Source: Dethiobacter alkaliphilus
GTDB lineage: Bacteria; Bacillota; Dethiobacteria; DTU022; UBA8154
Assembly: GCA_016841605.1 (NCBI GenBank)
Contig: JAENYV010000006.1
Location: 62,001 to 126,000 of the forward strand
Length of the DNA: 64,000 bases
Direction: 5' to 3'
In this document: piece by piece, positions 1 to 64,000 of the stretch
How positions within the stretch are numbered: position 1 is the first letter of the stretch
Layout: the number at the start of each line of letters is the position of its first letter
The notes under the pieces: model-generated
Database searches by the model: none
What the model saw: the letters and a program-made list of their open reading frames with translations, nothing else
Told to the model about the DNA's origin: nothing
Made by a program: the position numbers and the translations under genes

Positions 1-1
1 T

Positions 2-121
2 CCTCGCCTTGCTTTACTTAATGCGGCATCACTTGCCATTTATTTACAGCTCAAAAAACAGGGTTTTTTGCTGCCGTTGTATCTGCCGTCTCAGACATTT
101 CCATTTTTGCCGAGGCGGTGA
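2..121 (+). CDS. C-terminal tail of a truncated ORF entering from the left edge
   Basis: Frame 2 is open from the window edge to a TGA at 119-121, giving about 39 residues with a hydrophobic leucine/alanine-rich stretch and a basic end (PRR). It could be the end of a membrane-associated protein whose body lies outside the window. It overlaps the end of the leftward gene at 91-576 by about 30 bp, as convergent genes can. No family is recognisable from so short a tail, and chance openness cannot be excluded. Confidence 0.25.
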   Translation, partial: PRLALLNAASLAIYLQLKKQGFLLPLYLPSQTFPFLPRR

Positions 122-576
122 TAATGAAATGCTGCTCCAAGAAGCCAGACAACAGCAGCTAGAAACCTTTCTAGCGGACCCCAGGAGATATACTGCAAAG
201 TTCCCAATTGGTAAAAGAGAGAATCCAGCCCCGCACTGACCAATGAAAAGGTTAATAAATACAGCCAGAACAGATGTTTGATCTTTTCAGGCAAAAAATA
301 CAGATAAATAAGAATTGCCGGAGCCCAGGCCAGGTTTAAGAGAAAAGGGGAGCTGAAAAAAGAAAAGGCGGTTTCTTCCCAGCGAAAAAGGTTTAACAAA
401 CTCGAAAAAACCAGCACAAAGATAAGACTGCCGAGAAAGCCCCAAATAAAACTTAAAACAAACAGTTTTTTAATGCCTTCCCTGGGTACAAGAATAACCA
501 TAAATAAAAATAACATCAGTGCAAAGACAAGATAATAGATATCATGGGGAAGCTGAACGTCAAACATTTTTTTCAC
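91..576 (-). CDS. small polytopic membrane protein
   Basis: A 161-residue protein made mostly of hydrophobic segments, with about four to five predicted membrane helices (roughly residues 13-30, 37-62, 75-95, 102-120 and 135-152) separated by short charged loops. Its general look (an aromatic-rich bundle ending in HYHRLGKNG) recalls the small CBO0543-like membrane proteins of spore-forming Firmicutes, but I cannot assign it firmly. It starts 16 bp after the stop of the upstream DUF3231 gene on the same strand, so it is probably the last gene of that leftward cluster. Function unknown. Confidence 0.6.
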   Translation of the reverse strand: MKKMFDVQLPHDIYYLVFALMLFLFMVILVPREGIKKLFVLSFIWGFLGSLIFVLVFSSLLNLFRWEETAFSFFSSPFLLNLAWAPAILIYLYFLPEKIKHLFWLYLLTFSLVSAGLDSLFYQLGTLQYISWGPLERFLAAVVWLLGAAFHYHRLGKNGNV

Positions 577-591
577 CTAATCCCTCTTGCT

Positions 592-1572
592 TTATGATAA
601 CGGCTCTCCATAAATCGGTGTCACTTTCGTCCATCCCTTGGTTTTGCCGTACTTGAGGTACTTGTCAAAGATATTCACTTCTTCCTTCAGGAGCCCCAGA
701 AAAAGATCGCGCAGGGCATCATTTTTGATGGTTTCTATTACAGCCCGCATATGCAGGTCCATAGCTTCCACAATACCGGTAAAGATAACAGAATACATGA
801 AAGAGTCCGTTAGTGTCTCCGGATCAATTGTCATTATCTGATGGGCAGGAGGCCTTTCCGGGAAAATCACACCGTATTTTAACACCTGCTGCTCCAACTC
901 TTTTATCTGTTTGTTCAGAGTATCCTTACCTTTGCTGAGGATCATTTCAAAATCCGGATCATGTACTGCGCCGAGGAACAAGGTGGTCATCTGTAACTGG
1001 TCGTACCTCTGACTGAGATGATCCCAGAGATGAAAGGCTTCGGTGAGTGTTAGATTTTCTTTTACCGCAGGGCCGGCCATCTTATAGGCCGGGGGTACGT
1101 CCTCCCAGGCTTTGACTTTGCTGTATTTGTAGAGAAGCTCAAAATTGTCGATATGGGTTAGCATATCTTCCGTAAATATCTTCCGCAAACGGTCGTTTGT
1201 GGTGGAAGAGCGCACCGCCCGGCTAATGGTAAAAAGTTCGGCCATCATATCGGCAAAAATTTTTTTATAGATGAATCTATCCGTAACCTGATTGATGCTT
1301 CCCGGGAATTTAATCTCCAGAGGAGGCCGGTCGGGAACGGGGATTTTAAACTTTTCCGCCTCCTGCTCCATGGTTTTCATATGTTTCTTTGTATCTGCGA
1401 GTAAACTGTCCATTAGCAGGCTGAAATCACGGTCATGCAACAGGTTTTGATAGAACTGGAAGGTTTCCATACTGTTATACCTGATCCGAAGCCAGTTCCA
1501 GATATTATAGGCTTCCTGGATATCAATTTGTTCTACAATGCCTCGGTTTTTTTTGAAAAGGGAAACGGACAT
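592..1572 (-). CDS. DUF3231-type protein, two-domain, copy 1
   Basis: A 326-residue protein with two homologous helical halves (about residues 15-165 and 175-325). Each half starts with an EAYNIWNWL/EAFHLWDHL-type helix and ends in a KAWEDVPPAY/KGWTKVTPIY-type motif. This repeat, with PxPxRPP in the middle, is the pattern of DUF3231 proteins, an all-helical ferritin-like family of unknown function in spore-forming Firmicutes. The start is supported by TAAGGAG about nine bases upstream. It is nearly identical to the protein at 2269-3249 and related to the single-domain protein between them. There is no signal peptide or membrane segment. A coat or spore-associated role is only a guess. Confidence 0.75.
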   Translation of the reverse strand: MSVSLFKKNRGIVEQIDIQEAYNIWNWLRIRYNSMETFQFYQNLLHDRDFSLLMDSLLADTKKHMKTMEQEAEKFKIPVPDRPPLEIKFPGSINQVTDRFIYKKIFADMMAELFTISRAVRSSTTNDRLRKIFTEDMLTHIDNFELLYKYSKVKAWEDVPPAYKMAGPAVKENLTLTEAFHLWDHLSQRYDQLQMTTLFLGAVHDPDFEMILSKGKDTLNKQIKELEQQVLKYGVIFPERPPAHQIMTIDPETLTDSFMYSVIFTGIVEAMDLHMRAVIETIKNDALRDLFLGLLKEEVNIFDKYLKYGKTKGWTKVTPIYGEPLS

Positions 1573-1655
1573 TTAAACCGCTCCTTACTTTTAAAAATTT
1601 TTCGGACATTAATGCATTTGTTTTTTTAATTATGGTTATCTTTTGCGCTTTCAGG

Positions 1656-2150
1656 TCACCCTTTGTATGCGGGAGGAATATGCAGCCAGCCTTTCAGCTC
1701 GCCGTAAGAAACTATTTTTGCATATAGATCTACCTGTGAACTTTGCATATGTTTATACATGTCCCTTAAACGTGTGTCTATCATTATCAGCAAGCTCCTT
1801 TGCAGTTGGTTAAGAGAGAGCTGAACAATCATATAAATGGAACGAAACATAGTTTCATCCCTGAGGATCTCCGTATTGGTCGGTGTATTGATGAACTTGG
1901 GAGGCCGTTTCGGCAGAGGAATGCCAAGCCTTTTCATTTCATTTTCCATGATGGCGACTTCTTTTTGCAGAACGCCGTCACCCAGGTCCAGCAGGGCTTT
2001 AAAGTCAACATCATTGGCAAAATTACGAAAAACGTTGATCAGTTCCTGAAGATCATAGCGTAAGACAAGATGCTGCCATATTTCATAAGCTTCTCCGGCA
2101 TGGATGGTCTGCTGCTGCTCTGCAACGCTTTTACCGATTCCCATTACCAT
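1656..2150 (-). CDS. DUF3231-type protein, single domain
   Basis: A 164-residue protein equal to one DUF3231 unit: an EAYEIWQHLVLRYDL start, a central PLPKRPP motif, and a KGWLHIPPAY end. It sits between the two long paralogues on the same strand (84 bp before copy 1, 118 bp after copy 2). The cluster therefore holds five DUF3231 units in three proteins. GGAAGG lies six bases before the ATG. This unit is more diverged than the two long copies are from each other, so it probably split off earlier. Function unknown. Confidence 0.7.
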   Translation of the reverse strand: MVMGIGKSVAEQQQTIHAGEAYEIWQHLVLRYDLQELINVFRNFANDVDFKALLDLGDGVLQKEVAIMENEMKRLGIPLPKRPPKFINTPTNTEILRDETMFRSIYMIVQLSLNQLQRSLLIMIDTRLRDMYKHMQSSQVDLYAKIVSYGELKGWLHIPPAYKG

Positions 2151-2268
2151 TTTATTCCTTCCTTTTTTAGTAAATTTCTTTTGTTCGGATAAATGTTTTT
2201 TATCTCAAAAAGATCAAAAAATTAGAGACTCTGTTTTCTAATTTGAAAAGGTTTTTTATTACTGGTAT

Positions 2269-3249
2269 CTATGATAACGGCTCTCCATAAATGGGTGTTA
2301 TTTTCGTCCATCCTTTAGCTTTACCATACTTAATGAACATGTCAAAAATATTGACTTCTTCCTTCAGGATCTCCTGGAACATATCGCGCAGGGCGTCATT
2401 TTTGATGGTTTCGATTACGGCCCGCATATGCAGGTCAATGGCTTCTACAATACCGGTAAAGATAACGGAATACATAAAAGAGTCCGTTAATGTTTCCGGA
2501 TCAATGGTCATTTTCAGGTGGGCAGGAGGTCTTTCAGGTAAGATAACCCCATATTTTAATACCTGCTGCTCCAGCTGCTTGATTTGCCCGTTGAGTATAT
2601 CTTTCTTCCTGTTAAGAACCGTTTGAAAATCGGGATCATGAACTGATCCGAGAAATAGGGCGGCCATTTGCAACTGGTCGTACCTCTGACTGAGATGATC
2701 CCAGAGATGAAATGCTTCAGTAAGCGTTAGCTTTTCTTTCACAGTGGGACTGGCTATCTTATAGGTGGGGGGTACGTCCTCCCAGGCTTTGACTTTGCTG
2801 TATTTGTAGAGAAGTTCAAAGTTGCGGATATGGGTTAACATGTCTTCCCTGAATACCTTCCGCAAACGGTCGTTTGTGGTAGAAGAGCGTACCGCCCTGC
2901 TGATGGTAAAAAGTTCGGCAATCATATCGGCAAAAATTTTTTTATAAATGAATTTATCCGTAACCTGGTTAATGCTTCCCGGGAATTTAATCTCCAGAGG
3001 GGGCCGGTCGGGAACGGGAATTTTAAATTTTTCCGCCTCCTGCTCCATGCTTTTCATACGTTTCTTAGTATCTTTAAGTAAACTGTCCATCAGCAGGCTA
3101 AAATCACGGTCATGTACCAGGTTTTGATAGAACTGGAAAGTTTCCATGCTGTTATACCTGATCCTCAGCCAGTTCCAGATATTATAGGCTTCCTGGATAT
3201 CAATCTGTTCGATGCCGCCACGGCTTCTTTTAAAGAGGGAAACGGGCAT
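2269..3249 (-). CDS. DUF3231-type protein, two-domain, copy 2
   Basis: A 326-residue near-duplicate of the protein at 592-1572, with the same two-domain layout and length. I chose the start at 3249 (MPVSLFKRS) rather than an upstream in-frame ATG, because AAGGAGT lies eight bases before it and the product then matches copy 1 exactly in length. Differences from copy 1 are scattered conservative changes, which indicates an ancient but maintained tandem duplication rather than an assembly artefact. It is the most upstream gene of the leftward cluster, so the cluster promoter should lie in 3250-3400. Confidence 0.75.
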   Translation of the reverse strand: MPVSLFKRSRGGIEQIDIQEAYNIWNWLRIRYNSMETFQFYQNLVHDRDFSLLMDSLLKDTKKRMKSMEQEAEKFKIPVPDRPPLEIKFPGSINQVTDKFIYKKIFADMIAELFTISRAVRSSTTNDRLRKVFREDMLTHIRNFELLYKYSKVKAWEDVPPTYKIASPTVKEKLTLTEAFHLWDHLSQRYDQLQMAALFLGSVHDPDFQTVLNRKKDILNGQIKQLEQQVLKYGVILPERPPAHLKMTIDPETLTDSFMYSVIFTGIVEAIDLHMRAVIETIKNDALRDMFQEILKEEVNIFDMFIKYGKAKGWTKITPIYGEPLS

Positions 3250-3589
3250 TATAGACGACTCCTTATTAAGTTTAAAATTTAAATTCAACAAAAGAGTATT
3301 TTAGTTTATCCGTTATTCATTTCTTTATTTATTTGTTACGTTTTCTCGCCTACAAAAGAAATTTATTTCATAATGGATAAAGCTGTAGTATATTCTTCAG
3401 ATAAGGAAATCCTTGAAGTTTCACTTCCGGCAAAAAGCTGCGGAGGTGGCTGTAAAGGAATACCATCCGGAAAGCCGGGTTGAGTTGACTGACGCCTATT
3501 TAGTGAAAATTCGAAATGAGATTATTAATATGTTTAAAAATAATCAATAGATAAATAAAAGAGTAGGAGATTATTCCCTGCAGGCAGCT

Positions 3590-3804
3590 ATAATCGTGGG
3601 TGCTTCCGGAGTAGTATATGCGCTGGATATTCCGGGAAGTTCTAAAACCCGATGGGCGTTTGGTGATTATTGAATGCAAAAAAGAAGATTTGCCTTTTTG
3701 CCCTCCCATGCATTTGCGCCATTCACCGGAAGAATTCTTTATAGAACAGAGTGAGTACAGGCATTTACTTAAAGATTGCCCGTGGAGAATTTTTGCTGAT
3801 TGCT
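3590..3804 (+). pseudogene. UbiE-like methyltransferase remnant
   Basis: Two frames carry pieces of a SAM-dependent methyltransferase. The first reads VGASGVVYALDI, like the SAM-binding loop and acidic strand of UbiE-type enzymes. The second, 3618-3804, reads REVLKPDGRLVIIE followed by PPMHLRHSPEEFF, the late motif of the same family. They directly abut in different frames, so about 60 central residues have been lost by deletion. Just upstream (3373-3543) are two further short decayed frames, one with a CGGGC cysteine cluster. The 800-bp stretch 3250-4020 holds nothing else I can support. Confidence 0.6.
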
Positions 3805-4027
3805 GAAGAAAGCGGCTCGGGTATAATAACGGTGGCTTAATGGTACAGTGAACTGTGCTGGTATTAGTTACAAGAGGTTTCCCGGTGTTTTATCCTCTAT
3901 GGTTTGAGTGCCGGCAGGTAGGCAAGATACGAAAAATTCCGTTCTTTTTTCGTAGTGTTCAGGAGAAACATATCTATGGCTCCGGTCAGCGTAACCAAGT
4001 CGTTGGCCGTTTTTTTTGTGGTTAATC

Positions 4028-4056
4028 TTGACAATTTCGTTTTACCATATTATAAT
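4028..4056 (+). promoter_or_regulatory. sigma-A promoter of the znu operon
   Basis: TTGACA at 4028-4033 and TATAAT at 4051-4056 are both perfect consensus hexamers with an ideal 17-bp spacer. The predicted start is near 4063, inside the palindrome at 4061-4085, about 50 bp before the znuA start codon. A consensus promoter with the operator on the start site implies strong expression held off by a repressor when the metal is plentiful. Confidence 0.85.
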
Positions 4057-4060
4057 TCTT

Positions 4061-4085
4061 ATTGCAAATGCAAGTCACTTGCAAT
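4061..4085. promoter_or_regulatory. Fur/Zur-like operator at the znu start site
   Basis: A perfect 7-1-7 palindrome, TGCAAGT-C-ACTTGCA, at 4069-4083, is nested in an outer ATTGCAA...TTGCAAT pair at 4061-4067 and 4079-4085. The 7-1-7 geometry is that of Fur-family boxes in Firmicutes. The Fur-family gene at 10138-10551 is the obvious candidate repressor. The regulator assignment is inference; the symmetry and its place on the start site are directly visible. Confidence 0.7.
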
Positions 4086-4111
4086 TAGAATGAAGGGTGG
4101 ATAAAGCGAAA

Positions 4112-4987
4112 ATGAAATTAAAAAAAGTTGTGTATACTATCTTGTCTTTAACGTTTGCTTGCAGTCTTTTCCTTGCTTCCGGCTGCAGTAATCAGCAAAC
4201 GTCTAATGACGTGGAAGAAAAAGCGATTGTAGCCGTGACTATTCTGCCTCAGAAAGCTTTTGTTGAAGCGGTATGCGGTGATCTGGCAGAGGTGGTTACG
4301 ATTGTGCCCCCCGGAAACAGCCCCGGCAACTATGAGCCTACGCCTCAAGAAATGGAGAACTTCAGCAGAGCGTCTGTCTACTTTACGATAGGCGTGCCGA
4401 CGGAAAAAGCCAACATACTGCCAAAGGCGGAGAATATGGAAATTGTGGATTTGCCGGCTAAAGTTGCGGAGGTCTATCCCGACAGAGAGTTCAGCCCCGG
4501 AAAACGGGACCCGCACATCTGGCTTTCACCCAAACGGGCGAAGGTAATGGTTGAAACAATTGCCGAAACCATGTGCATTCTTGATACAGAAAATACGCAA
4601 ATTTATCAGGAAAACGCCGAAGCCTTTCTGAAAGAACTTGATCGCGTCGATACCGAGATAAAAGAAACTTTTGCCGGAATTCATAATACAAAGTTGATCG
4701 TATTTCACCCGGCCTATGGATATTTTGCAGATGATTATGGGCTTGAAATGTATGCCCTTCAGCAGGACGGCAAAGAAGCCACGCCGCAGCATTTGCAGGA
4801 CATGACCGACCTTGCCGAGGCGGAAAATATCAAAGCGATCTTTTCTCAAGCTGAGATCGATAGTAAGCAGCCTGATGCGTTTGCAGAAGAAATCGGTGGA
4901 GAAAAGGTAATACTTAATCCTCTGTCTGATGATTATATTTTAAACCTTGAGAGTATGGCCGAAGCAATAGCCGGAGCAATGCAATGA
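4112..4987 (+). CDS. znuA: zinc/manganese ABC transporter substrate-binding lipoprotein
   Basis: A 291-residue cluster 9 (ZnuA/TroA) binding protein. It has a lipoprotein signal with lipobox LASGC (Cys25), the family motif YEPTPQ, the DPHIWLSP motif carrying a metal-ligand His (about His135), and FHPAYGYF with the next His (about His199). I start at ATG 4112, which follows GAAGGGTGG, rather than the in-frame GTG 15 bases earlier. The usual first ligand His in SPHxYEP is replaced: the text reads SPGNYEP. There is no His-rich loop. It heads the operon with znuC overlapping by 4 bp. Metal specificity (Zn or Mn) is not fixed by sequence; the Fur/CobW neighbours favour zinc. Confidence 0.88.
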   Translation: MKLKKVVYTILSLTFACSLFLASGCSNQQTSNDVEEKAIVAVTILPQKAFVEAVCGDLAEVVTIVPPGNSPGNYEPTPQEMENFSRASVYFTIGVPTEKANILPKAENMEIVDLPAKVAEVYPDREFSPGKRDPHIWLSPKRAKVMVETIAETMCILDTENTQIYQENAEAFLKELDRVDTEIKETFAGIHNTKLIVFHPAYGYFADDYGLEMYALQQDGKEATPQHLQDMTDLAEAENIKAIFSQAEIDSKQPDAFAEEIGGEKVILNPLSDDYILNLESMAEAIAGAMQ

Positions 4988-5778
4988 GAGATGCGTATGC
5001 AAAAAACTTAAACGCGGTCCATATTGACAATCTTTCAGTGTATTACGGACAGACGCCTGCTATCACAGGTGTCTGTCTGGATGTACATGACGGTGAATAT
5101 CTGGGGATTATTGGACCTAACGGCGGGGGGAAATCTACCCTCCTCAAAGCAATTTTAGGCCTTGTTCCCATTTCTGCCGGAACCGTTCAAATTTATGGAA
5201 ACAACACAAATAAGAAGACGGCATTAGTCGGATATGTTCCGCAGTTTGTTATATTGAACAGAAAATTCCCGATTAGCCTTGTTGATGTTGTTCTGACAGG
5301 GCGCTTAAAGCAGGGATTATCCCCTTTTTTTACATTTACGCAAAAAGACAAAGAAAAAGCGTTTGAGATTCTTGAAAAGGTAGGGCTCTTAAGTCTTGCA
5401 AACCGGCAGATAGCCGAGCTGTCCGGAGGTGAATTCCAAAAAATGCTTATCGCAAGAGCCCTTGCCGTTAATCCCAGGCTTTTGCTTTTGGACGAACCGA
5501 CTGCCAGCGTAGATGCAGTCTCACGGGAACAGATATATAGCTTGCTTTCGGAACTGAACAAAAACAAAACCATTATCCTTGTTACACATGACCTGCTTGC
5601 TGTTTCATCACAGGTTCACAGTCTGGCTTGTCTCAATGGAAATCTTATTTATCATGGAGAACCGGAGCTTACCGAAAACATTGTAAACAACCTTTATGGC
5701 TGCCCGGTTGACTTAATTGCCCACGGAGTGCCTCACAGGGTACTCAGGGATCACGAGGAGGAAAAAACTGTTGATTAA
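4984..5778 (+). CDS. znuC: zinc ABC transporter ATP-binding protein
   Basis: A 264-residue ABC ATPase with Walker A GPNGGGKST, signature LSGGEFQKM, Walker B LLLLDEPTA and the switch histidine in VTHD. Size and motifs match the ZnuC/AdcC class that powers metal uptake together with the neighbouring permease and lipoprotein. It overlaps znuA (ATGA) and znuB by a few bases, so the three genes are translationally coupled. The C-terminal about 40 residues extend beyond the ATPase core, as is usual in this class. Confidence 0.9.
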   Translation: MRDAYAKNLNAVHIDNLSVYYGQTPAITGVCLDVHDGEYLGIIGPNGGGKSTLLKAILGLVPISAGTVQIYGNNTNKKTALVGYVPQFVILNRKFPISLVDVVLTGRLKQGLSPFFTFTQKDKEKAFEILEKVGLLSLANRQIAELSGGEFQKMLIARALAVNPRLLLLDEPTASVDAVSREQIYSLLSELNKNKTIILVTHDLLAVSSQVHSLACLNGNLIYHGEPELTENIVNNLYGCPVDLIAHGVPHRVLRDHEEEKTVD

Positions 5779-6604
5779 GGCGCTTTTTGAATATCAATTT
5801 TTACAGAATGCCTTTCTTTCCAGTATACTTGCAAGCGTAGTCTGCGGCATTATCGGAGTAATTATTGTTGAGAAGAAGCTGGTCATGATGAGCGGCGGTA
5901 TTGCCCATACCTCATACGGAGGCGTCGGGCTGGGTTATCTTCTGGGCTTTGAGCCGATTATCGGAGCGTTTTTATTTTCCATATGTGCGGCGCTGGGAAT
6001 AGGGTGTATCAAAAGAAAAAGCAGTACGCACACCGATGTGATAATCGGTCTGTTTTGGTCACTGGGGATGGCTCTGGGTATTCTTTTTATCGCACTCATG
6101 CCCGGATACCCTCCCGACTTAAGCTCTTATCTTTTCGGCAGTATTTTGTCTGTGACAAAAGCTGATCTTTATTTAATGATCAGCTTAACATTTATTGTAG
6201 TGCTTGTAATCATTGTTTTGTTCAATGATTGGAAAGCCTACCTGTTCGACGAGGAATTTGCCTCAATCATAGGCATAAAAACCGCTTTTCTGGAGTATCT
6301 GCTCTTAGTTCTCATTGCAATGACTGTGGTGGTTTTAATCCGGGTCGTCGGTATTATTCTTGTTCTCGCACTACTTACAGCCCCTGCGGCGTCTGCGGGG
6401 ATGCTTACATCAAATCTTAAAAAAAGAATGCTTTATGCGGTTATATTTGGAAACATTTTCTGTCTGGCAGGGTTGTGGATTTCGTATAAGATAAATATTG
6501 CCTCCGGCGCTTCTATCGTTATTTTATCAATAATATGCTATTTCTTGTTATATACGCTACGGTTTATATTCAAACTTCGTCCATATTCCCATAGACAGGA
6601 TTGA
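5771..6604 (+). CDS. znuB: zinc ABC transporter permease
   Basis: A roughly 277-residue ABC-3 family permease with about eight hydrophobic helices and the family stretch GGIAHTSYGGVGLGYLLG near the N-terminus. I place the start at TTG 5771: GAGGAGG lies eight bases upstream and the protein then begins IKALFEYQFLQNAF, typical of ZnuB. An ATG 54 bases earlier would need translation deep inside znuC. It ends 42 bp before the end of the convergent TIGR03943-type gene. Confidence 0.88.
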   Translation: MIKALFEYQFLQNAFLSSILASVVCGIIGVIIVEKKLVMMSGGIAHTSYGGVGLGYLLGFEPIIGAFLFSICAALGIGCIKRKSSTHTDVIIGLFWSLGMALGILFIALMPGYPPDLSSYLFGSILSVTKADLYLMISLTFIVVLVIIVLFNDWKAYLFDEEFASIIGIKTAFLEYLLLVLIAMTVVVLIRVVGIILVLALLTAPAASAGMLTSNLKKRMLYAVIFGNIFCLAGLWISYKINIASGASIVILSIICYFLLYTLRFIFKLRPYSHRQD

Positions 6605-6645
6605 TTGAAAATTTTTTGGAGGGTTCATTCTATGAAAACCATCAT

Positions 6646-7551
6646 TTAATATGGATAGATATAACCTTCGACTTCCTGTGCAGGTGTAATGTTTTTCACG
6701 GTTATTTGCGGTTCATCCTGCCCCTCATACCGGCCTTTATGGATTACTCCCTCGACGGTGACCCAGGTATTTACCGTAAGCTCGGAGGCCTTCTCATATT
6801 GGCACATCATGCCCATCGGTACCAAATCAGCAACGCAACATACCATGGCAAGTCTGGCGGGTACGAATTCATCCTCAGCCAGATACTCCGGATCATTAAA
6901 CACGAATCCCGTTATGGAAATCGTATAGCCTTCGTATTTATCCATATTGGTATATATTTCCGCAATCCATGGATAGAATTCATCGTTATCTACCGTTATT
7001 TTTTTATTCGCGGCATCCATACCGGAAAGCCCGGCCACAGTGTCTTCCTGAGGGTTTGACTGCGTGTCGGAGGGCGTACTGTTGGCAGTATTGGGGATCT
7101 CGGCATCCGGCTGCGAACCGGTCGATGTACTTATGTCGCTTTCGGCAGGCGCCGGTGTGCCGGCCGAAGCGTTCACTCCGCTACTGCTTGTCGGAAGCTG
7201 TTGGTTGGCTTTATCAGGCATATTCTGATTAAAGGCACTACCCCCGGTGTAATTGGCGGTAAGATTGTCTGTGCTGAGAGGGCTGTGGGGAAGCAAAAGA
7301 AATAAAATGGGGAGCACCAGCACAAAACAATGAAAAGATCGTATTTTGTGCTGTGGGCGAAACAACCTGAAAAGTTCCGTACAAGCCCATATCATCATAA
7401 CGGTTGCCGTAAAGTAAAGATACGGTTTCATTCTGGGCGTGACATAGGAAAGATATTGTCCGCTATTCACCAAATAAAACATGTATCCACCAAAAAGCGA
7501 GTAAGAAACAAACTCCAGAAAAACCTGGGGATTGAACGCTCTTGCTTTCAT
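6646..7551 (-). CDS. TIGR03943/DUF1980-type membrane-anchored protein
   Basis: A 301-residue protein. The N-terminus has about three hydrophobic segments (residues 10-30, 38-55 and 75-92). A Ser/Thr/Pro/Ala-rich linker follows (about 100-170), then a soluble C-terminal domain with FYPWIAEI, GYTISITGFVF, an ARLAMVCCVADLVPMG motif and VEGVI. This layout is that of COG3689 proteins, normally encoded beside a COG0701 permease and a CobW GTPase under Zur-type control. The cysteine pair in MVCCVAD is the likely metal site. It begins directly after the stop of the permease fusion and is the last gene of the leftward operon. The biochemical role is not established. Confidence 0.8.
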   Translation of the reverse strand: MKARAFNPQVFLEFVSYSLFGGYMFYLVNSGQYLSYVTPRMKPYLYFTATVMMIWACTELFRLFRPQHKIRSFHCFVLVLPILFLLLPHSPLSTDNLTANYTGGSAFNQNMPDKANQQLPTSSSGVNASAGTPAPAESDISTSTGSQPDAEIPNTANSTPSDTQSNPQEDTVAGLSGMDAANKKITVDNDEFYPWIAEIYTNMDKYEGYTISITGFVFNDPEYLAEDEFVPARLAMVCCVADLVPMGMMCQYEKASELTVNTWVTVEGVIHKGRYEGQDEPQITVKNITPAQEVEGYIYPY

Positions 7552-9126
7552 TTACATCCCTCCTAAGCTGGAAAGTAGAAAGACTACAAAAAAGCATACG
7601 ATAAACGCCGTGAACAGTAGTTTGCCGATAAAACGCTTTGCAAATCCGGAAGAGAGCATCATCACATTTTTTATATCCATCATCGGTCCGAACACCAAGA
7701 AACCCATAATCGCGGGCATTGGGAATTGACCGGAAAAACTGCGCGCGATAACCGCATCGGATGTAGAACACAGGGAGAGGGCAAACGCCATTGCCATCAT
7801 AATCACTATGGAAATTGCCAGACCTGTGCCGCTCTGAGCGGAAGTAAATATTTTGGTTCCCATCGACTGAAAGATGGAAGAAATAAAGGTTCCAATGACC
7901 AGGTATTTTCCAACACTAAAAAATTCTGCCTTTGAATGACGGAAAAACAGACCAATCTTTCCTTGAAAAGTGGTGATAGATTCAGTATCTTCATAAAAGC
8001 CGCAGCTGCACATAAGACCGTCAAGCGCTCCTCCGGAGAGGACTTGACCTTTCGGTGGCCGGATTGCAAAGATGAGCCCTATAATAACGGCAGAAATAAC
8101 CCCCAAGCACACGCGCCCGATTACGATTGTCTTGTCGCCGCCGAAGGCGTAATAAGTCGATAAAATAACTACCGGGTTGATTATCGGCGTTGCCGACATA
8201 AAGGTAACGGCCACCGGAAGGGGGATTCCTTTTCTCACAAGGCTCCTGAAAACAGGGATGGAAGCGCAGTCGCACACCGGAAGGCAGAAGCCGCCTAGAA
8301 TTGCTACAAGCATCCCCATACCAAACGATTTAGGAAATCGTCGTTCAATCGCACTTCGAGGGATAAAAACCTGAAGCACGGAGGAAAGCAGTACGCCGAT
8401 CAGCAAAAACGGAACAGCTTGTAGTATGATCCCTAAAAAGACATTGATCATGGTATTGACCGGGATCTGAAACATTTCTAAAACCGGCTTGGTAAAAAAG
8501 TACATGAAAACAATGATGACAACCGTTAGAAAGAAAATATTTATCGGCTGTTCTTTCTTACTGAAAATCTGTTTATATAGATCATTATAGGCCCTTATTT
8601 CATAGATATCAACGCCGGGGTTTATTTCACGCATGAGCCTTCGGATACGATAATAAATAGTGGAGGAGCGCACATTGCGTAAGACGATAAAATCGCAATT
8701 CGCTATCTGCTCAAGTAATGAGCCTCCTGTTCTGCCGAGCAGATTTTCAATATGCGCAGCATCTGCAACGTGCAATACCTTTTGAATTTTACACAGACCG
8801 CGAAGCGAAGAATGCAAAAGCAAAGACTGTAGAAGAGAAAAAGGGGCGACGCCGTTCCATTCGATCCAAATCTCGTTAAAATCGCGGCTTTGTAATAGGC
8901 TACGGATTTGCTCGACTATCTGCTTGGGCTGCCGCTCCAAGCTCTTCTTGGGAAAGGAGATGCTGTGACAGTTGTTATACCGGCTCTGAAATTCCTCCTC
9001 TCCGGTTTCAAACTGAATGATGAGTATCATGACGTCCCGCCAATCATGCCTGTTTAGCAGATTATTTAGGAACGTTGTTTTCCCGGCATCCAAAAATCCG
9101 GTTACAACATAAATGGGTATCAGCAT
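7552..9126 (-). CDS. fusion of a CobW-like GTPase domain to a COG0701 permease
   Basis: Residues 1-190 form a CobW/HypB-type P-loop GTPase region with Walker A GFLDAGKTT at about 10-18, but without the CxCC metal motif of true CobW. Residues 195-524 form an eight-helix permease of the COG0701/DUF318 class, with the conserved CLPVCDCASIPVFRSLVRKGIP and SATPIINPV motifs. The start is ATG 9126, preceded by GGGGAG at seven bases. These two functions are normally separate genes in zinc-regulated operons; here they are one polypeptide, next to an independent CobW gene. The fusion predicts a GTPase domain tethered at the membrane to the transporter. The transported species is unknown. Confidence 0.8.
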   Translation of the reverse strand: MLIPIYVVTGFLDAGKTTFLNNLLNRHDWRDVMILIIQFETGEEEFQSRYNNCHSISFPKKSLERQPKQIVEQIRSLLQSRDFNEIWIEWNGVAPFSLLQSLLLHSSLRGLCKIQKVLHVADAAHIENLLGRTGGSLLEQIANCDFIVLRNVRSSTIYYRIRRLMREINPGVDIYEIRAYNDLYKQIFSKKEQPINIFFLTVVIIVFMYFFTKPVLEMFQIPVNTMINVFLGIILQAVPFLLIGVLLSSVLQVFIPRSAIERRFPKSFGMGMLVAILGGFCLPVCDCASIPVFRSLVRKGIPLPVAVTFMSATPIINPVVILSTYYAFGGDKTIVIGRVCLGVISAVIIGLIFAIRPPKGQVLSGGALDGLMCSCGFYEDTESITTFQGKIGLFFRHSKAEFFSVGKYLVIGTFISSIFQSMGTKIFTSAQSGTGLAISIVIMMAMAFALSLCSTSDAVIARSFSGQFPMPAIMGFLVFGPMMDIKNVMMLSSGFAKRFIGKLLFTAFIVCFFVVFLLSSLGGM

Positions 9127-9130
9127 AACA

Positions 9131-10084
9131 TTACTCCCCGCCAAAAAGGCCGACCAACTCCTGCCGGTTTAGACTCCTGCCGATGATGCAAAGCATGTCG
9201 CCGCCAGTAGCACAATTTGTGATCTGTATGTCTCCAGGAAGGTATTGAAGGTTTATATATCCATCTAAACCGCGAACGATGCCTTTTGCCCGAAGTATGG
9301 TTCCCTGAGTACTTCGTTCCATCTTTAAAACTCTGGCCTTCAATTCCTTCATGCTGAATACCTGATTAGTCCGTATGGTGATGGTGTCAAAAATTTCTTC
9401 AGCCGAATGATTATGGTCACAATTGCTATCGTGGTCATGCTGACCACAGGTGTACATATGTCCGGAATTGCGGTACTCACTGTGTGTATGATGATCCTGC
9501 TGAGGGTATAGGATTTCAGCAGATGTGATCTGATCCCAGGGTTTTGAAAAAATAACAGCGTGAGCATTCAGGCTTTTTACCAGCTTATGTGTATTATTTA
9601 CTTTCTCGGGAAAATTTTCAATACGGCTGAGCAAAATAACATCGGCATTTTCCATCTGATCTTCAAAAAACTCGCCAAAGTTATCAAGATACATTTTACA
9701 GCGTTTCACATCCGCAACGGTAATTTTGGCTTTTACTTCGGCAAGGTTTTTAATACTTGGGTCTGCACATGCCTTTATGATATCCGACAGCTTTCCTACG
9801 CCGGACGGTTCAATAATAATTTTGTCCGGGTGGAATCGGCTTACAAGCTCCCTGAGGGCCTTCACAAAATCGCCCGACAAACTGCAGCAAATACATCCGG
9901 AATTGATTTCTTTTACTTCAACATTGCCCGATTTCAGCAGGGCCGCGTCAACACTTATCTCGCCAAAATCATTTTCGATTAGAACAACCTTATCATTTAT
10001 AAAAGCCTCTGTGAGCAGCTTTTGGATCAGCGTAGTCTTTCCGGCTCCTAAAAAACCCGAAATGATATAAATGTCAGTAATCAT
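9131..10084 (-). CDS. CobW/COG0523-family metallochaperone GTPase
   Basis: A 317-residue G3E GTPase. It has Walker A GFLGAGKTT (residues 10-18), the CobW metal motif CICC (64-67), EPSGVGKL, and a His-rich loop at about 195-230 (DHHTHSE, HDHDSNCDHNHS) before a C-terminal CobW_C domain. The family delivers zinc or other metals to client proteins, or acts in zinc starvation. I start at ATG 10084, right after GGGGGAC. It follows the Fur-family gene by about 50 bp and precedes the CobW-permease fusion by 4 bp, forming one leftward operon. The His-rich loop and neighbours favour zinc. Confidence 0.88.
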   Translation of the reverse strand: MITDIYIISGFLGAGKTTLIQKLLTEAFINDKVVLIENDFGEISVDAALLKSGNVEVKEINSGCICCSLSGDFVKALRELVSRFHPDKIIIEPSGVGKLSDIIKACADPSIKNLAEVKAKITVADVKRCKMYLDNFGEFFEDQMENADVILLSRIENFPEKVNNTHKLVKSLNAHAVIFSKPWDQITSAEILYPQQDHHTHSEYRNSGHMYTCGQHDHDSNCDHNHSAEEIFDTITIRTNQVFSMKELKARVLKMERSTQGTILRAKGIVRGLDGYINLQYLPGDIQITNCATGGDMLCIIGRSLNRQELVGLFGGE

Positions 10085-10137
10085 AAAGTCCCCCAATAAA
10101 GGCAGTGCCTTTTTAAATTAATTAACTTTTAAATTTA

Positions 10138-10551
10138 TTATTTTGGATTACAATCCTTGCAAAATCCATAGACCTCCAAATTATGACCCATCACATGGAA
10201 ATCATCCTCTTCAAGCTCCGGTATAAATTTCTCCATCGGGCAGTTCTCCACCGCGATCATCTTACGGCAGTTTATGCAGACAGCATAATGCTTATGTTTA
10301 AAGCGATTTAGTTCATACACCGCCATTTCATTATTCATTACATTGGTTTTAATCACCACGCCTTTTTTCACAAAAAGCTCCAATGCCCTATAGACGGTAG
10401 ACAACCAAACGGCTTCCCCGTTTTTTTCGATTTTCAAGCATATGTCCGATGCGCTTAACGGCTTTCCGGAACTCTCAAGCACAGAAAATACGCTTTGGCG
10501 TTGCCTGGTTCTTTTTATTCCGGCAGGCCAGCTATTCTGTACCTCTTTCAA
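10138..10551 (-). CDS. Fur-family metalloregulator, probably Zur-like
   Basis: A 137-residue Fur-family repressor. A winged helix covers residues 10-85 (TRQRQSVFSVLESS...STVYRALELFVKKG), and the dimerisation domain has HKHYAVCINCRKM and a final CKDC. The two CxxC pairs form the structural zinc site. Being the first gene of an operon with CobW, a COG0701 permease and a COG3689 protein, and lying near a znuABC operon, points to a zinc sensor, though Fur or PerR specificity cannot be excluded from sequence. A palindrome about 100 bp upstream suggests autoregulation. Confidence 0.82.
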   Translation of the reverse strand: MKEVQNSWPAGIKRTRQRQSVFSVLESSGKPLSASDICLKIEKNGEAVWLSTVYRALELFVKKGVVIKTNVMNNEMAVYELNRFKHKHYAVCINCRKMIAVENCPMEKFIPELEEDDFHVMGHNLEVYGFCKDCNPK

Positions 10552-10648
10552 TGTATTTCACCTCATTTATTGACACGAATATTTTAGTAGCATGCATGAT
10601 TATTGGCTGAGTCGGCGCTTCTTCGACATTCCATTGCAGCACGGTTTA

Positions 10649-10672
10649 AATGATGCGCAATTGCGTATCATT
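10649..10672. promoter_or_regulatory. Fur-family operator candidate
   Basis: A 24-bp imperfect palindrome: AATGAT, then GCGCAATTGCGT, then ATCATT, with only one mismatched pair. The outer AATGAT/ATCATT arms match the classic Fur half-sites. It lies about 100 bp before the Fur-family gene, in the position expected for autoregulation of the leftward metal operon. Confidence 0.6.
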
Positions 10673-10823
10673 CGCATTTAGCCTCATTATAAATTTCTGT
10701 TTCCGTAAAGTCAAGCATATACCATATATCCATATATTGCATACAGCATACGGCGAAGGAGAAAGTATGATATAATAAATTTTTTATGCTTTGGTGGGCT
10801 TTTTACTGTCGAAGCTTAATTCA

Positions 10824-10875
10824 TTGACATCACAGCTAAAATGGTATAAAAATAAGTTGCTACAATACTATAGTA
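10824..10875 (+). promoter_or_regulatory. padR promoter and operator-like palindrome
   Basis: TTGACA at 10824-10829 is followed after 15 bp by TATAAA at 10845-10850. A perfect palindrome TACTATAGTA at 10866-10875 sits between this promoter and the padR ribosome binding site (AAAAGGGAGC). ATACT...AGTAT words are typical of PadR operators, so autorepression is likely. The short spacer makes the promoter call tentative. Confidence 0.5.
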
Positions 10876-10895
10876 ATATAAAAAGGGAGCAATAA

Positions 10896-11471
10896 ATGTT
10901 ATCAAAAATTCATACCTTAATTTTAGGAATTATTGATGAAAAACCCTTAAATCCATATGAAATTATAAAGTTACTTGATTACATTCATGTTAGGGAATGG
11001 TTTCCCGTTGCTGCTTCTTCTGTATATGCAACAATAAAAACGTTAAATCAAAAAGGCTATATAACAGGCGAAAGCAAAAAAGAGGGGAAAATGCCTGAAA
11101 AAACAATTTACTCAATAACGGAAGCAGGGAAGAAGGAACTGCTTACAACACTCAAGGAGTATCTTGGCGTTACTGACATTGATCCGGTTAAATTTGATAT
11201 TGCAGGTTTAATGATTTGCCATGTTGAAAAACAGGAAGCCCTAAAAATTCTTCATGCCAGACTGAAAAAATTGAATAGGTTCTTACGAGGTATTAGCGGA
11301 CAGATTAATTATCTTCAGGCTAATAGTCTGGTACCGTCTTTAGGTTTAACAGTCGTTAGACATAATATTTTTCTTATTAAAGCGGAGATTATGACAACAG
11401 AAGAATTGATATCAGAGGTACAAAAGAATAATAACTGGAACCATTTTTTTGCACGGGATATTAAAATGTAA
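10896..11471 (+). CDS. PadR-family transcriptional regulator
   Basis: A 191-residue regulator with an N-terminal PadR winged helix (LILGIIDEKPLNPYEIIKLL...ASSVYATIKTLNQKGYI, residues 7-85) and a C-terminal helical Vir_act_alpha-type dimerisation half (100-185). It lies 14 bp before a methyltransferase gene and probably controls the two methyltransferases downstream. PadR regulators often respond to small toxic molecules, but the ligand is unknown here. Confidence 0.85.
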   Translation: MLSKIHTLILGIIDEKPLNPYEIIKLLDYIHVREWFPVAASSVYATIKTLNQKGYITGESKKEGKMPEKTIYSITEAGKKELLTTLKEYLGVTDIDPVKFDIAGLMICHVEKQEALKILHARLKKLNRFLRGISGQINYLQANSLVPSLGLTVVRHNIFLIKAEIMTTEELISEVQKNNNWNHFFARDIKM

Positions 11472-11485
11472 AGGGGACGGCGAAT

Positions 11486-12148
11486 ATGGTAATGAAAAGA
11501 AAACCTGAGACAGACCATGGAATTCAAGGGGAATTTAATGTAGAGATGTTTAACCAATTTGCGAAATTTATGAGAGACAAGGGATGGGTGGAAACAAAAA
11601 TCATGATTGCCGCCGGGATTTGCTCCGGACATGTTCTGGAGGTTGGTCCGGGGCCTGGAATTAAAGGGCTGGAATGGTTGAAAAGTACAACGGAAACCAA
11701 GCTCACAGCTCTTGAGATTAGCCCGGATATGATTAAAATGGCTAAAAGGAATGCCAAAGATTATGGTCTTCAGGACAGGGTTCACTATGTTAACGGTAAT
11801 GCTGCTATTCAGATGCCGTTCGATGATAATACATTTGATGCGATGTTTTCAAATGGCTCTCTTCATGAATGGGAATTTCCTGAAAATGTTTTTAATGAGG
11901 TATACAGGGTATTAAAACCCGGTGGGAAGCTTTTTGTAAGCGACTTGCGAAGAGATATCAACCTTATACTGAAGTTGATTATAAAAATGTCTACCAGACC
12001 TAAAGCGATGGTCTCTGGTTTTATAACATCATTAAATGCTTCTTATACAATCGAGGAAATTAATGAAATGTTACATAGAACAAAAATTAAGAATTTTAAA
12101 ACAAAAAAAGACCCTGTTGGTTTGTCGGTACTTGCAGTTAAACAATAA
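11486..12148 (+). CDS. class I SAM-dependent methyltransferase
   Basis: A 220-residue protein with SAM motif I VLEVGPGPGIKG (about residues 50-61), an acidic end of strand 2 (LTALEISPDM), and VYRVLKPGGKLFVSDLRR as the late methyltransferase motif. A C-terminal region with NASYTIEEINEMLHR matches small-molecule methyltransferases of the UbiE/Methyltransf_11 type. It follows padR by 14 bp, with AAAGGGGACGG as ribosome binding site. The substrate is unknown. Confidence 0.85.
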   Translation: MVMKRKPETDHGIQGEFNVEMFNQFAKFMRDKGWVETKIMIAAGICSGHVLEVGPGPGIKGLEWLKSTTETKLTALEISPDMIKMAKRNAKDYGLQDRVHYVNGNAAIQMPFDDNTFDAMFSNGSLHEWEFPENVFNEVYRVLKPGGKLFVSDLRRDINLILKLIIKMSTRPKAMVSGFITSLNASYTIEEINEMLHRTKIKNFKTKKDPVGLSVLAVKQ

Positions 12149-12220
12149 AGTGTCTTTTCTTGCAAAAGTGTTTGAAATGATGAAACTTATTGATGCAATG
12201 AGGAAGCACATAAATGAAAA

Positions 12221-12859
12221 ATGAAAGGAATGATGAATAACATGGAGAATGAAATCAAATTATTCTATGATCTCACAGCAGAAAAAACAGCTGATGAATG
12301 GTACAAAGAAGAAATATTGACGCCAACTATACAAGATTTTGTTTCACTATTACCAAAAAATCCGAGAGTTCTTGACCTTGGATGTGGGCCAGGTCATGAA
12401 AGCATGAGACTAAATCGGGCAGGAGCGGAAGTGGTTGGAATCGATTTCAGTGAAGAGTGCGTAGCCATTGCACGAAATCGTTGCCCTCAATGTAAATTTG
12501 AGGTACAGGATTTTCGTTCACTTGATGGAAGATATGGAAAATTTGACGGAGTGTTTGCCTGTGCATCATTAATTCATATAGAACCCAAGGAATTGATAGG
12601 AGTTTTAAGCAATATAGAGAGAGTATTGACTAATTGTGGTTACATTGCTGTTTTGATAGTTGAAGGTGAAGGAATCAGTGAAAAAATGAGTTTACTTGAA
12701 GTAGAAGGAAGGAAATTAAACCGGACGGTTTACCTATATAATCTAGACACCTTAATTAGTGTTACCGAAAAGGTTGGTTTTGATTATGTCCGTGAAGGAT
12801 ATTTGGACGAAAAACTCATCGAAGATGGTTGGAGAAATTTTATCTTTAGATTGGGGTAA
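12221..12859 (+). CDS. class I SAM-dependent methyltransferase
   Basis: A 205-212 residue methyltransferase with motif I VLDLGCGPGHESMRL, the acidic residue in VVGIDFSEE, and the FDGVFACASLIHIEP stretch typical of Methyltransf_11/25 proteins. Four in-frame ATGs (12221, 12230, 12233, 12242) make the start uncertain; the last, starting MENEIKLFYDLTAE, gives the usual family length. It lies about 70 bp after the previous methyltransferase and may be co-transcribed with it. Substrate unknown. Confidence 0.82.
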   Translation: MKGMMNNMENEIKLFYDLTAEKTADEWYKEEILTPTIQDFVSLLPKNPRVLDLGCGPGHESMRLNRAGAEVVGIDFSEECVAIARNRCPQCKFEVQDFRSLDGRYGKFDGVFACASLIHIEPKELIGVLSNIERVLTNCGYIAVLIVEGEGISEKMSLLEVEGRKLNRTVYLYNLDTLISVTEKVGFDYVREGYLDEKLIEDGWRNFIFRLG

Positions 12860-12970
12860 ATGAAATAGCTCGTCTATCATATAAACCTAGCACTACAGCT
12901 GCGGGTGCGCTTAGCTAATCTCAAGGGCGCGCACGCCCCTGAGCCCCAAGACCGGCAGGATCCGGCTCGT

Positions 12971-13003
12971 CCAAGCCTAAACTTGATAGGACTTGGCTTT
13001 TCT
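12971..13003 (+). terminator. probable terminator after the methyltransferase genes
   Basis: CCAAG...CTTGG with inner CCTA...TAGG forms a bulged stem followed by CTTTTCTTT. It sits about 110 bp after the last methyltransferase, in an otherwise empty 237-bp gap that also contains a GC-rich patch (12925-12970). Confidence 0.5.
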
Positions 13004-13096
13004 TTAGAGCTCAGGGTGCCGATGTTTTACATCAGTTATGCGGCATGTTCAAGCCCTTAAAAAATTTGCCGGATTGAAAATCTAATTGAAAGGAGT

Positions 13097-14050
13097 TTAC
13101 TCTGTTCCCATATATTGCTGTGATATTTCCGCTGCATATTTCCGCATGATTTTTTGCAATTCAACGGGAGAAAGTATTTCTACCTCCCGGCCATAATGAA
13201 GCAGCCATCTCCCTAGTATCGGCAAAGAATCCGTCAGCAGCATGATTTCCATTTTGTCGCCGAGATCCTTTTCTCCGACCAAGCCCCACACGCACCTATT
13301 CTTGATAATTTCGTAATTGCTGTCCTTTTTTAAACGTACTGTCACATTGCATAGGTTATTTGCTGCAACCATTTTTTTGATAATCGTTTCCATGGGAGGA
13401 TGCGTCTTGGAAAAGCTTTGGTCTGTTAGGGACAAGTTTTGAATGCGGTCGATACGAAAATCCCGATAAGCATTGCGCAAATGGCAATAGGCAATTAAAT
13501 GCCAGTAATTTTCATGAAACCCCAACGAAACCGGTTCAATTTTTCTTACGGTGGTCTGGTTTGCATGGGGAGAATAATAGTGAATCTCAATAGTATTCTT
13601 TAGATAAAGCGCCGTTTGAATATCCTTTATAAAACTATTTTCCACGGGCATATTTTCACCGGTCGTATCGAATACGCCTATTTTTTTTTCTATTTCCGCA
13701 ACAAACTCCTTATCTTCATTTCCCAAAACCGCTCTTATTTTATAGAGTGCCGAATCAAAATTTCTTTTCGTTTTGGCATCTGTGAACGCGCCCGTTAATT
13801 TTCCAGCCAACAGCAAAGCCCCGGCTTCCTCAGAAGTAAACCTCACCGGAGGCAGATGGTATCCTTCCACCAGATAATAACCTCTGCCTGCTTCAGAGCC
13901 TATCGGTATGCCGGCGGCTTCAAGTGCCCTGATATCCCGATATACGGTTCTGAGGCAAATACCGAATCGCTGGGCCAACTCTTTGGCCGTAACGATTTTC
14001 TTTGATTGAAGATGAATGAGCATAGCTGATAGTCTGTCTACTCTATTCAT
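13097..14050 (-). CDS. WYL-domain (YafY-type) transcriptional regulator, intact copy
   Basis: A 317-residue DeoR/YafY-like regulator. The HTH_11 domain covers residues 5-60 (RLSAMLIHLQSKKIVTAKELAQRFGI...TVYRDIRALEAAGIPI), and a WYL domain covers about 130-310 (VSLGFHENYWHLIAYCHLRNAYRDFRIDRI). I start at 14050, where GGAGGTG precedes the ATG by five bases; the longer frame to 14191 would overlap the divergent reductase. It is divergent from a RibD-C-like reductase gene and probably controls it. A second, broken copy of the pair is at 28595-30433. Confidence 0.85.
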   Translation of the reverse strand: MNRVDRLSAMLIHLQSKKIVTAKELAQRFGICLRTVYRDIRALEAAGIPIGSEAGRGYYLVEGYHLPPVRFTSEEAGALLLAGKLTGAFTDAKTKRNFDSALYKIRAVLGNEDKEFVAEIEKKIGVFDTTGENMPVENSFIKDIQTALYLKNTIEIHYYSPHANQTTVRKIEPVSLGFHENYWHLIAYCHLRNAYRDFRIDRIQNLSLTDQSFSKTHPPMETIIKKMVAANNLCNVTVRLKKDSNYEIIKNRCVWGLVGEKDLGDKMEIMLLTDSLPILGRWLLHYGREVEILSPVELQKIMRKYAAEISQQYMGTE

Positions 14051-14189
14051 GGGGCACCTCCTGGTGACATTAATATGCCAAATATAAGAAATTATAGCAT
14101 AAAAGAAAGAGGAGATTCTAACCTGCTGACATAAGGTTGTCACTTCGACAAGGTATATTAATACCAAAAATACAACAGGAGGTAAATTC

Positions 14190-14843
14190 ATGCGACCAAA
14201 AGTTGTTATGCATACGCAGATAAGCTTAGACGGCTGCGTGCGTGGTTTTCTTGAAACCGGCGTCTATTACGCCGTTGCCAACCGCTTTAATGCTGACATG
14301 GTTCTATTTGGCAGCGAAACGGTTTATACGGCGGCTGAACACTATCCGCCCGAGACAGAGAAAGCGTTTACTAAACCGGTAAATAGACCGGATGATAAAA
14401 GGCTGATGTGTATTGTGCCGGACAGCCGCGGAAGATTGCGGAACCTGCATGTTTTCAGGGATTCGGAGTATTGTAAAGACTTTATTGTTCTGGTCTCCGC
14501 ATCCACGCCTAAATCCTATATGGAGTATCTGAACGAGCGCAATTACGATTTTATTGTTGCCGGTGATGATCACGTTGATTACGTCAAAGCGTTCGAAGTC
14601 TTATATAGCAAATACAACTGCAGGATTATCAGAACAGACAGTGGCGGGGTCCTGACCAACGTGCTTATAGAACGGGGGCTTGTTGATGAAATCAGCCTTG
14701 TCGTGTCTCCCTGTTTGGTAGGAACAGGTGAAGCACATTTATTTAGAAGTCTGTTTTTGCTAAAAAGAATGCCGCTGGAGCTCATAAGTTGTGAGACTGT
14801 GGATAAAAATTACCTCTTCCTAATCTATAAAGTCCTGAGATAA
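14190..14843 (+). CDS. RibD C-terminal/DHFR-like reductase, copy 1
   Basis: A 217-residue protein of the RibD C-terminal (dihydrofolate reductase-like) fold. It begins RPKVVMHTQISLDGCVRGF, has the ADMVLFGSETVYTAAEHYPPE segment and ends LVDEISLVVSPCLVGTGEAHLF, typical of NADPH-dependent pyrimidine/pteridine-type reductases. AGGAGG lies eight bases before the ATG. It is divergent from the WYL regulator and about 80-90% similar by eye to the copy at 29780-30433. The true substrate is unknown; such standalone RibD_C proteins are often of unassigned function. Confidence 0.82.
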   Translation: MRPKVVMHTQISLDGCVRGFLETGVYYAVANRFNADMVLFGSETVYTAAEHYPPETEKAFTKPVNRPDDKRLMCIVPDSRGRLRNLHVFRDSEYCKDFIVLVSASTPKSYMEYLNERNYDFIVAGDDHVDYVKAFEVLYSKYNCRIIRTDSGGVLTNVLIERGLVDEISLVVSPCLVGTGEAHLFRSLFLLKRMPLELISCETVDKNYLFLIYKVLR

Positions 14844-14858
14844 GAGAGGAAAGTTGCT

Positions 14859-14945
14859 ATGAATAACGAAAGATGGAGTTCTTTTAAAAAATATTTCCCC
14901 AGTAAGCCGCCAGTCAGCATTTTAATGATACGCTTATTTTATTAA
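14859..14945 (+). CDS. 28-residue small ORF or remnant
   Basis: ATG after GAGAGGAAAG encodes 28 residues ending MIRLFY. Its second half lies in a 45-bp stretch also present, diverged, after the second RibD-like copy (30440-30485), there followed by an MFS gene. It may therefore be decayed DNA from a lost downstream gene rather than a working peptide. Confidence 0.25.
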   Translation: MNNERWSSFKKYFPSKPPVSILMIRLFY

Positions 14946-15009
14946 AAAATTCGGGAGAAACAATATAAGTTCTGATAAAGGTTTGCTAGGATTTAGGAGG
15001 AATGAATTT

Positions 15010-15300
15010 ATGGCTACATATCTTGTTGTTAGAGTGGATATCAGGAATTGGGAAGAATACAAAAAATATTTGAATGTTACCCCAGCAATAATCGAGAAAT
15101 TTGGAGGAAAAGCTCTTGTCAGAGCAGGGGAAATGGAAACACTTGAAGGCCCGGAAGAAAAAAGAAGAATTGTAATTCTTGAATTTCCTACAATGGAGAA
15201 AGCCAAGGAATGGTACAATTCTACGGAATATCAAGAGGCAAGGAAACTCCGTGAAGGGGCAGCAATCGGTGAAATCATAGCAATCAACGGTATAAAATAG
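15010..15300 (+). CDS. DUF1330-family protein
   Basis: A 96-residue protein of the dimeric alpha-beta barrel type. It opens ATYLVVRVDIRNWEEYKKYL, and the C-terminal half has IVILEFPTMEKAKEWYNSTEYQEARKLR, the DUF1330 signature. AGGAGG lies nine bases before ATG 15010, so I rejected the start 27 bases earlier. Function unknown; the family is often linked to stress or small-molecule handling. Confidence 0.82.
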   Translation: MATYLVVRVDIRNWEEYKKYLNVTPAIIEKFGGKALVRAGEMETLEGPEEKRRIVILEFPTMEKAKEWYNSTEYQEARKLREGAAIGEIIAINGIK

Positions 15301-15620
15301 AATACATATTTATTATAAAAATCAGCGCATAACATACTCCAACAGAGATTAAGGAATTTGAGGCGTTTTCTTTTACCCACACAAATTCTTTAATAAAAAA
15401 ACTAAGATAGTAATTAGCAGAAGTCCGATCCCGGTAAGAATAACAGAGATTTTATATGTTATTGTTCTCCCAATTCAACGTTTTTGCTTTAGGTTCCCAC
15501 TTTATCCAAATAACTGTTAAAAGTAATAGACAAACCAAAAAGAATAAGACGATTTGGGTTATACCCGATTTGCCGGACACACAAGAGTGAGATAAAATAA
15601 TCTTGTGGAGGTCTATAGGA
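15301..15620. other. gene-free stretch before the IS3 remnant
   Basis: About 320 bp without a supported gene. The last 50 bases (from about 15570, TTTGCCGGACA onward) look like the left end of the IS3-type element. The rest is AT-rich and featureless to me. Confidence 0.4.
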
Positions 15621-15911
15621 ATGGCAGCGAACGGCAAGCGGTATAACCAAGAATTTAAAGATGGCGTTATCCGAATGATTAGGGATAACGGCCGGAGTGT
15701 TGCGAGCGTCGCGAAAGACGTAGGGGTTAGCGAACAAACCCTCTATCAATGGCTGGATCAGGACAGAACACAGCAACAACCAGACAAGGTAAGGATTATG
15801 GAGCTTGAAGCCCAGTTAAAAGAATCCAAGCGCCGTGTAGATGATTTGGAAGAGACGGTAACGATTCTAAAAAAGGCTACGGCCATCTTCGCGACACAAC
15901 ACCGGAAGTAA
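15621..15911 (+). CDS. IS3-family transposase OrfA
   Basis: A 96-residue OrfA. The helix-turn-helix is visible in YNQEFKDGVIRMIRDNG...VAKDVGVSEQTLYQWL, followed by a leucine zipper/coiled coil (KVRIMELEAQLKESKRRVDDLEETVTILKKA) that normally leads into the A-to-OrfAB frameshift. GTGGAGG is the ribosome binding site. Without a functional OrfB it cannot transpose. Confidence 0.85.
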   Translation: MAANGKRYNQEFKDGVIRMIRDNGRSVASVAKDVGVSEQTLYQWLDQDRTQQQPDKVRIMELEAQLKESKRRVDDLEETVTILKKATAIFATQHRK

Positions 15912-16280
15912 TCTATCAATTTATTAAAAGTCATAGCTCCGACCATCCGGTAGAGAAGATGTGCCATTTATTTAGCGTATCAAGGAGCAGTTATTACGCC
16001 TGGATAAATTGGATACCTGGTAAGCGTGAGTAGGAAGACGCAAAACTATTAAGAAAAGCCACCAGGAAAGTAGCGGTATCTATGGTTTGGATAAAATCCA
16101 TCAGGATGTCCGGGATGTTCAACCCTGTAGCCGTAAGCGGGTATACCGATTGATGAAAGATAATAACATCAGATCTAAAAGACCCCGGAAATTTAAAGCG
16201 ACGACTAATTCTAAACACGATTTACCCGTAGTGGGTTTTTTAATACTAGCAAGAGAATTACCAACCCAAACTTTAGAATA
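15912..16280 (+). pseudogene. IS3-family OrfB remnant
   Basis: Pieces in more than one frame: SDHPVEKMCHLFSVSRSSYYAWI, then after stop and shift YGLDKIHQDV...RVYRLMKDNNIRSKRPRKFKATTNSKHDLPV. This is the N-terminal HTH_21 region of IS3 OrfB. The DDE catalytic core is absent. Confidence 0.75.
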
Positions 16281-16528
16281 AACTTTGATTTGTTGGGTCC
16301 CTCAGGTAGTGCGGGAAATTTAAGGTCTATTTCAAGCTTTTAAAGGGTTTCTTAGTCTACCTATAAGGGTTTTAAGATAAAGGTATAGACAGGCTTTGCT
16401 TCTCCATGGTAAAATAACCTTAACAGAAAATGGTTATACCTTAGGCTAGATGGGCATAGATATTTATGAACATGATGCCGGGGGTGTATGACATGAAGCA
16501 TAGAATCAGAAAGAAAAGGGGTGTAAAA

Positions 16529-16696
16529 ATGCCTGCAACCGTCACGACTTCAAAACATAGAGGCAAGAAACGGCCAGATACGGCGGCTACTACATTCCTT
16601 AAAAAGGACAGATCGGCAATGGCTAAAATAATGCAGGGGCGTAGGGAAGCGAGAACCGGTAAAACATATTCATGGAATAATGTTTTCGGTGATTGA
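16529..16696 (+). CDS. putative antitoxin of a RelE/ParE-type pair
   Basis: A 55-residue basic protein (from MPATVTTSKHRG) with AAGGGG before ATG 16529. Its end overlaps the following RelE-like gene by 17 bp, the typical coupling of antitoxin and toxin. I see no clear DNA-binding motif, so the antitoxin call rests on size, order and overlap. Confidence 0.55.
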   Translation: MPATVTTSKHRGKKRPDTAATTFLKKDRSAMAKIMQGRREARTGKTYSWNNVFGD

Positions 16697-17009
16697 AGTA
16701 AGATTTGTAACTCAGGCAAAACAATTTTTAAAAAAATGTAATCCGAAATTAAGGGATTTATTTAAAGATAAGCTGTCCGCTATCTATGAAAATATAGATG
16801 CGGGCATTCCTTTGACCGGTGACTTAGCGGGTTGCTATAAAATTAGAATAGATTACGGCAGCCAGAAATACCGGGCAGTATACGAGGTTATTAATGAAAC
16901 CACGGTAGTTGTTGTCTACTGCGGTCAGAGAAAAAATGCGTATCAAACAATTAAGAAAAGCGGAGTTGTAAAAGGCGTTGTAAGGAAAAAAAAGCCTAAG
17001 AACGTATAG
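16680..17009 (+). CDS. RelE/ParE-superfamily toxin
   Basis: A 109-residue protein with the RelE/ParE fold pattern: VRFVTQAKQFLKKCNPKLRDLFKDKLSAIYENID, then LTGDLAGCYKIRIDYGSQKYRAVYEV and VVVVYCGQRKNAYQTIKK. The KIR...YRAVYEV strand pair is the RelE core. It is probably a ribosome-dependent mRNA endonuclease or gyrase-type toxin, neutralised by the upstream small protein. The pair sits just outside the left island boundary and may be part of an older insertion. Confidence 0.78.
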   Translation: MFSVIEVRFVTQAKQFLKKCNPKLRDLFKDKLSAIYENIDAGIPLTGDLAGCYKIRIDYGSQKYRAVYEVINETTVVVVYCGQRKNAYQTIKKSGVVKGVVRKKKPKNV

Positions 17010-17421
17010 CAGCGTAAAATAAGCGCACATAGGGGGTGCTTTTGTTTTGCAGAAAATCTGCGTTAGCAGTTTTTTTTTGTTTGGCCTCTTAATAATTATG
17101 CAGGTTTTAGGTGGTGGACAGCCATGCTAACAATAGCAGGAGTAACAATAAAAACGCCTCAGATACCGTTTATAGAGAAATGAAGTGAGAAACAGTGAAA
17201 GCGAGAGAGAGTGTATGAGGGAGAATAGTGAGTTGTAAATAGTAAGTCACGGGGAATAGGAGAAAGCTGAAAAAGCGGTTTAAGTAGGGTAGTAACTGTT
17301 AAAAGTTTGTTACTTGTGTGTTACTTATCGACGCCTATTTCCCCCTATTTACAGCAATTTATTTCCAATTTTTATATAAAAAATAAACCCTGCAGACTTC
17401 GATAGTTGCAGGGTTTATCAT
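17010..17421. other. intergenic region left of the tRNA-Leu fragment
   Basis: About 410 bp without a gene. It includes a GCAGaaaatCTGC stem followed within ten bases by a nine-T run at 17071-17079 (possible toxin terminator). A purine-rich, repetitive-looking stretch (AGTGAGAAACAGTGAAAGCGAGAGAGAG) lies at 17183-17235. The leftward tRNA terminator is at its right end. Confidence 0.45.
17370..17416 (-). terminator. old tRNA-Leu terminator
   Basis: AAACCCTGCA at 17385-17394 pairs with TGCAGGGTTT at 17407-17416. On the minus strand the stem is followed by TATTTTTTATAT. It lies just beyond the tRNA-Leu 3' fragment, so it looks like the original terminator of the tRNA gene, now 25 kb from the intact gene. 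Confidence 0.7.
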
Positions 17422-17477
17422 TGGTGCCGAAGGCCGGACTCGAACCGGCACGTACCAGGTACGCTTGATTTTGAGTC
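17422..17477 (-). repeat. tRNA-Leu(CAA) 3' fragment, left attachment site
   Basis: These 56 bases are identical to 42535-42590, the 3' part of the intact tRNA-Leu(CAA): anticodon loop, variable arm, T arm, acceptor and encoded CCA. Identity stops just past the anticodon loop, where tyrosine recombinases commonly cross over in leucine tRNAs. This is the classic signature of attL left by an element that integrated into the tRNA gene. Confidence 0.88.
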
Positions 17478-17757
17478 CCTCAACTTCACCGGAAACATCG
17501 GGAATACAACGTACTCTATCGGAATCCTCAGACCCAAAAAAACCTTGTATAATGCGTGTTTGCGGCACTTAAAACCCGGAAACCCACGTCACTCCAAGGC
17601 TCTCTCAAAAGAGCGGTTTTGACATCAATTTTGGACGTTGGAGGGATATGCTGGAGGGATATCCGGACCGTTTGCCGCCAGAACATCGAACGTGTAGTAA
17701 TAAAAAAATCAATATCGTAACAGTCATCCTACCATTGACAAATATTTTTAGGAGCTG

Positions 17758-18006
17758 ATGACTGTGAAAAATCAAGAATATTACGAGCAGCTTTTTGAGC
17801 CGTATCCCGATGTCGTTACGCTGGATGAATTCAGAGCCATGTTGGGCGGCATTGGAGAAACCACGGCACGAAAGATTTTGCACGGAAAGCATATAAAGTA
17901 CTTTTTCATCCGCAGTGCCTACAGGATACCTAAAGTATGGGTTATTGAGTATGTGTTAAGCGATCACTACGCCCAATACCGGCAAGGGCTAAAAGTACAG
18001 GTTTAG
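17758..18006 (+). CDS. excisionase-like small helix-turn-helix protein
   Basis: An 82-residue protein with LFEPYPDVVTLDEFRAMLGGIGETTARKILHGKHIKYFFI...YRIPKVWVIEYVL, clearly homologous to the Xis-like protein at 33973-34194 (shared EYPDVVSVEQ..MLGGIS pattern). Such winged-helix proteins bind next to recombination sites and steer integrase toward excision. Here no integrase follows: a 340-bp gap and a methylase gene come next. It is probably a leftover of a third, deleted element. TAGGAGC precedes the start. Confidence 0.7.
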   Translation: MTVKNQEYYEQLFEPYPDVVTLDEFRAMLGGIGETTARKILHGKHIKYFFIRSAYRIPKVWVIEYVLSDHYAQYRQGLKVQV

Positions 18007-18343
18007 CAGTAGTAAATAAAAATGAATGAACAAGGAGGACATAGGTTTTGTGCTTATGTTCTCTTTTTTATATAAATCAAGCCATGTGGAGTGCCTAGTA
18101 GGAATGCAAAGGAAAGATACTTAGAAATTAGTTTCAGCATTTTGTGCGCGATATATAATTTTCACAACAGATGGCGCTGATTTCAAGAATAAGGTGCTGA
18201 GAGATAAAATTAGTAAGCGTCTTTTTTGCTTAACAAGTAGGAAAAAAGTGCAAATAGATATAGGGTGTATATATATACAGGCTGTTATTATTTACACTCT
18301 AGTGTTATAATTTTATAAAATATTCCATTTAGGTGGTTGTTTA
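18007..18343. other. gene-free region with promoter and palindrome
   Basis: About 340 bp with no gene. A perfect palindrome TGTATATATATACA lies at 18266-18279. TTTACA/TATAAT-like boxes at about 18290-18312 would serve the XRE gene at 18344, and the palindrome is a plausible operator for it. Confidence 0.45.
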
Positions 18344-18625
18344 ATGTCTGATAAAAATAAAGATTGGGGCCATTTTAATATTGTTTTAGGTGAATATTTG
18401 ACAAATAATGGTATAAGCAAAAATAAGATTGCGGCGGCGGCTAATTTACAGCGGTCACAATTAATTTCATATTGTAAAAACGAAGTGCAGCGCCCGGATC
18501 TTGGTGTCTTGGCACGTATTTGCTGTGTGTTAAAATGCGATTTGGCGGATAAACTTATATTTTCCCATTGCTATTTTATAAACGATTATGCGATGAATAT
18601 ACACGCGAAATCAATGCTGAAATAG
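18344..18625 (+). CDS. XRE-type HTH gene truncated by fusion into hsdM
   Basis: Residues 1-72 form a small Cro/C1-type HTH protein (LGEYLTNNGISKNKIAAAANLQRSQLISYCKNEVQRPDLGVLARICCVLKCDLADKL), a size usual for stand-alone regulators. The final about 20 residues are hsdM DNA read in the wrong frame (FSHCYFIND instead of FPLLFYKR). The gene has therefore lost its natural end, and the junction at about 18555 marks a deletion that also removed the hsdM start. Confidence 0.65.
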   Translation: MSDKNKDWGHFNIVLGEYLTNNGISKNKIAAAANLQRSQLISYCKNEVQRPDLGVLARICCVLKCDLADKLIFSHCYFINDYAMNIHAKSMLK

Positions 18626-19956
18626 AGGAATCCGATGGAGATATGCAGTATGCCCTATTCCCGGAGAACCATAGATTTATAGTCCCAGTGGGTAGTCACT
18701 GGAATGATATCCGTGCTAAAGCTGAAAATATTGGTTATGCGATACAAACAGCGTTTCGTGATGTTGAGAAAGCCAATCCCCGAAATCTGATCAGTATATT
18801 TAACGACTTTGATGACGCAAAATGGTCTAATAAGGAACGCCTTTCAGATGATAGGCTTAAGGATTTATTGGAGCATTTTTCTGCTTTAAATCTTGATGAT
18901 GCACATTGCACCAATGATGTGCTTGGACATGCATATGAATACTTAATTAAAAAGTTTGCCGATCTAACAAATAAAAAAGCTGGAGAGTTTTATACTCCAC
19001 GCCCGATTGTATCACTCATGGTACGAATATTAGATCCAAAGCCTGGTGAAACGGTATACGATCCTGCCTGCGGGACAGGTGGAATGCTAATAGAGTATAG
19101 GAAACATATTGATGATGATAATTCTTGTTTAGGTAAGATTTTTGGACAGGAAAAAAATCTTACTACTTCTGCAATTGCCCGAATGAATTTGTATTTACAT
19201 GGTGCAGATGATTTTTATATTTATCGTGGTGATACACTCAGAAATCCTGCGTTTTTATCTCGTGACCAGTTACGCACTTTTGATTGTGTGCTCTCCAATC
19301 CCCCATTTTCATTGAAAAATTGGGGTGAAGAAGTTTGGACAAGCGATCGATATGGAAGAGACTTTCTTGGAGTTCCGCCTGCTTCCTCTGGTGATTTTGC
19401 ATGGATTGAGCATATGGTGAAATCCATGAAACCCAAAACGGGTCGAATAGCTGTAGTGTTGCCTCAAGGTGTGCTTTTCCGTGCGGCAAAAGAAAAAAAG
19501 ATGCGTAGGGCTCTTTTAAAAATAGATTTGCTGGATACAATCATAGGATTAGGGCCTAACTTATTCTATGGAACGGGTCTTTCAGCTTGCATTCTGATCT
19601 TAAGGGCGTCAAAGCCAGCTGCAAGAAAACACAAGATTTTCTTTTTGGATGCATCCACAATTTATAAAAAGGGACGTGCTCAAAATGAACTTTTGGATGA
19701 GCATGTCGACCATATTTATGAATTGGCAACAGATTATAAGGATGTACAAGGATACTGCCGTTTGGTTTCCACTGAAGAGATCATAGGTAATGACTATAAT
19801 CTTAACATTCCTCGATACGTGGAACCTGTAGTAGAAGAGGAAACAATTACACTTGATGAAGCACTGGTCAATTTAAAGCAAAGCTATGAAGAAGCATATC
19901 AGGCGGAAAATCATCTTAAAGAACTGCTTAAGAAGGAGGGCCTGCTCAATGGGTAA
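18568..19956 (+). CDS. hsdM: type I restriction-modification methylase HsdM, N-terminally truncated
   Basis: 462 residues from a TTG, lacking the first about 45 residues of HsdM (the start of the helical N-terminal domain). The N6-adenine methylase core is intact: motif I DPACGTGGML and catalytic motif IV NPPFSLKNW, followed by the SDRYGRDFLGVPP and GLGPNLFYGTGLSACILIL stretches. Its own start and ribosome binding site are gone because an XRE gene has been joined at 18555. It overlaps a second hsdM by 8 bp. No hsdS or hsdR is in the window, so an active restriction system is not encoded here. Translation from TTG is possible but unproven. Confidence 0.75.
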   Translation: MLFYKRLCDEYTREINAEIEESDGDMQYALFPENHRFIVPVGSHWNDIRAKAENIGYAIQTAFRDVEKANPRNLISIFNDFDDAKWSNKERLSDDRLKDLLEHFSALNLDDAHCTNDVLGHAYEYLIKKFADLTNKKAGEFYTPRPIVSLMVRILDPKPGETVYDPACGTGGMLIEYRKHIDDDNSCLGKIFGQEKNLTTSAIARMNLYLHGADDFYIYRGDTLRNPAFLSRDQLRTFDCVLSNPPFSLKNWGEEVWTSDRYGRDFLGVPPASSGDFAWIEHMVKSMKPKTGRIAVVLPQGVLFRAAKEKKMRRALLKIDLLDTIIGLGPNLFYGTGLSACILILRASKPAARKHKIFFLDASTIYKKGRAQNELLDEHVDHIYELATDYKDVQGYCRLVSTEEIIGNDYNLNIPRYVEPVVEEETITLDEALVNLKQSYEEAYQAENHLKELLKKEGLLNG

Positions 19957-21568
19957 TCAAATAACACAGCAGGAACTCGAAACGTATTTATGGGGGTCAG
20001 CCATCCTTCTTAGAGGGCAAATCGACGCAGGAGATTATAAGCAATACATATTTCCACTGCTTTTTTATAAAAGAATTTGCGATGTATATGATGAAGAATT
20101 TGCTATAGCCTTAGAAGAATCAGATGGTGATATCGATTATGCGCGCATTGCAGATAATCACCGTTTTCAAGTGCCCGAAGGGGCTCATTGGAAAGTGATC
20201 CGTGAAAAGAACGAAAATATTGGTAAAGCCTTACAAACAGCTTTCAGAGATATTGAGCGCGCCAATCAAGAAAAACTTCACGGTGTGTTTGGTGATGCGC
20301 CTTGAACTAATAAAAACAGATTGCCGGATGGTTTACTTAAAGAACTGATTGAACATTTCAGTTCTCAGACACTTTCTGTTGCAAATTGTCCGGAAGATGA
20401 ACTAGGAGTAGGTTATGAATACCTGATTAAAAAATTCGCGGATGATTCCGGCCATACTGCTCAGGAGTTTTATACCAACCGTACCGTTGTACATTTGATG
20501 ACAGAAATGCTTGAGCCGCTACTCGGCGAATCCATATATGACCCTACCTGCGGTTCCGCAGGTATGCTTCTTTCTGCTATAGCGCATTTGAAAAGTAATG
20601 GAGAAGAATGGCGCAATCTTAAACTATACGGTCAGGAATTAAATCATTTAACATCTGCGATTGGCAGAATGAATTTATTTCTTCATGGTGTAGAGGATTT
20701 TCAAATTATACAAGGTGATACTTTAGCTCAGCCAGCATTTATTGATCCAAATGGTACCTTGATGCAGTTTGATATGGTGTTGGCCAATCCGCCATATTCT
20801 ATAAAGCAATGGAATCGGGATTCATTTTCTTCTGATTCTTACGGTAGGAATTTTTTAGGGACTCCCCCGCAGGGACGGGCTGATTATGCCTTTTTTCAGC
20901 ACATTCTTAAAAGTCTAAGACCTGATACTGGACGTTGTGCAATTCTATTTCCACACGGGATTTTGTTCCGTAATGAAGAGTCTGAGATGCGGAGAAAACT
21001 GGTAAAAACAGATGCAGTCGAATGCATTATAGGGTTAGGTAAAAATTTATTTTACAACTCACCAATGGAAGCGTGTATCGTCATTTGTCGAATGAACAAA
21101 CCTTTGGAACGCAAAAGTAAAGTTTTATTTATCAATGCGGTTGATGAAGTAACCAGAGAGCGTGCGCAAAGCTTCTTGGAAATAGAGCATATCCAAAGGA
21201 TTGCGAGTGTTTATAATTCTTTTGAAGCAATAGAAGGTTTTTCTTATATTGCGACCAGTGAAGAAATCCAGAAAAAGAACAGCTCTCTGAGCATTCCTCT
21301 CTATGTTCGACGTGGAAATAAAAGTGATGATGAACAAAGCGAACTACAACTGGAAGATAGTTTGGATGCTTGGTTGCAAAGCAGTATGGAACTTCATGAT
21401 AGTATGAAAAAGTTATTTGAAATTTTATCTACTACACCACCGGATAGCGACCCAGATAAAGGTAGTAATGATACAAGTTTTGTTGAAGAAGAAGCAACGC
21501 CGGAAAAAGACATTGAAGAACAAGATCAATTGGTGCAAGCCGAGCCGGATTCACAACCATGCTTTTGA
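19949..21568 (+). pseudogene. hsdM: second HsdM, interrupted by an in-frame TGA
   Basis: A full-length HsdM (about 539 codons): N-terminal domain from MGNQITQQELETYLWGSAIL, motif I DPTCGSAGML, motif IV NPPYSIKQW, and an acidic C-terminal tail. TGA at 20303-20305 interrupts it where the neighbouring copy has TGG (Trp) in DDAKWSNKERL, so a single TGG-to-TGA change explains the break. The downstream part has no nearby start with a ribosome binding site. It is a paralogue of, not identical to, the gene before it. Confidence 0.82.
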
Positions 21569-21798
21569 CCCTTATGGCTCCGTTACTGCTAATTTGTCTT
21601 GCGGCACTGGCGTTTTCAGCAACAGGTATCTGGGGTATTTCATTTGCCAGCCATGGTGAGCTTTATATAACAACAAACGAACAATTGGCATACCTTGAAA
21701 CAGCCTTAAGCATCATTGGGTGCGGGGCTGTTATCTTGGCAGGCTTTTGGGGAAGCTGCAAATTATTTGAGCGTAGATTTGAAATACACGAAAGATAA
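21559..21798 (+). CDS. small membrane protein
   Basis: 79 residues with two hydrophobic segments (about 2-28 and 48-66) and a charged C-terminus FERRFEIHER. It overlaps the end of the hsdM pseudogene by 10 bp and lies 20 bp before the CPBP gene. No family recognised; it could be a coupled small partner of the protease-like protein that follows. Confidence 0.45.
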   Translation: MLLTLMAPLLLICLAALAFSATGIWGISFASHGELYITTNEQLAYLETALSIIGCGAVILAGFWGSCKLFERRFEIHER

Positions 21799-21818
21799 AA
21801 AGGTGAAGTGAAAAATAT

Positions 21819-22676
21819 ATGAACCAGCTTAAATCATTTACATACCGGCATCCATTGGTTATGTCAATGCTTGCAATCGTTGTATTTACCCTCTTTACGG
21901 AAGCTATAAATTTAAAACCGGTTTTTTCGAATATTTTGGGCAGTCAGGGAGCCGCATATCTGTCAGGGACATTGGTCCAGGGTACGGCAAGCATCCTTCT
22001 GGTAATGCTCATTGCCGTCTCGGGATTATTAAGAGATGCAGGTTTTACCAGGCCGAAGCAATGGAAACAATTATGGCTCGTTTGGCCGGTTATTATCCTT
22101 AGCGTCCTTGCGGGCTGGTCGTTGTTTAGTGGGATTATTCATTTGGATACTTCCCAACCGCTGGTTATCATATTTTATATGCTCGTTTATCTGTCAACCG
22201 GATTTTATGAAGAAATTCTTTGCCGGGGCTTTATGCTGACAGGCATGCTGCGAAAATGGGGAACAACCCAAAAAGGAATCTACCTTGCCGTGATAACCTC
22301 AAGTATGCTGTTTGGCTTAATCCATCTTGTCAGTCTGTTTTTGGGACGCATAGCGTTGATGGCCAGCCTTACTCAGGTATTATACGCGACATTTATGGGC
22401 GTGTTTTTCGCGGCGTGCGTTTTAAGAAACAAATCCATTTGGCCGGCGATTATCTGCCATGCCTTGTTCAATATCTGCAGCGATTTCAATGCAATCGCTG
22501 TTAATGGGGGCTTCGGGCAGGTTTCGGCAACAAATACTACATTGGCGGATGCTCTCAGTACAATGATTGTCTTCATGCCTTTGCTCATCTATGGTCTCTT
22601 CATTTTGCGTAAAGTGGAAACGAGTAATCCATCCTTAAAAGATGCTGGCATAAATTTGGCGCTGCATAAATCTTGA
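21819..22676 (+). CDS. CPBP-family intramembrane glutamic protease
   Basis: A 285-residue polytopic protein with about eight helices and the CPBP/Abi catalytic motifs: YEEILCRGF (the EExxxR motif), FGLIHL (FxxxH) and HALFNICSD near the C-terminus. The family includes CAAX prenyl endopeptidases, bacteriocin self-immunity proteins and putative phage-abortive proteins. GGTGAAG precedes the ATG. In this accessory setting an immunity or defence role is possible, but nothing here proves it. Confidence 0.85.
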   Translation: MNQLKSFTYRHPLVMSMLAIVVFTLFTEAINLKPVFSNILGSQGAAYLSGTLVQGTASILLVMLIAVSGLLRDAGFTRPKQWKQLWLVWPVIILSVLAGWSLFSGIIHLDTSQPLVIIFYMLVYLSTGFYEEILCRGFMLTGMLRKWGTTQKGIYLAVITSSMLFGLIHLVSLFLGRIALMASLTQVLYATFMGVFFAACVLRNKSIWPAIICHALFNICSDFNAIAVNGGFGQVSATNTTLADALSTMIVFMPLLIYGLFILRKVETSNPSLKDAGINLALHKS

Positions 22677-22739
22677 TGGGAGCAGATACATTCTACGAAC
22701 GCAAGTAATTTCTAAAGCGTTCACAAAGGAGTAAGAGCG

Positions 22740-23576
22740 ATGAACCGGTTTATCAATGTTACGGCTAAACTGAAGTGGCTCGGTTTGATGGGACTGTTGG
22801 GCAGCATCGCCGGTAATGCTTACCTGAAACTCTTCTGGCTGTTCTTTCTACTCGGGTTTATCGAGATATTCAGCAATCTGCCGGTATTCTATCATAGCGT
22901 CAAACAGCTTCTTTCCTATCCCCTGCTTTTATCCCGCCACCGGTTCCGTCTACCGTCAAAAGAAAATTATACCGGCAGGACGGAATACGCATTGCCCTTT
23001 GACGGGCAGTGGTACGTCGTCAACGGCGGTACGGACAAGAAAACCTCCCATTCCTGGGGAGTATTGTCGCAGCGCTACGCCTATGATTTTGTTGTGGTCG
23101 ATGAAAGCGGGAAAACCTGTTCCGGCAGCGGCAAGGAGCTGAGGGATTACTTCTGTTACGGAAAGGAGATTCTCGCCCCCGCCGACGGCGAAATTGTAAG
23201 CTTAGCCGATGGTCATCCGGAAAGCAGGGTCTATGGGGACGGCAGGGTGGAATGCCGGGCGAGGGATATGCGTGGAAACTTTATTACCATCAAGCATCAG
23301 GAGAAAGAGTTAAGCACCGTTGCCCACCTCATGCCGGGCAGCATCACTGTTGCCCTGGGACAAAAGGTGGCGCGCGGGCAAGTGATAGCCCGATGCGGCA
23401 ATTCCGGGAATACCAGCGAACCCCACGTTCATTTTCAACTGAATGACGGGAGCAGCTTTTTCTCTTATGCGGGGCTGCCCATCCGATTTAAAAATGTATG
23501 GGTCCAAGAAAACTGGCAAATAGGTCCCGCGGATTATATCGTCAAAGGCCAATCCGTGGAGAACAGGTCTTGGTGA
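22740..23576 (+). CDS. M23-family metallopeptidase with N-terminal membrane segment
   Basis: 278 residues. One or two hydrophobic segments lie at about 13-45, then a soluble domain with the M23 (LytM/peptidase M23) pattern: QRYAYDFVVV (first His-like/Asp region), ILAPADGEIVS, GNFITIKHQEKELSTVAHLMPGS and EPHVHFQL. The final HxH motif is present, so the zinc site looks largely intact. Related proteins cut peptidoglycan peptide bridges. AAAGGAG precedes the ATG. It is directly followed by a broken methyltransferase gene. Confidence 0.8.
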   Translation: MNRFINVTAKLKWLGLMGLLGSIAGNAYLKLFWLFFLLGFIEIFSNLPVFYHSVKQLLSYPLLLSRHRFRLPSKENYTGRTEYALPFDGQWYVVNGGTDKKTSHSWGVLSQRYAYDFVVVDESGKTCSGSGKELRDYFCYGKEILAPADGEIVSLADGHPESRVYGDGRVECRARDMRGNFITIKHQEKELSTVAHLMPGSITVALGQKVARGQVIARCGNSGNTSEPHVHFQLNDGSSFFSYAGLPIRFKNVWVQENWQIGPADYIVKGQSVENRSW

Positions 23577-23620
23577 AGAACCTGTTAAATTTTTTATTTC
23601 CTTGCAAAGGCGGTATCGAG

Positions 23621-24406
23621 ATGAACGATCAACTACTGGGAAAGCTGGCGCGATCACTCACGGGGGACAGCGCCGACATTATCCCGTTCCTTCCCTATTT
23701 GCTGCAGGATTTATGGGAGCTTGGAAGCTCTCCTCCAGAAATGCTCAGCTTGATAAAGAACTATATCCCACTGAATGAAGTTGCCCGGGTTTTGGATTTG
23801 GGCTGTGGAAAAGGCGCGGTATCCATCCGGCTTGCCCAGGAGTTGGGGTGCTGCTGCCAAGGCATCGACCTGCTTCCGGACTTTGTTCAGTATGCGAGGG
23901 AAAAGGCAGCAGAACACGACGTCGATGGTCTGTGCGAATTTACGGCTGGAGATATTACCGAGGCCGTCTAAGCGGAACGCGGCTATGATCTGGTGATCTA
24001 TGGCGCTGTCGGGAACATCCTTGGCAGCCAACATAAAACCTTGCAGGCCTTAGCGGGTACAGTCAGACCGGGAGGCTATATTCTCCTGGACGACGCTTAT
24101 TTAGTGGAGGGGAACGAGGGCGCGCCGCTCTTCCAGGGTGACTATTCCACGCTCTCTGAATGGAAATCCGCTATCAGCGAAGCGGGATTGAAGCTTGCCG
24201 CCATCCATGCCCCTGAAGAAGAAAACCCCAACCATGCGCAGGACTTTATCAAGATCAAGCGCCGCGCGGAAGAACTGAGCAGGGTTTACCCGGCCAAGCG
24301 GGAGTTGTTCGCCCGATATGTGCGGAATCAGCAAAACGAGTATGCGGACCTGGAAAGCAGCCTTGTGGGGGTGGTGTTTTTATTGAACAAGGCAGACAAG
24401 CAATGA
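23621..24406 (+). pseudogene. SAM-dependent methyltransferase with in-frame stop
   Basis: About 262 codons. Motif I is VLDLGCGKGAVSIRLAQ and the acidic strand-2 end is QGIDLLPDF. Later come YDLVIYGAVGNILG and TVRPGGYILLDDAYL. A TAA at 23969-23971 falls between motif I and the post-motif region, in the same frame, so one substitution (for example AAA or GAA to TAA) has split the gene. The rest is open to 24406. Substrate unknown. Confidence 0.82.
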
Positions 24407-24622
24407 GGATTGCCGGTTTAAAGACACCGTGCAGACGCGCATTTATATTTTTACAGTAAGCTTGCTTGCTTTCTTGCCTGAGTTATATGTCTTTTGCATA
24501 TCCTGAGTATTTGAAAGAAAGCAATAACGGTCAAGAACCATAGCGGATGATATGGTATCCTCTTTTACGAATGGCGGAAAGAAAAGCAGATACCGGCCAA
24601 TTATCGTAAAGGAGAGAAGATC

Positions 24623-25114
24623 ATGTCTGAAAAAAAGTATAATCCTATTTTTGTTCAGGTAATCAACTTCCCCCGTAGAAAGCTGATATTCAAAAGAGTG
24701 GCTGATGAGCTTCACTCTTTTGAATCAGCTCTGCCGACCAATTCAAAAGAGTGGGATATTCTTTTAAGCATAAAGGAAGCTCTGTATGAACCAATAGAAA
24801 TATGGTGGCCGCAAAGCAGAATTACCGCATATGCATTCTGTCATGCTTTAGGTGTTGAAGTGCTGGCCCGGTATAATGGCATTACTCCAATGGGCTTTGA
24901 GCTAATTGAATTACCTCCATGCCAAATGGCGGTTTTCCAAGGCGACTTTAAACATGGAAATGAGAACGTTGATTTTCCTAAGAGAATAAATAATTATAAT
25001 CCAGCGCTTTATGGATTTAAATGGACTGATGAGGATGCGCCGATAATTAGACTTGCACCCGTGAAATATCGGGGGCATATTGTGGCCAGACCGGTTCAGC
25101 CGCTTATGGATTAG
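24623..25114 (+). CDS. GyrI-like/AraC effector-binding domain protein
   Basis: 163 residues with no DNA-binding domain. The C-terminal FELIELPPCQMAVFQGDF and IIRLAPVKYRGHIV recall the GyrI-like small-molecule binding domain (SOUL/AraC effector type), which often serves as a drug or toxin sink. GGAGAGAAG precedes the ATG. The upstream 216-bp gap holds a weak stem (TTGCTTTCTT with AAGAAAGCAA). Assignment moderate. Confidence 0.6.
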   Translation: MSEKKYNPIFVQVINFPRRKLIFKRVADELHSFESALPTNSKEWDILLSIKEALYEPIEIWWPQSRITAYAFCHALGVEVLARYNGITPMGFELIELPPCQMAVFQGDFKHGNENVDFPKRINNYNPALYGFKWTDEDAPIIRLAPVKYRGHIVARPVQPLMD

Positions 25115-25222
25115 CAGAAAGTATTCTATGTCACGCCTTTAAACCCTCCAGTATGCCACCACTAAGAAATTCGATGGTATACTGTTTTTTGTTTTAAAGG
25201 GTAAGAGAGGATGATCTATTTT

Positions 25223-27757
25223 ATGTTCATCAATATTAAAGGCGCAAAAGAAAACAATCTGAAAAATATAGACCTGCAGATCCCTAAAAACAAGCTGATT
25301 GTATTCACTGGACTGTCCGGCAGCGGGAAATCAACGCTGGCGCTGGAAACCCTGCAAAGGGAATGTCAACGGCAGTATATGGAATCCATGGGCCTGACGA
25401 TGGATATCGGGGGCAAGCCGAAGGTTGATTTTATTGAGGGGCTGTCGCCCGCGATCTCAATCAACCAGCGCCATGCAAACAGCAATCCGCGTTCCACGGT
25501 GGGTACTATTACCGAGATTTCAGCCTATCTCCGCGTATTGTACGCCAAGCTGGGCGAGAGACCCTGCCCGCATTGCGGAAAGATGATTGCCCAGGACTAT
25601 GACGAAACGGCCTTTGCCGTGTATACGGAAATGCCCGACCAGGAGCCGGGCGGCACGGAGTTGTATGAGCAGACGATTGCTTGTCCTCATTGTGGCGAGC
25701 AGGTTATTGAGCTGACCGCAAGCCATTTCTCCTTTAACAAACCTCAGGGGGCCTGCCCTGTCTGTAGGGGAATGGGAGTTGTGAATTCACCGGATATCAA
25801 CCTTATTATTGATAAATCCAAAAGTGTCCGAGAATTTGCCATCCACGGCTGGGATCAGGTGTATATCGACAGATACGGCGCGTCAATAATCCAGGCGGCA
25901 AAACATTACGGCTTCGAAATGGATATTGATACCCCTACTGGTCAATACAATGATATCCAGTTGGATCTGCTTCTCCACGGTGTCCTGAGCAAACAATTCC
26001 AGAAGCGCTATCCTGATATCGCTCCTCCGAAAACCGTGCCTGGAGGGAGGTTCGAGGGTGTAATCACCAATCTCATGCGGCGTTATGCGGAAAACAGCTC
26101 CGCCAGCGCCAGACAAAAGCTTGAGAAGTTCTTAATCCGGCAGGAATGCCCGGAGTGCCGGGGCGTGCGGTTTCGTTCGGAAACCCTTGAAGTCAGGGTT
26201 GGCGGTATTAATATTAAACAACTGCTGTCTAAACCTCTTACCGGAATCAGGGAGTGGCTGAAAGAGCTCCCCGATTTTGTTTCGCCGGACGCCTTAGACG
26301 TTGTTCATCAAGTAGTGGATGACCTCAAGCGAAGAATTGACCGGATTATTGATGTAGGAGCCGGATATCTAAGTCTTGATCAGCCTTCGGCCTCTTTGTC
26401 TTCCGGAGAATGGCAGCGTATCAAGCTGGCTTCCATCTTGGGGAGCGGTCTGACAGGAGTGCTGTACGTGCTGGATGAACCCACATCAGGCCTGCATTCG
26501 CGGGATACCGGGAAAATTATCGAAGTGTTGAGACATCTGCGCGACATGGGCAATACTGTCATTGTCATTGAACATGATGTGGAAATGATGAAAGCGGCGG
26601 ACTATATCATTGATTTCGGTCCGGGCGCGGGCAAACAAGGCGGACGAATTGTGGCCTGCGGCAATGCGCAGGAGATTATCAACTGTGCAGCCTCTGTTAC
26701 GGGGAGATACCTTCAGACAAACGTCGGCAAACCTCAGCGAAAAAAGACCCCAAACGGTAACAGCTATGTGCGCATTAGAAATGCCAATATAAACAATCTT
26801 AAAAATATCGATATTGATATTCCTCTGGGAAAGCTTGTGGCAGTCAGCGGCGTTTCAGGCAGCGGCAAATCCAGTTTAATCTTCGGAGTTTTGGCGGAGA
26901 CCGCCGACGCCTGCTTTCATCAACCTAAGAAAAGTAGAAATCCTGATATTTCCGGCTTCGAACATCTTGATGATGTAATTATCATCAACCAGCAATCAAT
27001 CGGGCGTTCCAGCCGGTCCAATGCCGCAACCTATACCGACCTTTTTACCGATATACGGGATTTATACGCCTCCTTGCCCGAAACGAAAGCAAAGCGCCTC
27101 GCGGCCAAACATTTTTCCTATAATGTGGCCGGTGGCAGGTGCGAGAAATGTCAGGGCACAGGCAAGCTGTCCGTTTCCATGCATTTTCTGCCGGATGTGG
27201 AGGTGGTTTGTCCCGTGTGTCACGGCAAGCGGTATCAAAAGCCTGTTCTGGATATAAAATTCAAGGGACATAATATTTCGGATGTCTTGGAATTAAGCAT
27301 TGATGAAGCACTGGTGTTGTTTGCTGGCGAGGAAAACATCAGGGCGAAGCTTAAGGTGCTTCAGGATGTGGGACTCGGATATCTCAGTCTTGGGCAATCG
27401 GCAGCAACGCTGTCCGGCGGTGAAGCCCAGCGGCTGAAGCTGGCCAAAGAGCTTTCCAGAAGCAGCGGCGGAAAAGCTTTGTACCTTTTTGACGAACCGA
27501 CCACCGGACTTCATCCCCATGACGCAGGCAGGCTGATAAACGTATTTGATCGGCTGGTGCGTCTTGGCAACAGCGTCATTGTTATTGAACACAATGCAGA
27601 CATGCTTCTGGCGGCGGACTGGGTAATTGATCTTGGCCCGGAGGGCGGAAACGAAGGCGGTGAAATCATCGCCCAGGGAACGCCGGAGGAAATCATGAAA
27701 AACGCACACTCTGCCACTGGCAAGGTCCTTGTCCGGGCCGCCGCCATGAATGATTAA
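25223..27757 (+). CDS. UvrA-like ABC protein (class II, resistance-type)
   Basis: 844 residues with two ABC cassettes in UvrA order: GLSGSGKST near the N-terminus and GVSGSGKSS in the second half, signatures LSSGEWQRIKLA and LSGGEAQRLKLA, and Walker B LYVLDEPTSGLH and LYLFDEPTTGLH. Zinc modules CPHC...CPHC, CPVC, CPEC and CEKC...CPVC are present. It is shorter than housekeeping UvrA (about 940) and lies beside a MerR gene, which suits the UvrA2/DrrC-like group linked to resistance to DNA-binding drugs. I start at the second ATG, 11 bases after GAGAGG. Confidence 0.82.
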   Translation: MFINIKGAKENNLKNIDLQIPKNKLIVFTGLSGSGKSTLALETLQRECQRQYMESMGLTMDIGGKPKVDFIEGLSPAISINQRHANSNPRSTVGTITEISAYLRVLYAKLGERPCPHCGKMIAQDYDETAFAVYTEMPDQEPGGTELYEQTIACPHCGEQVIELTASHFSFNKPQGACPVCRGMGVVNSPDINLIIDKSKSVREFAIHGWDQVYIDRYGASIIQAAKHYGFEMDIDTPTGQYNDIQLDLLLHGVLSKQFQKRYPDIAPPKTVPGGRFEGVITNLMRRYAENSSASARQKLEKFLIRQECPECRGVRFRSETLEVRVGGINIKQLLSKPLTGIREWLKELPDFVSPDALDVVHQVVDDLKRRIDRIIDVGAGYLSLDQPSASLSSGEWQRIKLASILGSGLTGVLYVLDEPTSGLHSRDTGKIIEVLRHLRDMGNTVIVIEHDVEMMKAADYIIDFGPGAGKQGGRIVACGNAQEIINCAASVTGRYLQTNVGKPQRKKTPNGNSYVRIRNANINNLKNIDIDIPLGKLVAVSGVSGSGKSSLIFGVLAETADACFHQPKKSRNPDISGFEHLDDVIIINQQSIGRSSRSNAATYTDLFTDIRDLYASLPETKAKRLAAKHFSYNVAGGRCEKCQGTGKLSVSMHFLPDVEVVCPVCHGKRYQKPVLDIKFKGHNISDVLELSIDEALVLFAGEENIRAKLKVLQDVGLGYLSLGQSAATLSGGEAQRLKLAKELSRSSGGKALYLFDEPTTGLHPHDAGRLINVFDRLVRLGNSVIVIEHNADMLLAADWVIDLGPEGGNEGGEIIAQGTPEEIMKNAHSATGKVLVRAAAMND

Positions 27758-27826
27758 GGCGTGTACGGTGGTACTGTAGCTCATATAAGGTATAATAAAG
27801 GCTGTCAAGCAAGGAGGTGGCTCCGC

Positions 27827-28570
27827 ATGACTTACAAAACCGCTCAAATAGCGAAGTTAATAGGCGTTCATCCCAATACAATACGGTTTTATGAGGAGAT
27901 GGGGCTGCTCCCTGCGATACCGAGAACAGCAAGCGGTTACCGCGTCTTTAACGACAGGCATCTTGAACAGCTGCGGCTGTTGCGCGCCGCTTTCCGGACC
28001 GAGATTATCAGCGACAGGCTCAGACAGGAAGTCCTGGCAATCGTAAAAACAGTGGCGGCAGGTGATCTTGACGGGGCATATCAGGGCACACGGAAATATT
28101 TGAAACATCTGCGGAAAGAAAAGTGGCGGGCTGAGGAAGCCATCCGCCTAACGCTTGATATTATTGAGCATGGCGCTGCCGGGGATGAAAACTTTGTCTT
28201 TAACGGCAGACGCGAGGCCGCTGAAACGCTGGGTGTCACAATGGATGTTTTGCGGGATTGGGAAAGAAACGGCCTGATTCAGGTTCCGCGAGATTCAAAA
28301 GGATACAGGAAATACGGATCAAAAGAGATGAAAAGGCTGAAAATCATTCGCACCCTGCGCAGCGCCCACTATTCCATGATGTCCGTTCTGCGCATGCTTA
28401 ACCGGCTGGATCGTGGTGAAGTGAATATCCGGGAGGCTATCGATACGCCCGGCGAGGACGAAGACATCGTTTGCGCCGCCGACCGCTATATCACCGCCCT
28501 GAACATGGCTAAAAAAGACGCGTTGGAAATGATGGATATTCTTAAGGCGATGAGGAAAAGCAAAGGCTAG
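27827..28570 (+). CDS. MerR-type regulator with two HTH domains
   Basis: 247 residues. The first MerR HTH is at 1-70 (AQIAKLIGVHPNTIRFYEEMGLLPAI...YRVFNDRHLEQL). A helical spacer follows, then a second MerR-like HTH at about 120-190 (AAETLGVTMDVLRDWERNGLIQVPRDSKGYRKYGSKEMKRLKII). AAGGAGGTGG lies just before ATG 27827. It follows the UvrA-like gene by 69 bp and probably controls it. A duplicated DNA-binding domain within one MerR chain is uncommon. Confidence 0.8.
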   Translation: MTYKTAQIAKLIGVHPNTIRFYEEMGLLPAIPRTASGYRVFNDRHLEQLRLLRAAFRTEIISDRLRQEVLAIVKTVAAGDLDGAYQGTRKYLKHLRKEKWRAEEAIRLTLDIIEHGAAGDENFVFNGRREAAETLGVTMDVLRDWERNGLIQVPRDSKGYRKYGSKEMKRLKIIRTLRSAHYSMMSVLRMLNRLDRGEVNIREAIDTPGEDEDIVCAADRYITALNMAKKDALEMMDILKAMRKSKG

Positions 28571-28594
28571 CAATTAATACAGGCTATTGGAGAT

Positions 28595-29548
28595 TCACTC
28601 CGTTCCCAGATATTGCCCTGCTATTTCCGCGGCATATTGCCGCATGATTTTTTGCAATTCAACAGGAGAAAGTATTTCCACCTCCCGGCCATAATGAAGC
28701 AGCCACCTCCCCAGTACCGGCAAAGAATCCGTCAGCAGCATGATTTCCATTCTGCCGCCCAGATCCTTTTCTCCGACCAAGCCCCATATACACTTATTCC
28801 TGATGATTTCGTAATTGCTGTCCTTTTTTAAACGTACTGTCACATTACATAGGTTTTTTGCTCCAACCATCTTTTTGATAACCGTTTCCGGGGGAGGATG
28901 CGCCTTGGAAAGGCTTTGGTCTGTTAGGTACAGGTTTTGAATGCGGTCGATGCGAAAATCCCGATAAGCATGGCGCAAGTGGCAATAGGCAATTAAATGC
29001 CAGTGGTTTTCATAAAACCCCAGCGAAACCGGTTCGATTTTTCTCACTGTTTTCTGGTTTGCAGGGGGAGAATAATAGTGAATCTCCATGATGTTCTTGA
29101 GATAAAGCGCCGTCTGAATATCCTTTATAAAACGATTTCCCATGGGCATCTTTTCACCGGACGTATCGAATGCGCCTATTCTTTTTTCTATTTCCGCCAC
29201 AAAATCCTTATCTTCGTTTCCCAGGACCGCTTTTATCTTATAGAGCGCCGAATCAAAATTCTTTTTCGTTTAGGCGTCCGCGAACGCGCCCGCTAATTTT
29301 CCGGCCAAGAGCAAAGCCCCGGCTTCCTCGGAAGTAAACCTCACCGGAGGCAGATGGTATCCTTCCACAAGATAATAGCCAACACCCGCTTCAGAGCCGA
29401 TCGGTATACCGGCGGCTTCAAGCGCCCTGATATCCCGATACACGGTCCTGATGCAAATACCGAATCGCTGGGCCAACTCTTGGGCCGTAATGATTTTCTT
29501 AGATTGAAGATGAATGAGCATAGCCGCTAGTCTGTCTACTCTATTCAT
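28595..29548 (-). pseudogene. WYL-domain regulator, copy 2, nonsense-interrupted
   Basis: The same 317-codon gene as at 13097-14050, closely similar throughout. A TAA at 29270-29272 (minus strand) replaces the AAA lysine of DAKTKRNFDSAL after the HTH domain (codon 93). The HTH half (residues 1-92) could still be made, while the WYL half is cut off. The rest of the frame is open, so this is a single recent change. Confidence 0.88.
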
Positions 29549-29779
29549 ATGACGCCTCCCGGTGTCATTAATATACCAAATATAATGAAGCGAATAACAA
29601 AACAGGCAATAGGGTCGAAGCTCCGCCTCGTTGCAGCGATGTGTTGAAACTGCTTGGCAGTTTCTTCCGATGCTTAAAAAAATTATAGCATAAAGAGAGA
29701 CGGGATTCTAACCTGCTGACATAGGGCTGTCACTTCGCCCAGGTATACTAATACCAAAACACGATAGGGAGGCAAGTTT

Positions 29780-30433
29780 ATGCGACCAAAAGTTGTTATG
29801 CACGCGCAAATAAGTTTGGATGGCTGCGTGCGCGGTTTTATTGACACGGGCGTCTATTACGCCGTTGCCAACCGCTTCCAGCCGGACATGGTGCTGTTTG
29901 GCAGCGAAACCGTTTATACGGCGGCTGAACATTATCCGCCCGAGACAGAAAAAGCGTTTAAGAAACCGGCGGACAGTCCGGACGACCAGAGGCTGAGGTG
30001 GGTGGTGCCGGACAGCCGCGGAAGATTGCGGAACCTGCATGTTTTCAGGGATTCGGAGTATTGCAAGGACATTATTGTCCTGGTATCCGCGTCCACGCCC
30101 TCATCCTATCTGGCGTATCTGCGCGAGCGCAATTACGATTTTATTGCTGCCGGGGACGATCACGTGGATTACGCTCAAGCGCTCGAGGTCTTATATAACC
30201 GATACAACTGCCGGGTTATCCGAACAGACAGCGGCGGAGTCCTGACCAATGCGCTCATAGAACAGGGGCTGGTTGATGAAATCAGCCTGATCGTGTCACC
30301 TTGTTTGGTAGGAACAGGCGAACCGCACTTGTTCAGAAGTCTGTCGCTGCAAAACAGAATGCCGCTGGAGCTGATAAGCTGCGAGACGGTGGATGAAAAA
30401 CACCTCTCCCTGATCTATAAGGTCCTGAAGTAA
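29780..30433 (+). CDS. RibD C-terminal/DHFR-like reductase, copy 2
   Basis: 217 residues, the same length and family as the protein at 14190-14843, with most differences conservative (VLFGSETVYTAAEHYPPETEKAF is shared). GGGAGG precedes the ATG. It is divergent from the broken WYL gene; the gap between them is about 90 bp longer than in copy 1 and contains a GAAACTGC-TTG-GCAGTTTC hairpin. An MFS gene follows 75 bp downstream. Loss of its regulator may leave it constitutive. Confidence 0.82.
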   Translation: MRPKVVMHAQISLDGCVRGFIDTGVYYAVANRFQPDMVLFGSETVYTAAEHYPPETEKAFKKPADSPDDQRLRWVVPDSRGRLRNLHVFRDSEYCKDIIVLVSASTPSSYLAYLRERNYDFIAAGDDHVDYAQALEVLYNRYNCRVIRTDSGGVLTNALIEQGLVDEISLIVSPCLVGTGEPHLFRSLSLQNRMPLELISCETVDEKHLSLIYKVLK

Positions 30434-30508
30434 AATATCTCTCCAGTAAGCCACCAGTCAGCATGATGATGATACGCTATTTCCATAAAAAAGATAAGGA
30501 GAAATAGC

Positions 30509-31768
30509 ATGCCTTTTCATAATGAACCAAAATGGTGGCGAAAAACGATGGCCTTCTTGGTCAGTCAGGGTATTTCGCTGTTCGGATCACAAATTGTCCA
30601 GATGGCGGTTATTTGGTATGTGACGCTGGAAACATCATCGGGAATCTGGGTTACTGTCCTGACCCTCGCCGCATTTTTGCCTCAAATGATTATATCGTTG
30701 TTGGCGGGCGTTTGGGCGGACCGCTATAACAGAAAGCGGATGATTATCGCCGCCGACGCCATGATTGCCGCAACAACCCTGCTGCTGGCCGTATTTATGA
30801 TGTCGGGGAACGTGGGCGAAGCCGCCTTACCTGCCATCATATTGGCATCCGTTGTCCGCTCTCTGGGTAGCGGCATTCACGCGCCCACAGTGAACGCCAT
30901 GATTCCGCAGCTGGTTCCTGAAGACGGACTTATGAGAGTAAACGGCATCAACGGCAGCATTCAGTCTGTGGTTCAGTTTGTTTCCCCCATAGCTGCCGGG
31001 GCATTAATGGCGGTCGGCCCCATTTACAATATCCTGTTCCTTGACGTTGCGACCGCGGTCATGGGAATCGGTATCCTGGCTCTGATAAAAATACCAAAGC
31101 ATCAGCCGGTGGAAAGAACCACGTCCACTTCCGTATGGTCGGAAATGAAGGAAGGGCTTGCGTTCACCTGTAATCACCAGTTTATGCGCAGAATGCTGGC
31201 TACTTACGGCGCTTACATTTTTCTGTGCGTACCTTCCGGCTTCCTAACTGCCCTCATGATTCAACGTACTTTCGGCAGCAATGTAATTTTTTTGACGATC
31301 AACGAGACCGCAGGCTTTGCCGGGGCTTTAATCGGCGGGCTTCTGCTGGGTGCGACCGGTGGTTTTAAAAATCGGAACAAGACCTTCTTTCTGGGCGTGA
31401 TGATTTACGGGCTAGCCTCTCTGGCCGTTGGCTTTACCAAGGTATTCTGGCTTTTTGTCCTGCTGATGTTCTTTATCGGTATGACCATTCCAGCCGCTCA
31501 ATCGGCGGTTTTTACCTTAGTCCAGGAAAAAACCGACCCCTCCATGCTGGGCCGGGTTTTCAGCCTGGTCAATGTGATGTTCACGGGCTTCATGCCGCTT
31601 GGCATGGCCATCTTCGGGCCGCTGGCCGACGTTTTCCGAATCCAGACCATGGTTATTGGATGTGCTGTTTTCATCATTATTTTGGGACTGAGTATCTTTC
31701 TGTCCGGAGACTTTTACCATGCAGGCGTCGCGGCGGCGGAAGCGGAGGGTGATAATAGCATTCAATAA
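30509..31768 (+). CDS. MFS transporter, drug-efflux type
   Basis: 419 residues with twelve predicted helices. It begins KWWRKTMAFLVSQGISLFGSQIVQMAVIWYV and has the loop-2/3 motif GVWADRYNRKRMII, as in the MFS_3/MefA-like exporters of Firmicutes. AAGGAG lies before the ATG. It sits beside the reductase copy and the UvrA-like/MerR genes, so this stretch looks like a small resistance cluster. The exported compound cannot be told from sequence. Confidence 0.85.
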   Translation: MPFHNEPKWWRKTMAFLVSQGISLFGSQIVQMAVIWYVTLETSSGIWVTVLTLAAFLPQMIISLLAGVWADRYNRKRMIIAADAMIAATTLLLAVFMMSGNVGEAALPAIILASVVRSLGSGIHAPTVNAMIPQLVPEDGLMRVNGINGSIQSVVQFVSPIAAGALMAVGPIYNILFLDVATAVMGIGILALIKIPKHQPVERTTSTSVWSEMKEGLAFTCNHQFMRRMLATYGAYIFLCVPSGFLTALMIQRTFGSNVIFLTINETAGFAGALIGGLLLGATGGFKNRNKTFFLGVMIYGLASLAVGFTKVFWLFVLLMFFIGMTIPAAQSAVFTLVQEKTDPSMLGRVFSLVNVMFTGFMPLGMAIFGPLADVFRIQTMVIGCAVFIIILGLSIFLSGDFYHAGVAAAEAEGDNSIQ

Positions 31769-31791
31769 TACTTCGTTCAAGAAGGATGTGA

Positions 31792-32121
31792 TTACTGTTT
31801 ATTATCTACCAATGCTTGCACTGTTGCAGTTGCGATTTTCAATTCCCGCTCATTGCATAGATATAACAGCCGTATAAGATACTCGACTTTGGTATCCGCC
31901 TGTTGCTTCTCCGGATAAAAGATTGTATCCGCTGATATGCCCAATTCCCGGATAAGCCGGAACAGAACATCGTAACTCGGTTTCTTATTTTCATTCTCAA
32001 TGGACATCAGATAGCGAGGTGTTATATTTATGATTTCCGCTAACTGCTCCCGTGTAAGCCCTTTGGCTTTTCGGGCAGTTTTCAGGGTACTGCCCAGTCT
32101 GTCTAAATGAGTGTGTTCCAT
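31792..32121 (-). CDS. XRE-family regulator of the Tn916-like module
   Basis: 109 residues: HTH at 10-65 (LGSTLKTARKAKGLTREQLAEIINITPRYLMSIENENKKPSYDVLFRLIRELGI), then a short helical end. Regulators of this length and orientation sit upstream of the sigma-like/HTH/xis/int block in Tn916-like elements. GGAGGTG precedes the start. It is convergent with the MFS gene. Confidence 0.82.
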   Translation of the reverse strand: MEHTHLDRLGSTLKTARKAKGLTREQLAEIINITPRYLMSIENENKKPSYDVLFRLIRELGISADTIFYPEKQQADTKVEYLIRLLYLCNERELKIATATVQALVDNKQ

Positions 32122-32753
32122 TGGTTCACCTCCAATAACAGTCTACAGATCCTATTTGGACGACAAAACGATATAACAGAACTATATAAATAGGAAATGC
32201 CAGAACGTATTTGTGCCAAATAGCCGCATTTATGCGTTTAGCTTAGAAATTAAAACAAACCCGCCTAACAAAAAAAACGTGAGTTTGGCGGGGCTTTTTC
32301 CATGCGTGTTTTCCCCTCCAAGCTTGTGAGTCAGGAGGGGATTTTAATGCTTATTCAGTATGCAGTAGAAATCCAGCGGCCGCTATCAAATAGCGGCCGG
32401 GCGTGATGAAGCGGACATCAGTTTATATATCGCCTTAAATGGTAATTTGTCAAAAAAAGCCTATTTCGGTTGCGAGAGCACTGCGACCATAAAGTAGAAC
32501 CGTCAGAGCCCATAAATAGGATATGTAGAAACGCAAATACTGTAAAAGCTCATTTGGATTGCTTCCAAGTGAGCTTTTTTTGTCGCATAAAGGAGAATTG
32601 CGCCGGATATTCATCCCCCGCCTCACGTTATTGTCACGGCAAATTGTTTTTCACTTCTTGCCGTTTAATTTGCCAAAATTTTCATTCTGACCGTAGTAGT
32701 GGCGAAAGGGGAAGCCATCACCCGCCTTTGCGGACGCGAAGGGAGGTGAGAAC
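32122..32753. other. gene-free control region of the integrative element
   Basis: About 630 bp without a supported gene. It has a CCCGCC...GGCGGG stem followed by CTTTTT at 32260-32297, a perfect 10-bp stem (CGGCCGCTAT-CAA-ATAGCGGCCG) at 32377-32399, and a strong terminator at 32544-32581. In Tn916-like elements this is where promoters, attenuators and sometimes transfer origins lie, but I see no relaxase gene nearby. Confidence 0.5.
32544..32581 (+). terminator. intrinsic terminator
   Basis: AAGCTCATTTGG pairs with CCAAGTGAGCTT around an ATTGCTT loop (T/T-type mismatch aside), followed by seven Ts. It lies 170 bp before the sigma-like gene and may act as an attenuator of the downstream operon. 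Confidence 0.75.
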
Positions 32754-33179
32754 ATGAAGCCTCATTCCCACGAAGAACACAAGCGGCACACCTTTGACAG
32801 TTTTTGCAAAAGGATACTCAAGCATGAAGCCCGCGATTATTACGACGATTTGAAAAGACGCAGAAAACATGAAATTTCTTTGGACGAGCTGTCCGAAAAG
32901 GAATGGGAGCAGTTGACCGTCATAGACGAGTACTTCAAGGATACATACAGCTTTCGCGTGTTGGGCCACGACATCACCGTGTCGGATGAACGCATAGGCG
33001 AAGCTCTGAAAGGCTTGCCAACGAACAAGCGCGACATTATCCTGCTGTCTTATTTCCTTGAGATGACGGATAGGGAAATCGGGGAACTCTTGAACCTTGT
33101 CCGACGTACCGTTGCCTATCGCCGGACAAACACTTTGCGGGAATTAAAAAAATTCATGGAGGGAAAAGCGGATGAATAG
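32754..33179 (+). CDS. sigma-70-like regulator (Tn916 Orf7 type)
   Basis: 141 residues. The C-terminal half has ALKGLPTNKRDIILLSYFLEMTDREIGELLNLVRRTVAYRRTNTLRELKKFM, a sigma region 4 HTH. The N-terminal half, with HTFDSFCKRILKHEARDYYDDLKRR, is that of the Orf7-type sigma-like regulators of Tn916-like elements, which activate element genes. GGGAGGTGAG precedes the ATG. It overlaps the next small gene by 8 bp. Confidence 0.82.
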   Translation: MKPHSHEEHKRHTFDSFCKRILKHEARDYYDDLKRRRKHEISLDELSEKEWEQLTVIDEYFKDTYSFRVLGHDITVSDERIGEALKGLPTNKRDIILLSYFLEMTDREIGELLNLVRRTVAYRRTNTLRELKKFMEGKADE

Positions 33180-33423
33180 CACACGAAACGCCAAAACCGG
33201 TAATACCGGCTTGCTTCCTTTCCACGTCATTGCGGCGGCAAGCAACGGCGACATCAACGCAATCAACACCGTCCTAAAATACTACGAGGGGTATATTGCC
33301 GCGTTGTCCACAAGGCGGCTTTACGACGAAAACGGCAATCCCCATCTGTGCGTGGACCCTGAAATGCGACGCAGACTGGAAACCAAGCTCATTACAAAAA
33401 TCCTGGCTTTCAGGGTAGCTTAA
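33172..33423 (+). CDS. helix-turn-helix protein (Tn916 Orf8 type)
   Basis: 83 residues starting in the end of the sigma-like gene (ATGAATAG overlap). LLPFHVIAAASNGDINAINTVLKYYEGYIAALS followed by ETKLITKILAFRV is the pattern of the small helix-turn-helix proteins paired with Orf7 in Tn916-like elements. It is followed by a terminator-like stem at 33421-33482. Confidence 0.8.
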   Translation: MNSTRNAKTGNTGLLPFHVIAAASNGDINAINTVLKYYEGYIAALSTRRLYDENGNPHLCVDPEMRRRLETKLITKILAFRVA

Positions 33424-33972
33424 CCAAAAGCCTGTCACGGGAGCGCGTTCCCCTTTCCACGCTTCCCATGGCAGGCTTTTCGTGCTTGCCATTCTGCAAA
33501 AGTACATTTATAAACCTATGTGCTTTTGCAGGCTGACAAACGCCTTTCGCTCTTTGACAAAGAAAGTGCGGCGAAACACCGCGCAGCATAGGGCAAATCG
33601 GATACTTTCGGTCTATGCCGAGCCGGACGGCGGGTGCGCCACGACTTCCCCAAGGGAACGAGCGATCACCACCCAGGCCGCAAAATGAGCGTGGCAGCTT
33701 ATGGGGCGACAACGCATAGGCCGGTACAATGATACTTCCGTCCAGCCACAGTCCGAGCGTTAAAAGCGTCGCAGGCAATGGGGACGGCCCGTCAGTATGG
33801 GGGGAGGTGAAATTCCTATGAGGGCGGTTAGCTGCCGTCCATCCGATAAGCCGTATAACGATGGAATCGTCAACAGAAACGCAGGTCAGTGGTGCGCTTT
33901 TTTGAGTCTATATAATTATGGGCGCGTCCCTGTCGCCTGCATTGTATTTCAGAACCGAAAGGGGCTGATACC
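33424..33972. other. non-coding spacer between Orf8-type and xis genes
   Basis: About 550 bp. AAAAGCCTG...CAGGCTTTT at 33426-33482 forms a terminator-like stem around a GC-rich loop. Several short open frames are present but none has a convincing start or composition. Spacers of this kind are common at this place in Tn916-like elements. Confidence 0.45.
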
Positions 33973-34194
33973 TTGCTGAAAAGCAATGAAGCATATAAGC
34001 TGATTTTTCGGGAATACCCGGACGTGGTCAGTGTGGAGCAAATGTGTGAAATGCTGGGCGGTATCAGCACAAAAACCGGATATCGCCTTTTGCGGCAAAA
34101 TCAGATCAAGCATTTCAAAATAGGCCGAACCTACAAAATTCCCAAGCTTCATATTTTTGAATACCTGACGGTCGTGCAGGAATCCGATGCGTAA
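33973..34194 (+). CDS. xis: excisionase-like protein
   Basis: 73 residues from TTG 33973, with GAAAGGGGC upstream. LIFREYPDVVSVEQMCEMLGGISTKTGYRLLRQNQIKHFKIGRTYKIPKLHIFEYL is a winged-helix (excisionase/HTH_17) domain of the kind encoded just before the integrase. It lies 105 bp before int, as expected for a directionality factor. A homologue lies alone at 17758-18006. Confidence 0.8.
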   Translation: MLKSNEAYKLIFREYPDVVSVEQMCEMLGGISTKTGYRLLRQNQIKHFKIGRTYKIPKLHIFEYLTVVQESDA

Positions 34195-34299
34195 AACATT
34201 GTTCGCACCTTTGCAAGATATTTTGGATAACTGTTACACTAAAGCCGTCAATGGTAGGTGAATATAAGCTGTTACTGATTTAAGGAGGTAAAAAAATTC

Positions 34300-35775
34300 A
34301 TGGTAACAGGACATCTGCGAGAAAAAAACGGCTATTTCCAGATGATCCTCACTTATAAGGATATGAACGGAAAGCGCCAAACCAAGTCCGTCAGCACGGG
34401 ACTCCCCGTTAAGGGGAATAAAAAGCGTGCCGAAATGCTGCTTTGGAAAACCAGGCAAGAGTTTAATCCCGACACGGCAATGAGTGATAAAAACGCTTTG
34501 TTCGCAGTCTTCTTAAACAAATGGCTGCAGGAGGTTATCAACAGAGTGGACGCCGACACTTACGCACTCTACGCGTATGCTGCCAAAACCTACATCATCC
34601 CTTACTTTAAGGATACCGCCGTTACGGTGGCAAAAATAAAGCCGGGGGACATCCAAGGCTACTACCAGTACGAGAGAACAGAAAAAAACGCCTTGAACAC
34701 CGCTTTGCTCCAATATCATGAGGTCATCAAAGAAGCCTTGGCCTATGCCGTGGAGCTTGAACTGATCCGGGACAATCCGGCCGACCAAGCAAACCCGATC
34801 TCCGGTGAGGCGCGGATACTGTTCACGGATTTCCTGCTGGAATGGCTGGAGATGATCAAGCACAATGTGGAAATGACCACCTACGCCTCTTACGCTATGT
34901 GCATCAAGAGCTGCATCATTCCTTATTTTAAGGAGTTCAAGCTTACGCTGAAGGATGTTACCCCGAAGCACATCCAGGACTATTATCAGTACGAGCTGAA
35001 CGAGAAAGGCTTGAGCGCCAGCACGGTGATCCATCGCCACGCCAACATTCGCAAGGCCTTGCAGTACGCTTACAAGGTGGGCCTAATCGCCTTTAACCCC
35101 GCCGACCGGATCGAACGGCCCAAAACCGCAAAATTCGTGGGCAGCATTTACGATGCCGGGGAACTGGAAGCCCTGTTTGCCGTGGTGAAAAACAGGCCGA
35201 TAGAGCTGGCCGTTATATTAGGAGCGTTTTACGGGCTGCGCCGCAGCGAGATCGTGGGGCTGAAATGGGACGCCATTGATTTTGGAAAAAAGACGCTGAC
35301 CATCAAGCACACCGTAACCGAGTCAAGGGTGGACGGAAAAGCCATCATCGTGGAAAAGGACCGCGCCAAAACCAAGTCCAGCCGCCGCACCCTGCCGCTG
35401 GTAGAACCCTTTGAAAAGCTGCTCAGGCAGATGAAGGCGGAGCAGGAGCGCAATCAAAAGGTATGCGGGAAAGACTATTGCCGGGAATATCTCGGCTACA
35501 TCTACGTGAACGAGCTGAGAGAACGGGTCAAGCCGGGATATATCACTCAGAATTTCGCGCTCATCCTGAAAAACCACGGCTTGAAAAAAATCCGTTTTCA
35601 CGACTTGCGCCATAGCTGCGCCAGTTTATTGTACGCCAACGGTGTCAGCCTGAAAGAGATCCAGGAATGGCTGGGTCACAGCGACATATCAACAACGTCG
35701 AACATCTATACCCACCTGGATTTCAGCTCCAAGGTCGCTTCAGCCAACGCCATCATCGGCGTATATCCCTCCTGA
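34300..35775 (+). CDS. int: tyrosine recombinase/integrase with duplicated core-binding domain
   Basis: 491 residues, about 100 longer than typical Tn916-like integrases. Order: arm-binding AP2-like domain (1-60); a first SAM-like core-binding domain (about 67-162); a second, homologous one (about 174-269), both with FLxxWLE...TYAxYA...IIPYFK...QDYYQYE...NPAD; then the catalytic domain with YGLRRSEIVGLKWD (Arg), HDLRHSCAS (HxxR), LGHSDIS (His) and SNIYTHLD (Tyr). All catalytic residues are present, so it may be active. AAGGAGG precedes the ATG. It points at the tRNA-Leu(CAA) gene 165 bp downstream, its likely target. Confidence 0.88.
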   Translation: MVTGHLREKNGYFQMILTYKDMNGKRQTKSVSTGLPVKGNKKRAEMLLWKTRQEFNPDTAMSDKNALFAVFLNKWLQEVINRVDADTYALYAYAAKTYIIPYFKDTAVTVAKIKPGDIQGYYQYERTEKNALNTALLQYHEVIKEALAYAVELELIRDNPADQANPISGEARILFTDFLLEWLEMIKHNVEMTTYASYAMCIKSCIIPYFKEFKLTLKDVTPKHIQDYYQYELNEKGLSASTVIHRHANIRKALQYAYKVGLIAFNPADRIERPKTAKFVGSIYDAGELEALFAVVKNRPIELAVILGAFYGLRRSEIVGLKWDAIDFGKKTLTIKHTVTESRVDGKAIIVEKDRAKTKSSRRTLPLVEPFEKLLRQMKAEQERNQKVCGKDYCREYLGYIYVNELRERVKPGYITQNFALILKNHGLKKIRFHDLRHSCASLLYANGVSLKEIQEWLGHSDISTTSNIYTHLDFSSKVASANAIIGVYPS

Positions 35776-35786
35776 CGTCCCTCCAA
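35763..35786. repeat. GGAGGGATAT-type repeats at the integrase end
   Basis: On the minus strand GGAGGGACGT and GGAGGGATAT occur 12 bp apart, overlapping the integrase stop. The same word occurs twice at 17640-17665 and, slightly changed, twice at 36070-36092. Paired words of this kind flanking att sites suit integrase arm-binding or accessory sites. Confidence 0.4.
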
Positions 35787-35941
35787 AACGGTGGAATGCC
35801 AGGTAAATAGGGACTGAGAGCATTGCGAATTTGCGCTGAAATGGTTTATGTGACGGTATGCCGGGTGGTAAACAGGAAGGCACCGCGAGAAAAAAAAAGC
35901 CTTCGAATCCGCTTATATCGCGGTTCAAGAGCGATTATTTC

Positions 35942-36027
35942 TGGTGCCGATGGCCGGAGTCGAACCGGCATGGAAGTTATCCGCCGCATTTTGAGTGCGG
36001 TGCGTCTGCCAATTCCGCCACATCGGC
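35942..36027 (-). tRNA. tRNA-Leu (anticodon CAA), island copy
   Basis: An 86-nt tRNA on the minus strand with acceptor GCCGATG/CATCGGC, discriminator A and encoded CCA. The D arm is GGCGGAATTGGCAGACGC, the anticodon stem CCGCA/TGCGG with loop CTCAAAA (anticodon CAA), followed by a long class II variable arm and T arm GCCGGTTCGACTCCGGC. All stems pair, so it looks functional. It differs from the tRNA-Leu(CAA) at 42535 in acceptor, anticodon stem and variable arm, so it is not a recent duplicate. It is the likely attachment site of the int at 34300. Confidence 0.92.
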
Positions 36028-36067
36028 AAGTTTATTTCAATTTCCCTCTCCCTAATCCGTCTCTGGA

Positions 36068-36346
36068 ATTTGGAGGGATATGGTTGAGGGATATGAAAAA
36101 CCATAGAGACTATGAAGTTATCAAGAACCCAGCAACCATGCGGGTTCTTGAGCCGCCAATCGGTCGAAAAAGGTTTTTCGCGCACTGGATTTTGAGATGT
36201 GGCTTTAATTTTTAATCCTCTTTAATCCCCTTTAGACAAGCCCCATTTTATCGGCATTTATCCCCCAACTTACTTACATTTATTCCCTATTCATTCAGCC
36301 CTGTATAGGGGCATTAAGTCTGTGTTGCAGTACCCTATTGCAGTAC
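36068..36346. repeat. putative left arm sites of the second element
   Basis: GTTGCAGTAC (36324-36333) and ATTGCAGTAC (36337-36346) lie 13 bp apart. Related words TTATTGCAG, TTATTGCAA and TTATTGCAGTAC occur at 42440-42482, next to the other end of the element. Upstream, GGAGGGATAT-type words (36070-36092) and a TCAAGAACCC...GGGTTCTTGA stem (about 36119-36149) are also visible. The region 36028-36350 contains no gene. Confidence 0.5.
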
Positions 36347-36350
36347 AAGG

Positions 36351-37436
36351 CTACTCCCAAAGTTTAATTTCCAGGCTATTTTCTACCATTTTTCTGAGGA
36401 CATCCACAGTAATTGCACCTTCGCCTTTTCTAATGTCTTTATCTCGGCCTTCCCACGTTTTGTCTATAATAGCATAGGCTGCTTGTCTTTGTCTCACGGT
36501 GATCAACCTTGTTTTTCGTTTTTCCATTAATTCACGTTTTAAAACCTTTGGTGGAATATTACCGGATGTGTGATTTTTTCTGCAGACGGTTGAACAGTAG
36601 GGGCTGCTTCCGTGTGACAAAAATATCTGCTTACATTTATTGTTTTTACACTGGCGATATTCCCCTTTCCCTCCAGCCAGATCAAGCGTAACCCTCAGGT
36701 AACAAGCTTCCAACAAACTCCTAACGCTCCAAGCTAAGCGATATTCTCTTTCTTCATAAACAGGATAAGGGGTGCAGCCTTCTCCTTCCCATGAGTTAAT
36801 CATCAAACCATGCAAATACCATTGAATGTTTTCTCCATTTTCAGTATTGCTTACTTGTTCTATAGTTGTAACTGCTTTCTGGAACTGGGAAGCTGCCTCC
36901 CTGAAAACCTCTACTGGTTCACATCGTGAGTATAGAAAATGGCCATCCCCTGAATAAGGATAATCATACCAACCCGAATATATACTTTCTGGAAAATGCT
37001 TTTCTGCCATACCAATTATTAATTCGGCGGGAAGCCCTCCTTCTATCCCCTCACAGGCAGAAACAATAATGCTCTCCCCCATCCTGCTGGGAACATTAGA
37101 CGGCCCTTCACGCTTCCAATTCGGTATTTCCCTTAAACCCAAAAGTCCATAATTATTACAGAAATTGTAAATTGCCTCTGTATTTGACAAGTCCAGGTTT
37201 GCTAATGCTTCATGCGCTGGCCATCCTTCTCCCTTTGGCTTTCGTCTTTGGTGGGATTCTTTGCCTAAGCCTGGCGTCCTCTTTTCATCTCTACCATCTT
37301 GTAACGGAAAATACCGGCTTACTGGTGAATCAGGAACAGGCGCAATAAGCTTAACAGTTGTATTCCCTGCAGGCACTTCGACTATCTCATATTCACACTT
37401 TAACCAAACACGCCCTTTTTCTGTCAATGTACTCAT
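36351..37436 (-). CDS. phage-type protein with CGNR-like zinc finger
   Basis: 361 residues. The N-terminal about 250 residues have no motif I know. The C-terminal third carries CKNNKCKQIFLSHGSSPYCSTVCRKNH, a CGNR-type treble-clef zinc finger, followed by a basic segment. Similar proteins occur at the ends of prophages and integrative elements, with unknown role. It is the leftmost gene of the phage-like remnant and is transcribed away from the replication genes. AGGAGCA lies before the start. Confidence 0.6.
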   Translation of the reverse strand: MSTLTEKGRVWLKCEYEIVEVPAGNTTVKLIAPVPDSPVSRYFPLQDGRDEKRTPGLGKESHQRRKPKGEGWPAHEALANLDLSNTEAIYNFCNNYGLLGLREIPNWKREGPSNVPSRMGESIIVSACEGIEGGLPAELIIGMAEKHFPESIYSGWYDYPYSGDGHFLYSRCEPVEVFREAASQFQKAVTTIEQVSNTENGENIQWYLHGLMINSWEGEGCTPYPVYEEREYRLAWSVRSLLEACYLRVTLDLAGGKGEYRQCKNNKCKQIFLSHGSSPYCSTVCRKNHTSGNIPPKVLKRELMEKRKTRLITVRQRQAAYAIIDKTWEGRDKDIRKGEGAITVDVLRKMVENSLEIKLWE

Positions 37437-37590
37437 GGAAATGCTCCTTAATTTGCAGTCTCTATACAGCAGTTTGCAGGCTGTTATTTCTCGTATTATA
37501 CTATAACTGTAAACTTAATACAAGGGATGTATAAACAAACAAATCGCTTGCCGTAACATCTCCAGCAAGCATCATTAGGAGGGATTTGTT

Positions 37591-37842
37591 ATGCCTAAAA
37601 ACAGACGGTTGAGACAACGTGAAAAAGAGAAAGAAAAAAGGAAACAGAAACAATGGAGGCGAAGGGAATTTTTTGCAAAAAACGGAGAGAAACCTGGGCC
37701 AGACAGGAAGTTTAACGGTATATCCGATCTGACACCCTTTAATGCCTCACTCTTAATTCGCAACAGCAATGCTGACCCAGAGGATGTTATAATAATCGGC
37801 AGTATGACGTATGACAAAGGGAGAGTGGTTAATAAGCGGTAA
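37591..37842 (+). CDS. small, highly basic protein
   Basis: 83 residues. The first about 40 are lysine/arginine-rich (RRLRQREKEKEKRKQKQWRRREFF) and the remainder is ordinary. AGGAGGGAT precedes the ATG and a terminator follows at 37864-37889, so it is probably a real gene. Function unknown; nucleic-acid binding is likely from charge alone. Confidence 0.6.
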   Translation: MPKNRRLRQREKEKEKRKQKQWRRREFFAKNGEKPGPDRKFNGISDLTPFNASLLIRNSNADPEDVIIIGSMTYDKGRVVNKR

Positions 37843-37863
37843 CATTATGAATAAAAAGTTTAA

Positions 37864-37889
37864 AAGCGCCTATTCTGGCGCTTATTTTA
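37864..37889 (+). terminator. intrinsic terminator
   Basis: AAGCGCC and GGCGCTT form a stem around TATTCT, followed by ATTTTATTT. It ends the basic-protein gene. Confidence 0.75.
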
Positions 37890-37906
37890 TTTAAGGAGGA
37901 AAATAC

Positions 37907-38131
37907 ATGATCCCGCTAAACAGAGTAAAAGAAATTCGGCTTTCCAAAAAGCTGAGCGGCCTTGAGTGTTCAAGAAGGGCGAGAGTTGCTCCTGCTATCT
38001 GGAGCAATATTGAAAATCACAAGCAATTTGCGTATCCCGGGTGGCGATAACGCATCGCTGCAGCACTGAGCGTTCCTGAACAAGATTTATTTCCGGAGGT
38101 GGATAACAGTGGAAGTGCAAAGGAAAATTAA
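37907..38131 (+). pseudogene. XRE-type HTH gene with premature stop
   Basis: AAGGAGGAAAAT precedes ATG 37907. The frame reads LNRVKEIRLSKKLSGLE...WSNIENHKQFAYPGWR, hits TAA at 38048-38050, then continues in frame as RIAAALSVPEQDLFPEV to 38131. RIAxALxVPExDLFPE is the usual end of phage XRE repressors. One substitution thus splits a 74-codon gene. Some recognition-helix residues also look degraded. Confidence 0.65.
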
Positions 38132-38321
38132 GGCCGACGACTTACCTTTTTCCTTTCCCGTGCCTCGCATGGCAAAAGAACTCGACATCAACGTTCCCGC
38201 CGCTTATGCGCTGACAAAGCGAGAAGACTTTAAGGCTTCAATAAGAATCGGGAAAAGGATTATCATTATTCGGGACTTATTCTTGGCATGGCTCGAAGAA
38301 CAGGCCGCGGCGAACGAATAA
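38109..38321 (+). CDS. small excisionase-like DNA-binding protein
   Basis: 70 residues from GTG 38109, with GGAGGTG nine bases upstream. FPVPRMAKELDINVPAAYALTKREDFKASIRIGKRIIIIRDLFLAWLEEQ is a compact HTH_17-like domain used by phage regulators and excisionases. It overlaps the end of the broken XRE gene. Confidence 0.65.
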   Translation: MEVQRKIKADDLPFSFPVPRMAKELDINVPAAYALTKREDFKASIRIGKRIIIIRDLFLAWLEEQAAANE

Positions 38322-38361
38322 ACGAAATGCCCGGCGAGGTCCGGGCGGGAGCAAAAGGTAG

Positions 38362-38964
38362 GTGAATTTGTTGTTTAATTCCATTGTAGCACAAAATGAC
38401 GATATTTTCCAGATAATTCGAAATGGAACAAGCTTTCCTGACGTTTTACGAGAATTTCTTCCTGGAGTTGAAATACCTAAGAGCAGAAAGATACCTTGTC
38501 CATTCCATGCGGACAAGACCCCAAGCTTTCACGTCTACGACAATAGCTGGTATTGCTACTCCTGCGGCAACGGTGGCGACAGTGTGGCTTTCGCATGCAA
38601 GTTACTTAATGTTCGTCCTTATGAAGCAGCCCGCTTGATAGCCAATAGATTCGGCCTGCCTGTGCATAGTGGCTCGCTTTCTTGGGAGGACAGGCTAAAG
38701 CTCATAAAAGCGAAGGCCGAAAAGGAACAGCGGGAAAAAATAGAAATTGCTTTTCGAAAATGGTGCAAAACAACAATATTAGATATTCGGACCGTCACCG
38801 AGGAGATTAGAACGTTACTGGCTGAACAAGGTTTAAGTATCGACGAGAGACTTCTTCCTCTAGTTCATGACCTCCCACGGTTGGAATATATCGCCGACAC
38901 CCTATGCCTTGGAACGGATGACGAAAAAATTGAAATCTATAGAAACCGGGAAGCGTGGTGGTAA
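38362..38964 (+). CDS. CHC2 zinc-finger primase-type protein
   Basis: About 198-200 residues. CPFHADKTPSFHVYDNSWYCYSCGNGGDSVAFACKL is the DnaG-type CHC2 zinc finger (Cys-His-Cys-Cys, at about 46-74). No Toprim catalytic domain follows; the C-terminal half is helical and charged. Such split primase fragments accompany DUF3987 proteins in phage and plasmid replication modules. The start is GTG 38362 or one of two TTGs just after it (38368, 38371). It overlaps the next gene by 10 bp. Confidence 0.78.
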   Translation: MNLLFNSIVAQNDDIFQIIRNGTSFPDVLREFLPGVEIPKSRKIPCPFHADKTPSFHVYDNSWYCYSCGNGGDSVAFACKLLNVRPYEAARLIANRFGLPVHSGSLSWEDRLKLIKAKAEKEQREKIEIAFRKWCKTTILDIRTVTEEIRTLLAEQGLSIDERLLPLVHDLPRLEYIADTLCLGTDDEKIEIYRNREAWW

Positions 38965-40547
38965 AAGTGGGAATATCAGATCAACTAAGCCAAGAAGAAG
39001 TCAATGAACTGTTGATGGGAAGCGAACCGGCAGAACCGCCTCCCGAGAAAGAAGAAAAGATTACATGGCCGAACCCCGAGCCTATCGAATCGACATTGAA
39101 GCCGGTGATAGAGTTACCACCGGCCATAATACCGGACCCTTTCAAAGCTTGGGCGGTTGATGTTTCCCATAGGATGCAAGCCCCGATTGACTTTGTTGCT
39201 GCCGCTGTAATGGTAATGACCGGGGCTGTTATTGGTGCAGCCTGTGGTATTAAGCCAAAAAGAAGGGATGACTGGCTAATAATTCCTAACCTATGGGGCG
39301 GCGTAATAGGTAGACCGGGCATGTTAAAAACTCCAGCCCTGCAGGAAGCATTAAAGCCTTTATCGAGACTGGAAGTAGAAGCAAAGAGACAATACGATGA
39401 TGAGATGAATTGTTATGAAGCAGAAAAGGAAACATACAAGGCGCAAAAAGAAGCTATCAAAGCTGAGATGGCTAAGGCTGCTAAGGGAAAGGGGACCAAA
39501 AGCCTTGACGATTTAAAATATGAATACATGAACCTGGAGATACCGAAAGAACCAATATGGAAAAGGTTTAAGACGAATGATGCAACGATCGAAAAAATGG
39601 CCGAATTGCTGGGACAGAACTCCAGAGGGATTTTACTTTTCCGGGATGAACTCATAGGACTATTAACCAGTTGGGATAAAGAAGGCCGGGAACCGGACAG
39701 AGCTTTTTACCTGGAAGCCTGGAACGGCTGCGGCAGCGTTACATCGGACCGCATTGGTCGGGGAACTGTTCACGTCGAGAATCTTTGCGTTAGTGTCCTG
39801 GGAGGAATACAGCCGGCCAAGTTGTTGGCATACCTCTGCCAGGCTACAAGTGAATTAGCAAATGACGGGCTTGCACAAAGGATGCAGCTGCTTGTTTATC
39901 CCGATGAACCTTCAAACTGGCAGTTGGTTGACGAATACCCCAACAAGGAAGCAAGGGAAAGAGCTTTAAAGGTAATAAAAAGGTTGTCAGAAATGAACTT
40001 TACCGAGTACGGAGCCGAGGCAGGGGAAAGCGAAAAAATTCCTTATCTGCATTTTGATAATAAAGCGCAGGGCCTTTTTAATGAATGGTTGACGGAATTA
40101 CAAAGGAAATTACAGGCAGACGAAATGCCTGTAATCCTTGAACATCTCAATAAATACCGAAGTCTTATGCCAAGCATCGCATTGATAGACCATTTAATCG
40201 GCATAGCTGACGGAACAGCAAGCGGCCCTGTTAACCTTCAGTCAGCAGAGAGAGCCGCTGCATGGTGTGAATATCTGGAGAGCCATACAAGACGGATTTA
40301 TGGCCTTGTGGGAGATATCGGGCAACGGGCAGCGTCAGAACTGGCTAAGAAGTTAAAAGCGAGAAAACTGCAAGACGGTTTTACAATAAGGGATGTTTAT
40401 AGAAATGCTTGGCACTTACTCACAGATAGGGAAGCTGTCAAAAAGGCATGCGACGAGTTGGTTGAAGCTGGATGGCTCCGGGAATTTATTCCGCAAGATA
40501 GTAAAAAAAGAATAAGTTATCTTATTAACCCCAAAATATTTTCCTGA
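38955..40547 (+). CDS. DUF3987/YfjI-type replication protein
   Basis: 530 residues with the DUF3987 pattern: PFKAWAVDVSHRMQAPIDFVAAAVMVMTGAVIGAACGIKPK, then GVIGRPGMLKTPAL (a P-loop-like GRPGMLKT), RGILLFRDELIGLLTSWDKEGREPDRAFYLEAWNG and VLGGIQPAKL. These are primase/helicase-associated ATPase-like proteins of phages and integrative elements, thought to act in replication initiation. It is coupled to the primase gene and followed by an iteron-like repeat region. Confidence 0.82.
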   Translation: MVVKVGISDQLSQEEVNELLMGSEPAEPPPEKEEKITWPNPEPIESTLKPVIELPPAIIPDPFKAWAVDVSHRMQAPIDFVAAAVMVMTGAVIGAACGIKPKRRDDWLIIPNLWGGVIGRPGMLKTPALQEALKPLSRLEVEAKRQYDDEMNCYEAEKETYKAQKEAIKAEMAKAAKGKGTKSLDDLKYEYMNLEIPKEPIWKRFKTNDATIEKMAELLGQNSRGILLFRDELIGLLTSWDKEGREPDRAFYLEAWNGCGSVTSDRIGRGTVHVENLCVSVLGGIQPAKLLAYLCQATSELANDGLAQRMQLLVYPDEPSNWQLVDEYPNKEARERALKVIKRLSEMNFTEYGAEAGESEKIPYLHFDNKAQGLFNEWLTELQRKLQADEMPVILEHLNKYRSLMPSIALIDHLIGIADGTASGPVNLQSAERAAAWCEYLESHTRRIYGLVGDIGQRAASELAKKLKARKLQDGFTIRDVYRNAWHLLTDREAVKKACDELVEAGWLREFIPQDSKKRISYLINPKIFS

Positions 40548-40564
40548 AATGCGGGGGGCAACGG

Positions 40565-40617
40565 ACTGACAAAACTGACAGAATTACAATAACTGGGAAT
40601 GTGTCAGTAATGTCAGT
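40565..40617. repeat. ACTGACA iteron-like inverted repeats
   Basis: ACTGACA at 40565-40571 and 40574-40580 (9-bp period) is mirrored by TGTCAGT at 40602-40608 and 40611-40617, also 9 bp apart. Two more direct copies, again 9 bp apart, lie at 40919-40925 and 40928-40934. The symmetry right after a replication gene suits a binding site for an initiator or repressor, or an origin. Confidence 0.55.
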
Positions 40618-40664
40618 GCTTAATACCCCTCGTTTGGAGAAAATTTTAAAGGAGTGTGTGATTA

Positions 40665-40862
40665 ATGAGGAAAGATGAAAGAATCTCGAAGGCAGTAAAA
40701 AATCGTCACAGCATGAAGGACTGCTGTCCTGATTGTTTTACAATTAATGCTCCTTATTATTGGTTGAAATTAAGAGACGAAACGGTTAAAGCGGTTTATC
40801 GTTGTGCTAATTGCCAAAGAGCTTGGTCTTGTTGGTGGAGCAAGGCTTGCGTGGGGGTGTAA
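40665..40862 (+). CDS. small zinc-ribbon protein
   Basis: 65 residues with two cysteine knuckles, CCPDC and CANC, about 30 residues apart, a zinc-ribbon arrangement. The rest is aromatic-rich (YYWLKLRD, WSCWWSK). AAAGGAGTGTG precedes the ATG. A phage-type accessory protein of unknown function. Confidence 0.6.
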   Translation: MRKDERISKAVKNRHSMKDCCPDCFTINAPYYWLKLRDETVKAVYRCANCQRAWSCWWSKACVGV

Positions 40863-40864
40863 TA

Positions 40865-41236
40865 ATGGGAAAATGGCTTTCAAAATTTAAAAATAATCCT
40901 GAAACGCCTATACAACGAACTGACAACACTGACACAGCCCAGGTTATCGACTTTGCTGCTGAGGCTGAAAAAGTGCGAAAGCATCTTCGGCAACATGGTA
41001 TTGCTAAAATTCATTCTGATACCCTGGAAGAAGATGTTTACTGGGTACAGGACGAAGCACAGGCGACCAAGGCTCCAAGGGGGGCGGCAGTTTACATCCT
41101 GAACGAATTGAGGGAACTATCCCGGGGGAATCTGACACGGGACGACTTAAAGCAGTTACACCAAATAAAAAAGATATTCAATGGGACCATTATTCCTGGT
41201 GGCAAGAATGCTTTTCAGAGGGGAAGTGCGGAATGA
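40865..41236 (+). CDS. hypothetical phage-type protein
   Basis: 123 residues, soluble and charged, with no family I recognise. The start 40865 lies three bases after the previous stop with GGGGGTG upstream, and the gene overlaps the next by 4 bp, so it belongs to the replication-module operon. Its codons 19-24 (TDNTDT) are written in two ACTGACA repeats, so part of its sequence is shaped by a DNA motif. Confidence 0.5.
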   Translation: MGKWLSKFKNNPETPIQRTDNTDTAQVIDFAAEAEKVRKHLRQHGIAKIHSDTLEEDVYWVQDEAQATKAPRGAAVYILNELRELSRGNLTRDDLKQLHQIKKIFNGTIIPGGKNAFQRGSAE

Positions 41237-41460
41237 TAACAAATTGTATTCTCAAAGAAATAGGGAAGAAGTTGGAAGAGGCAAGCGAAGAGATAAGTAA
41301 GAAAAAGAGGTTTGACACTATGAGAAAAACTTTGTATCTTTTGGACCCGAAAGATCGGGAAGATATAGACCGGGTTCTCCGTCTCGAAAAAGGGCACTTA
41401 TCGCCTGAATTGGAAAAAGCATGGCGAAACGCTCTGAAACAAGCGGAAGAGACGAGCTAA
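41233..41460 (+). CDS. hypothetical small helical protein
   Basis: 75 residues, predicted mostly helical and highly charged (KKLEEASEEISKKKRFDTMRKTLYLLDPKDREDIDRVLRLE). It overlaps the preceding gene (ATGATAA) and lies 22 bp before the chimeric gene. No function can be given. Confidence 0.45.
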   Translation: MITNCILKEIGKKLEEASEEISKKKRFDTMRKTLYLLDPKDREDIDRVLRLEKGHLSPELEKAWRNALKQAEETS

Positions 41461-41482
41461 CTTATGAAGGTGGTGAAAATTA

Positions 41483-42367
41483 TTGCTTACTCTGCAAGTA
41501 AATAATGTTATTACGCTGGACCCGGAAAAGTTACCGGGTTTTTTGCTGCAGAAAATTAAGAAGGACTTAACCCTGCCGAACCCGGACTATCAACAGGCGG
41601 TAAAATACGGCTTCTCCACTTATGGCAAGGATCCAGTGCTCAAGTTGTTCCAGGTCAAGGATTCGGGCATATCTCTTCCCAGGGGCTACGGCCCTAACTT
41701 GTTGAAACTGCTGCGGATGCATGGCATAAGGTACCGGATGGACGACCAGAGGCTAACTCTTCCTCCGGTTAACTTTAATTCCAGGATAAAGCTCCGGAAA
41801 TACCAGGAACCAGCAGTTGAAAGATTAGTAAGACAACGGCAAGGCGGCGTTTCGGCTCCCTGCGGCAGCGGTAAAACGATGATACTCCTGGAAGCAATGA
41901 ATCGAATTGGACAGCCTGCCCTTTGGATATGCCATACTTACGAATTATTTATCCAGACACGGGACCGAGCAGTTGAGGCTTTTGGCATGGACCCGGACGA
42001 AATCGGAAGTATTGCGAACTGCAAAGTCACGTTAGGAAGCCGGTTGAACCCCGAAGGCTTATACCATGATCATAACCTTGTATTTGCTACTGATGAAGGC
42101 AAACCTATTAATCCGAGGACCTTCACAAAGCACTTTAGCAACATTTTAGAAAAGGCCGGCCTTTCCGGGACACGGCTCCATGATCTTCGACATCTACACG
42201 CTACAATAGCACTGGAGAACGGAGCAGACCTTAAAACCGTTTCGGCTAACCTGGGACATTCCAATATCAGTATCACGGGAGACACTTACGCACATGTTAC
42301 CGAGAAGATGAAGGATAGTATTGCGGAGAAAGTCGGTGGAGCATTAGCAGCTTGCATAAAAAAATAA
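41483..42367 (+). CDS. in-frame chimera: helicase N-terminus joined to integrase C-terminus
   Basis: 294 residues. Residues 1 to about 190 are the start of a phage-type DEAD/DEAH helicase: a substrate-binding front part, IKLRKYQEPAVERLV, Walker A APCGSGKT at about 129-136, then motif Ia-like LWICHTYELF. From about residue 193 the sequence is the end of a tyrosine recombinase: DEGKPINPRTFTKHF, LHDLRHLHATIA (HxxR), LGHSNISITGDTYAHV (His and Tyr). The helicase lacks DExx and motif VI, and the integrase lacks its first Arg and DNA-binding domains, so neither is functional. A deletion fused the two genes. Confidence 0.82.
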   Translation: MLTLQVNNVITLDPEKLPGFLLQKIKKDLTLPNPDYQQAVKYGFSTYGKDPVLKLFQVKDSGISLPRGYGPNLLKLLRMHGIRYRMDDQRLTLPPVNFNSRIKLRKYQEPAVERLVRQRQGGVSAPCGSGKTMILLEAMNRIGQPALWICHTYELFIQTRDRAVEAFGMDPDEIGSIANCKVTLGSRLNPEGLYHDHNLVFATDEGKPINPRTFTKHFSNILEKAGLSGTRLHDLRHLHATIALENGADLKTVSANLGHSNISITGDTYAHVTEKMKDSIAEKVGGALAACIKK

Positions 42368-42439
42368 GCCCTTTAAAAAGAGCTTAATCTGTTAATATTT
42401 CTTTCAGCCGGGAGTGGCCGCTCCCGGTTTTTCCTTGCT

Positions 42440-42482
42440 TTATTGCAGCATTTTTACCTTATTGCAACACTTATTGCAGTAC
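42440..42482. repeat. putative right arm sites of the second element
   Basis: TTATTGCAGC, TTATTGCAAC and TTATTGCAGTAC lie within 43 bp between the integrase C-terminus and the tRNA-Leu gene. They match words at 36324-36346 near the other end of the element. A stem GGGAGTGGCCGCTCCC just upstream (42411-42426), followed by GGTTTTTCC, is probably the terminator of the chimeric gene. Confidence 0.55.
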
Positions 42483-42534
42483 TGGCCCCTTTTTTGGCCT
42501 TTATTATGTAAAGGGCATCCTTTACGGATGCCCA

Positions 42535-42620
42535 TGGTGCCGAAGGCCGGACTCGAACCGGCACGTACCAGGTACGCTTGATTTTGAGTCAAGTGCGTCT
42601 GCCAATTCCGCCACTTCGGC
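42535..42620 (-). tRNA. tRNA-Leu (anticodon CAA)
   Basis: An 86-nt tRNA including encoded CCA. Acceptor GCCGAAG/CTTCGGC, D arm GGCGGAATTGGCAGACGC, anticodon stem CTTGA/TCAAG with loop CTCAAAA (CAA), a long variable arm, and T arm GCCGGTTCGAGTCCGGC. All stems pair. Its 3' 56 bases are repeated at 17422-17477, so it is the chromosomal integration target, with its 3' half now supplied by the element. Confidence 0.95.
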
Positions 42621-42952
42621 ATTACCTTAGGTTAAAATTCTAACAAAAAAGCAGGTTTGTGTCAAGAAGGCAGTTTAATTTTTACCGTATTAATTTTGTT
42701 CGTTTTAATTTTTAATAGCTTTATTGTAAAGAAAAATAGCCTGATCTATCAAAATTTCTAAAAATGTTATAACGAAACATTTTGAAAAAATGGGGTTGAA
42801 AATACTGGTTTCGCATAAAATGGAATATACAGTTTTTTTTTAAGGAAAGATAAAAATAGTTAAGACAAAATTTTTAGTTTATGCTATAATGTAAAAAAGC
42901 TTATTATCTGATATCCAGTTTCATTTTATTTTATCAGAGAGCTGGTGAAAAT

Positions 42953-43402
42953 ATGAAATACCTTATAACGAGGAAGATCAAGAAACTTACGAAGGATTTA
43001 AAAAACAAGAGGTTAGAAATTGTTATCCCGGAAAATCAAATGATAGAGCTGGCCTATAAAACGCCTGCAGGTGAAAATAGGAAAGAACAGATTGTGGGGG
43101 CGTATGTTTATTTAAAAATGGGTGACACTGTTTATCCGTCCATTGTGGAATTTTCCGGGGATGAGGTAGAGATTGTGGGGGATAGTATTGCCAAAACAGA
43201 GCTAATTTCCGAATCTATTAATAACGGCAAACTCTTTTTCTTAAATAAAGAGATTTGTACCTGTGCGGAATTTGTTACGGCTCTGTTACGTATTCCAAAT
43301 GAGAAATTTACTATTTTAAATGACGACGAAAAATTTTTAAGGGTTGTCTACGGTTATAAAAGTGCCTGGCTGGGGAAACAAACTTTAACGGTGCTTTTCT
43401 AA
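42953..43402 (+). CDS. hypothetical cytoplasmic protein
   Basis: 149 residues, soluble, no signal peptide. ENRKEQIVGAYVYLKMGDTVYPSIVEFSGDEVEIVGDSIAKTELI suggests a small beta domain. No family recognised. It has GAGAGCTGG before the ATG and a very strong terminator downstream, so it is a genuine monocistronic gene. It is the first gene of the stable chromosome to the right of the island. Confidence 0.6.
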   Translation: MKYLITRKIKKLTKDLKNKRLEIVIPENQMIELAYKTPAGENRKEQIVGAYVYLKMGDTVYPSIVEFSGDEVEIVGDSIAKTELISESINNGKLFFLNKEICTCAEFVTALLRIPNEKFTILNDDEKFLRVVYGYKSAWLGKQTLTVLF

Positions 43403-43448
43403 TTGTCTTTACCATATACGGTAAACTGAGTGTTAAACATTTTTTAGT

Positions 43449-43504
43449 TAACAGAAAGAGAGGCAAAAAAAGTGTGTTCCTTTTTTTGCCTCTCTTTCTG
43501 TTTT
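43449..43504. terminator. long bidirectional terminator
   Basis: AACAGAAAGAGAGGCAAAA and its complement TTTTGCCTCTCTTTCTGTT form a stem of more than 20 bp around TGTGTTCC, with A and T runs built into the stem. Confidence 0.9.
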
Positions 43505-43560
43505 AGCATTAACCTTTTTGCTTCCCATGAATATACTAAATTAAACAGGGAGCGAATGGG

Positions 43561-43740
43561 GTGCTTTTCTTGAGAAGGAGGCGTTTGGGATATTTTTTTC
43601 AGAAAAGCGGCGGGGTTATTATCGCTGTTATCGGTATAACTTTGTTCGTAAAAACGATGCCGCTTTTTATTTGGCCGATGCTGACGGGTTTAGTTCTAAT
43701 CTGGCTGGGTTGGCACATGTACATACGAAGTGAACTCTAG
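43561..43740 (+). CDS. 59-residue two-helix membrane protein
   Basis: GTG 43561, with GGGAGCG upstream, to TAG 43740. A basic start (FLRRRRLGYFF) is followed by two hydrophobic helices (GGVIIAVIGITLFVKTMPL and FIWPMLTGLVLIWLGWHMY). The size and spacing suggest a real small membrane protein just upstream of spoVM. Function unknown. Confidence 0.6.
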   Translation: MLFLRRRRLGYFFQKSGGVIIAVIGITLFVKTMPLFIWPMLTGLVLIWLGWHMYIRSEL

Positions 43741-43781
43741 CCATACAAGAGAGCCCAAAACTATTAAGGAGGTCTGAGAGT

Positions 43782-43859
43782 ATGAAGTTTTATGTTATTA
43801 AATTACCTAAAGCCCTTAGATTTTTATTAAAGGGACTCCTGGGAATTAAACAGGTGTAA
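43782..43859 (+). CDS. spoVM: stage V sporulation protein SpoVM (tiny)
   Basis: 25 residues starting MKFYVIKLPK and ending LLGIKQV. Bacillus SpoVM starts MKFYTIKLPK and is 26 residues long. It is the amphipathic peptide that marks the curved forespore membrane and anchors SpoIVA and the coat. AAGGAGG lies ten bases before the ATG and a terminator follows at 43887. The next gene is rpmB, as in Bacillus, where spoVM neighbours rpmB. The match in N-terminal sequence, length and location makes this convincing despite the size. Confidence 0.88.
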   Translation: MKFYVIKLPKALRFLLKGLLGIKQV

Positions 43860-43886
43860 GAAAAAAAAAGTTAAAAAAAGAGAAAG

Positions 43887-43920
43887 CAAAAAGCGCAATA
43901 TATATACTGCGCTTTTATTT
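43887..43920. terminator. terminator between spoVM and rpmB
   Basis: AAAAAGCGCA and TGCGCTTTT form a stem around an AT loop, followed by ATTTTG. It can serve spoVM and, on the other strand, rpmB. Confidence 0.8.
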
Positions 43921-43930
43921 TGAGATATGT

Positions 43931-44122
43931 CTATAGAGCCCTTTTTATTTTTCCAGCTTTTAGGCACCGGGTACAGACTTTTACTCGTTGTGGAGTTCCA
44001 TTAATGACTGCTTTAATTTTTTGAATGTTTGGCTTCCAATTGCGTTTTGTTCTAATATGAGAATGGCTTACCATAAAACCGCTCTTCTTTTCTCGACCGC
44101 AAATAGAGCACTTATTGGACAT
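43931..44122 (-). CDS. rpmB: 50S ribosomal protein L28
   Basis: 63 residues: MSNKCSICGREKKSGFMVSHSHIRTKRNWKPNIQKI...RVKVCTRCLKAGKIKRAL. It is the cysteine-containing (C+) form of L28 with two CxxC pairs for zinc, in keeping with the zinc-responsive switch known for C+/C- ribosomal proteins. I start at 44122, where GGAGGTGGG precedes the ATG. An upstream in-frame start would add 21 unrelated residues. Confidence 0.92.
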   Translation of the reverse strand: MSNKCSICGREKKSGFMVSHSHIRTKRNWKPNIQKIKAVINGTPQRVKVCTRCLKAGKIKRAL

Positions 44123-44443
44123 CTTTCCCACCTCCTCATCGAAAACAACAGTCTGTATTTTAGCATATATTTCTGATAAAGACAAGATAAAAATTTAAAA
44201 AAGAAAGTTTTTATCGGCAGGATAGTTCCCAATATAAAATTATGTATTTGGGTTGCTTTTAATTAATGTTAGCAACGGTAACTGTTAACAGCAAATTACT
44301 TATAATTCCTTGAAAAAATCAAACTATCAAGGAATTTATTTTTAGAGATAGGTAATAATATTATATCTTGGAGAAACTACTAAGTATATTAGCACCGGAA
44401 GGAGAAATACTATGACTACCCTGAAACAAGGAGGTGAAATTAG
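44123..44443. other. divergent region between rpmB and the SASP gene
   Basis: No gene seen. It has AT-rich promoter-like words for both sides and a terminator-like stem at 44304-44343 (AATTCCTTGA/TCAAGGAATT, then TATTTTT) that precedes the SASP gene. Confidence 0.5.
44304..44343 (+). terminator. rightward terminator or attenuator without an obvious upstream gene
   Basis: AATTCCTTGA pairs with TCAAGGAATT over a 13-base loop, followed by TATTTTTAG. Nothing coding precedes it on this strand, so it could end a short leader or small RNA begun near 44200. Confidence 0.6.
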
Positions 44444-44764
44444 ATGCCCAGCAAAAGAGGCGGACGTAATAGGGTATTAGTTCCCGGTGCTGCTCAAGTT
44501 CTTGATACCTATAAGTATGAAATAGCGAATGAACTCGGTATCAATTATAATGGTGACAAAGGGGAACTGCCTTCCAGACAGAATGGTTATGTGGGAGGTT
44601 ACATGGTAAGAAAGATGATCCAGCAAGTTGAAAACCAAATGGCCCAAGGACAGCTTCAAACTTCCCAGCTTGCTCAGCAGCCTGCACCTCAGCAGAGCTC
44701 TCCCGGTACACAAGCAACTGGTGGTTTCATGGATGTGAACCAGTATCCGCAGAATCAAATCTAA
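44444..44764 (+). CDS. alpha/beta-type small acid-soluble spore protein with extended tail
   Basis: 106 residues. Residues 1-67 are SASP-like: RNRVLVPGAAQVLDTYKYEIANELGINYNGDKGELPSRQNGYVGGYMVRKMIQQVE, including the GPR cleavage-type region YKYEIANELGI and the conserved GYVGGYMVRKMI. Residues 70-106 are a Gln/Pro/Ser-rich tail not found in ordinary 60-75 residue SASPs. These proteins coat spore DNA and protect it from UV. AGGAGGTGA is the ribosome binding site; sigma-G control is expected from the family. Confidence 0.85.
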   Translation: MPSKRGGRNRVLVPGAAQVLDTYKYEIANELGINYNGDKGELPSRQNGYVGGYMVRKMIQQVENQMAQGQLQTSQLAQQPAPQQSSPGTQATGGFMDVNQYPQNQI

Positions 44765-44795
44765 GGTTTCTATGTTAACAGCAAAGGCAACATCA

Positions 44796-44832
44796 AACAG
44801 CAGGAGCGGGTTACGGCCCGCTTTTGCTGTTA
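44796..44832 (+). terminator. terminator of the SASP gene
   Basis: ACAGCA...AGCGGG pairs with CCCGCT...TGCTGT around TTACGG. The stem has a small internal loop. Confidence 0.6.
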
Positions 44833-44859
44833 CTTATTTGTAATTATTTTAAAATAGTT

Positions 44860-44961
44860 CCGGTTTTTCTTTAAGAAAATTCCCCTATGGCAAACGTTTC
44901 CATGTTTGCTCATAGGGGTTTGGGAGAGGAGAAACCGGAGGAAGAGCTTATGGGGAATTTT
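44860..44961 (+). promoter_or_regulatory. structured leader with mutually exclusive stems
   Basis: An outer stem CCGGTTT (44860) / AAACCGG (44932-44938) encloses CCCCTATG-CAAAC / GTTTG-CATAGGGG (44882-44918). AAAATTCCCC (44876-44885) can alternatively pair with GGGGAATTTT (44952-44961), and the two pairings share the same Cs. It precedes a ten-codon ORF and rsmD. The shape suggests an RNA switch or attenuator; I know of no named class that fits. Confidence 0.45.
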
Positions 44962-44982
44962 GTTGATGCATTAGTATTATAA
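44950..44982 (+). CDS. ten-residue leader peptide candidate
   Basis: ATG 44950, with CGGAGGAAG eight bases upstream, encodes MGNFVDALVL and stops. The ORF overlaps the second arm of the competing stem at 44952-44961, so ribosomes on it would alter the RNA fold. It could be a regulatory leader of rsmD-coaD, 115 bp downstream, or a chance ORF. Confidence 0.35.
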   Translation: MGNFVDALVL

Positions 44983-45096
44983 ACAGGAATTCAAAAAATA
45001 TACTATTTTTCAGCGAAAAATATATGTTAATAAATGCCAGTTTCTTGATTTTTATTTGGTAAAATGGTAAAATACCTTCCGTTAAGGAGGTGGCTC

Positions 45097-45651
45097 ATGA
45101 GAATTATTTCCGGTTCGGCCAGGGGCATGAATTTAAAATCCCCACGAGGGAAAAAAATAAGGCCAACTTCACAAAAAGTTAAGGCGGCTTTTTTTAACAT
45201 AGTTCACGATAATATCCAGGAAGCCGGCTTTTTAGACCTGTTTTCCGGAAGTGGGGGCATAGGACTGGAAGCATTAAGCAGGGGGGCAAAAAAATGTGTG
45301 TTTGTCGATAAGGACCCGGATGCAATTCATTTAATTCGGGAAAATATTCGATTGGGAAAAATGCATGAAAAAGCAATTGTCTGCCAGGGCGATGTAAGAC
45401 GTGTGCTACATAGCTTTTTAAAAAAAGAAGATTGCTTTGATATTATATATATTGATCCTCCGTATGAATATAGTAAAATTACCGAAGTTCTTTTCTTATT
45501 ACAAGAAGGCGGGCTTTTTAAAAATGGAATTATCGGTGTAGAGCGGTCAAGCCGTGATGACGGTAAATGGCCGGATTTTTCTCCTTTCCCGTTGCAACAG
45601 AAAAAAGTTTATGGGGATACAGCTTTATATCTTTTAGGATTTAGGGAGTGA
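45097..45651 (+). CDS. rsmD: 16S rRNA (guanine966-N2)-methyltransferase RsmD
   Basis: 184 residues: MRIISGSARGMNLKSPRGKKIRPTSQKVKAAFFNI, motif I FLDLFSGSGGIGLEALSRGA, and the catalytic IYIDPPYEY (DPPY). It methylates G966 of 16S rRNA. I start at 45097, where AAGGAGGTG precedes the ATG. It is followed by coaD, the usual Firmicutes order. Confidence 0.92.
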   Translation: MRIISGSARGMNLKSPRGKKIRPTSQKVKAAFFNIVHDNIQEAGFLDLFSGSGGIGLEALSRGAKKCVFVDKDPDAIHLIRENIRLGKMHEKAIVCQGDVRRVLHSFLKKEDCFDIIYIDPPYEYSKITEVLFLLQEGGLFKNGIIGVERSSRDDGKWPDFSPFPLQQKKVYGDTALYLLGFRE

Positions 45652-45666
45652 GAGGGGGCATTTATC

Positions 45667-46158
45667 TTGGTTCGAGCTATTTATCCTGGAAGTTTTGATC
45701 CTGTTACAAACGGGCATTTGGATATCATTGAACGCGCCTGCAAAGTTTTTGATCATCTTACAGTGGCTGTTCTGGGAAATCCCAGAAAGATTTCCCTCTT
45801 CAAGATGGAAGAACGGGTTTCTATGCTCAAAACTATTGCTAAAAAATTTTCCAACGTTGAAGTAGACTATTATGACGGACTGTTGATCGATTATGCCGAT
45901 AAAATTAATGCGAATATTATTGTTAAGGGATTACGTGCGGTTTCTGATTTTGAAATTGAATTTCAGATGGCGTTGGCAAACAGAAATTTAAATCCTAAAG
46001 TTGAAACGATGTTTTTGATGTCAAATAATATTTATTCGTTTATCAGTTCCAGCATTGTTAAGGAAGTTGCCGGTTACGGAGGTAACATTAAAGATATGGT
46101 TCCGATGGAAGTGCATCAGATCATTGTAGAAAAAATTAATTCTTTTAAAAACGATTAA
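45667..46158 (+). CDS. coaD: phosphopantetheine adenylyltransferase
   Basis: 163 residues from TTG 45667, with GAGAGGGGG upstream. YPGSFDPVTNGHLDIIERA carries the TxGH nucleotidyltransferase motif, and later come KGLRAVSDFEIEFQMALANR and SFISSSIVKEVAGYGG, typical of CoaD. It catalyses the fourth step of coenzyme A synthesis. It overlaps the end of the convergent ylbJ gene by 14 bp. Confidence 0.94.
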   Translation: MVRAIYPGSFDPVTNGHLDIIERACKVFDHLTVAVLGNPRKISLFKMEERVSMLKTIAKKFSNVEVDYYDGLLIDYADKINANIIVKGLRAVSDFEIEFQMALANRNLNPKVETMFLMSNNIYSFISSSIVKEVAGYGGNIKDMVPMEVHQIIVEKINSFKND

Positions 46159-47470
46159 AGCGTAAAACTTTATTTTTTTTTGTCTTTAAACTTCCGGCAT
46201 AATAAATAAGAAGTGAAAGACCGACTAGAATAGACAGAATTAAAATAAATCTGGCTCCCATAAAGATAGTTCTACTGTACCAGTAAGGAATATCTCCCTG
46301 GGGGACGGTTTGTAGAAAGACCTGTTGAAATAAAACATCTGTTGCCAGGTGCATTTTCAGTGGTCCGAGCAAAAGAGCAGTATAAATTCCTGCTAGGATG
46401 GCGTGCACCACTCGTGCAAAAAGGTAAGGTATAATACTTATATCAGTTGAACTGGTAATGCTTGCCACCTGGGCGTGCACAGAAAGACCGCTCCAGGCAA
46501 TTATTACGCCAACAGCAATAATTTTTTCATCCAGGGTAACGCTTTGAAGTGATCCGGCCGTCTGGCAGCCCAGGTCAAGTTCAAATAATCCTCTGATAAA
46601 AGCTGAAGATAGGTCAGGGTCTATTTTTATGAGGGTAAGGCCTTTGGAGACCAGGGGAGCGATGACCGAGATTATTCCGGAAAGGTCCAGCATTGTAAGG
46701 ACCACGGAGAAAAGCATAATAAAACCGCCGATAAGTAATAGTGTTTTTACTGATTCAGCCACAGTTTCTCCGAGCATTTTCCCGAAGGGGCGGTTATCTT
46801 TTTGTCTGGCTTCAACAAGTGCTTTGAGAGCACGGCGAACAATTCCTGATTTCCGGTTCTGCCGTGTTTTTTCTTTAAGCCGGCTTTTTTCTCCTGCCCG
46901 GTAAAAACGCATGATCAGTCCAACGGAAATGCTGGAAAGATAATGGGCCAGAGCAATTATCATACCGGTAGAGGGAGCATGGAGCATCCCTACGGCCACT
47001 GCACCGAACATGAAAAGGGGGTCTGCTGTATTGGTAAAGCTCATAAGGCGTTCCGCCTCTACCTTGTTACATAAATTGTCCTCTCGAAGTTTTGTTGTTA
47101 GAACCGCACCAATGGGAAAGCCGGAAGCAAGGCCCATCGCCATGACAAACGAACCCACACCGGGAACATTGAAGACCGGACGCATGATCGGTTCCAGCAA
47201 TACTCCCAGGAAATGCACAACTCCCAGACCGATGAGCAGCTGGGAAAAAATAAAAAAAGGAAGTAAGGCCGGAAAAACAATATTCCACCAGATGGCTAAC
47301 CCGTTCAGGGACGCCTCAAAAGCTTCTTTAGGGTAAAAAATCATTCCGATCGTTAAAAGAATTGCAATGAACGCAGGAAAATAGAAAGAGAGCATTCTTT
47401 TTTTCCAAGAAAATGGATAAATTAGTAGCAACAAAAAAAGCACGCATAATAAAAAGAGCGATACCTGCAT
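46145..47470 (-). CDS. ylbJ: sporulation integral membrane protein YlbJ
   Basis: About 441 residues with ten or more hydrophobic helices. LNGLAIWWNIVFPALLPFFIFSQLLIGLGVV, LASGFPIGAVLTTKLRE, SFTNTADPLFMFGAVAVGML and GCQTAGSLQS are typical of YlbJ, needed for spore cortex formation in Bacillus. The start MQVSLFLL at 47470 gives a hydrophobic N-terminus; the longer frame adds a charged leader without a better ribosome binding site. Neighbours coaD and the patatin gene match the Firmicutes order. Confidence 0.88.
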   Translation of the reverse strand: MQVSLFLLCVLFLLLLIYPFSWKKRMLSFYFPAFIAILLTIGMIFYPKEAFEASLNGLAIWWNIVFPALLPFFIFSQLLIGLGVVHFLGVLLEPIMRPVFNVPGVGSFVMAMGLASGFPIGAVLTTKLREDNLCNKVEAERLMSFTNTADPLFMFGAVAVGMLHAPSTGMIIALAHYLSSISVGLIMRFYRAGEKSRLKEKTRQNRKSGIVRRALKALVEARQKDNRPFGKMLGETVAESVKTLLLIGGFIMLFSVVLTMLDLSGIISVIAPLVSKGLTLIKIDPDLSSAFIRGLFELDLGCQTAGSLQSVTLDEKIIAVGVIIAWSGLSVHAQVASITSSTDISIIPYLFARVVHAILAGIYTALLLGPLKMHLATDVLFQQVFLQTVPQGDIPYWYSRTIFMGARFILILSILVGLSLLIYYAGSLKTKKNKVLRFNRF

Positions 47471-47674
47471 TTCTCTACCCCGCTTTTCGTATAAAAAATA
47501 CACTTACAACTAATATATCGTTTTTAAACGTGAGATAGACCGGAAAAAAATAATTTAGAAACTGAGAAAAAAAAGGGATTTAGCCAAAAAATGGAGAACT
47601 ATATTTTGCAGGAGAGATTGGGCTGGATTGTATTCTTATTCCTTGACTTTGAGGTTGGATAGGAGGTGGTGATT

Positions 47675-47980
47675 GTGATTAAAGTGGAAAAACAGGATGC
47701 CAAAAGAGCGGTTGTTTTCCTTCCGGAAAAGGTTAATATCGCCAATTCTCCGGAGTTAAAGGATAAGCTGCAGTCTTTATTTGATGAAGGAATGAACGAA
47801 ATAGTAGTAAATTTTTCTCAGACGCAAATGGTTGACAGTTCTTGCCTGGGGAAATTGCTCATGTTTCAAAAAAAGCTGAAAGAACGTCAGGGCGAACTGA
47901 TTATTGCTGAAGTAACTAGCAGCTATATCAATAAAATGTTTAATATGATTCAACTGCAAAAAGTTATTAAAATTGAATAA
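47675..47980 (+). CDS. STAS-domain (anti-anti-sigma) protein
   Basis: 101 residues: KRAVVFLPEKVNIANSPELKDKLQSLFDEGMNEIVVNFSQTQMVDSSCLGKLLMFQKKLKERQGELIIAEV. The conserved phosphorylatable serine region (MVDSSCLGKL) marks it as a SpoIIAA/RsbV-type STAS domain. I use GTG 47675, ten bases after AGGAGG, rather than two GTGs inside the ribosome binding site. No partner kinase or sigma factor is adjacent, so the pathway is unknown. Confidence 0.85.
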   Translation: MIKVEKQDAKRAVVFLPEKVNIANSPELKDKLQSLFDEGMNEIVVNFSQTQMVDSSCLGKLLMFQKKLKERQGELIIAEVTSSYINKMFNMIQLQKVIKIE

Positions 47981-48038
47981 TTAGTTAATAAATCAAATTT
48001 GATCTTAACTGTTGTTTAGCTTTTCGGGAAAAATTTAC

Positions 48039-48063
48039 CCCTGCCTGTCTGGAAGGCAGGGGT
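48039..48063 (+). terminator. terminator after the STAS gene
   Basis: CCCCTGCCT pairs with AGGCAGGGG around a short GTCTGGA loop, followed by TTTATA. Confidence 0.75.
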
Positions 48064-48212
48064 TTATACATAAAGGTTACTGTATAAAAGTAAAGGACTT
48101 TGAAAAAAAGGAAAAAGGTTTTTAAACGCAGAATTGTGGATTATAATAGAAAGTAAGATGTAAACTAAAAGAGACCGTATTAAATTTAATATTCGGAGGG
48201 TTTCTTCGAATT

Positions 48213-49031
48213 GTGGATGAAAAAGAAACGGGAGAAAAAAACACGGAGAGAAAATCTAATGCGAAGATAAAAATCGGTCTTGCGCTGGGAGGAGGATCTG
48301 CCAGAGGTTTTGCTCATATTGGGGTAATCAAGGTTTTGGAAGAAGCCGGTATAAACATTGACTTCCTGGCCGGAACCAGTATGGGCGCACTTATTGCAGC
48401 TATCTATGCCGGCGGGGCAAATATTCGTATGCTGGAGAAATTATCCTGGGCCTTAAGACGCCGTAACTGGCTGGATTTTTCCTTTCCCCGCATGGGTTTT
48501 ATCAGCGGTAAAAAGATCGAACGTATTATTTATCTTCTGACTCGCCGCTCTACTTTTACCAATCTTAAAATTCCCCTGGCGGTTGTTGCTGTCGACCTGT
48601 TCAGCGGTAAAAAAATAGTCATCAAGGAGGGAATTGTTGCGTCGGCCGTAAGGGCTTCCATTTCTATCCCCGGGTACTTTGTTCCTGTAAAATGGAATGA
48701 CATGCTTCTTGTTGACGGTGGAATCCTTGATATTATACCAGGCGATGTTGTGCGCAGCATGGGAGCAGAGTATGTCATTGCTGTTGATGCCGGTGCATAT
48801 CTGGAAGGTTGTAAAATAAATAATCTTTTAGATGTAATTAGCCGTTCATTTGAAATTATGGTGAAAGAGGTCGGACGCTATAAGATTAGCGACGCGGATA
48901 TAGTTATTAGTCCCGATCTTTCCGGGATAGCTCCATCCCAGTTTGAGAAGGCCCGTGAAGCAATTTTACTGGGGGAAAAGGCTGCCCGTGAAGCCCTTCC
49001 AACCATTCTTGCCGATCTCTCCACTGAATAA
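48213..49031 (+). CDS. patatin-like phospholipase (YlbK/RssA-type)
   Basis: 272 residues with glycine-rich GLALGGGSARGFAHIGV, nucleophile elbow GTSMGAL (Ser of GxSxG) and catalytic DGG (LLVDGGILD). It is the size and place of YlbK-type lipid acyl hydrolases between ylbJ and the Lon/PDZ protease gene. The start is at a leftmost TTG/GTG (TTGTGGATG) with CGGAGGG upstream. Confidence 0.88.
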   Translation: MDEKETGEKNTERKSNAKIKIGLALGGGSARGFAHIGVIKVLEEAGINIDFLAGTSMGALIAAIYAGGANIRMLEKLSWALRRRNWLDFSFPRMGFISGKKIERIIYLLTRRSTFTNLKIPLAVVAVDLFSGKKIVIKEGIVASAVRASISIPGYFVPVKWNDMLLVDGGILDIIPGDVVRSMGAEYVIAVDAGAYLEGCKINNLLDVISRSFEIMVKEVGRYKISDADIVISPDLSGIAPSQFEKAREAILLGEKAAREALPTILADLSTE

Positions 49032-49046
49032 AGGTAGGTATCAATT

Positions 49047-50048
49047 ATGAAAAAACAGTTTAGAATCCTCCTGGTTATTCTTATTGTGGTTTTCCTGGGT
49101 ACGCTGATGCAGACGAATTATTATCTGATAAAACCGGGTTCAGCTGAGGAACTTGGTGAGATGATAGAGGTTGAGGGGAACACAAGGGAAGAAGACGGAC
49201 AGTTTTTTATGGTTACTGTCGCCCAACAGTACGCCAATGTCTGGTTGTTTCTTTACGGGATTGTCAATCCATATCTTGATCTGCAACCAATTTCCAGGGT
49301 GATACCGCCGGATATGTCGCAGGAAGAGTATAACCTGCTTATGCAGAGCTGGATGCAGGAGAGCAAAAATCTAGCCCAGACAATTGCTCTGCGCAGGGCC
49401 GGTTATGAGGTCCCCATCGTCAGCGATGGAGTGGAAATTGTGGAACTTATTCCGGGAAGTCCTGCGGAAAATATCTTGCAGCCCGGTGATATTATTAAAT
49501 CCGTTGAGGGAAAAACGGTTAGTCTTGCGGAAGAAGTGGTCTCTCTCATTCAGGAAAAGAACATCGGGGATGAGGTAAAGCTCGGCGTTCAGCGAGAAGA
49601 AACGCTTATGGATTTCTCAGTTCCCACTGTTTCTCATGTTGAGCTACCACAAAAAGCCGCACTAAGGATCTATGTACGCACGCTGAACTGGCAGCCGCTG
49701 CTTCCTCTGGAAATTAATATCGATACCGGTCCGGTTCTCGGCCCATCCGCGGGGATGATGTTTGTTCTTGAATTACTGGATCGCCTTGTTCCCGAAAATC
49801 TGACCGGAGGTAATAATATAGCAGGAACAGGGACCATCTCCCTGGATGAAAAAATTGGTGCTATCGGGGGCGTTAAGCAAAAAGTGGCTGCCGCGGAGAT
49901 GGCCGGAATAGAATATTTTCTGGTTCCTGAAGATAATTATGAGGAAGCTGCAGATGCCGCCCGAAAGATCAATGTTATATCCGTAAAAACACTGAATGAT
50001 GCCCTTGTTTTTCTGCGCGATCTGGATTCTGTTCCGAAAGCCGGTTAA
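49047..50048 (+). CDS. YlbL/SepM-type PDZ-Lon serine protease
   Basis: 333 residues. One N-terminal membrane helix (6-22); PDZ domain with VELIPGSPAENILQPGDIIKSVEGKTV (about 130-190); Lon-type protease domain with the catalytic Ser in GPSAGMMFVLELL and Lys in AIGGVKQKVAAAEMAGIEYFLVP (about 230-320). The fold is extracytoplasmic and processes peptides in Gram-positives (SepM in streptococci). It lies 16 bp after the patatin gene, probably co-transcribed. AAAGGTAGG precedes the ATG. Confidence 0.9.
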   Translation: MKKQFRILLVILIVVFLGTLMQTNYYLIKPGSAEELGEMIEVEGNTREEDGQFFMVTVAQQYANVWLFLYGIVNPYLDLQPISRVIPPDMSQEEYNLLMQSWMQESKNLAQTIALRRAGYEVPIVSDGVEIVELIPGSPAENILQPGDIIKSVEGKTVSLAEEVVSLIQEKNIGDEVKLGVQREETLMDFSVPTVSHVELPQKAALRIYVRTLNWQPLLPLEINIDTGPVLGPSAGMMFVLELLDRLVPENLTGGNNIAGTGTISLDEKIGAIGGVKQKVAAAEMAGIEYFLVPEDNYEEAADAARKINVISVKTLNDALVFLRDLDSVPKAG

Positions 50049-50117
50049 TGCAAGAGATAAGAAGCAGGAGGAAGAAAGCAGGAGACACAAGAAGTAAGGG
50101 GAAGTCCGGAGACATTT

Positions 50118-50146
50118 TTGACAGAAAGAGCGTATTATGTTACACT
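50118..50146 (+). promoter_or_regulatory. promoter of rnpB
   Basis: TTGACA at 50118-50123, a 17-bp spacer, and TACACT at 50141-50146. Transcription would begin about 35 bp before the mature RNase P RNA. Confidence 0.7.
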
Positions 50147-50183
50147 AAGACTACAGCATAAAAATAAATAAACTATGAATTAG

Positions 50184-50643
50184 ATGAGTAAACCGGGCAG
50201 TCGCGGAGGCTATAAAAGACCTTCGAGGAAAGTCCGAGCTCCGCAGGGCAGGGTGCTGGGTAACACCCAGTGGGGGCGACCTTAAGGAAAGTGCCACAGA
50301 AATTAAACCGCCTGCTTACTGGAGGATGGATGTTAGAGGTTAGAGGTTAGAAGTTAGAGCCAAAAGCTTAGGTTCGGAATGTTTAATTATGATCTCTAAC
50401 TTCCAACATCCAACTTCCAGTGAGCGGTAAGGATGAAACGGTGCGGTAAGAGCGCACCAGCAGCCGGGTAACCGGCCGGCTAGGCAAACCCCACCCGGAG
50501 CAAGACTGAATAGGGGGGAGATGACGTTGCCCGCCGAATCCCCCGGGTTATGTCGCTGGAGGTATCGGGCGACCGGTGCCCAAGATAGATGGCTGCCGCT
50601 CCTCTTGAAGGAGATACAGAACTCGGCTTACAGGTTTGCTCAT
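50184..50643 (+). ncRNA. rnpB: RNase P RNA, class A, with enlarged P12
   Basis: The universal core is present: GAGGAAAGTCCGAGCTCC, GGGCAGGGTGCTGGGTAACACCCAG, GGAAAGTGCCACAGAAA, then AAGGATGAAACGGTGCGGTAAGAGCGCACC, GCAAACCCCACC and, near the end, GGAGATACAGAACTCGG. P1 pairs ATGAGTAAACC with GGTTTGCTCAT. The P12 position (50318-50421) holds a roughly 100-nt hairpin with a repeated GTTAGAG motif. It processes the 5' ends of tRNAs. Confidence 0.93.
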
Positions 50644-50770
50644 GTTTTTTAAATGCCGTATACTTTTGTATGCGGCGTTTGTATTTCCCGGAAACTTTGT
50701 CAACAGCCGAATAATCATTGACAGTGCAGAAGAAGTATGATAAAGATATCGAAAAAGGAGGCTATTTTTT

Positions 50771-51784
50771 ATGATTGTTGTTATGTCATCCGGTGCCGGT
50801 GAAGAGGACATTTTGGAAGTTGAGAAGAAGATCAAAAGTTTTGGCTATGATGTGCACCGGTCCAAAGGTGAAAATCGGACTATACTCGGTACTATCGGGC
50901 ATCCCCGGGAAGATGTCAGAGAAGCTATGGAGGTAATACCTTCAGTTGAAAAGGTCGTCCTGGTTTCCCATCCTTTTAAGTTAGTAAGCAGGGAGTATCA
51001 GTTTGACAGGACTATAATTAAGGCAGGCAATATCGAGATCGGCGGTAATAAAGTTGTTATGACCGCGGGACCGTCTGTTTTTGAGGGAAAGGACTTCTAT
51101 TTGCAAGCTGCTGAGTCGGTAAGAAAAGGTGGAGCAGATATTTTGCGAGGCGGCATCTATAAGCCGCGCAAATACACATCCGACTTTCAGGCCCTTGAAG
51201 AAAAAGGACTGCAGATTATGGCAGCGGCAAGGGAAATGACAGGTCTTCCTGTGATGACTGAAGTAGTTGATCAGTATTCCGTAGAAATTGTGTCCCGCTA
51301 TGTGGATATTATCCAGGTCGGAGCCGACAATATGCAAAATTTTAGACTGCTGAGAGACCTTGGACAGCTTAAAAAACCAGTTTTACTTAAAAGGGGAATG
51401 TCTTCAACCATTGAAGAATGGCTCATGGCGGCGGAATATATTCTCAGTAACGGGAATAATCAGGTAATTCTCTGTGAAAGAGGAATACGGACATTCGAAA
51501 GATTCACAAGTAATACACTTGATATTAGTGCTGTTCCCATCGTGAAAGAATTGAGCCATTTGCCGGTTTTTGTAGACCCCAGTTCCGGAACCGGGAACCG
51601 GAAATTGGTGCCGTCTCTAAGCATGGCCGCGGTAGCGGCGGGAGCTGATGGACTGCTGGTGGATGTTTATCCTAATTCCCCGGACGCTCTGAGCAGCCAA
51701 TCCCAAGTGATGGAGCCCTATAAATTTGCACAAATGGTCGCTTCCTTGAGAGAGCTGGCTCAAGCAGTGGGCCGGACGATATAA
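50771..51784 (+). CDS. DAHP synthase-like (type I-beta) protein lacking the metal site
   Basis: 337 residues: an N-terminal ferredoxin-like domain (1-75), then a TIM barrel with GGIYKPRKY (Lys131), IQVGADNMQNF, LLKRGM and VILCERGIRTFE, clearly the aroF/aroG family (first step of aromatic amino-acid synthesis). But the four divalent-metal ligands known in the Thermotoga enzyme (Cys102, His272, Glu298, Asp309) are Ser102, Ser272, Asp298 and Ser309. GPS replaces GPC and DPSSGTGNR replaces DPSHATGRR. Length and alignment are gap-free, so this is substitution, not truncation. AAGGAGG precedes the ATG. Either a metal-independent or re-purposed enzyme, or a non-catalytic paralogue. Confidence 0.8.
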   Translation: MIVVMSSGAGEEDILEVEKKIKSFGYDVHRSKGENRTILGTIGHPREDVREAMEVIPSVEKVVLVSHPFKLVSREYQFDRTIIKAGNIEIGGNKVVMTAGPSVFEGKDFYLQAAESVRKGGADILRGGIYKPRKYTSDFQALEEKGLQIMAAAREMTGLPVMTEVVDQYSVEIVSRYVDIIQVGADNMQNFRLLRDLGQLKKPVLLKRGMSSTIEEWLMAAEYILSNGNNQVILCERGIRTFERFTSNTLDISAVPIVKELSHLPVFVDPSSGTGNRKLVPSLSMAAVAAGADGLLVDVYPNSPDALSSQSQVMEPYKFAQMVASLRELAQAVGRTI

Positions 51785-51826
51785 TATATCGATGTAATAT
51801 TTCATAAAAAAGCTTGAAAGCTGGAT

Positions 51827-52996
51827 ATGAAGGTTGTCGTAATGAGAGATATGGTAAAATTCGGGAAAGTATCTGTTTGCGCAGCCCTTTTTACTGTGGC
51901 TGTTTTATTTTTATTGTTTTTTCCCCGGTTCTTTTCTGCAGCGGAGGATGGGCGGATGATCCTGATTGTTACAAAAGATCAGAGTGACACAACCAGTCAG
52001 AACCCAACCCGTCTACAAGTTGCCGCGGAGTTAGCGCTGGAGGATTTCCAAAAAAACCGGGAAAATTCCCGGAAGATAGTACATAAATATATTACATATA
52101 TGGGATACGAAAAAGAAGGTTATCTTCAGGCCAAAGCATTCCTGGAAAAGAACCCGTCAGTGATAGCCCTGGTAGGTGATTTTAACAGCACCGGGACGGA
52201 ATATACGGCCAGACTGGCCGCAGAGCACCAGATCCCGCATCTCTCATTCTTTTCTACCGAGGAGGAAATATTTAGGGGAAAACCCTGGAGTTTTTCTTAT
52301 CGCCCCCGCATTCAACACGAATCGGCTATTATATTGCAAATTTTGAGAGAACATCTGGGGTCACAAAAGGTTATTATTATTGCTTCCGACCAGCAGGTAC
52401 TTTTTACCCGTGCCGAGGATTTCTATGCTGCCGGCAGTAAAAGTGGTCTGGAAATAGTAGATTATCATATTTTTCCGGCGGAAAAATATGATTACCGGGA
52501 GGAAATTGACCAACTGGTGACGCTTGAAGAACAATTCGATTCCTTTGTGCTCTTTCTAGAAGTATATCAACTGGAGCATTTCCTGCAGCAGATTTCTCTT
52601 GCCGGTCTGGACAAGCCGACGCTTACAACGGGTACTGTCATACATCCGGATCTGCTTTCCGAATTTGAGGGAGTGGATCATTCCTTGTTTGCATTTGTTC
52701 CCCGCCTTTATCTGCGGTTGGATAAGGAAAATGATTTGCAGTCATTTGAGCAGCGCTACATGGTAGAGACCGGTTTTCATCGAATTGATTCCCTTGGCCC
52801 CTGGATTTATGATGGTTTTTCAACCCTTTACGAGATTATGGATGGTGCGGATAATCGAGAGCAAGTGATGGAAGCCCTGACCGGATATGAAAAAGAGCAT
52901 TATATTGGCTTTATCGGTTTTGACCGGGACGGCTTGATGAACAAGAATACTTTTGTGCCGGTCCGGGTCCGCTCCGGCAAGTTTGAGGAGCTGTAG
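51827..52996 (+). CDS. periplasmic ligand-binding protein (Peripla_BP_6 type)
   Basis: 389 residues. A signal segment at about 14-38 (VCAALFTVAVLFLLFFPRFFSA) is followed by a two-lobe binding fold: LQVAAELALEDFQ, then VIALVGDFNSTGTEYTARLAAEHQIPHLSFFSTEEEI and KVIIIASDQQVLFTRAEDF. This is the branched-chain amino-acid/urea type of receptor. No transporter genes are adjacent; instead the sensor kinase-like GGDEF protein starts 2 bp later. It may therefore be a signalling receptor rather than a transport protein (inference). Confidence 0.78.
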   Translation: MKVVVMRDMVKFGKVSVCAALFTVAVLFLLFFPRFFSAAEDGRMILIVTKDQSDTTSQNPTRLQVAAELALEDFQKNRENSRKIVHKYITYMGYEKEGYLQAKAFLEKNPSVIALVGDFNSTGTEYTARLAAEHQIPHLSFFSTEEEIFRGKPWSFSYRPRIQHESAIILQILREHLGSQKVIIIASDQQVLFTRAEDFYAAGSKSGLEIVDYHIFPAEKYDYREEIDQLVTLEEQFDSFVLFLEVYQLEHFLQQISLAGLDKPTLTTGTVIHPDLLSEFEGVDHSLFAFVPRLYLRLDKENDLQSFEQRYMVETGFHRIDSLGPWIYDGFSTLYEIMDGADNREQVMEALTGYEKEHYIGFIGFDRDGLMNKNTFVPVRVRSGKFEEL

Positions 52997-52998
52997 CC

Positions 52999-55857
52999 GT
53001 GTACTCCTTGACAAAACAATTGGGGGAAAAAAAGAAACCTGGAGGCTTAAAATGGCGCATATTTATACAGTTTATTATGGCAGGGCTGATCATTTTTCTA
53101 TTTCTTGGGGGACTTTATTATTACGATGTTAAAAAAGAAAACGTCAGTGCTTTCTTGAAACAATCACAAGTTGTTGTGGATCGTTATGAAAAAAAACTGC
53201 AGGCTTTTTACCGGGATGAGATGGAAATTCTCCTGAGTTATTACACCCTGGCAGGAAATGATATGCCGGAAGCCGTAGTGTCTTTACTTGAGCAAAATTC
53301 CCATTATCTTTCCTCTTTTCTACTGGATGCCTCCGGTAAGGTTCTTTATGCCAGTGATCCGCTGATCATCGGTTATAATTATGCAGGAAAAGATGTTTTC
53401 AAAAAAGCGTTTCTTTCGGGGGAACCATTTACCCTGACACGTTTTCACCATACCGAACGCCGCCTGGCCATTGATCTGGTCATCCCCATTTACCGGGAAT
53501 CCGGGAGCCCGTCTTATGTTGCTGTTCACCAGTTAAATCCTGCCTGGCTGGTAGAAAAACTCTCAGAAGAATATATTGACGCTGAAGGAGAAATCCTCAT
53601 GTTTAATGAGGACGGAATTATTTTTCTGGATATTCTCAACAACCACTGTTTTCCTTCCGGTGAGGATTCTCTCACGGCGAGGCTTCCATCTTTAAAGGAT
53701 TACGGTTTTTCCCTGTCCCACCTGCAAGAATGGCAGGGAGGACCTCGCAGTTTTCAAAATAATGATTATCTAGTTACCTATCAGAAAATGGAAGGAGATC
53801 TCGGTTTTATTGCCGACAGAATGTCCCTATCCGTTATCGGGGAACATTTCAGAAATGTTATTTCCTTTATGTCGCTAGGTGCGTTGCTGGGGATATTGCT
53901 CTTTGGTTTTTTGGGAATTGTTGTGGCCCGGCGCACCATGAAGCCCATCTATGAGTTGTCCGATCAGGTGGTGGAAGCACTAAAGGGTAAGAGGAAATTT
54001 GTGGAAACAGCTCCTTCTTCGGAACTGTCAATCTTTGTCCAGGCCTTTAATCGGTCCTGGCAGGACAATTTGCAGGTTCAGCAAGATCTGCAAAGGTTGA
54101 CGGATGAATACGAAAAAGTTTTTAATGGAACGCAGGATGCGCTTTTTTTGCTGGAAGTAACAGATGATGGCGAATTCTACTTTCTCAGGAATAATTTAGC
54201 CCTTGAAAAGAAAACAGGTATATTGTTGAAAAATAATGAGAAGAAAACCCCCCGGCAGTTGCTTGGTCCGGACCTGGGAAACCAAGTGGAGCAGAATTAC
54301 AGAGCCTGCGTTAGAAAAGGAGAACCTCTTTCGTATGAGGAAACCTTGAGCCTGCCGGCCGGAAAACGTACCTGGGTCACAACTCTTACGCCGATTTTTC
54401 GTGAAGACAGGGTCCATTTCCTGGTGGGTTCCAGCCAGGATATCACAGAGCGGAAAGAGGTGGAAGAATCCTTACGCCTTTCCGAGGAGCGCTACCGCCT
54501 GCTGGTGGATAATGCTACGGAAGCTATCGGGGTGATTCAGGACGGAGTGCTTAAATATGCCAACCCCATGACCGTGCAGTTGTTGGGCTATTCTGAGGAA
54601 AAGCTACTCTCCACATCCGTTTTGGATTTTGTCCACCCTGAAGACCGGGAGTCCGTACTTCAGAACCTAGGCAAATCTCTGAGCGGTGAGGGCGGATCGA
54701 TCAGAGCTTATCACAGGCTCATTACCCGTAGCAATGAAATTAAGTGGGCGGAGATCAGCGGGGTAGCGGTCGAATGGGAAAACCGTCCCGCGGTCCTCTC
54801 CTTTGTAAACGACATCACCGAACGGAAAAAAAATCAGGAAAAGCTGGAATACTTGAGCTTGCATGATGCGCTGACAGGGCTCTATAACCGTACTTTTTTC
54901 GACGAAGAGATGAACCGTCTTACCAATAGCCGGGAATACCCCGTGACCGTTATCTCAGCTGACCTGGACGGGTTGAAACTTATCAACGATACAATGGGAC
55001 ATGTGCGGGGTGACGAACTGATTAAAGCCTGTGCCCTTGTTCTGCAAAAATCCTTACGCAGTTCCGATATCCTTGCCCGCATCGGGGGAGACGAATTTGC
55101 CGCTCTTCTTCCCCGTTGCGAACACAGCACCGGCGAATTGATCGCACGTCGAATACGTTACCGGGCGAACCTGCATAACGCCGAATTTTCCGGTTTGCCT
55201 CTCAGTATCTCGGTGGGCCTAGCTACGGCAGAAGAAGAAACTATTTCCCTGAAAGAAACTTACAAAAAAGCGGATGATAGAATGTATCGGGGAAAATTGT
55301 CCCGTCGAAGCATTGTCCGCAGCCATACTGTAGATATTTTATTAAATGCTCTCAATAAGCGGGATTTTATTGGCGAGGGACACGGGCAGCGTGTTTCCGG
55401 TTTTTGCCTGAAACTGGGTGAAAAGTTGGGTATTTCTGTGGCACAACTTATCGATTTGGCCCTGCTTGCACAGGTGCATGACCTGGGTTTAGTCGGTGTT
55501 CCCGATAATATCATTTTTAAAAGGACACCCTTTACAGCGGAAGAATGGGAAATAATTAAACAGCACCCGGAAAAAGGTCACCGCATCGCCGTTTCATCTC
55601 CCGACCTGGCTGAAATTGCGGGATTGATCCTTGCTCATCATGAATGGTGGGACGGCAGCGGTTATCCTCAGGGCCTGAAAGGCGATGAGATTCCCCTCCT
55701 CTGCCGTATTTTGGCCATTGCCGACGCGTTCGATGTCATGACCAGCGACAGGCCATACCGCAAGGCCATCAGCGAAGAAGAGGGCCGGGAGGAACTGAAG
55801 AGATGTGCAGGGACGCAGTTTGATCCTGCCCTGGTCAAGCTGTTTCTTCAAGACTAA
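52999..55857 (+). CDS. membrane PAS-GGDEF-HD-GYP signalling protein
   Basis: 952 residues: membrane helix at 21-42; extracytoplasmic dCache-like sensor (about 45-285); second helix (about 288-312) and HAMP-like region; two PAS domains (about 370-485 and 495-615); a GGDEF domain (about 620-765) with intact active-site RIGGDEF; and an HD-GYP domain (about 770-950) with HHEWWDGSGYPQGL. The first HD motif reads HDLGLVG instead of HDIGKIG. It can probably make cyclic di-GMP; whether the HD-GYP half still degrades it is open. The GTG start overlaps the ribosome binding region of the receptor gene, so the two are coupled. Confidence 0.88.
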   Translation: MYSLTKQLGEKKKPGGLKWRIFIQFIMAGLIIFLFLGGLYYYDVKKENVSAFLKQSQVVVDRYEKKLQAFYRDEMEILLSYYTLAGNDMPEAVVSLLEQNSHYLSSFLLDASGKVLYASDPLIIGYNYAGKDVFKKAFLSGEPFTLTRFHHTERRLAIDLVIPIYRESGSPSYVAVHQLNPAWLVEKLSEEYIDAEGEILMFNEDGIIFLDILNNHCFPSGEDSLTARLPSLKDYGFSLSHLQEWQGGPRSFQNNDYLVTYQKMEGDLGFIADRMSLSVIGEHFRNVISFMSLGALLGILLFGFLGIVVARRTMKPIYELSDQVVEALKGKRKFVETAPSSELSIFVQAFNRSWQDNLQVQQDLQRLTDEYEKVFNGTQDALFLLEVTDDGEFYFLRNNLALEKKTGILLKNNEKKTPRQLLGPDLGNQVEQNYRACVRKGEPLSYEETLSLPAGKRTWVTTLTPIFREDRVHFLVGSSQDITERKEVEESLRLSEERYRLLVDNATEAIGVIQDGVLKYANPMTVQLLGYSEEKLLSTSVLDFVHPEDRESVLQNLGKSLSGEGGSIRAYHRLITRSNEIKWAEISGVAVEWENRPAVLSFVNDITERKKNQEKLEYLSLHDALTGLYNRTFFDEEMNRLTNSREYPVTVISADLDGLKLINDTMGHVRGDELIKACALVLQKSLRSSDILARIGGDEFAALLPRCEHSTGELIARRIRYRANLHNAEFSGLPLSISVGLATAEEETISLKETYKKADDRMYRGKLSRRSIVRSHTVDILLNALNKRDFIGEGHGQRVSGFCLKLGEKLGISVAQLIDLALLAQVHDLGLVGVPDNIIFKRTPFTAEEWEIIKQHPEKGHRIAVSSPDLAEIAGLILAHHEWWDGSGYPQGLKGDEIPLLCRILAIADAFDVMTSDRPYRKAISEEEGREELKRCAGTQFDPALVKLFLQD

Positions 55858-55967
55858 AGTGTCAAACATTTTGTTGTTGTCTTAGCAAAAGTGTATCAAA
55901 AATGCCTCTTTTGTGTTATTATTTAAACAATTTTCCATATCAAATTTTGAAGTCCGGAGGATTCGGC

Positions 55968-57290
55968 ATGTCTTTTCCCATGCAGGTTCTAGTTTTGGTT
56001 CTTTTATTATTAAACCTGGCTGTCTGCCTTTTTTTGTTAATTAGAAGCTTCAATTCCGCCGGAAAAAGTGACATAAAAGCTAGATGGGAATTGCTGGAGA
56101 AGAACCAGCAGAGGATAGAGCAGGGACTCAAGGAAGAAATAGTGAAAATCCGTAATGAACTGCATTCCGGGGCCAGAGAAAACCGTGAAGAACTTCAATA
56201 TTCTTTAAGAAATTTCGGACAAACTCTTACGGAGCAGGTCATGCAGATCGCTGGTTTGCAAAAGAACCAGCTGGAAATTTTTACTAAACAGCTGCAAACG
56301 CTGACAGGCACCAATGAAGAGAAGCTCGAAAAGATGAGGGAAACAGTTGAAAGCAAACTCCGGCAGCTCCAGGAGGAAAACAGCCGTAAGCTGGAAGAAA
56401 TGCGGGTTACCGTCGACGAGAAGCTTCACCGGACTCTGGAAAAACGACTCGGCGATTCCTTCAAGCTGGTAAGTGAAAGGCTGGAACTGGTGCATAAAGG
56501 CCTGGGTGAGATGCAGGTGCTCGCGGCCGGGGTGGGCGATTTAAAAAAAGTTCTCTCCAATGTTAAAGTCAGGGGAACCCTCGGGGAGATCCGGCTGGGA
56601 AGTATCCTGGAGCAGCTTCTTTCACCCGAGCAGTACGCAGCCAATGTTGTTACCCAAAAAGGTGGAAGGGAAAGGGTGGAATATGCTGTTAAACTGCCCG
56701 GTCCGGCAGACGACCGGCACGTCTGGCTCCCCCTGGATGCAAAGTTCCCCCTGGAAGATTACCAGAGGCTGTTGGATGCCTATGACCAGGCCAACACTGC
56801 CGCGATCGAAGGCGCGGCAAAGCAACTGGAAGTAAGAATTAAGGCCTGTGCCCGGGATATTAGCCGCAAGTACCTTTCACCTCCTGAAACGACGGATTTC
56901 GGCATCATGTTTCTGCCGGTGGAGGGGCTTTTTGCCGAAGTGTTAAGACGTCAGGGGCTCTTTGAAACACTGCAGAGGGATTTCAAGATTGTTGTAACCG
57001 GCCCGACGACTCTGGCTGCCCTGCTGAACAGTTTACAGATGGGTTTTAGAACTCTGGCCATTCAGAAACGCTCCGGCGAGGTCTGGAGCTTACTGGGTGC
57101 TGTGAAGACGGATTTCGGGAAACTGGGGGAGATACTGGAAAAAACTCACCGTAAAATTATGGAAGCAGGTCGAAACATTGAAAGTGCCACCCGTAAAACC
57201 GGCGCCATCCAGCGTAAATTAAAGGATGTCCGGGAACTTCCTGATACTTCGGCGGATTCAGCGGAGAAACTCCTTGACATCGTCGAATAA
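55968..57290 (+). CDS. rmuC: DNA recombination protein RmuC homologue
   Basis: 440 residues. One N-terminal membrane segment (6-26), a long coiled coil (about 40-185), then the RmuC nuclease-like domain: KGTLGEIRLG-type VRGTLGEIRLGSILEQLL, DAKFPLEDYQRLLDAY and TDFGIMFLPVEGLFAEVLR. RmuC limits inversion at short repeats. I start at 55968, preceded by CGGAGG. The window shows no operon partner. Confidence 0.88.
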   Translation: MSFPMQVLVLVLLLLNLAVCLFLLIRSFNSAGKSDIKARWELLEKNQQRIEQGLKEEIVKIRNELHSGARENREELQYSLRNFGQTLTEQVMQIAGLQKNQLEIFTKQLQTLTGTNEEKLEKMRETVESKLRQLQEENSRKLEEMRVTVDEKLHRTLEKRLGDSFKLVSERLELVHKGLGEMQVLAAGVGDLKKVLSNVKVRGTLGEIRLGSILEQLLSPEQYAANVVTQKGGRERVEYAVKLPGPADDRHVWLPLDAKFPLEDYQRLLDAYDQANTAAIEGAAKQLEVRIKACARDISRKYLSPPETTDFGIMFLPVEGLFAEVLRRQGLFETLQRDFKIVVTGPTTLAALLNSLQMGFRTLAIQKRSGEVWSLLGAVKTDFGKLGEILEKTHRKIMEAGRNIESATRKTGAIQRKLKDVRELPDTSADSAEKLLDIVE

Positions 57291-57424
57291 AAGAGATAAA
57301 CTACGAGAGGATTCAAAAAAAAGAGTTTTAAAACTTGCACCATTTCTCTGTGCATAGTTAAGTCTCACTTTTACTGCAGCACTTCAAACAACCATCTACA
57401 TAGCTTAGAAAGGAGCTGCATGTA

Positions 57425-58660
57425 ATGAGTATGAAGGGAAATGGTGTTGTCGCGCAATCCGGCGGTCCGACCGCTGTTATAAACAATAGTCTTTGCGGCG
57501 TAATTCAGGAATGGCTGAGCAATAATTTTGAGGGGACGCTCCTGGGCGCAATTCACGGCATCAGGGGGGTTTTGGAAGATAGCTTTATTGATCTTTCCCG
57601 TCAGAAGAAAGAAAATATTGAGGGGCTGAAGTTTACCCCCGGAACTGCTTTGGGTTCATGTCGTTATAAGCTGAGGGAAGAGGACTACAGGAAACTGCTG
57701 CGGGTATTTAAAGAAAAAGGGGTCAGGTATTTTTTCTATATCGGCGGCAATGACTCCATGGATACGGCCAACAGAGTCCACCAGCTGGCGCTGGAGGACA
57801 ATTATGAGATGACAGTGGTAGGGATACCGAAAACCATTGACAATGATCTCCCCTGTACCGACCATTGTCCCGGTTACGGGAGCGCAGCCAAGTTTCTGGC
57901 TGCGACGGTCCTGGAGACAGGGATCGATTTAAAAGGAGTTCTCAATAATAACCGGATTAAACTAATGGAAGTGATGGGCCGCAATGCCGGTTGGCTGGCG
58001 GCATCCACGGCTCTGGCCAGGAGAACGGAAGAAGATGCACCTCACCTGATCTATCTTCCCGAGGTCCCTTTCAGCAAAGAAAGATTTCTGCACGATGTGC
58101 AGGAGACTTATCAAAAGTTGGGTTTTGCCTATATTGTTGTCTCGGAAGGGATCGTGGACGAATCGGGACGCTACATCTTCTCGTCAAGCGGTAAGGATTC
58201 TTTCGGCCATAGCGAGTTAGGCGGTCTGGCCGGTGTCCTGAAAGAGCTGATCGAGAGCCGGGTGGGGACTAAAGTGCGCTGTAATGTTCTGGGTACCGCA
58301 CAACGTGCTGCCATGCATTTTGCCTCCCGGACCGATGCTGAAGAAGCGTACATGGTCGGCAAAGAAGCGGTCCGGCTTGCTTCCCGGGGGACTTCCGGAA
58401 TTATGGTGGCCTTTGTCAGGGATGAGTCGGCAGGGTATACCTGCTTCCCCGCTAATGTGGAGCTGAGCAAGGTTGCCAATGTGGAGAAAAAAGTTCCTCT
58501 AGAGTGGATTAATGCGGAACATAATTTTGTTACCGAAGAATTCATCCGCTATGCAAGACCCTTAATTCGGGGAGAGGTTGATGTTCCCACCAGGGACGGG
58601 CTCCCGGATTACCGGGAACTCGAAAAATATTCCGATTCCCTCTCTGCGGTCAAAAGTTAA
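57425..58660 (+). CDS. 6-phosphofructokinase, PPi-dependent type
   Basis: 411 residues: VVAQSGGPTAVINNSLCG (nucleotide/PPi loop), YIGGNDSMDTANR, PKTIDNDLPCTDHCPGYGSAAKF and MEVMGRNAGWLA. In ATP enzymes the loop reads GGDGS; here the Gly position is Asp (GGNDS), and Lys follows in PKTIDND, the marks of PPi-phosphofructokinases. It would interconvert fructose 6-phosphate and fructose 1,6-bisphosphate using pyrophosphate. GAAAGGAG precedes the ATG. Confidence 0.88.
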   Translation: MSMKGNGVVAQSGGPTAVINNSLCGVIQEWLSNNFEGTLLGAIHGIRGVLEDSFIDLSRQKKENIEGLKFTPGTALGSCRYKLREEDYRKLLRVFKEKGVRYFFYIGGNDSMDTANRVHQLALEDNYEMTVVGIPKTIDNDLPCTDHCPGYGSAAKFLAATVLETGIDLKGVLNNNRIKLMEVMGRNAGWLAASTALARRTEEDAPHLIYLPEVPFSKERFLHDVQETYQKLGFAYIVVSEGIVDESGRYIFSSSGKDSFGHSELGGLAGVLKELIESRVGTKVRCNVLGTAQRAAMHFASRTDAEEAYMVGKEAVRLASRGTSGIMVAFVRDESAGYTCFPANVELSKVANVEKKVPLEWINAEHNFVTEEFIRYARPLIRGEVDVPTRDGLPDYRELEKYSDSLSAVKS

Positions 58661-58691
58661 AGCTTTTCTTCGGAGAGCCTATGATATGACA

Positions 58692-58727
58692 TTTTCGGGG
58701 GTGCGACCAACAAGGTCACACCCCCTT
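58692..58727. terminator. shared terminator between phosphofructokinase and CDF genes
   Basis: GGGGGTGCGACC pairs with GGTCACACCCCC around AACAA. It overlaps the end of the CDF gene and lies 35 bp after the phosphofructokinase stop, so it can work in both directions. Confidence 0.75.
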
Positions 58728-59636
58728 CTCAGTGTCTGAAGATGTTAGTGGTTCAATATGAATGGTAATAATGCTATTTTGGCCGAAATCTTTTTTTAGT
58801 TCTTCTTCTACTTCAGTTACGGTATCATGAGCTGTTGTAATGCTGACATGTTGATCTACCAGAATATGAACTTCAATCGCAACTTTTGAGCCGATTCTTC
58901 TCGTTCTTAAATTATGGTAATCTTTGGCTCCTTCACAACTCGAAATAATCGTTCTAATATGCTCGCATTCTTTTTTACTTAATGAAGATTCAAGGAGTTC
59001 ATTTATTGCGGGGAAAAATATGTTAATGGCAACTTTAAAAATAAAAATACTTACAACTACTGAGGCCAACGGATCTAAAATTGTCCACTTGGCTCCAAGT
59101 AGAATTGACCCGCCGATACCGATAAATGTTCCAATAGAAGTAAAAACATCGGAACGATGATGCCAGGCATTGGCAATTACAGCCGAACTATTAATCTTCT
59201 GCCCGACGTTTACAGTAAATCGATACAATAATTCTTTACCGACAATTGAAATTGCTGCAGCTATCAATGCAATCAAGCCTGGACGAGGGGCTATGCTGCC
59301 ATTTATTATAGACATTAAGCTTGTGATTCCTGACTTTAGGATGCTTAAGCCGGCTACTGCTAAAAAAACGCTAACAATAACTGTGGCTAGAGTTTCATAT
59401 TTGTCATGGCCGTAATTGTGACATTCGTCTTCAGGTTTTTCAGTAAATTTAAAGCCGATAAGTACTACTAAATCGGTGAAGAAGTCAGATAATGAGTGGA
59501 TGCCGTCAGCAACCATCGCACCACTTTTACCATAAATTCCGGCAAATAGTTTAAAAAAAGTCAAACCGGCATTGACGCAAAACCCCTGCAGTGTGATTTT
59601 CTTAGCCTCATAGCTTCTTAATAAATCTTTTTCCAT
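58716..59636 (-). CDS. cation diffusion facilitator (CDF) metal exporter
   Basis: 306 residues with about six helices. The N-terminal transport signature is GKSGAMVADGIHSLSDFFTDLVVLIG (His and Asp ligands). CHNYGHDKYETLATV carries the HxxxD-type site, AWHHRSDVFTSIGTFIG the second, and there is a cytoplasmic C-terminal domain with HNLRTRRIGSKVAIEVHILVD. This is a MamM/CzcD/FieF-type exporter. A NiCo riboswitch with a terminator precedes it, so cobalt and nickel are the probable physiological signals and likely substrates. GGAGAG lies just before the ATG. Confidence 0.9.
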   Translation of the reverse strand: MEKDLLRSYEAKKITLQGFCVNAGLTFFKLFAGIYGKSGAMVADGIHSLSDFFTDLVVLIGFKFTEKPEDECHNYGHDKYETLATVIVSVFLAVAGLSILKSGITSLMSIINGSIAPRPGLIALIAAAISIVGKELLYRFTVNVGQKINSSAVIANAWHHRSDVFTSIGTFIGIGGSILLGAKWTILDPLASVVVSIFIFKVAINIFFPAINELLESSLSKKECEHIRTIISSCEGAKDYHNLRTRRIGSKVAIEVHILVDQHVSITTAHDTVTEVEEELKKDFGQNSIITIHIEPLTSSDTEKGV

Positions 59637-59700
59637 GCTTCTCTCCTTTATCCACCCTGCTTTCCCAAGTTACAGATTCCGCTCCATGCAGTTATTTTAT

Positions 59701-59751
59701 TTTAACAAAAATACCTGTGGGATTATAATTAAAAATAAGGTCCCACAGGTA
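59701..59751 (-). terminator. riboswitch-controlled terminator upstream of the CDF gene
   Basis: On the minus strand TACCTGTGGGA (59751-59741) pairs with TCCCACAGGTA (59722-59712), followed by TTTTTGTT. The first strand is shared with the last helix and conserved tail of the aptamer, so aptamer and terminator cannot form together. Metal binding should favour read-through. Confidence 0.85.
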
Positions 59752-59825
59752 CTCTTCTACCTGCTTCCGGTAAACCGGCCCAGCCCCATGCATTCAAGAA
59801 CGAATGTATCGCCTGCTCCAATACA
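59738..59825 (-). promoter_or_regulatory. NiCo (czcD-type) riboswitch aptamer
   Basis: Minus-strand order: GAGCAGGC at the start; P2 CAUUC/GAAUG; GCAUGGGGCUG; P3 CCGGU/ACCGG; AAGCAGG; P4 CAGGUA/UACCUG; then UGUGGGAC. This matches the NiCo riboswitch plan (GAGCAGGCAAUG..., GCAGCCGGGCUG, ...CGGCAACAG, ...CUGUGGGACAG), a four-way junction binding cobalt and nickel ions. It lies about 100 nt before a CDF exporter gene, the classic target. No other riboswitch class I know fits these junction words. Confidence 0.85.
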
Positions 59826-59844
59826 ATATTCTTTTGTTATAATA

Positions 59845-59874
59845 ATACTATTCTATGTCCCAATAGTTTGTCAA
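59845..59874 (-). promoter_or_regulatory. promoter of the riboswitch-CDF transcript
   Basis: TTGACA (complement of 59869-59874), an 18-bp spacer, then TAGTAT (complement of 59845-59850). It starts transcription just before the aptamer. Confidence 0.6.
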
Positions 59875-59982
59875 CACTGAGGCAGTAATCTTTACAGAAA
59901 AGACAATTTTTACAACTTTGTCCGTTTTTATTATGCATTTTGCGAAAAGGAGTAAGGTTTCATCGTTTTCCATTAGTAGTAA

Positions 59983-60015
59983 GGGGATGCGACGACGGTC
60001 ACATCCCCTTTTTTT
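59983..60015 (+). terminator. GGGGATG hairpin with T-tract at the typA end
   Basis: GGGGATG pairs with CATCCCC (with GTCA/CGAC internal) and is followed on the plus strand by seven Ts. It overlaps the last codons of typA. As a plus-strand terminator it faces no known gene; as a minus-strand one it lacks a T-tract. Confidence 0.45.
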
Positions 60016-61846
60016 GCATATTAACATGTTTATTATAGCGGTCCCGTTCATTTTTATGGAGATATTTTTTGCGCAGACGGATACTTTTGGGTGTAACTTC
60101 CACAAGCTCGTCATCTTCAATAAATTCTATTGCTTCCTCCAGAGAGAGGAGGCGGGGTTCCTTTAGCTTCACTGTCTCATCCGAACCGCTGGCCCGCATA
60201 TTGGTGAGTTGTTTCCGTTTGCAGACGTTAACTTCCAAATCTTTGTCCCGGTTGTTAACTCCTACGATCATCCCTTCATAGACTCTGGTGCCCGGTTGTA
60301 TGAAGAGGGTCCCCCTTTCTTCCGCCTGCAGCATACCGTAGGTAACGGCTTCCCCTGTTTCCCAGGCGATGAGGGCTGCTTGAAAACGGGTCTGTATCTC
60401 GCCCTTGTAGGGCTGATAACCGTGGAAACTGTGGTACATAACTCCCTGGCCGCGGGTTTCCGTCAAAAATTCGGAACGAAAGCCCACAAGGCCGCGGGCG
60501 GGAATGAGGTACTCCATGCGGACCTCTCCGCCTTCAGCAGGCACCATATTGACTATCTCCCCTTTTCGCTTTCCCAGGTTCTCCATTACGGCTCCCTGGG
60601 TATCCTGCGGGGTGTTGATAATGAGATATTCCACCGGCTCGCTGCGCACGCCGTCTATTGTTTTATAGATGACCTCCGGTTTGGAAACCTGCAGTTCGTA
60701 GCCTTCCCGGCGCATATTTTCGATGAGGATGGAAAGGTGCAATTCGCCACGGCCCGCTACTTGAAATTGATCCGGGCTATCGGTCTCCTCAACCCGCAGG
60801 CTGACGTTGGAATGCAGTTCCCGCAAGAGACGTTCCCGCAACTTGCGGGAAGTGACAAACTGTCCCTCCTGCCCGGCAAAGGGACTGTTATTGACCATGA
60901 AAGTCATGGTCAGAGTGGGTTCATCTACAGTAATGACCGGCAGTTGTTCGGGAGATTGCAGGTCAGCCAGGGTCTCGCCGATATTGATTTCTTCCAGGCC
61001 AGCGATGGCGACTACATCTCCGGCAAAAGCAGTTTCCACCTCAATTTTCTTTAAGCCGCTGTAAATAAAAAGTTTGGCTGTTTTCCCTTTGGCCACAGTG
61101 CCGTCATGGCGGATAACGGCAATTTGTTCACCTCGGCTGATAGAGCCGCGCCTGATCATCCCGATGGCATATTTGCCCAAATAGTTGTCATGTTCCAGGT
61201 TGGCAACGAGCATCTGAAAGGGACCGTCCGTTTCAGACTCGGGCGGGGCCACATCATTAATTACGGCTTCAAACAATGGTTCCATGTTTATCCGTTCAGC
61301 GGACCACTCTCGTACGGCCCACCCCTCTTTGGCGGAGGTGTAAAGAACCGAAAAATCTAATTGCCGGTCATTTGCTCCCAGCTCAAAGAAAAGGTCGATT
61401 ATTTCGTCTAAAACTTCCTGAGGACGGGCATCCGGCCGGTCTGCCTTATTAATGACGACCAGCGGCTGCAGATTTGCCTGCAGGGCTTTGCGCAAGACGA
61501 ATTTTGTCTGAGGCATGGGACCTTCCGCAGAGTCTACAATGAGCAGGACACCGCTGACCATACTGAGGGCGCGTTCCACTTCTCCTCCAAAATCGGCATG
61601 CCCCGGAGTATCCACGATATTTATTTTTATCCCTTTATATTTCACAGCCGTATTTTTGGCCAAAATAGTGATTCCTCGCTCCCGTTCCAGATCGATGGAG
61701 TCCATCACTCTCTCCACAACCGCGGCGTGGTCATGAAATGCCCCGCTTTGTCGTAATAAGCAGTCCACTAGGGTCGTCTTTCCATGGTCAACGTGAGCGA
61801 TAATAGCAATATTGCGGATCTGTTGAGTAGAAATTTTTTCAATCAT
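59999..61846 (-). CDS. typA: ribosome-associated translational GTPase TypA/BipA
   Basis: 615 residues: IRNIAIIAHVDHGKTTLVDCLLRQSG (G1), RERGITI (G2), NIVDTPGHADFGGEVER (G3), NKADRP (G4), followed by EF-G-like domains and the BipA C-terminal domain (GLVGFRSEFLTETRGQG, YGMLQAEERGTLFIQPGTRVYEGMIVG). It binds the 70S ribosome under stress and in late 50S assembly. I start at 61846 after AAGGAGGAAT; a start nine codons earlier would cover the ribosome binding site. The strand opposite (60209-61054) is open over 281 codons but is a shadow frame. Confidence 0.95.
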   Translation of the reverse strand: MIEKISTQQIRNIAIIAHVDHGKTTLVDCLLRQSGAFHDHAAVVERVMDSIDLERERGITILAKNTAVKYKGIKINIVDTPGHADFGGEVERALSMVSGVLLIVDSAEGPMPQTKFVLRKALQANLQPLVVINKADRPDARPQEVLDEIIDLFFELGANDRQLDFSVLYTSAKEGWAVREWSAERINMEPLFEAVINDVAPPESETDGPFQMLVANLEHDNYLGKYAIGMIRRGSISRGEQIAVIRHDGTVAKGKTAKLFIYSGLKKIEVETAFAGDVVAIAGLEEINIGETLADLQSPEQLPVITVDEPTLTMTFMVNNSPFAGQEGQFVTSRKLRERLLRELHSNVSLRVEETDSPDQFQVAGRGELHLSILIENMRREGYELQVSKPEVIYKTIDGVRSEPVEYLIINTPQDTQGAVMENLGKRKGEIVNMVPAEGGEVRMEYLIPARGLVGFRSEFLTETRGQGVMYHSFHGYQPYKGEIQTRFQAALIAWETGEAVTYGMLQAEERGTLFIQPGTRVYEGMIVGVNNRDKDLEVNVCKRKQLTNMRASGSDETVKLKEPRLLSLEEAIEFIEDDELVEVTPKSIRLRKKYLHKNERDRYNKHVNMQKKGM

Positions 61847-61979
61847 TTTAATTCCTCCTTGGGCAACATTCAAAGTATAGCAGGTGAAAAGAAAAGTAAC
61901 AAGTATTATGTTGTTGACAACTAAAAAAAAGTATTTTTATAATGATATAAAGGAAAAAGGTGGAGGAGTCTGTCCTGGT

Positions 61980-62666
61980 ATGATCCTTGATGCAATATCA
62001 AATATTATCGAATATATTATAAATGCTCTTGTTGTTATCGGCGCGGCGACAAAAGTGCTGGCAATTATGATCCCGTTATTTCTGGTTGCTATTCTCTGTA
62101 TATTGATCGGAAATTATCGGGAAGAATTATCTTTCCGGCGTTTCCGTTTTTCACGGATTGGAGAAATTGATGAACTTGATCCCCAAAAATATTTTTTCTT
62201 AATGAAAGCATTCCTTGGCTGGATGGGATTTAATGAAGAGATTCCACTTCCGGCAGAGGACGAGGAAGACGAAAAAAATAAAGAAGATGATAATTTTTGG
62301 GAAGATAAGGACAAAAAAAACGATAACAAAAAGAAAAAACCCGGTATGGAGGAACCTTTGATTGTGGTCAAAGAGGGTATTCGTTACGGAGTCTTACTGG
62401 AAAGGAAGAAGTTCGGAGTAGGCCGGTTTGCTTTTAATAAACTGGAAAAGGCAATCGGAGAGCGCGACTGCCGGGAGGGAATCATTTTTAATAATGGATT
62501 TTTTTCCGAGGAAGACCTGGAGGAAGGAAGGGCGAGGAATATTCGGATGTGGGATCGGGATTGGTTTATTAAAGAATTGCTGGAAATGCAGGGATTTGAG
62601 GATACTGCCGGAAAAGATTTTAAATATTATTTTCAAGATTTTTGGAGATGGGCTCTCCGGGGCTAG
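61980..62666 (+). CDS. membrane-anchored Mrr-like (PD-(D/E)XK) protein
   Basis: About 228 residues. A hydrophobic helix (about 14-45) is followed by an acidic/lysine-rich linker (EDEEDEKNKEDDNFWEDKDKKNDNKKKKP, about 100-130), then a C-terminal domain with GIRYGVLLERKKFGVGRFAFNKLEKAIGERDCREGIIFNNGFFSEEDLEEGRARNIRMWDRDWFIKELL. This resembles the restriction-endonuclease-like (Mrr) fold, in which the ExK of the catalytic strand would be LLERK. GGTGGAGG is upstream. Function unknown; the nuclease call is moderate. Confidence 0.6.
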   Translation: MILDAISNIIEYIINALVVIGAATKVLAIMIPLFLVAILCILIGNYREELSFRRFRFSRIGEIDELDPQKYFFLMKAFLGWMGFNEEIPLPAEDEEDEKNKEDDNFWEDKDKKNDNKKKKPGMEEPLIVVKEGIRYGVLLERKKFGVGRFAFNKLEKAIGERDCREGIIFNNGFFSEEDLEEGRARNIRMWDRDWFIKELLEMQGFEDTAGKDFKYYFQDFWRWALRG

Positions 62667-62785
62667 CAGGGAGCTTTTTTTAATGAAACTTTAAGAAAAA
62701 GAGATATTTCTCCTGTTCCTTTAATAATAATGAATGTGTATAATCCTCAGGAATTCCCAGGGACCTGAAGTTACTGCCAAAGCAG

Positions 62786-63058
62786 GTGATCATAGGGATG
62801 TCCGGAACACTTCTCGGTATGGTTCTTTTGCGCCTTTTATCGGGAACGGTGGAAATTGTCTCGGCTTTGATTATTTACCGTTTAAACAGTCTGGAGCAGG
62901 CCTTAAAAATAAATGCCCTGCTGGCATCGATCGGCCCCCTGATTTTTTTGTCGGCCATGTACCTCGGATTGACAGGCTTGGCCAGACAAGTGCCCTATCA
63001 GAAGATGATCTTTATTTACCTGGGAGTGGCCTTAATTTTTATCGGTTTGCGGCGCTAA
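62786..63058 (+). CDS. YqhV-like small membrane protein
   Basis: 86-90 residues with three hydrophobic helices (VLLRLLSGTVEIVSALIIYRL, ALLASIGPLIFLSAMYLGLTGLA, MIFIYLGVALIFIGLRR), a pattern of DUF2619/YqhV proteins found near sporulation genes. The start is GTG 62786 or ATG 62798 (after CAGGTGAT). The gene for an overlapping 121-residue frame is a shadow. Confidence 0.7.
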   Translation: MIIGMSGTLLGMVLLRLLSGTVEIVSALIIYRLNSLEQALKINALLASIGPLIFLSAMYLGLTGLARQVPYQKMIFIYLGVALIFIGLRR

Positions 63059-63220
63059 AAAAAGCAGGTTTTGCTATATTGCGGTTATCTTTTTTTTAAC
63101 CCCGGATTTTTCCGGGGCTTCTTGTTATCCCGGTGTTTACAGGTTACAATATAAAAAAAGCCGTAAAATATTTAAATCTTCTTTTGTCTTTTAACCGAGG
63201 AAAGGATTGGTAAATAACAG

Positions 63221-63967
63221 ATGGGATACGGTTCCTGCCCTGCCGAAGTGATTGAACGTGTTCGGGGAAAAGATGGGGAACTGCAGCTGCAGCGCCGGGG
63301 AAAGGAATTTGAGTTTATTTTTAACGGTGTTTTTCTGATGGCAAGTTATAACGGTGCAGCGGAACGAGAAATGGTCGAAGCAGTCCTGAAGAACCGGGGG
63401 ACTGAACACGCCGGGCAGATTTTAGGAAAGGGCTTGATAGGTACTGCTGCTGGAACGGTGGATACTTCCAATCTGCGGGTCTTAATGGGGGGACTGGGGA
63501 TGGGCCTGGGATTGCAGGAGGCACTCCGTTTCCCCGGAGTAGAGAGAGTGGATCTTTTTGAGCTGGAAGAGGCGGTTGTGCGCTGGAACAGAGGCCCCCT
63601 CAGTGAGCTGAACGGCGGGGCTCTGCAGGACCCCCGCGTTAATGTCATACAAGAAGATATCGTGGAATTTTTAAAAGAAGATGAAATAATATCACGGAAA
63701 GAGAACCAACTTTATCATGCCGTTATCCTGGATACGGACAATGGTCCCGGTTGGCTGAGCCGTCCCGAAAACGCCTTCCTGTATGATGTCCGGGGGACCC
63801 GTCTGCTCAGGGAATTGCTGCTGCCCGGAGGCAAACTTTCCGTCTGGTCGTCAGCACCTGTCCCCCGGTACCTCACTTTATTGCAAACAGTTTTTGCCAA
63901 TGCCCGGGAAAAGGAACTTTTCGAAAAAACAGGGCAGACTTCTTACTATTATCTGGCAGTGAAATAA
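63221..63967 (+). CDS. spermidine synthase-like (aminopropyltransferase fold) protein
   Basis: 248 residues. VLMGGLGMGLGLQEALR is the SAM-type nucleotide motif, VDLFELEEAVVRWNR ends strand 2 with an acidic residue, and YHAVILDTDNGPGWLSRPENAFLYDVRGTRLLRELLLPGGKLSVWSS matches the spermidine synthase core. It is shorter than true SpeE and lacks an N-terminal domain, so polyamine synthesis is not certain; related Firmicutes proteins are annotated spermine/spermidine synthase-like. The gene stands alone. Confidence 0.7.
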   Translation: MGYGSCPAEVIERVRGKDGELQLQRRGKEFEFIFNGVFLMASYNGAAEREMVEAVLKNRGTEHAGQILGKGLIGTAAGTVDTSNLRVLMGGLGMGLGLQEALRFPGVERVDLFELEEAVVRWNRGPLSELNGGALQDPRVNVIQEDIVEFLKEDEIISRKENQLYHAVILDTDNGPGWLSRPENAFLYDVRGTRLLRELLLPGGKLSVWSSAPVPRYLTLLQTVFANAREKELFEKTGQTSYYYLAVK

Positions 63968-64000
63968 GTTTAACTGTTAAGATTATCTGCGACAATTTTG

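Follow-up and report, generated by a model that had tools for sequence, protein, structure and literature searches.

The 64,000-nucleotide stretch of Dethiobacter alkaliphilus DNA analysed here (the window) encodes, at 7552..9126 on the minus strand, a single protein in which a degenerate G3E domain (a pseudo-CobW, aa 1 to ~185) is joined to a COG0701/ArsP_1 permease (aa ~194–524), as delimited by ORF, Pfam matches and relatives. This degenerate-CobW/permease fusion occurs in many anaerobic bacteria within a zinc-uptake gene cluster; it is conserved and ancient, and alignment and tree set its G domain apart from intact COG0523 proteins, in a degenerate G3E lineage. The best explanation, to which we assign a probability of about one in two, is that the pseudo-CobW acts at the permease as a dock, and perhaps as a gate, for the CobW zinc chaperone, the whole having a FeoB-like layout.

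The fusion ORF runs uninterrupted from an ATG at 9126 to 7552 (524 aa). An alternative TTG start is possible at 9144; the ATG is backed by the N-termini of relatives and by an upstream GGGGAG. Both domains scored above their curated Pfam cut-offs, as cobW (PF02492) matched aa 4–150 (44.2 bits, cut-off 20.7, E = 2e-11) and ArsP_1 (PF03773) matched aa 225–517 (186.4 bits, gathering cut-off 32.3, E = 9e-55), bearing out the sequence-only reading of one 524-residue ORF that joins a CobW-type GTPase region to a COG0701 permease. We then scanned one genome per species; 18 of the 19 loci obtained hold the full-length fusion in other species (43–81% identity), and one (Seinonella, L023) holds the permease only. 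The same full-length ORF in 18 independent genomes excludes a missed stop or frameshift between the domains. Compared with the closest relative (L011, 81% identity), dN/dS was ~0.11 in the G domain and ~0.145 in the permease, and both halves are under purifying selection. The degenerate G-domain motifs could point to an assembly or frameshift artefact, or to a functionless, decaying fossil domain, but the conserved relatives already refute this: given 18 independent full-length fusions, invariant residues in both halves and low dN/dS, we regard the fusion as a real, selected protein and give an artefact or fossil hardly any weight.

Carriers of the fusion belong to Clostridia and Tissierellia (Bacillota) and to Synergistota, thus to two phyla. 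It was present in 4 of 98 genomes of the window's class; in an even sample of the phylum (399 genomes), five had the fusion and ~24 a YcgR-type permease without a G domain. Because the other two genomes of the window's genus (G051 and G052) lack the fusion and its closest copies lie in other families (81% identity to Ca. Formimonas), the window copy may have been acquired horizontally. Among plasmid records, the best matches spanned the permease half only, and none covered 80% of the fusion. The window's genome also encodes two distant COG0701-type permeases of other subclades (G000 contig C11, 11968-12849 and 15226-15699).

In the permease tree, one group, separated from the remaining standalone permeases at 100/99, takes in all fused permeases and a single standalone, G281 (L084, 4388-5503). 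G281, whose locus has no CobW, is nested in the fused clade as sister to the fused Tissierella copy L137 (97/93), and the simplest reading of this topology would be one fusion origin followed by one loss of the G domain, in G281. Rather than a consistent two-gene arrangement in all relatives, which would have spoken against the fusion, we found near relatives to be uniformly fused and a permease tree that needs one fusion origin. A split two-gene ancestor was sought among near relatives and not found, the sole nested standalone reading as a loss. In a separate architecture, at L068:1492-3291, a 600-aa protein has PKD domains N-terminal to a COG0701 permease, and DUF1980 follows downstream.

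We characterized the degenerate G3E domain (8572..9126, minus strand) by Pfam cobW match, fold match and a residue table. It has Walker A at aa 9–17, FETGE at aa 39–43 and WIEWNG at aa 87–92, with neither CxCC nor NKxD; a fold search of this N-domain matched YjiA (1nij/4ixm) and HypB, YjiA being the best solved relative. Residues invariant among fusion relatives are G10, F11, G15, K16 and T17; F39, E40 and G42; E85, W87, E89, W90, N91 and G92; and Q140 and R150. An alignment of 85 G domains from the collected loci (38 degenerate, 47 from intact CobW) revealed that the Walker A P-loop is kept in 100% of all groups, and that the Walker-B Glu that marks G3E proteins (E89 of WIEWNG) is kept in 38/38 degenerate domains. 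CxCC, by contrast, is deleted in all 38 degenerate domains and present in all 47 intact CobWs. The Asn of E-x-N-G is found in 38/38 degenerate domains, with Ser/Thr at the same position in intact CobW. NKxD is absent from the degenerate domains (they read RN when fused to the permease and NRC when fused to DUF1980_C), the switch-I Asn/Asp positions are also lost, and a Pfam search found no CobW_C domain in the fusion. Our colleague's initial observation that Walker A is kept (GFLDAGKT, intact in the window fusion) and CxCC lost is therefore correct. With Walker A and the Walker-B Glu present throughout, the domain probably still binds nucleotide; GTP hydrolysis by such a domain appears doubtful from its motifs. 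In a bootstrapped tree that included two unfused forms, 40 degenerate rows split from 47 intact ones at 96/87. A recent tandem duplication of the neighbouring CobW was considered as the source of the G domain and rejected, as the degenerate domains form a lineage of their own.

The permease part (7552..8548, minus strand; Pfam ArsP_1, invariant columns and hydropathy) contains the invariant motifs PVCDC (283–287), CxCG (373–376), SLCSxSD (451–457) and GPMMD (480–484). An AF2 model of the whole fusion had a mean pLDDT of 80 and a pTM of 0.61, a value at which the packing of the two domains is unsure. The model has long transmembrane helices along with broken or re-entrant ones; the earlier description of an eight-helix permease holds for the permease, with a helix count that is approximate. 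By hydropathy analysis, positive charges precede the first permease helix, which would place the G domain on the cytosolic side. In our own reading of the helix pattern, together with the positive-inside rule, the CxCG loop probably faces the same side as the G domain, and PVCDC and SLCSxSD are predicted to lie at breaks of paired helices. Searches by sequence and by fold returned no solved relative of the permease half, only the G domain being matched; LaINDY was tried as a structural relative of the permease and set aside, its match (E = 0.075) being too weak to use.

The fusion gene is the third of an operon ordered fur-cobW-fusion-DUF1980, which faces znuACB, and its neighbours are those first proposed: a Fur-family gene, an intact CobW and a DUF1980/TIGR03943 gene (named COG3689 in the sequence-only reading), all on the minus strand. 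The CobW stop codon lies 4 bases before the fusion ATG, and DUF1980 starts directly after the fusion stop codon (stop-start coupling). The Fur-family regulator (10138..10551; Pfam FUR, E = 2e-22, 80.1 bits, cut-off 23.1) is probably Zur-like; it scored 33 bits against a cut-off of 167 for the NCBIfam Zur equivalog and reached no other equivalog. The intact CobW/COG0523-type protein (9131..10084, 317 aa; Pfam cobW, E = 9e-41) has Walker A, CxCC (as CICC) and CobW_C (22.2 bits, cut-off 22.0), and every intact CobW gene that accompanies a permease fusion has CxCC. Its G4 motif is degenerate, with LSRI in place of NKxD and mostly SRT across the fusion-paired CobWs of this subclade, and the nucleotide preference of these CobWs may not be strictly GTP. 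The gene downstream of the fusion (6646..7551) encodes a TIGR03943/DUF1980 putative permease subunit (TIGR03943, 163 bits, cut-off 88.8; DUF1980_C, E = 1e-36). On the plus strand, the facing genes encode a ZnuA-type metal-binding lipoprotein (4097..4987; Pfam ZnuA, E = 2e-63), a ZnuC-type ATPase (4984..5778; Pfam ABC_tran, E = 1e-28) and a ZnuB-type permease (5774..6604; Pfam ABC-3, E = 6e-74). Elsewhere in the window, three neighbouring DUF3231 genes lie on the minus strand (592-3291), of which those at 592-1572 and 2269-3291 are long, very similar paralogues.

A genome pattern search identified a putative Zur-like operator, GCAAATGCAAGTCACTTGC, upstream of znuA (4064..4082, plus strand), with 1 mismatch to GCAAATG-N5-CATTTGC; it is the best match of a 21-bp extended operator pattern in the 4.07-Mb genome. 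Similarly, a palindrome search upstream of fur-cobW-fusion-DUF1980 (10649..10675, minus strand) identified the palindrome AATGATGCGCAATTGCGTATCATT, which spans 24 bp (10649-10672), is unique in the genome and is overlapped by a weaker operator copy (2 mismatches). Such putative operators appear to be common to both divergent operons, znu and fur-cobW-fusion-DUF1980. The pattern GCAAATG-N5-CATTTGC also occurs upstream of znu genes in many other loci (23 matches with <=2 mismatches over 361 kb, where the reversed control gave 5). Most permease-fusion loci have ZnuABC, a Fur-family gene, CobW, the fusion and DUF1980 in common, and this set recurs across two phyla. The earlier assignment to zinc handling stands insofar as the fusion sits in a zinc-type cluster; zinc itself is suggested as the substrate by the neighbouring genes. 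In B. anthracis, too, the Zur regulon includes an ArsP_1 permease (PMC6336718).

This neighbourhood also bears on two other views of what the permease does. Export or release is one of them: the permease-DUF1980 pair would export zinc or another soft metal, with the G domain and CobW limiting export at zinc scarcity. Growth under Zn and Cu stress requires SO_0444, a distant COG0701 relative for which an efflux function has been proposed (PMC3219624), and BAS1632 has been read as positively regulated by Zur (PMC6336718). We consider export unlikely: at 58.5 bits the fusion falls short of the 300 required by the Cu/Zn efflux equivalog of SO_0444 (NF033936), and the cluster is built round ZnuABC and its operators. 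The NCBIfam cut-off for the SaoE equivalog was likewise not reached. Even less probable is a non-metal substrate, with the permease acting in envelope or acid stress like scfAB/ycgRQ and the zinc neighbourhood being incidental. In B. subtilis, ECF sigma factors control the ycgR/ycgQ homologues, and in S. mutans the pair has effects on acid stress and biofilm (PMC5584981), but the repeated occurrence of ZnuABC, CobW and a Fur-family gene with the fusion across two phyla, together with the shared operators, makes an incidental neighbourhood a poor account.

Members of the degenerate G3E lineage take three forms: fused to the permease (T1), fused to DUF1980_C (T2), and free-standing with a C-terminal membrane anchor (T3). 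T2 was found in 9 of the 399 phylum-sample genomes. T2 loci include L079/L081 (L081:4218-5189), L082:4255-5193, L083:404-1366, L105-L110, L136, L138 and L139; these proteins have no membrane segment and are soluble by hydropathy. T2 genes nearly always directly follow an intact, often very His-rich CobW. In the T3 genes (L132:5310-5936 and L133:6957-7610), Lys/Arg residues precede the hydrophobic anchor; both adjoin separate permease and DUF1980 genes, and that of L133 comes directly after CobW. The direct GTPase-permease partnership first proposed for the window was accordingly right about a real fusion in a zinc-type cluster and overstated as to the GTPase, because the domain is one of three forms of a lineage without CxCC and NKxD, the metal and guanine motifs.

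We then examined the genes adjoining each form. An intact CobW was adjacent at 24/27 T1 loci (a script counted 23; the other is L085, whose CobW is truncated at the end of the contig), 11/12 T2 loci and 1/2 T3 loci, compared with ~5/24 for standalone YcgR-type permeases; duplicates were removed by eye for these counts, and many loci had only 1.5 kb of flank. The intact CobWs group according to the type of their partner, in subclades supported at 100 (T1), 99 (T2) and 95 (distant T1). Since the degenerate domain is almost always beside an intact CobW and the trees match by subclade, a division of labour with the intact CobW, as the initial reading had surmised, is the best interpretation of the pair. 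Four fusions to the permease or DUF1980_C (L020, L021, L022 and L138) have no adjacent CobW; the genomes of L020–L022 do encode CobW at other sites, and some of these copies are partnered by another T1 gene or by a T2 gene.

These observations are consistent with the following mechanism for docking. Zinc starvation would derepress the operon, and the intact, metal-carrying CobW (CxCC) would bind nucleotide and pair with the permease's cytosolic pseudo-G domain as a G3E-type heterodimer. Once paired, the chaperone would have its metal site where the permease opens, close to the CxCG loop and to PVCDC and SLCSxSD within the membrane. Zinc transported by the permease and DUF1980 (or a substrate linked to zinc) could then be exchanged directly by membrane and chaperone, and docking or gating would depend on the nucleotide state of the intact CobW. 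We prefer uptake over regulated release on account of the ZnuABC context. Paired intact and degenerate paralogues are a common route to regulated dimers. G3E proteins dimerise, and HypB is a G3E dimer (PMC9164220). Against docking stand the four T1/T2 loci without an adjacent CobW; furthermore, we infer the contact between CobW and the fusion from adjacency, and genes lying side by side need not encode proteins that touch.

The main alternative is an autonomous, FeoB-like gate, in which the fused G domain would bind (and slowly hydrolyse) nucleotide and gate its own permease, CobW being a separate zinc chaperone. Walker A and the Walker-B Glu, present in every member and compatible with nucleotide binding, fit such a gate, as do the L020–L022 fusions lacking a neighbouring CobW and the precedent of FeoB, in which permease and G protein are one molecule (cited in PMC9164220). 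However, the domain has lost NKxD, the switch-I Asn/Asp positions and CxCC, and autonomous gating does not account for those members of the lineage that sit on DUF1980_C or on a bare anchor and still have CobW adjacent. We therefore regard it as possible but doubtful, and favour docking because the partner CobW is present family-wide. Not all members of the family can serve in docking at a membrane, since the DUF1980_C form has no membrane segment. The broader proposal, that the pseudo-CobW family is a modular receptor delivering intact, zinc-carrying CobW to a permease, DUF1980_C or a bare membrane anchor, is held tentatively, as slightly short of an even bet.

To our knowledge, how COG0523 zinc metallochaperones receive their metal is unknown, and what has tied COG0523 proteins to transporters so far is gene order or shared regulation. 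The persistence over two phyla of one polypeptide that combines a CobW-like domain with a permease, with an intact CobW adjoining, turns such a link into a concrete, testable interaction, and the three attachments of the degenerate domain, together with the E-x-N-G mark, provide a search handle for the whole family. If true, the modular-receptor proposal would amount to a direct physical link between membrane metal transport and the loading of G3E metallochaperones. Both halves and the gene neighbourhood are of known kinds; apparently undescribed are the fused and alternative architectures and the E-x-N-G, CxCC-less lineage. Pfam and NCBIfam have no model for the fusion or the pseudo-CobW family, and among the open-access papers searched, none was found to describe the fusion or to name TIGR03943; the words permease, COG3689 and fused are absent from Haas 2009.

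Among known systems, the COG0523/CobW-type G3E GTPases (YjiA, ZagA/YciC, CobW) share the fold and the Walker A/B layout with the N-domain of the fusion. CxCC, which binds metal, is conserved throughout COG0523 (PMC2770081), whereas the fusion N-domain lacks CxCC, NKxD and CobW_C, has an invariant E-x-N-G and forms a separate lineage. The COG0701/ArsP_1 (DUF318) permeases (YcgR/ScfA, BAS1632, SO_0444) resemble the fusion in the permease half, the CxC motif and the downstream DUF1980 partner; the fusion differs in its N-terminal degenerate G domain, its own subclade and its scores below the SO_0444 and SaoE equivalogs. The gene downstream of the fusion is itself a member of the TIGR03943/DUF1980 subunits (YcgQ/ScfB), whose C-terminal domain is the part joined to the degenerate G domain in T2; there (L079/L081, L082, L083) DUF1980_C occurs in a soluble protein, with the G domain attached to it. 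FeoB is like the fusion in having a cytosolic P-loop G domain N-terminal to a metal-type permease within a metal-type operon. The FeoB families (G and gate domains) gave no match to the fusion in Pfam or NCBIfam; the fusion, assembled from parts unrelated to those of FeoB, has a G domain of the G3E type (Pfam cobW) and an ArsP_1 permease, and its neighbouring gene encodes a second G3E protein, which is intact.

Follow-up and report, generated by a model that had tools for sequence, protein, structure and literature searches.

A SpoVM gene of Dethiobacter alkaliphilus and the small two-helix membrane-protein gene that precedes it in a probable sporulation operon

Organization of the locus

The window analysed here is a stretch of 64,000 nucleotides of Dethiobacter alkaliphilus (GCA_016841605.1, contig JAENYV010000006.1, positions 62,001 to 126,000). 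It contains a 25-codon open reading frame (ORF), spoVM, which lies 41 nt downstream of a small membrane-protein gene, here termed hp, on the same strand, and which faces the convergent gene for ribosomal protein L28, rpmB (Table 1). A preliminary description had placed a tiny reading frame at exactly these coordinates, with a good ribosome binding site and an rpmB neighbourhood, and had read it as SpoVM; all of these points are borne out. The hairpin between the two convergent genes is weak evidence for a terminator, because one was found where 0.9 would be expected by chance, and an Rfam scan over positions 42400-44500 returned nothing but tRNA.

Table 1. Features of the hp-spoVM locus, in positions of the window
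Feature	Coordinates	Strand	Remarks
sigmaK-type mother-cell promoter pattern, 5' of hp	43511..43538	+	AAC-N16-AATATACTA; pattern match
Ribosome binding site of hp, GGGGTG	43558..43563	+	6 nt before TTG; read by eye; same layout in several relatives
hp	43570..43740	+	Membrane protein of 56 residues, two predicted helices; starts with TTG or, in a possible longer form, with GTG at 43561
Ribosome binding site of spoVM, AAGGAGG	43766..43772	+	9 nt 5' of ATG
spoVM	43782..43859	+	25 residues, ATG to TAA; profile matches, alignment, selection
Terminator-like hairpin between spoVM and rpmB	43889..43916	.	Scored on minus strand
rpmB, ribosomal protein L28	43934..44122	-	E 4.7e-21; convergent; stop codon just before 43934 excluded

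Several other features of the window were recorded. Just 5' of hp lies a 149-residue ORF (42953-43402) without a Pfam match above cut-off, which takes the same place in five loci with the same family label, the window's included. Beyond rpmB, an alpha/beta-type small acid-soluble spore protein is encoded at 44444-44764 (PF00269), and such a gene follows in 16 of the 82 hp loci, many of which are too short to show it. A single ORF at 41483-42367, beside a tRNA-Leu gene, is ResIII/DEAD-helicase-like in its N-terminal half and phage integrase in its C-terminal half; it has the look of a junction that mobile elements left behind. Two tRNA-Leu(CAA) genes, similar and not identical (35942-36027 and 42535-42620 (minus)), flank a mobile-looking region, and an integrase-like ORF, judged by eye, is at 34300-35775. 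In addition, a divergently arranged pair of genes, which we presume to be regulator-like and RibD-like, occurs twice (13097-14843 and 28595-30433), and positions 592-3291 hold neighbouring paralogous ORFs, of which one of 326 and one of 340 residues are almost the same and enclose a shorter one. The genome measures 4.07 Mb in 36 contigs and its two congeners 2.1 and 2.4 Mb; its larger size could reflect either mobile-DNA expansion or assembly matters.

Identity and conservation of SpoVM

The translation of the 25-codon frame, MKFYVIKLPKALRFLLKGLLGIKQV, scores above the cut-off of the Pfam SpoV family (PF08183; 24.3 versus 20.6 bits) and below that of NCBIfam NF033436, SpoVM_broad (E 6.8e-7; 29.2 versus 31 bits), so a pipeline that uses NF033436 alone would leave the gene unnamed; a congener's SpoVM reaches 34.5 bits with the same model. 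The product aligns without gaps to residues 1-21 of Bacillus subtilis SpoVM (2MVH; E 0.0077), with which it shares K2, I6, Pro9 and the rpmB neighbour, and from which it differs in K17 for R, L15 for I, R13/F14 for GG and a short -IKQV tail. It also carries K7, belongs to the size class of ~26 residues with a basic N-terminus, and may be kinked at Pro9. Mutation of K2 or I6 is reported to matter in the B. subtilis protein (PMC5607322). In an alignment of 23 SpoVMs (A2), M1, Y4 and P9 are invariant, and in some remoter SpoVMs (L096 and L097) the proline is at position 10, not 9. A SpoVM search of the 4.07-Mb genome gave this single match, and the genome also contains spoIVA (G000:C21, E 7.9e-117) and a sigK above cut-off (326.6 versus 298.65 bits). 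Galperin et al. 2012 (PMC3533761) reported that annotation seldom recognises SpoVM and that their search did not find it in Alkaliphilus, Thermoanaerobacter and others.

At a loose threshold (E <= 10), spoVM matches were obtained in 24 of 60 genomes, the genome of the window counted, the weakest of which (L024) is doubtful. Three pairwise comparisons over 23 codons between the window and two congeners gave pS values of 0.40-0.57 and pN values of 0.02-0.06, which indicates that residues 1-23 are under strong purifying selection with respect to both congeners. The reading frame, on whose conservation in close relatives the preliminary description had staked its interpretation, is thus kept in both. 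The two congeners end in LLGIK-stop, and the window has CAG GTG TAA at this point; its two extra residues (QV) are therefore explained by loss of the congeners' stop codon. Furthermore, the LLG of the window pairs with the MLG of B. subtilis, and by this alignment it is the ordinary LG of SpoVM and no deviation. The preliminary description had regarded the C-terminus as strongly different, and as a possible clue to how the curvature-sensing helix tolerates change. The first claim arose mostly from misalignment, since residues 1-21 are gap-free and only the two-residue tail goes beyond the congeners; by the same alignment and congener evidence the second is unsupported, and the C-terminus was dropped as a functional clue. 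The QV tail is a local oddity and no evidence on the curvature helix. That the ORF encodes SpoVM is virtually certain, and it is a true, ordinary member of this family, which anchors the spore coat in bacteria that form endospores.

The hp gene

Profile scans of Pfam, NCBIfam and PHROGs assigned hp to no family. It has a weak profile similarity to LiaF-TM (PF22570), with which it shares a hydrophobic two-helix stretch; hp differs, however, in that it remains below the Pfam cut-off (E 0.009; 17.2 versus 27 bits), is a stand-alone protein and lies in a sporulation locus. The protein is built of a strongly basic N-terminus, with a mean charge of +4.6 ahead of the first conserved glycine in 23 members, followed by two hydrophobic stretches and a conserved series of G, G, P, W and G. 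Its core can be written as G-x6-G-x8-P-x3-W, and the G, P and W positions are invariant in 14 diverse members. The pN/pS ratio of hp is ~0.2 within the genus, and by such ratios purifying selection acts on both hp and spoVM there. AlphaFold predicts helices at residues 3-26 and 33-54 with modest confidence (pLDDT 67, pTM 0.36). Foldseek found no match to this model in the PDB, and a search of PDB sequences with the hp profile gave one chance-level match (E 0.16).

Association of hp with spoVM

With tblastn searches for the neighbours in the window, hp was located 5' of spoVM in all but one of 25 spoVM loci (24, counting that of the window); the exception, L024, is a match of short length at the end of a contig. 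The hp alignment was then applied to a sample of 75 genomes from the class of the window, at least 85% complete, where it detected 42 hp genes, spread over 41 genomes; all 42 genes have a same-strand spoVM match 22-74 nt downstream (between match ends). Conversely, hp is present at 42 of 43 strong spoVM matches, namely those with E <= 1.5e-4 retained from a search that matched 55 of the 75 genomes at E <= 1; the scattered weaker matches (E 0.048 up) were dropped.

A phylum sample of 398 genomes, with a threshold of E <= 0.001 for both genes, yielded hp matches in 54 genomes and spoVM matches in 63 (64 places). spoVM lies beside 51 of the 54 hp matches: 39 pairs were found by search, all adjacent with a gap of 11-173 nt, and a SpoVM-like peptide was read directly 3' of hp in 12 of the 15 matches left unpaired. 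The remaining matches, in G210, G362 and G323, are weak (E between 2.8e-4 and 8.5e-4) and look like chance, although they are counted within the 54. Of the spoVM places, 25 are without an hp match; a divergent hp stands in front of spoVM at five of them (L140, L141, L143, L146 and L148), and hp is undetectable at 20 of the 64 (best E 0.95 among 26 selected loci). Thirteen of these 20 are Bacilli-like by their SpoVM sequence and seven are not (f13 twice, f74, f76 twice, f85 and one f26 at a contig start). SpoVM therefore does not always need hp. In L113, L114 and L115, from genomes of 6.5-7.3 Mb that we guess to be Paenibacillus-like, another membrane-like ORF of ~83 residues lies 165-167 nt upstream of spoVM and is perhaps an unrelated counterpart of hp.

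When all fetched loci were pooled and hp ORFs with identical ends merged, 78 of 82 hp ORFs were followed within 300 nt by a SpoVM ORF (E < 0.05, with a profile made from the 23 sequences of A2 only), in a set that is partly selected because some loci were fetched via spoVM. The exceptions are L049, which is at a contig end, L241, L243 and L245, the last of which is likely a false hp. As a control, a SpoVM follower was scored for 16 of 820 other ORFs with a slightly stricter E-value limit; the followers listed are simply spoVM genes viewed from overlapping or nearby ORFs. In L241 and L243, which share one genus label, hp lies between thiN and rpmB and spoVM is missing there, which means that hp does not necessarily rely on a neighbouring spoVM; these loci represent a natural separation of the two genes.

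The pair is found in at least 23 family labels (f1, f3-f8, f17, f24, f26, f41, f48, f55, f58, f67, f68, f76, f82, f86, f98, f109, f119 and f130). Named carriers of hp include Thermosediminibacter litoriperuensis, Tepidanaerobacter sp. and Dethiobacter sp. MAGs, and a SpoVM-like start is seen at the hp loci of the latter two and at L093. A broad hp alignment matched 44 of 70 hand-chosen genomes, several of them hp-positive beforehand, at E <= 0.1 and 12 at E <= 1e-6; L245, one of these 12, looks false. Among 60 rpmB loci that were read, about one per family label among the matches listed (394 of the 398 genomes matched), a SpoVM-like pattern occurs in nine, of which L182 is not credible, and hp in three (L193, L195 and L201). 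The Pfam SpoV profile matches 41 of the 398 genomes at E <= 0.05 and reveals fewer loci than the local alignment. Divergent SpoVM candidates adjoin hp in several lineages, for example in L195, L201, L085, L087 and L152, and when ten SpoVMs (nine divergent ones, mostly from hp loci, and one congener's) were scanned, eight fell below the NCBIfam cut-off and eight below that of Pfam.

The wider surroundings are less constant. A convergent rpmB lies within 1 kb at 66 of the 79 hp loci long enough to show it, and in L201, L240 and L154 rpmB is near, yet upstream or further off. With two query pairs only, which may have missed some, rpe or thiN was detected ahead of hp in 32 of 77 loci; hp-spoVM is intact also in loci among the other 45, where short length or divergence may hide some of these genes. 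Where no convergent rpmB was found within 1 kb (13 hp loci), spoVM nevertheless comes after hp in 12, so that the two genes seem to be more tightly linked than their surroundings. In addition, hp co-occurs with SpoIVA: among the 75 class genomes 37 have both, 26 have neither, 4 have hp only and 8 have SpoIVA only (63 agree and 12 disagree; Fisher p 2.8e-9, uncorrected for relatedness). Some of the 12 mismatches may be due to incomplete assemblies.

Promoter patterns

The pattern upstream of hp was defined as [AC]AC-N14-17-[CA]ATANN[ACT]T[AG] and likened to what we take to be the letters of the sigmaK consensus. It was written after inspecting the sequences, hence the counts obtained with it are supportive and not independent. 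After exclusion of upstream regions that were under 120 nt long or had no core motif, 77 loci remained; 56 of these carry the pattern ahead of hp, versus a mean of 1.8 and a maximum of 6 in shuffled sequences, and it is missing from 21. One of 78 hp-spoVM intergenic stretches contains it, as do 3.2% of windows drawn at random from these loci. A sigmaE-type pattern is found upstream of hp in none of the 77 loci. A sigma-70 scan found nothing above chance (4 versus 3.3). Upstream of spoIVA in the class genomes, a narrower set than the hp loci, the sigmaE-type pattern is present in 16 of 30 regions and the sigmaK-type in two; in the genome of the window no sigmaK-type pattern precedes spoIVA. The sigmaK promoter layout is described as a 5-nt -35 element, a gap of 14-16 nt and a 10-nt -10 element (PMC517825), and both spoVM and spoIVA are reported to be under sigmaE in B. 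subtilis (PMC517825) and in C. difficile (PMC5607322).

hp and spoVM in all likelihood form one operon, and we infer from the sequence evidence that the ORF of the window is probably a functional spoVM, the second gene of a two-gene sporulation operon. While spoVM of B. subtilis belongs to the sigmaE regulon (PMC517825), here it stands behind hp and the sigmaK-type pattern. Since the pattern upstream of hp is of the sigmaK type and that of spoIVA more often of the sigmaE type, spoVM may switch on later than spoIVA in these organisms; the chance that the operon is read by sigmaK in this way seems about even. Against a general sigmaK reading stand the sigmaE-dependence of spoVM in C. difficile and the loci without the pattern.

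Alternative explanations

The shortness of the spoVM frame, its score just under the NCBIfam cut-off and its two-codon extension over the congeners would suit a chance ORF or a decayed spoVM, but the strong purifying selection on residues 1-23, the good ribosome binding site, the synteny and the presence of SpoIVA and SigK in the genome make this extremely improbable. As for hp, a small gene directly ahead of spoVM with short gaps might be an upstream leader ORF that tunes spoVM translation and whose product is dispensable. Such a role is very unlikely in view of its low pN/pS, the invariant G, P and W in 14 diverse members and the predicted two helices; moreover, spoVM has its own ribosome binding site and the region contains no Rfam RNA except tRNA.

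The two genes could also be kept together merely as part of an old conserved block, rpe-thiN-hp-spoVM-rpmB, as the frequency of upstream rpe/thiN and convergent rpmB might suggest. This is an unlikely explanation, because the pair is intact in nearly all loci that have no convergent rpmB within 1 kb and also where rpe/thiN was not found, and because a single promoter pattern serves both genes. A reading that deserves serious attention, while falling short of probable, is that hp, as a membrane protein of the mother cell, has a separate sporulation task, in cortex formation, engulfment or envelope stress, for instance as a stand-alone LiaF-type hairpin, and shares only its promoter with spoVM. 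The retention of hp without an adjacent spoVM in L241 and L243 is in line with this, as is the weak LiaF-TM similarity, whereas the position of spoVM directly after hp in 42 of 42 class cases and 51 of 54 in the phylum sample, even without convergent rpmB or rpe/thiN, argues against it.

Proposed role and significance

In C. difficile, spoVM is cotranscribed downstream of CD25622, which encodes a 50-residue protein of unknown function and is under sigmaE control (Ribis et al. 2017, PMC5607322). CD25622 resembles hp as a small gene directly 5' of spoVM with rpmB nearby, the likeness being one of position and size; it is described as 'primarily conserved among the Peptostreptococcaceae' (PMC5607322), whereas hp extends over at least 23 family labels. 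An insertion in CD25622, likely polar on spoVM, caused the same mild 3-5-fold heat-resistance defect as a spoVM insertion, from which it was concluded that CD25622 has little impact, and SpoVM itself is largely dispensable in C. difficile (PMC5607322). A literature search, outside of which most subscription journals lay, found nothing on a gene upstream of spoVM beyond this study of CD25622.

By analogy with Bacillus, SpoVM would associate, from the mother-cell side, as a Pro9-kinked amphipathic helix with the positively curved outer membrane of the forespore and would recruit SpoIVA there. hp would be a small hairpin membrane protein inserted in the same membrane, its N- and C-termini both in the mother cell, and as an integral-membrane partner it could hold or protect SpoVM in lineages reported to be without SpoVID and CmpA, two proteins reported from Bacillales only (PMC5607322). 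That hp is such a partner of SpoVM in the outer forespore membrane, oriented in this way, is an appreciable possibility, if somewhat short of an even one; the loci with hp and without spoVM, the weak structural model and, if CD25622 is an hp, the mild defect in C. difficile speak against it. Still more tentatively, hp may found a new family among the membrane proteins of sporulation and be an almost invariable partner of SpoVM in spore formers of the Clostridia type, one that would supply the integral-membrane half of the coat base layer where SpoVID and CmpA are reported to be lacking, with CD25622 as an unrecognised member.

To conclude, what makes the spoVM finding valuable is that it draws attention to hp, a conserved hairpin membrane protein that belongs to no named family and is encoded in a likely operon of two genes. 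hp is also a practical locator of divergent SpoVM-like peptides overlooked by standard profiles. Should CD25622 prove to be an hp, the family would be far wider than hitherto assumed. Assembly of the coat base in clostridia is poorly known, and hp offers a testable candidate for a missing factor.
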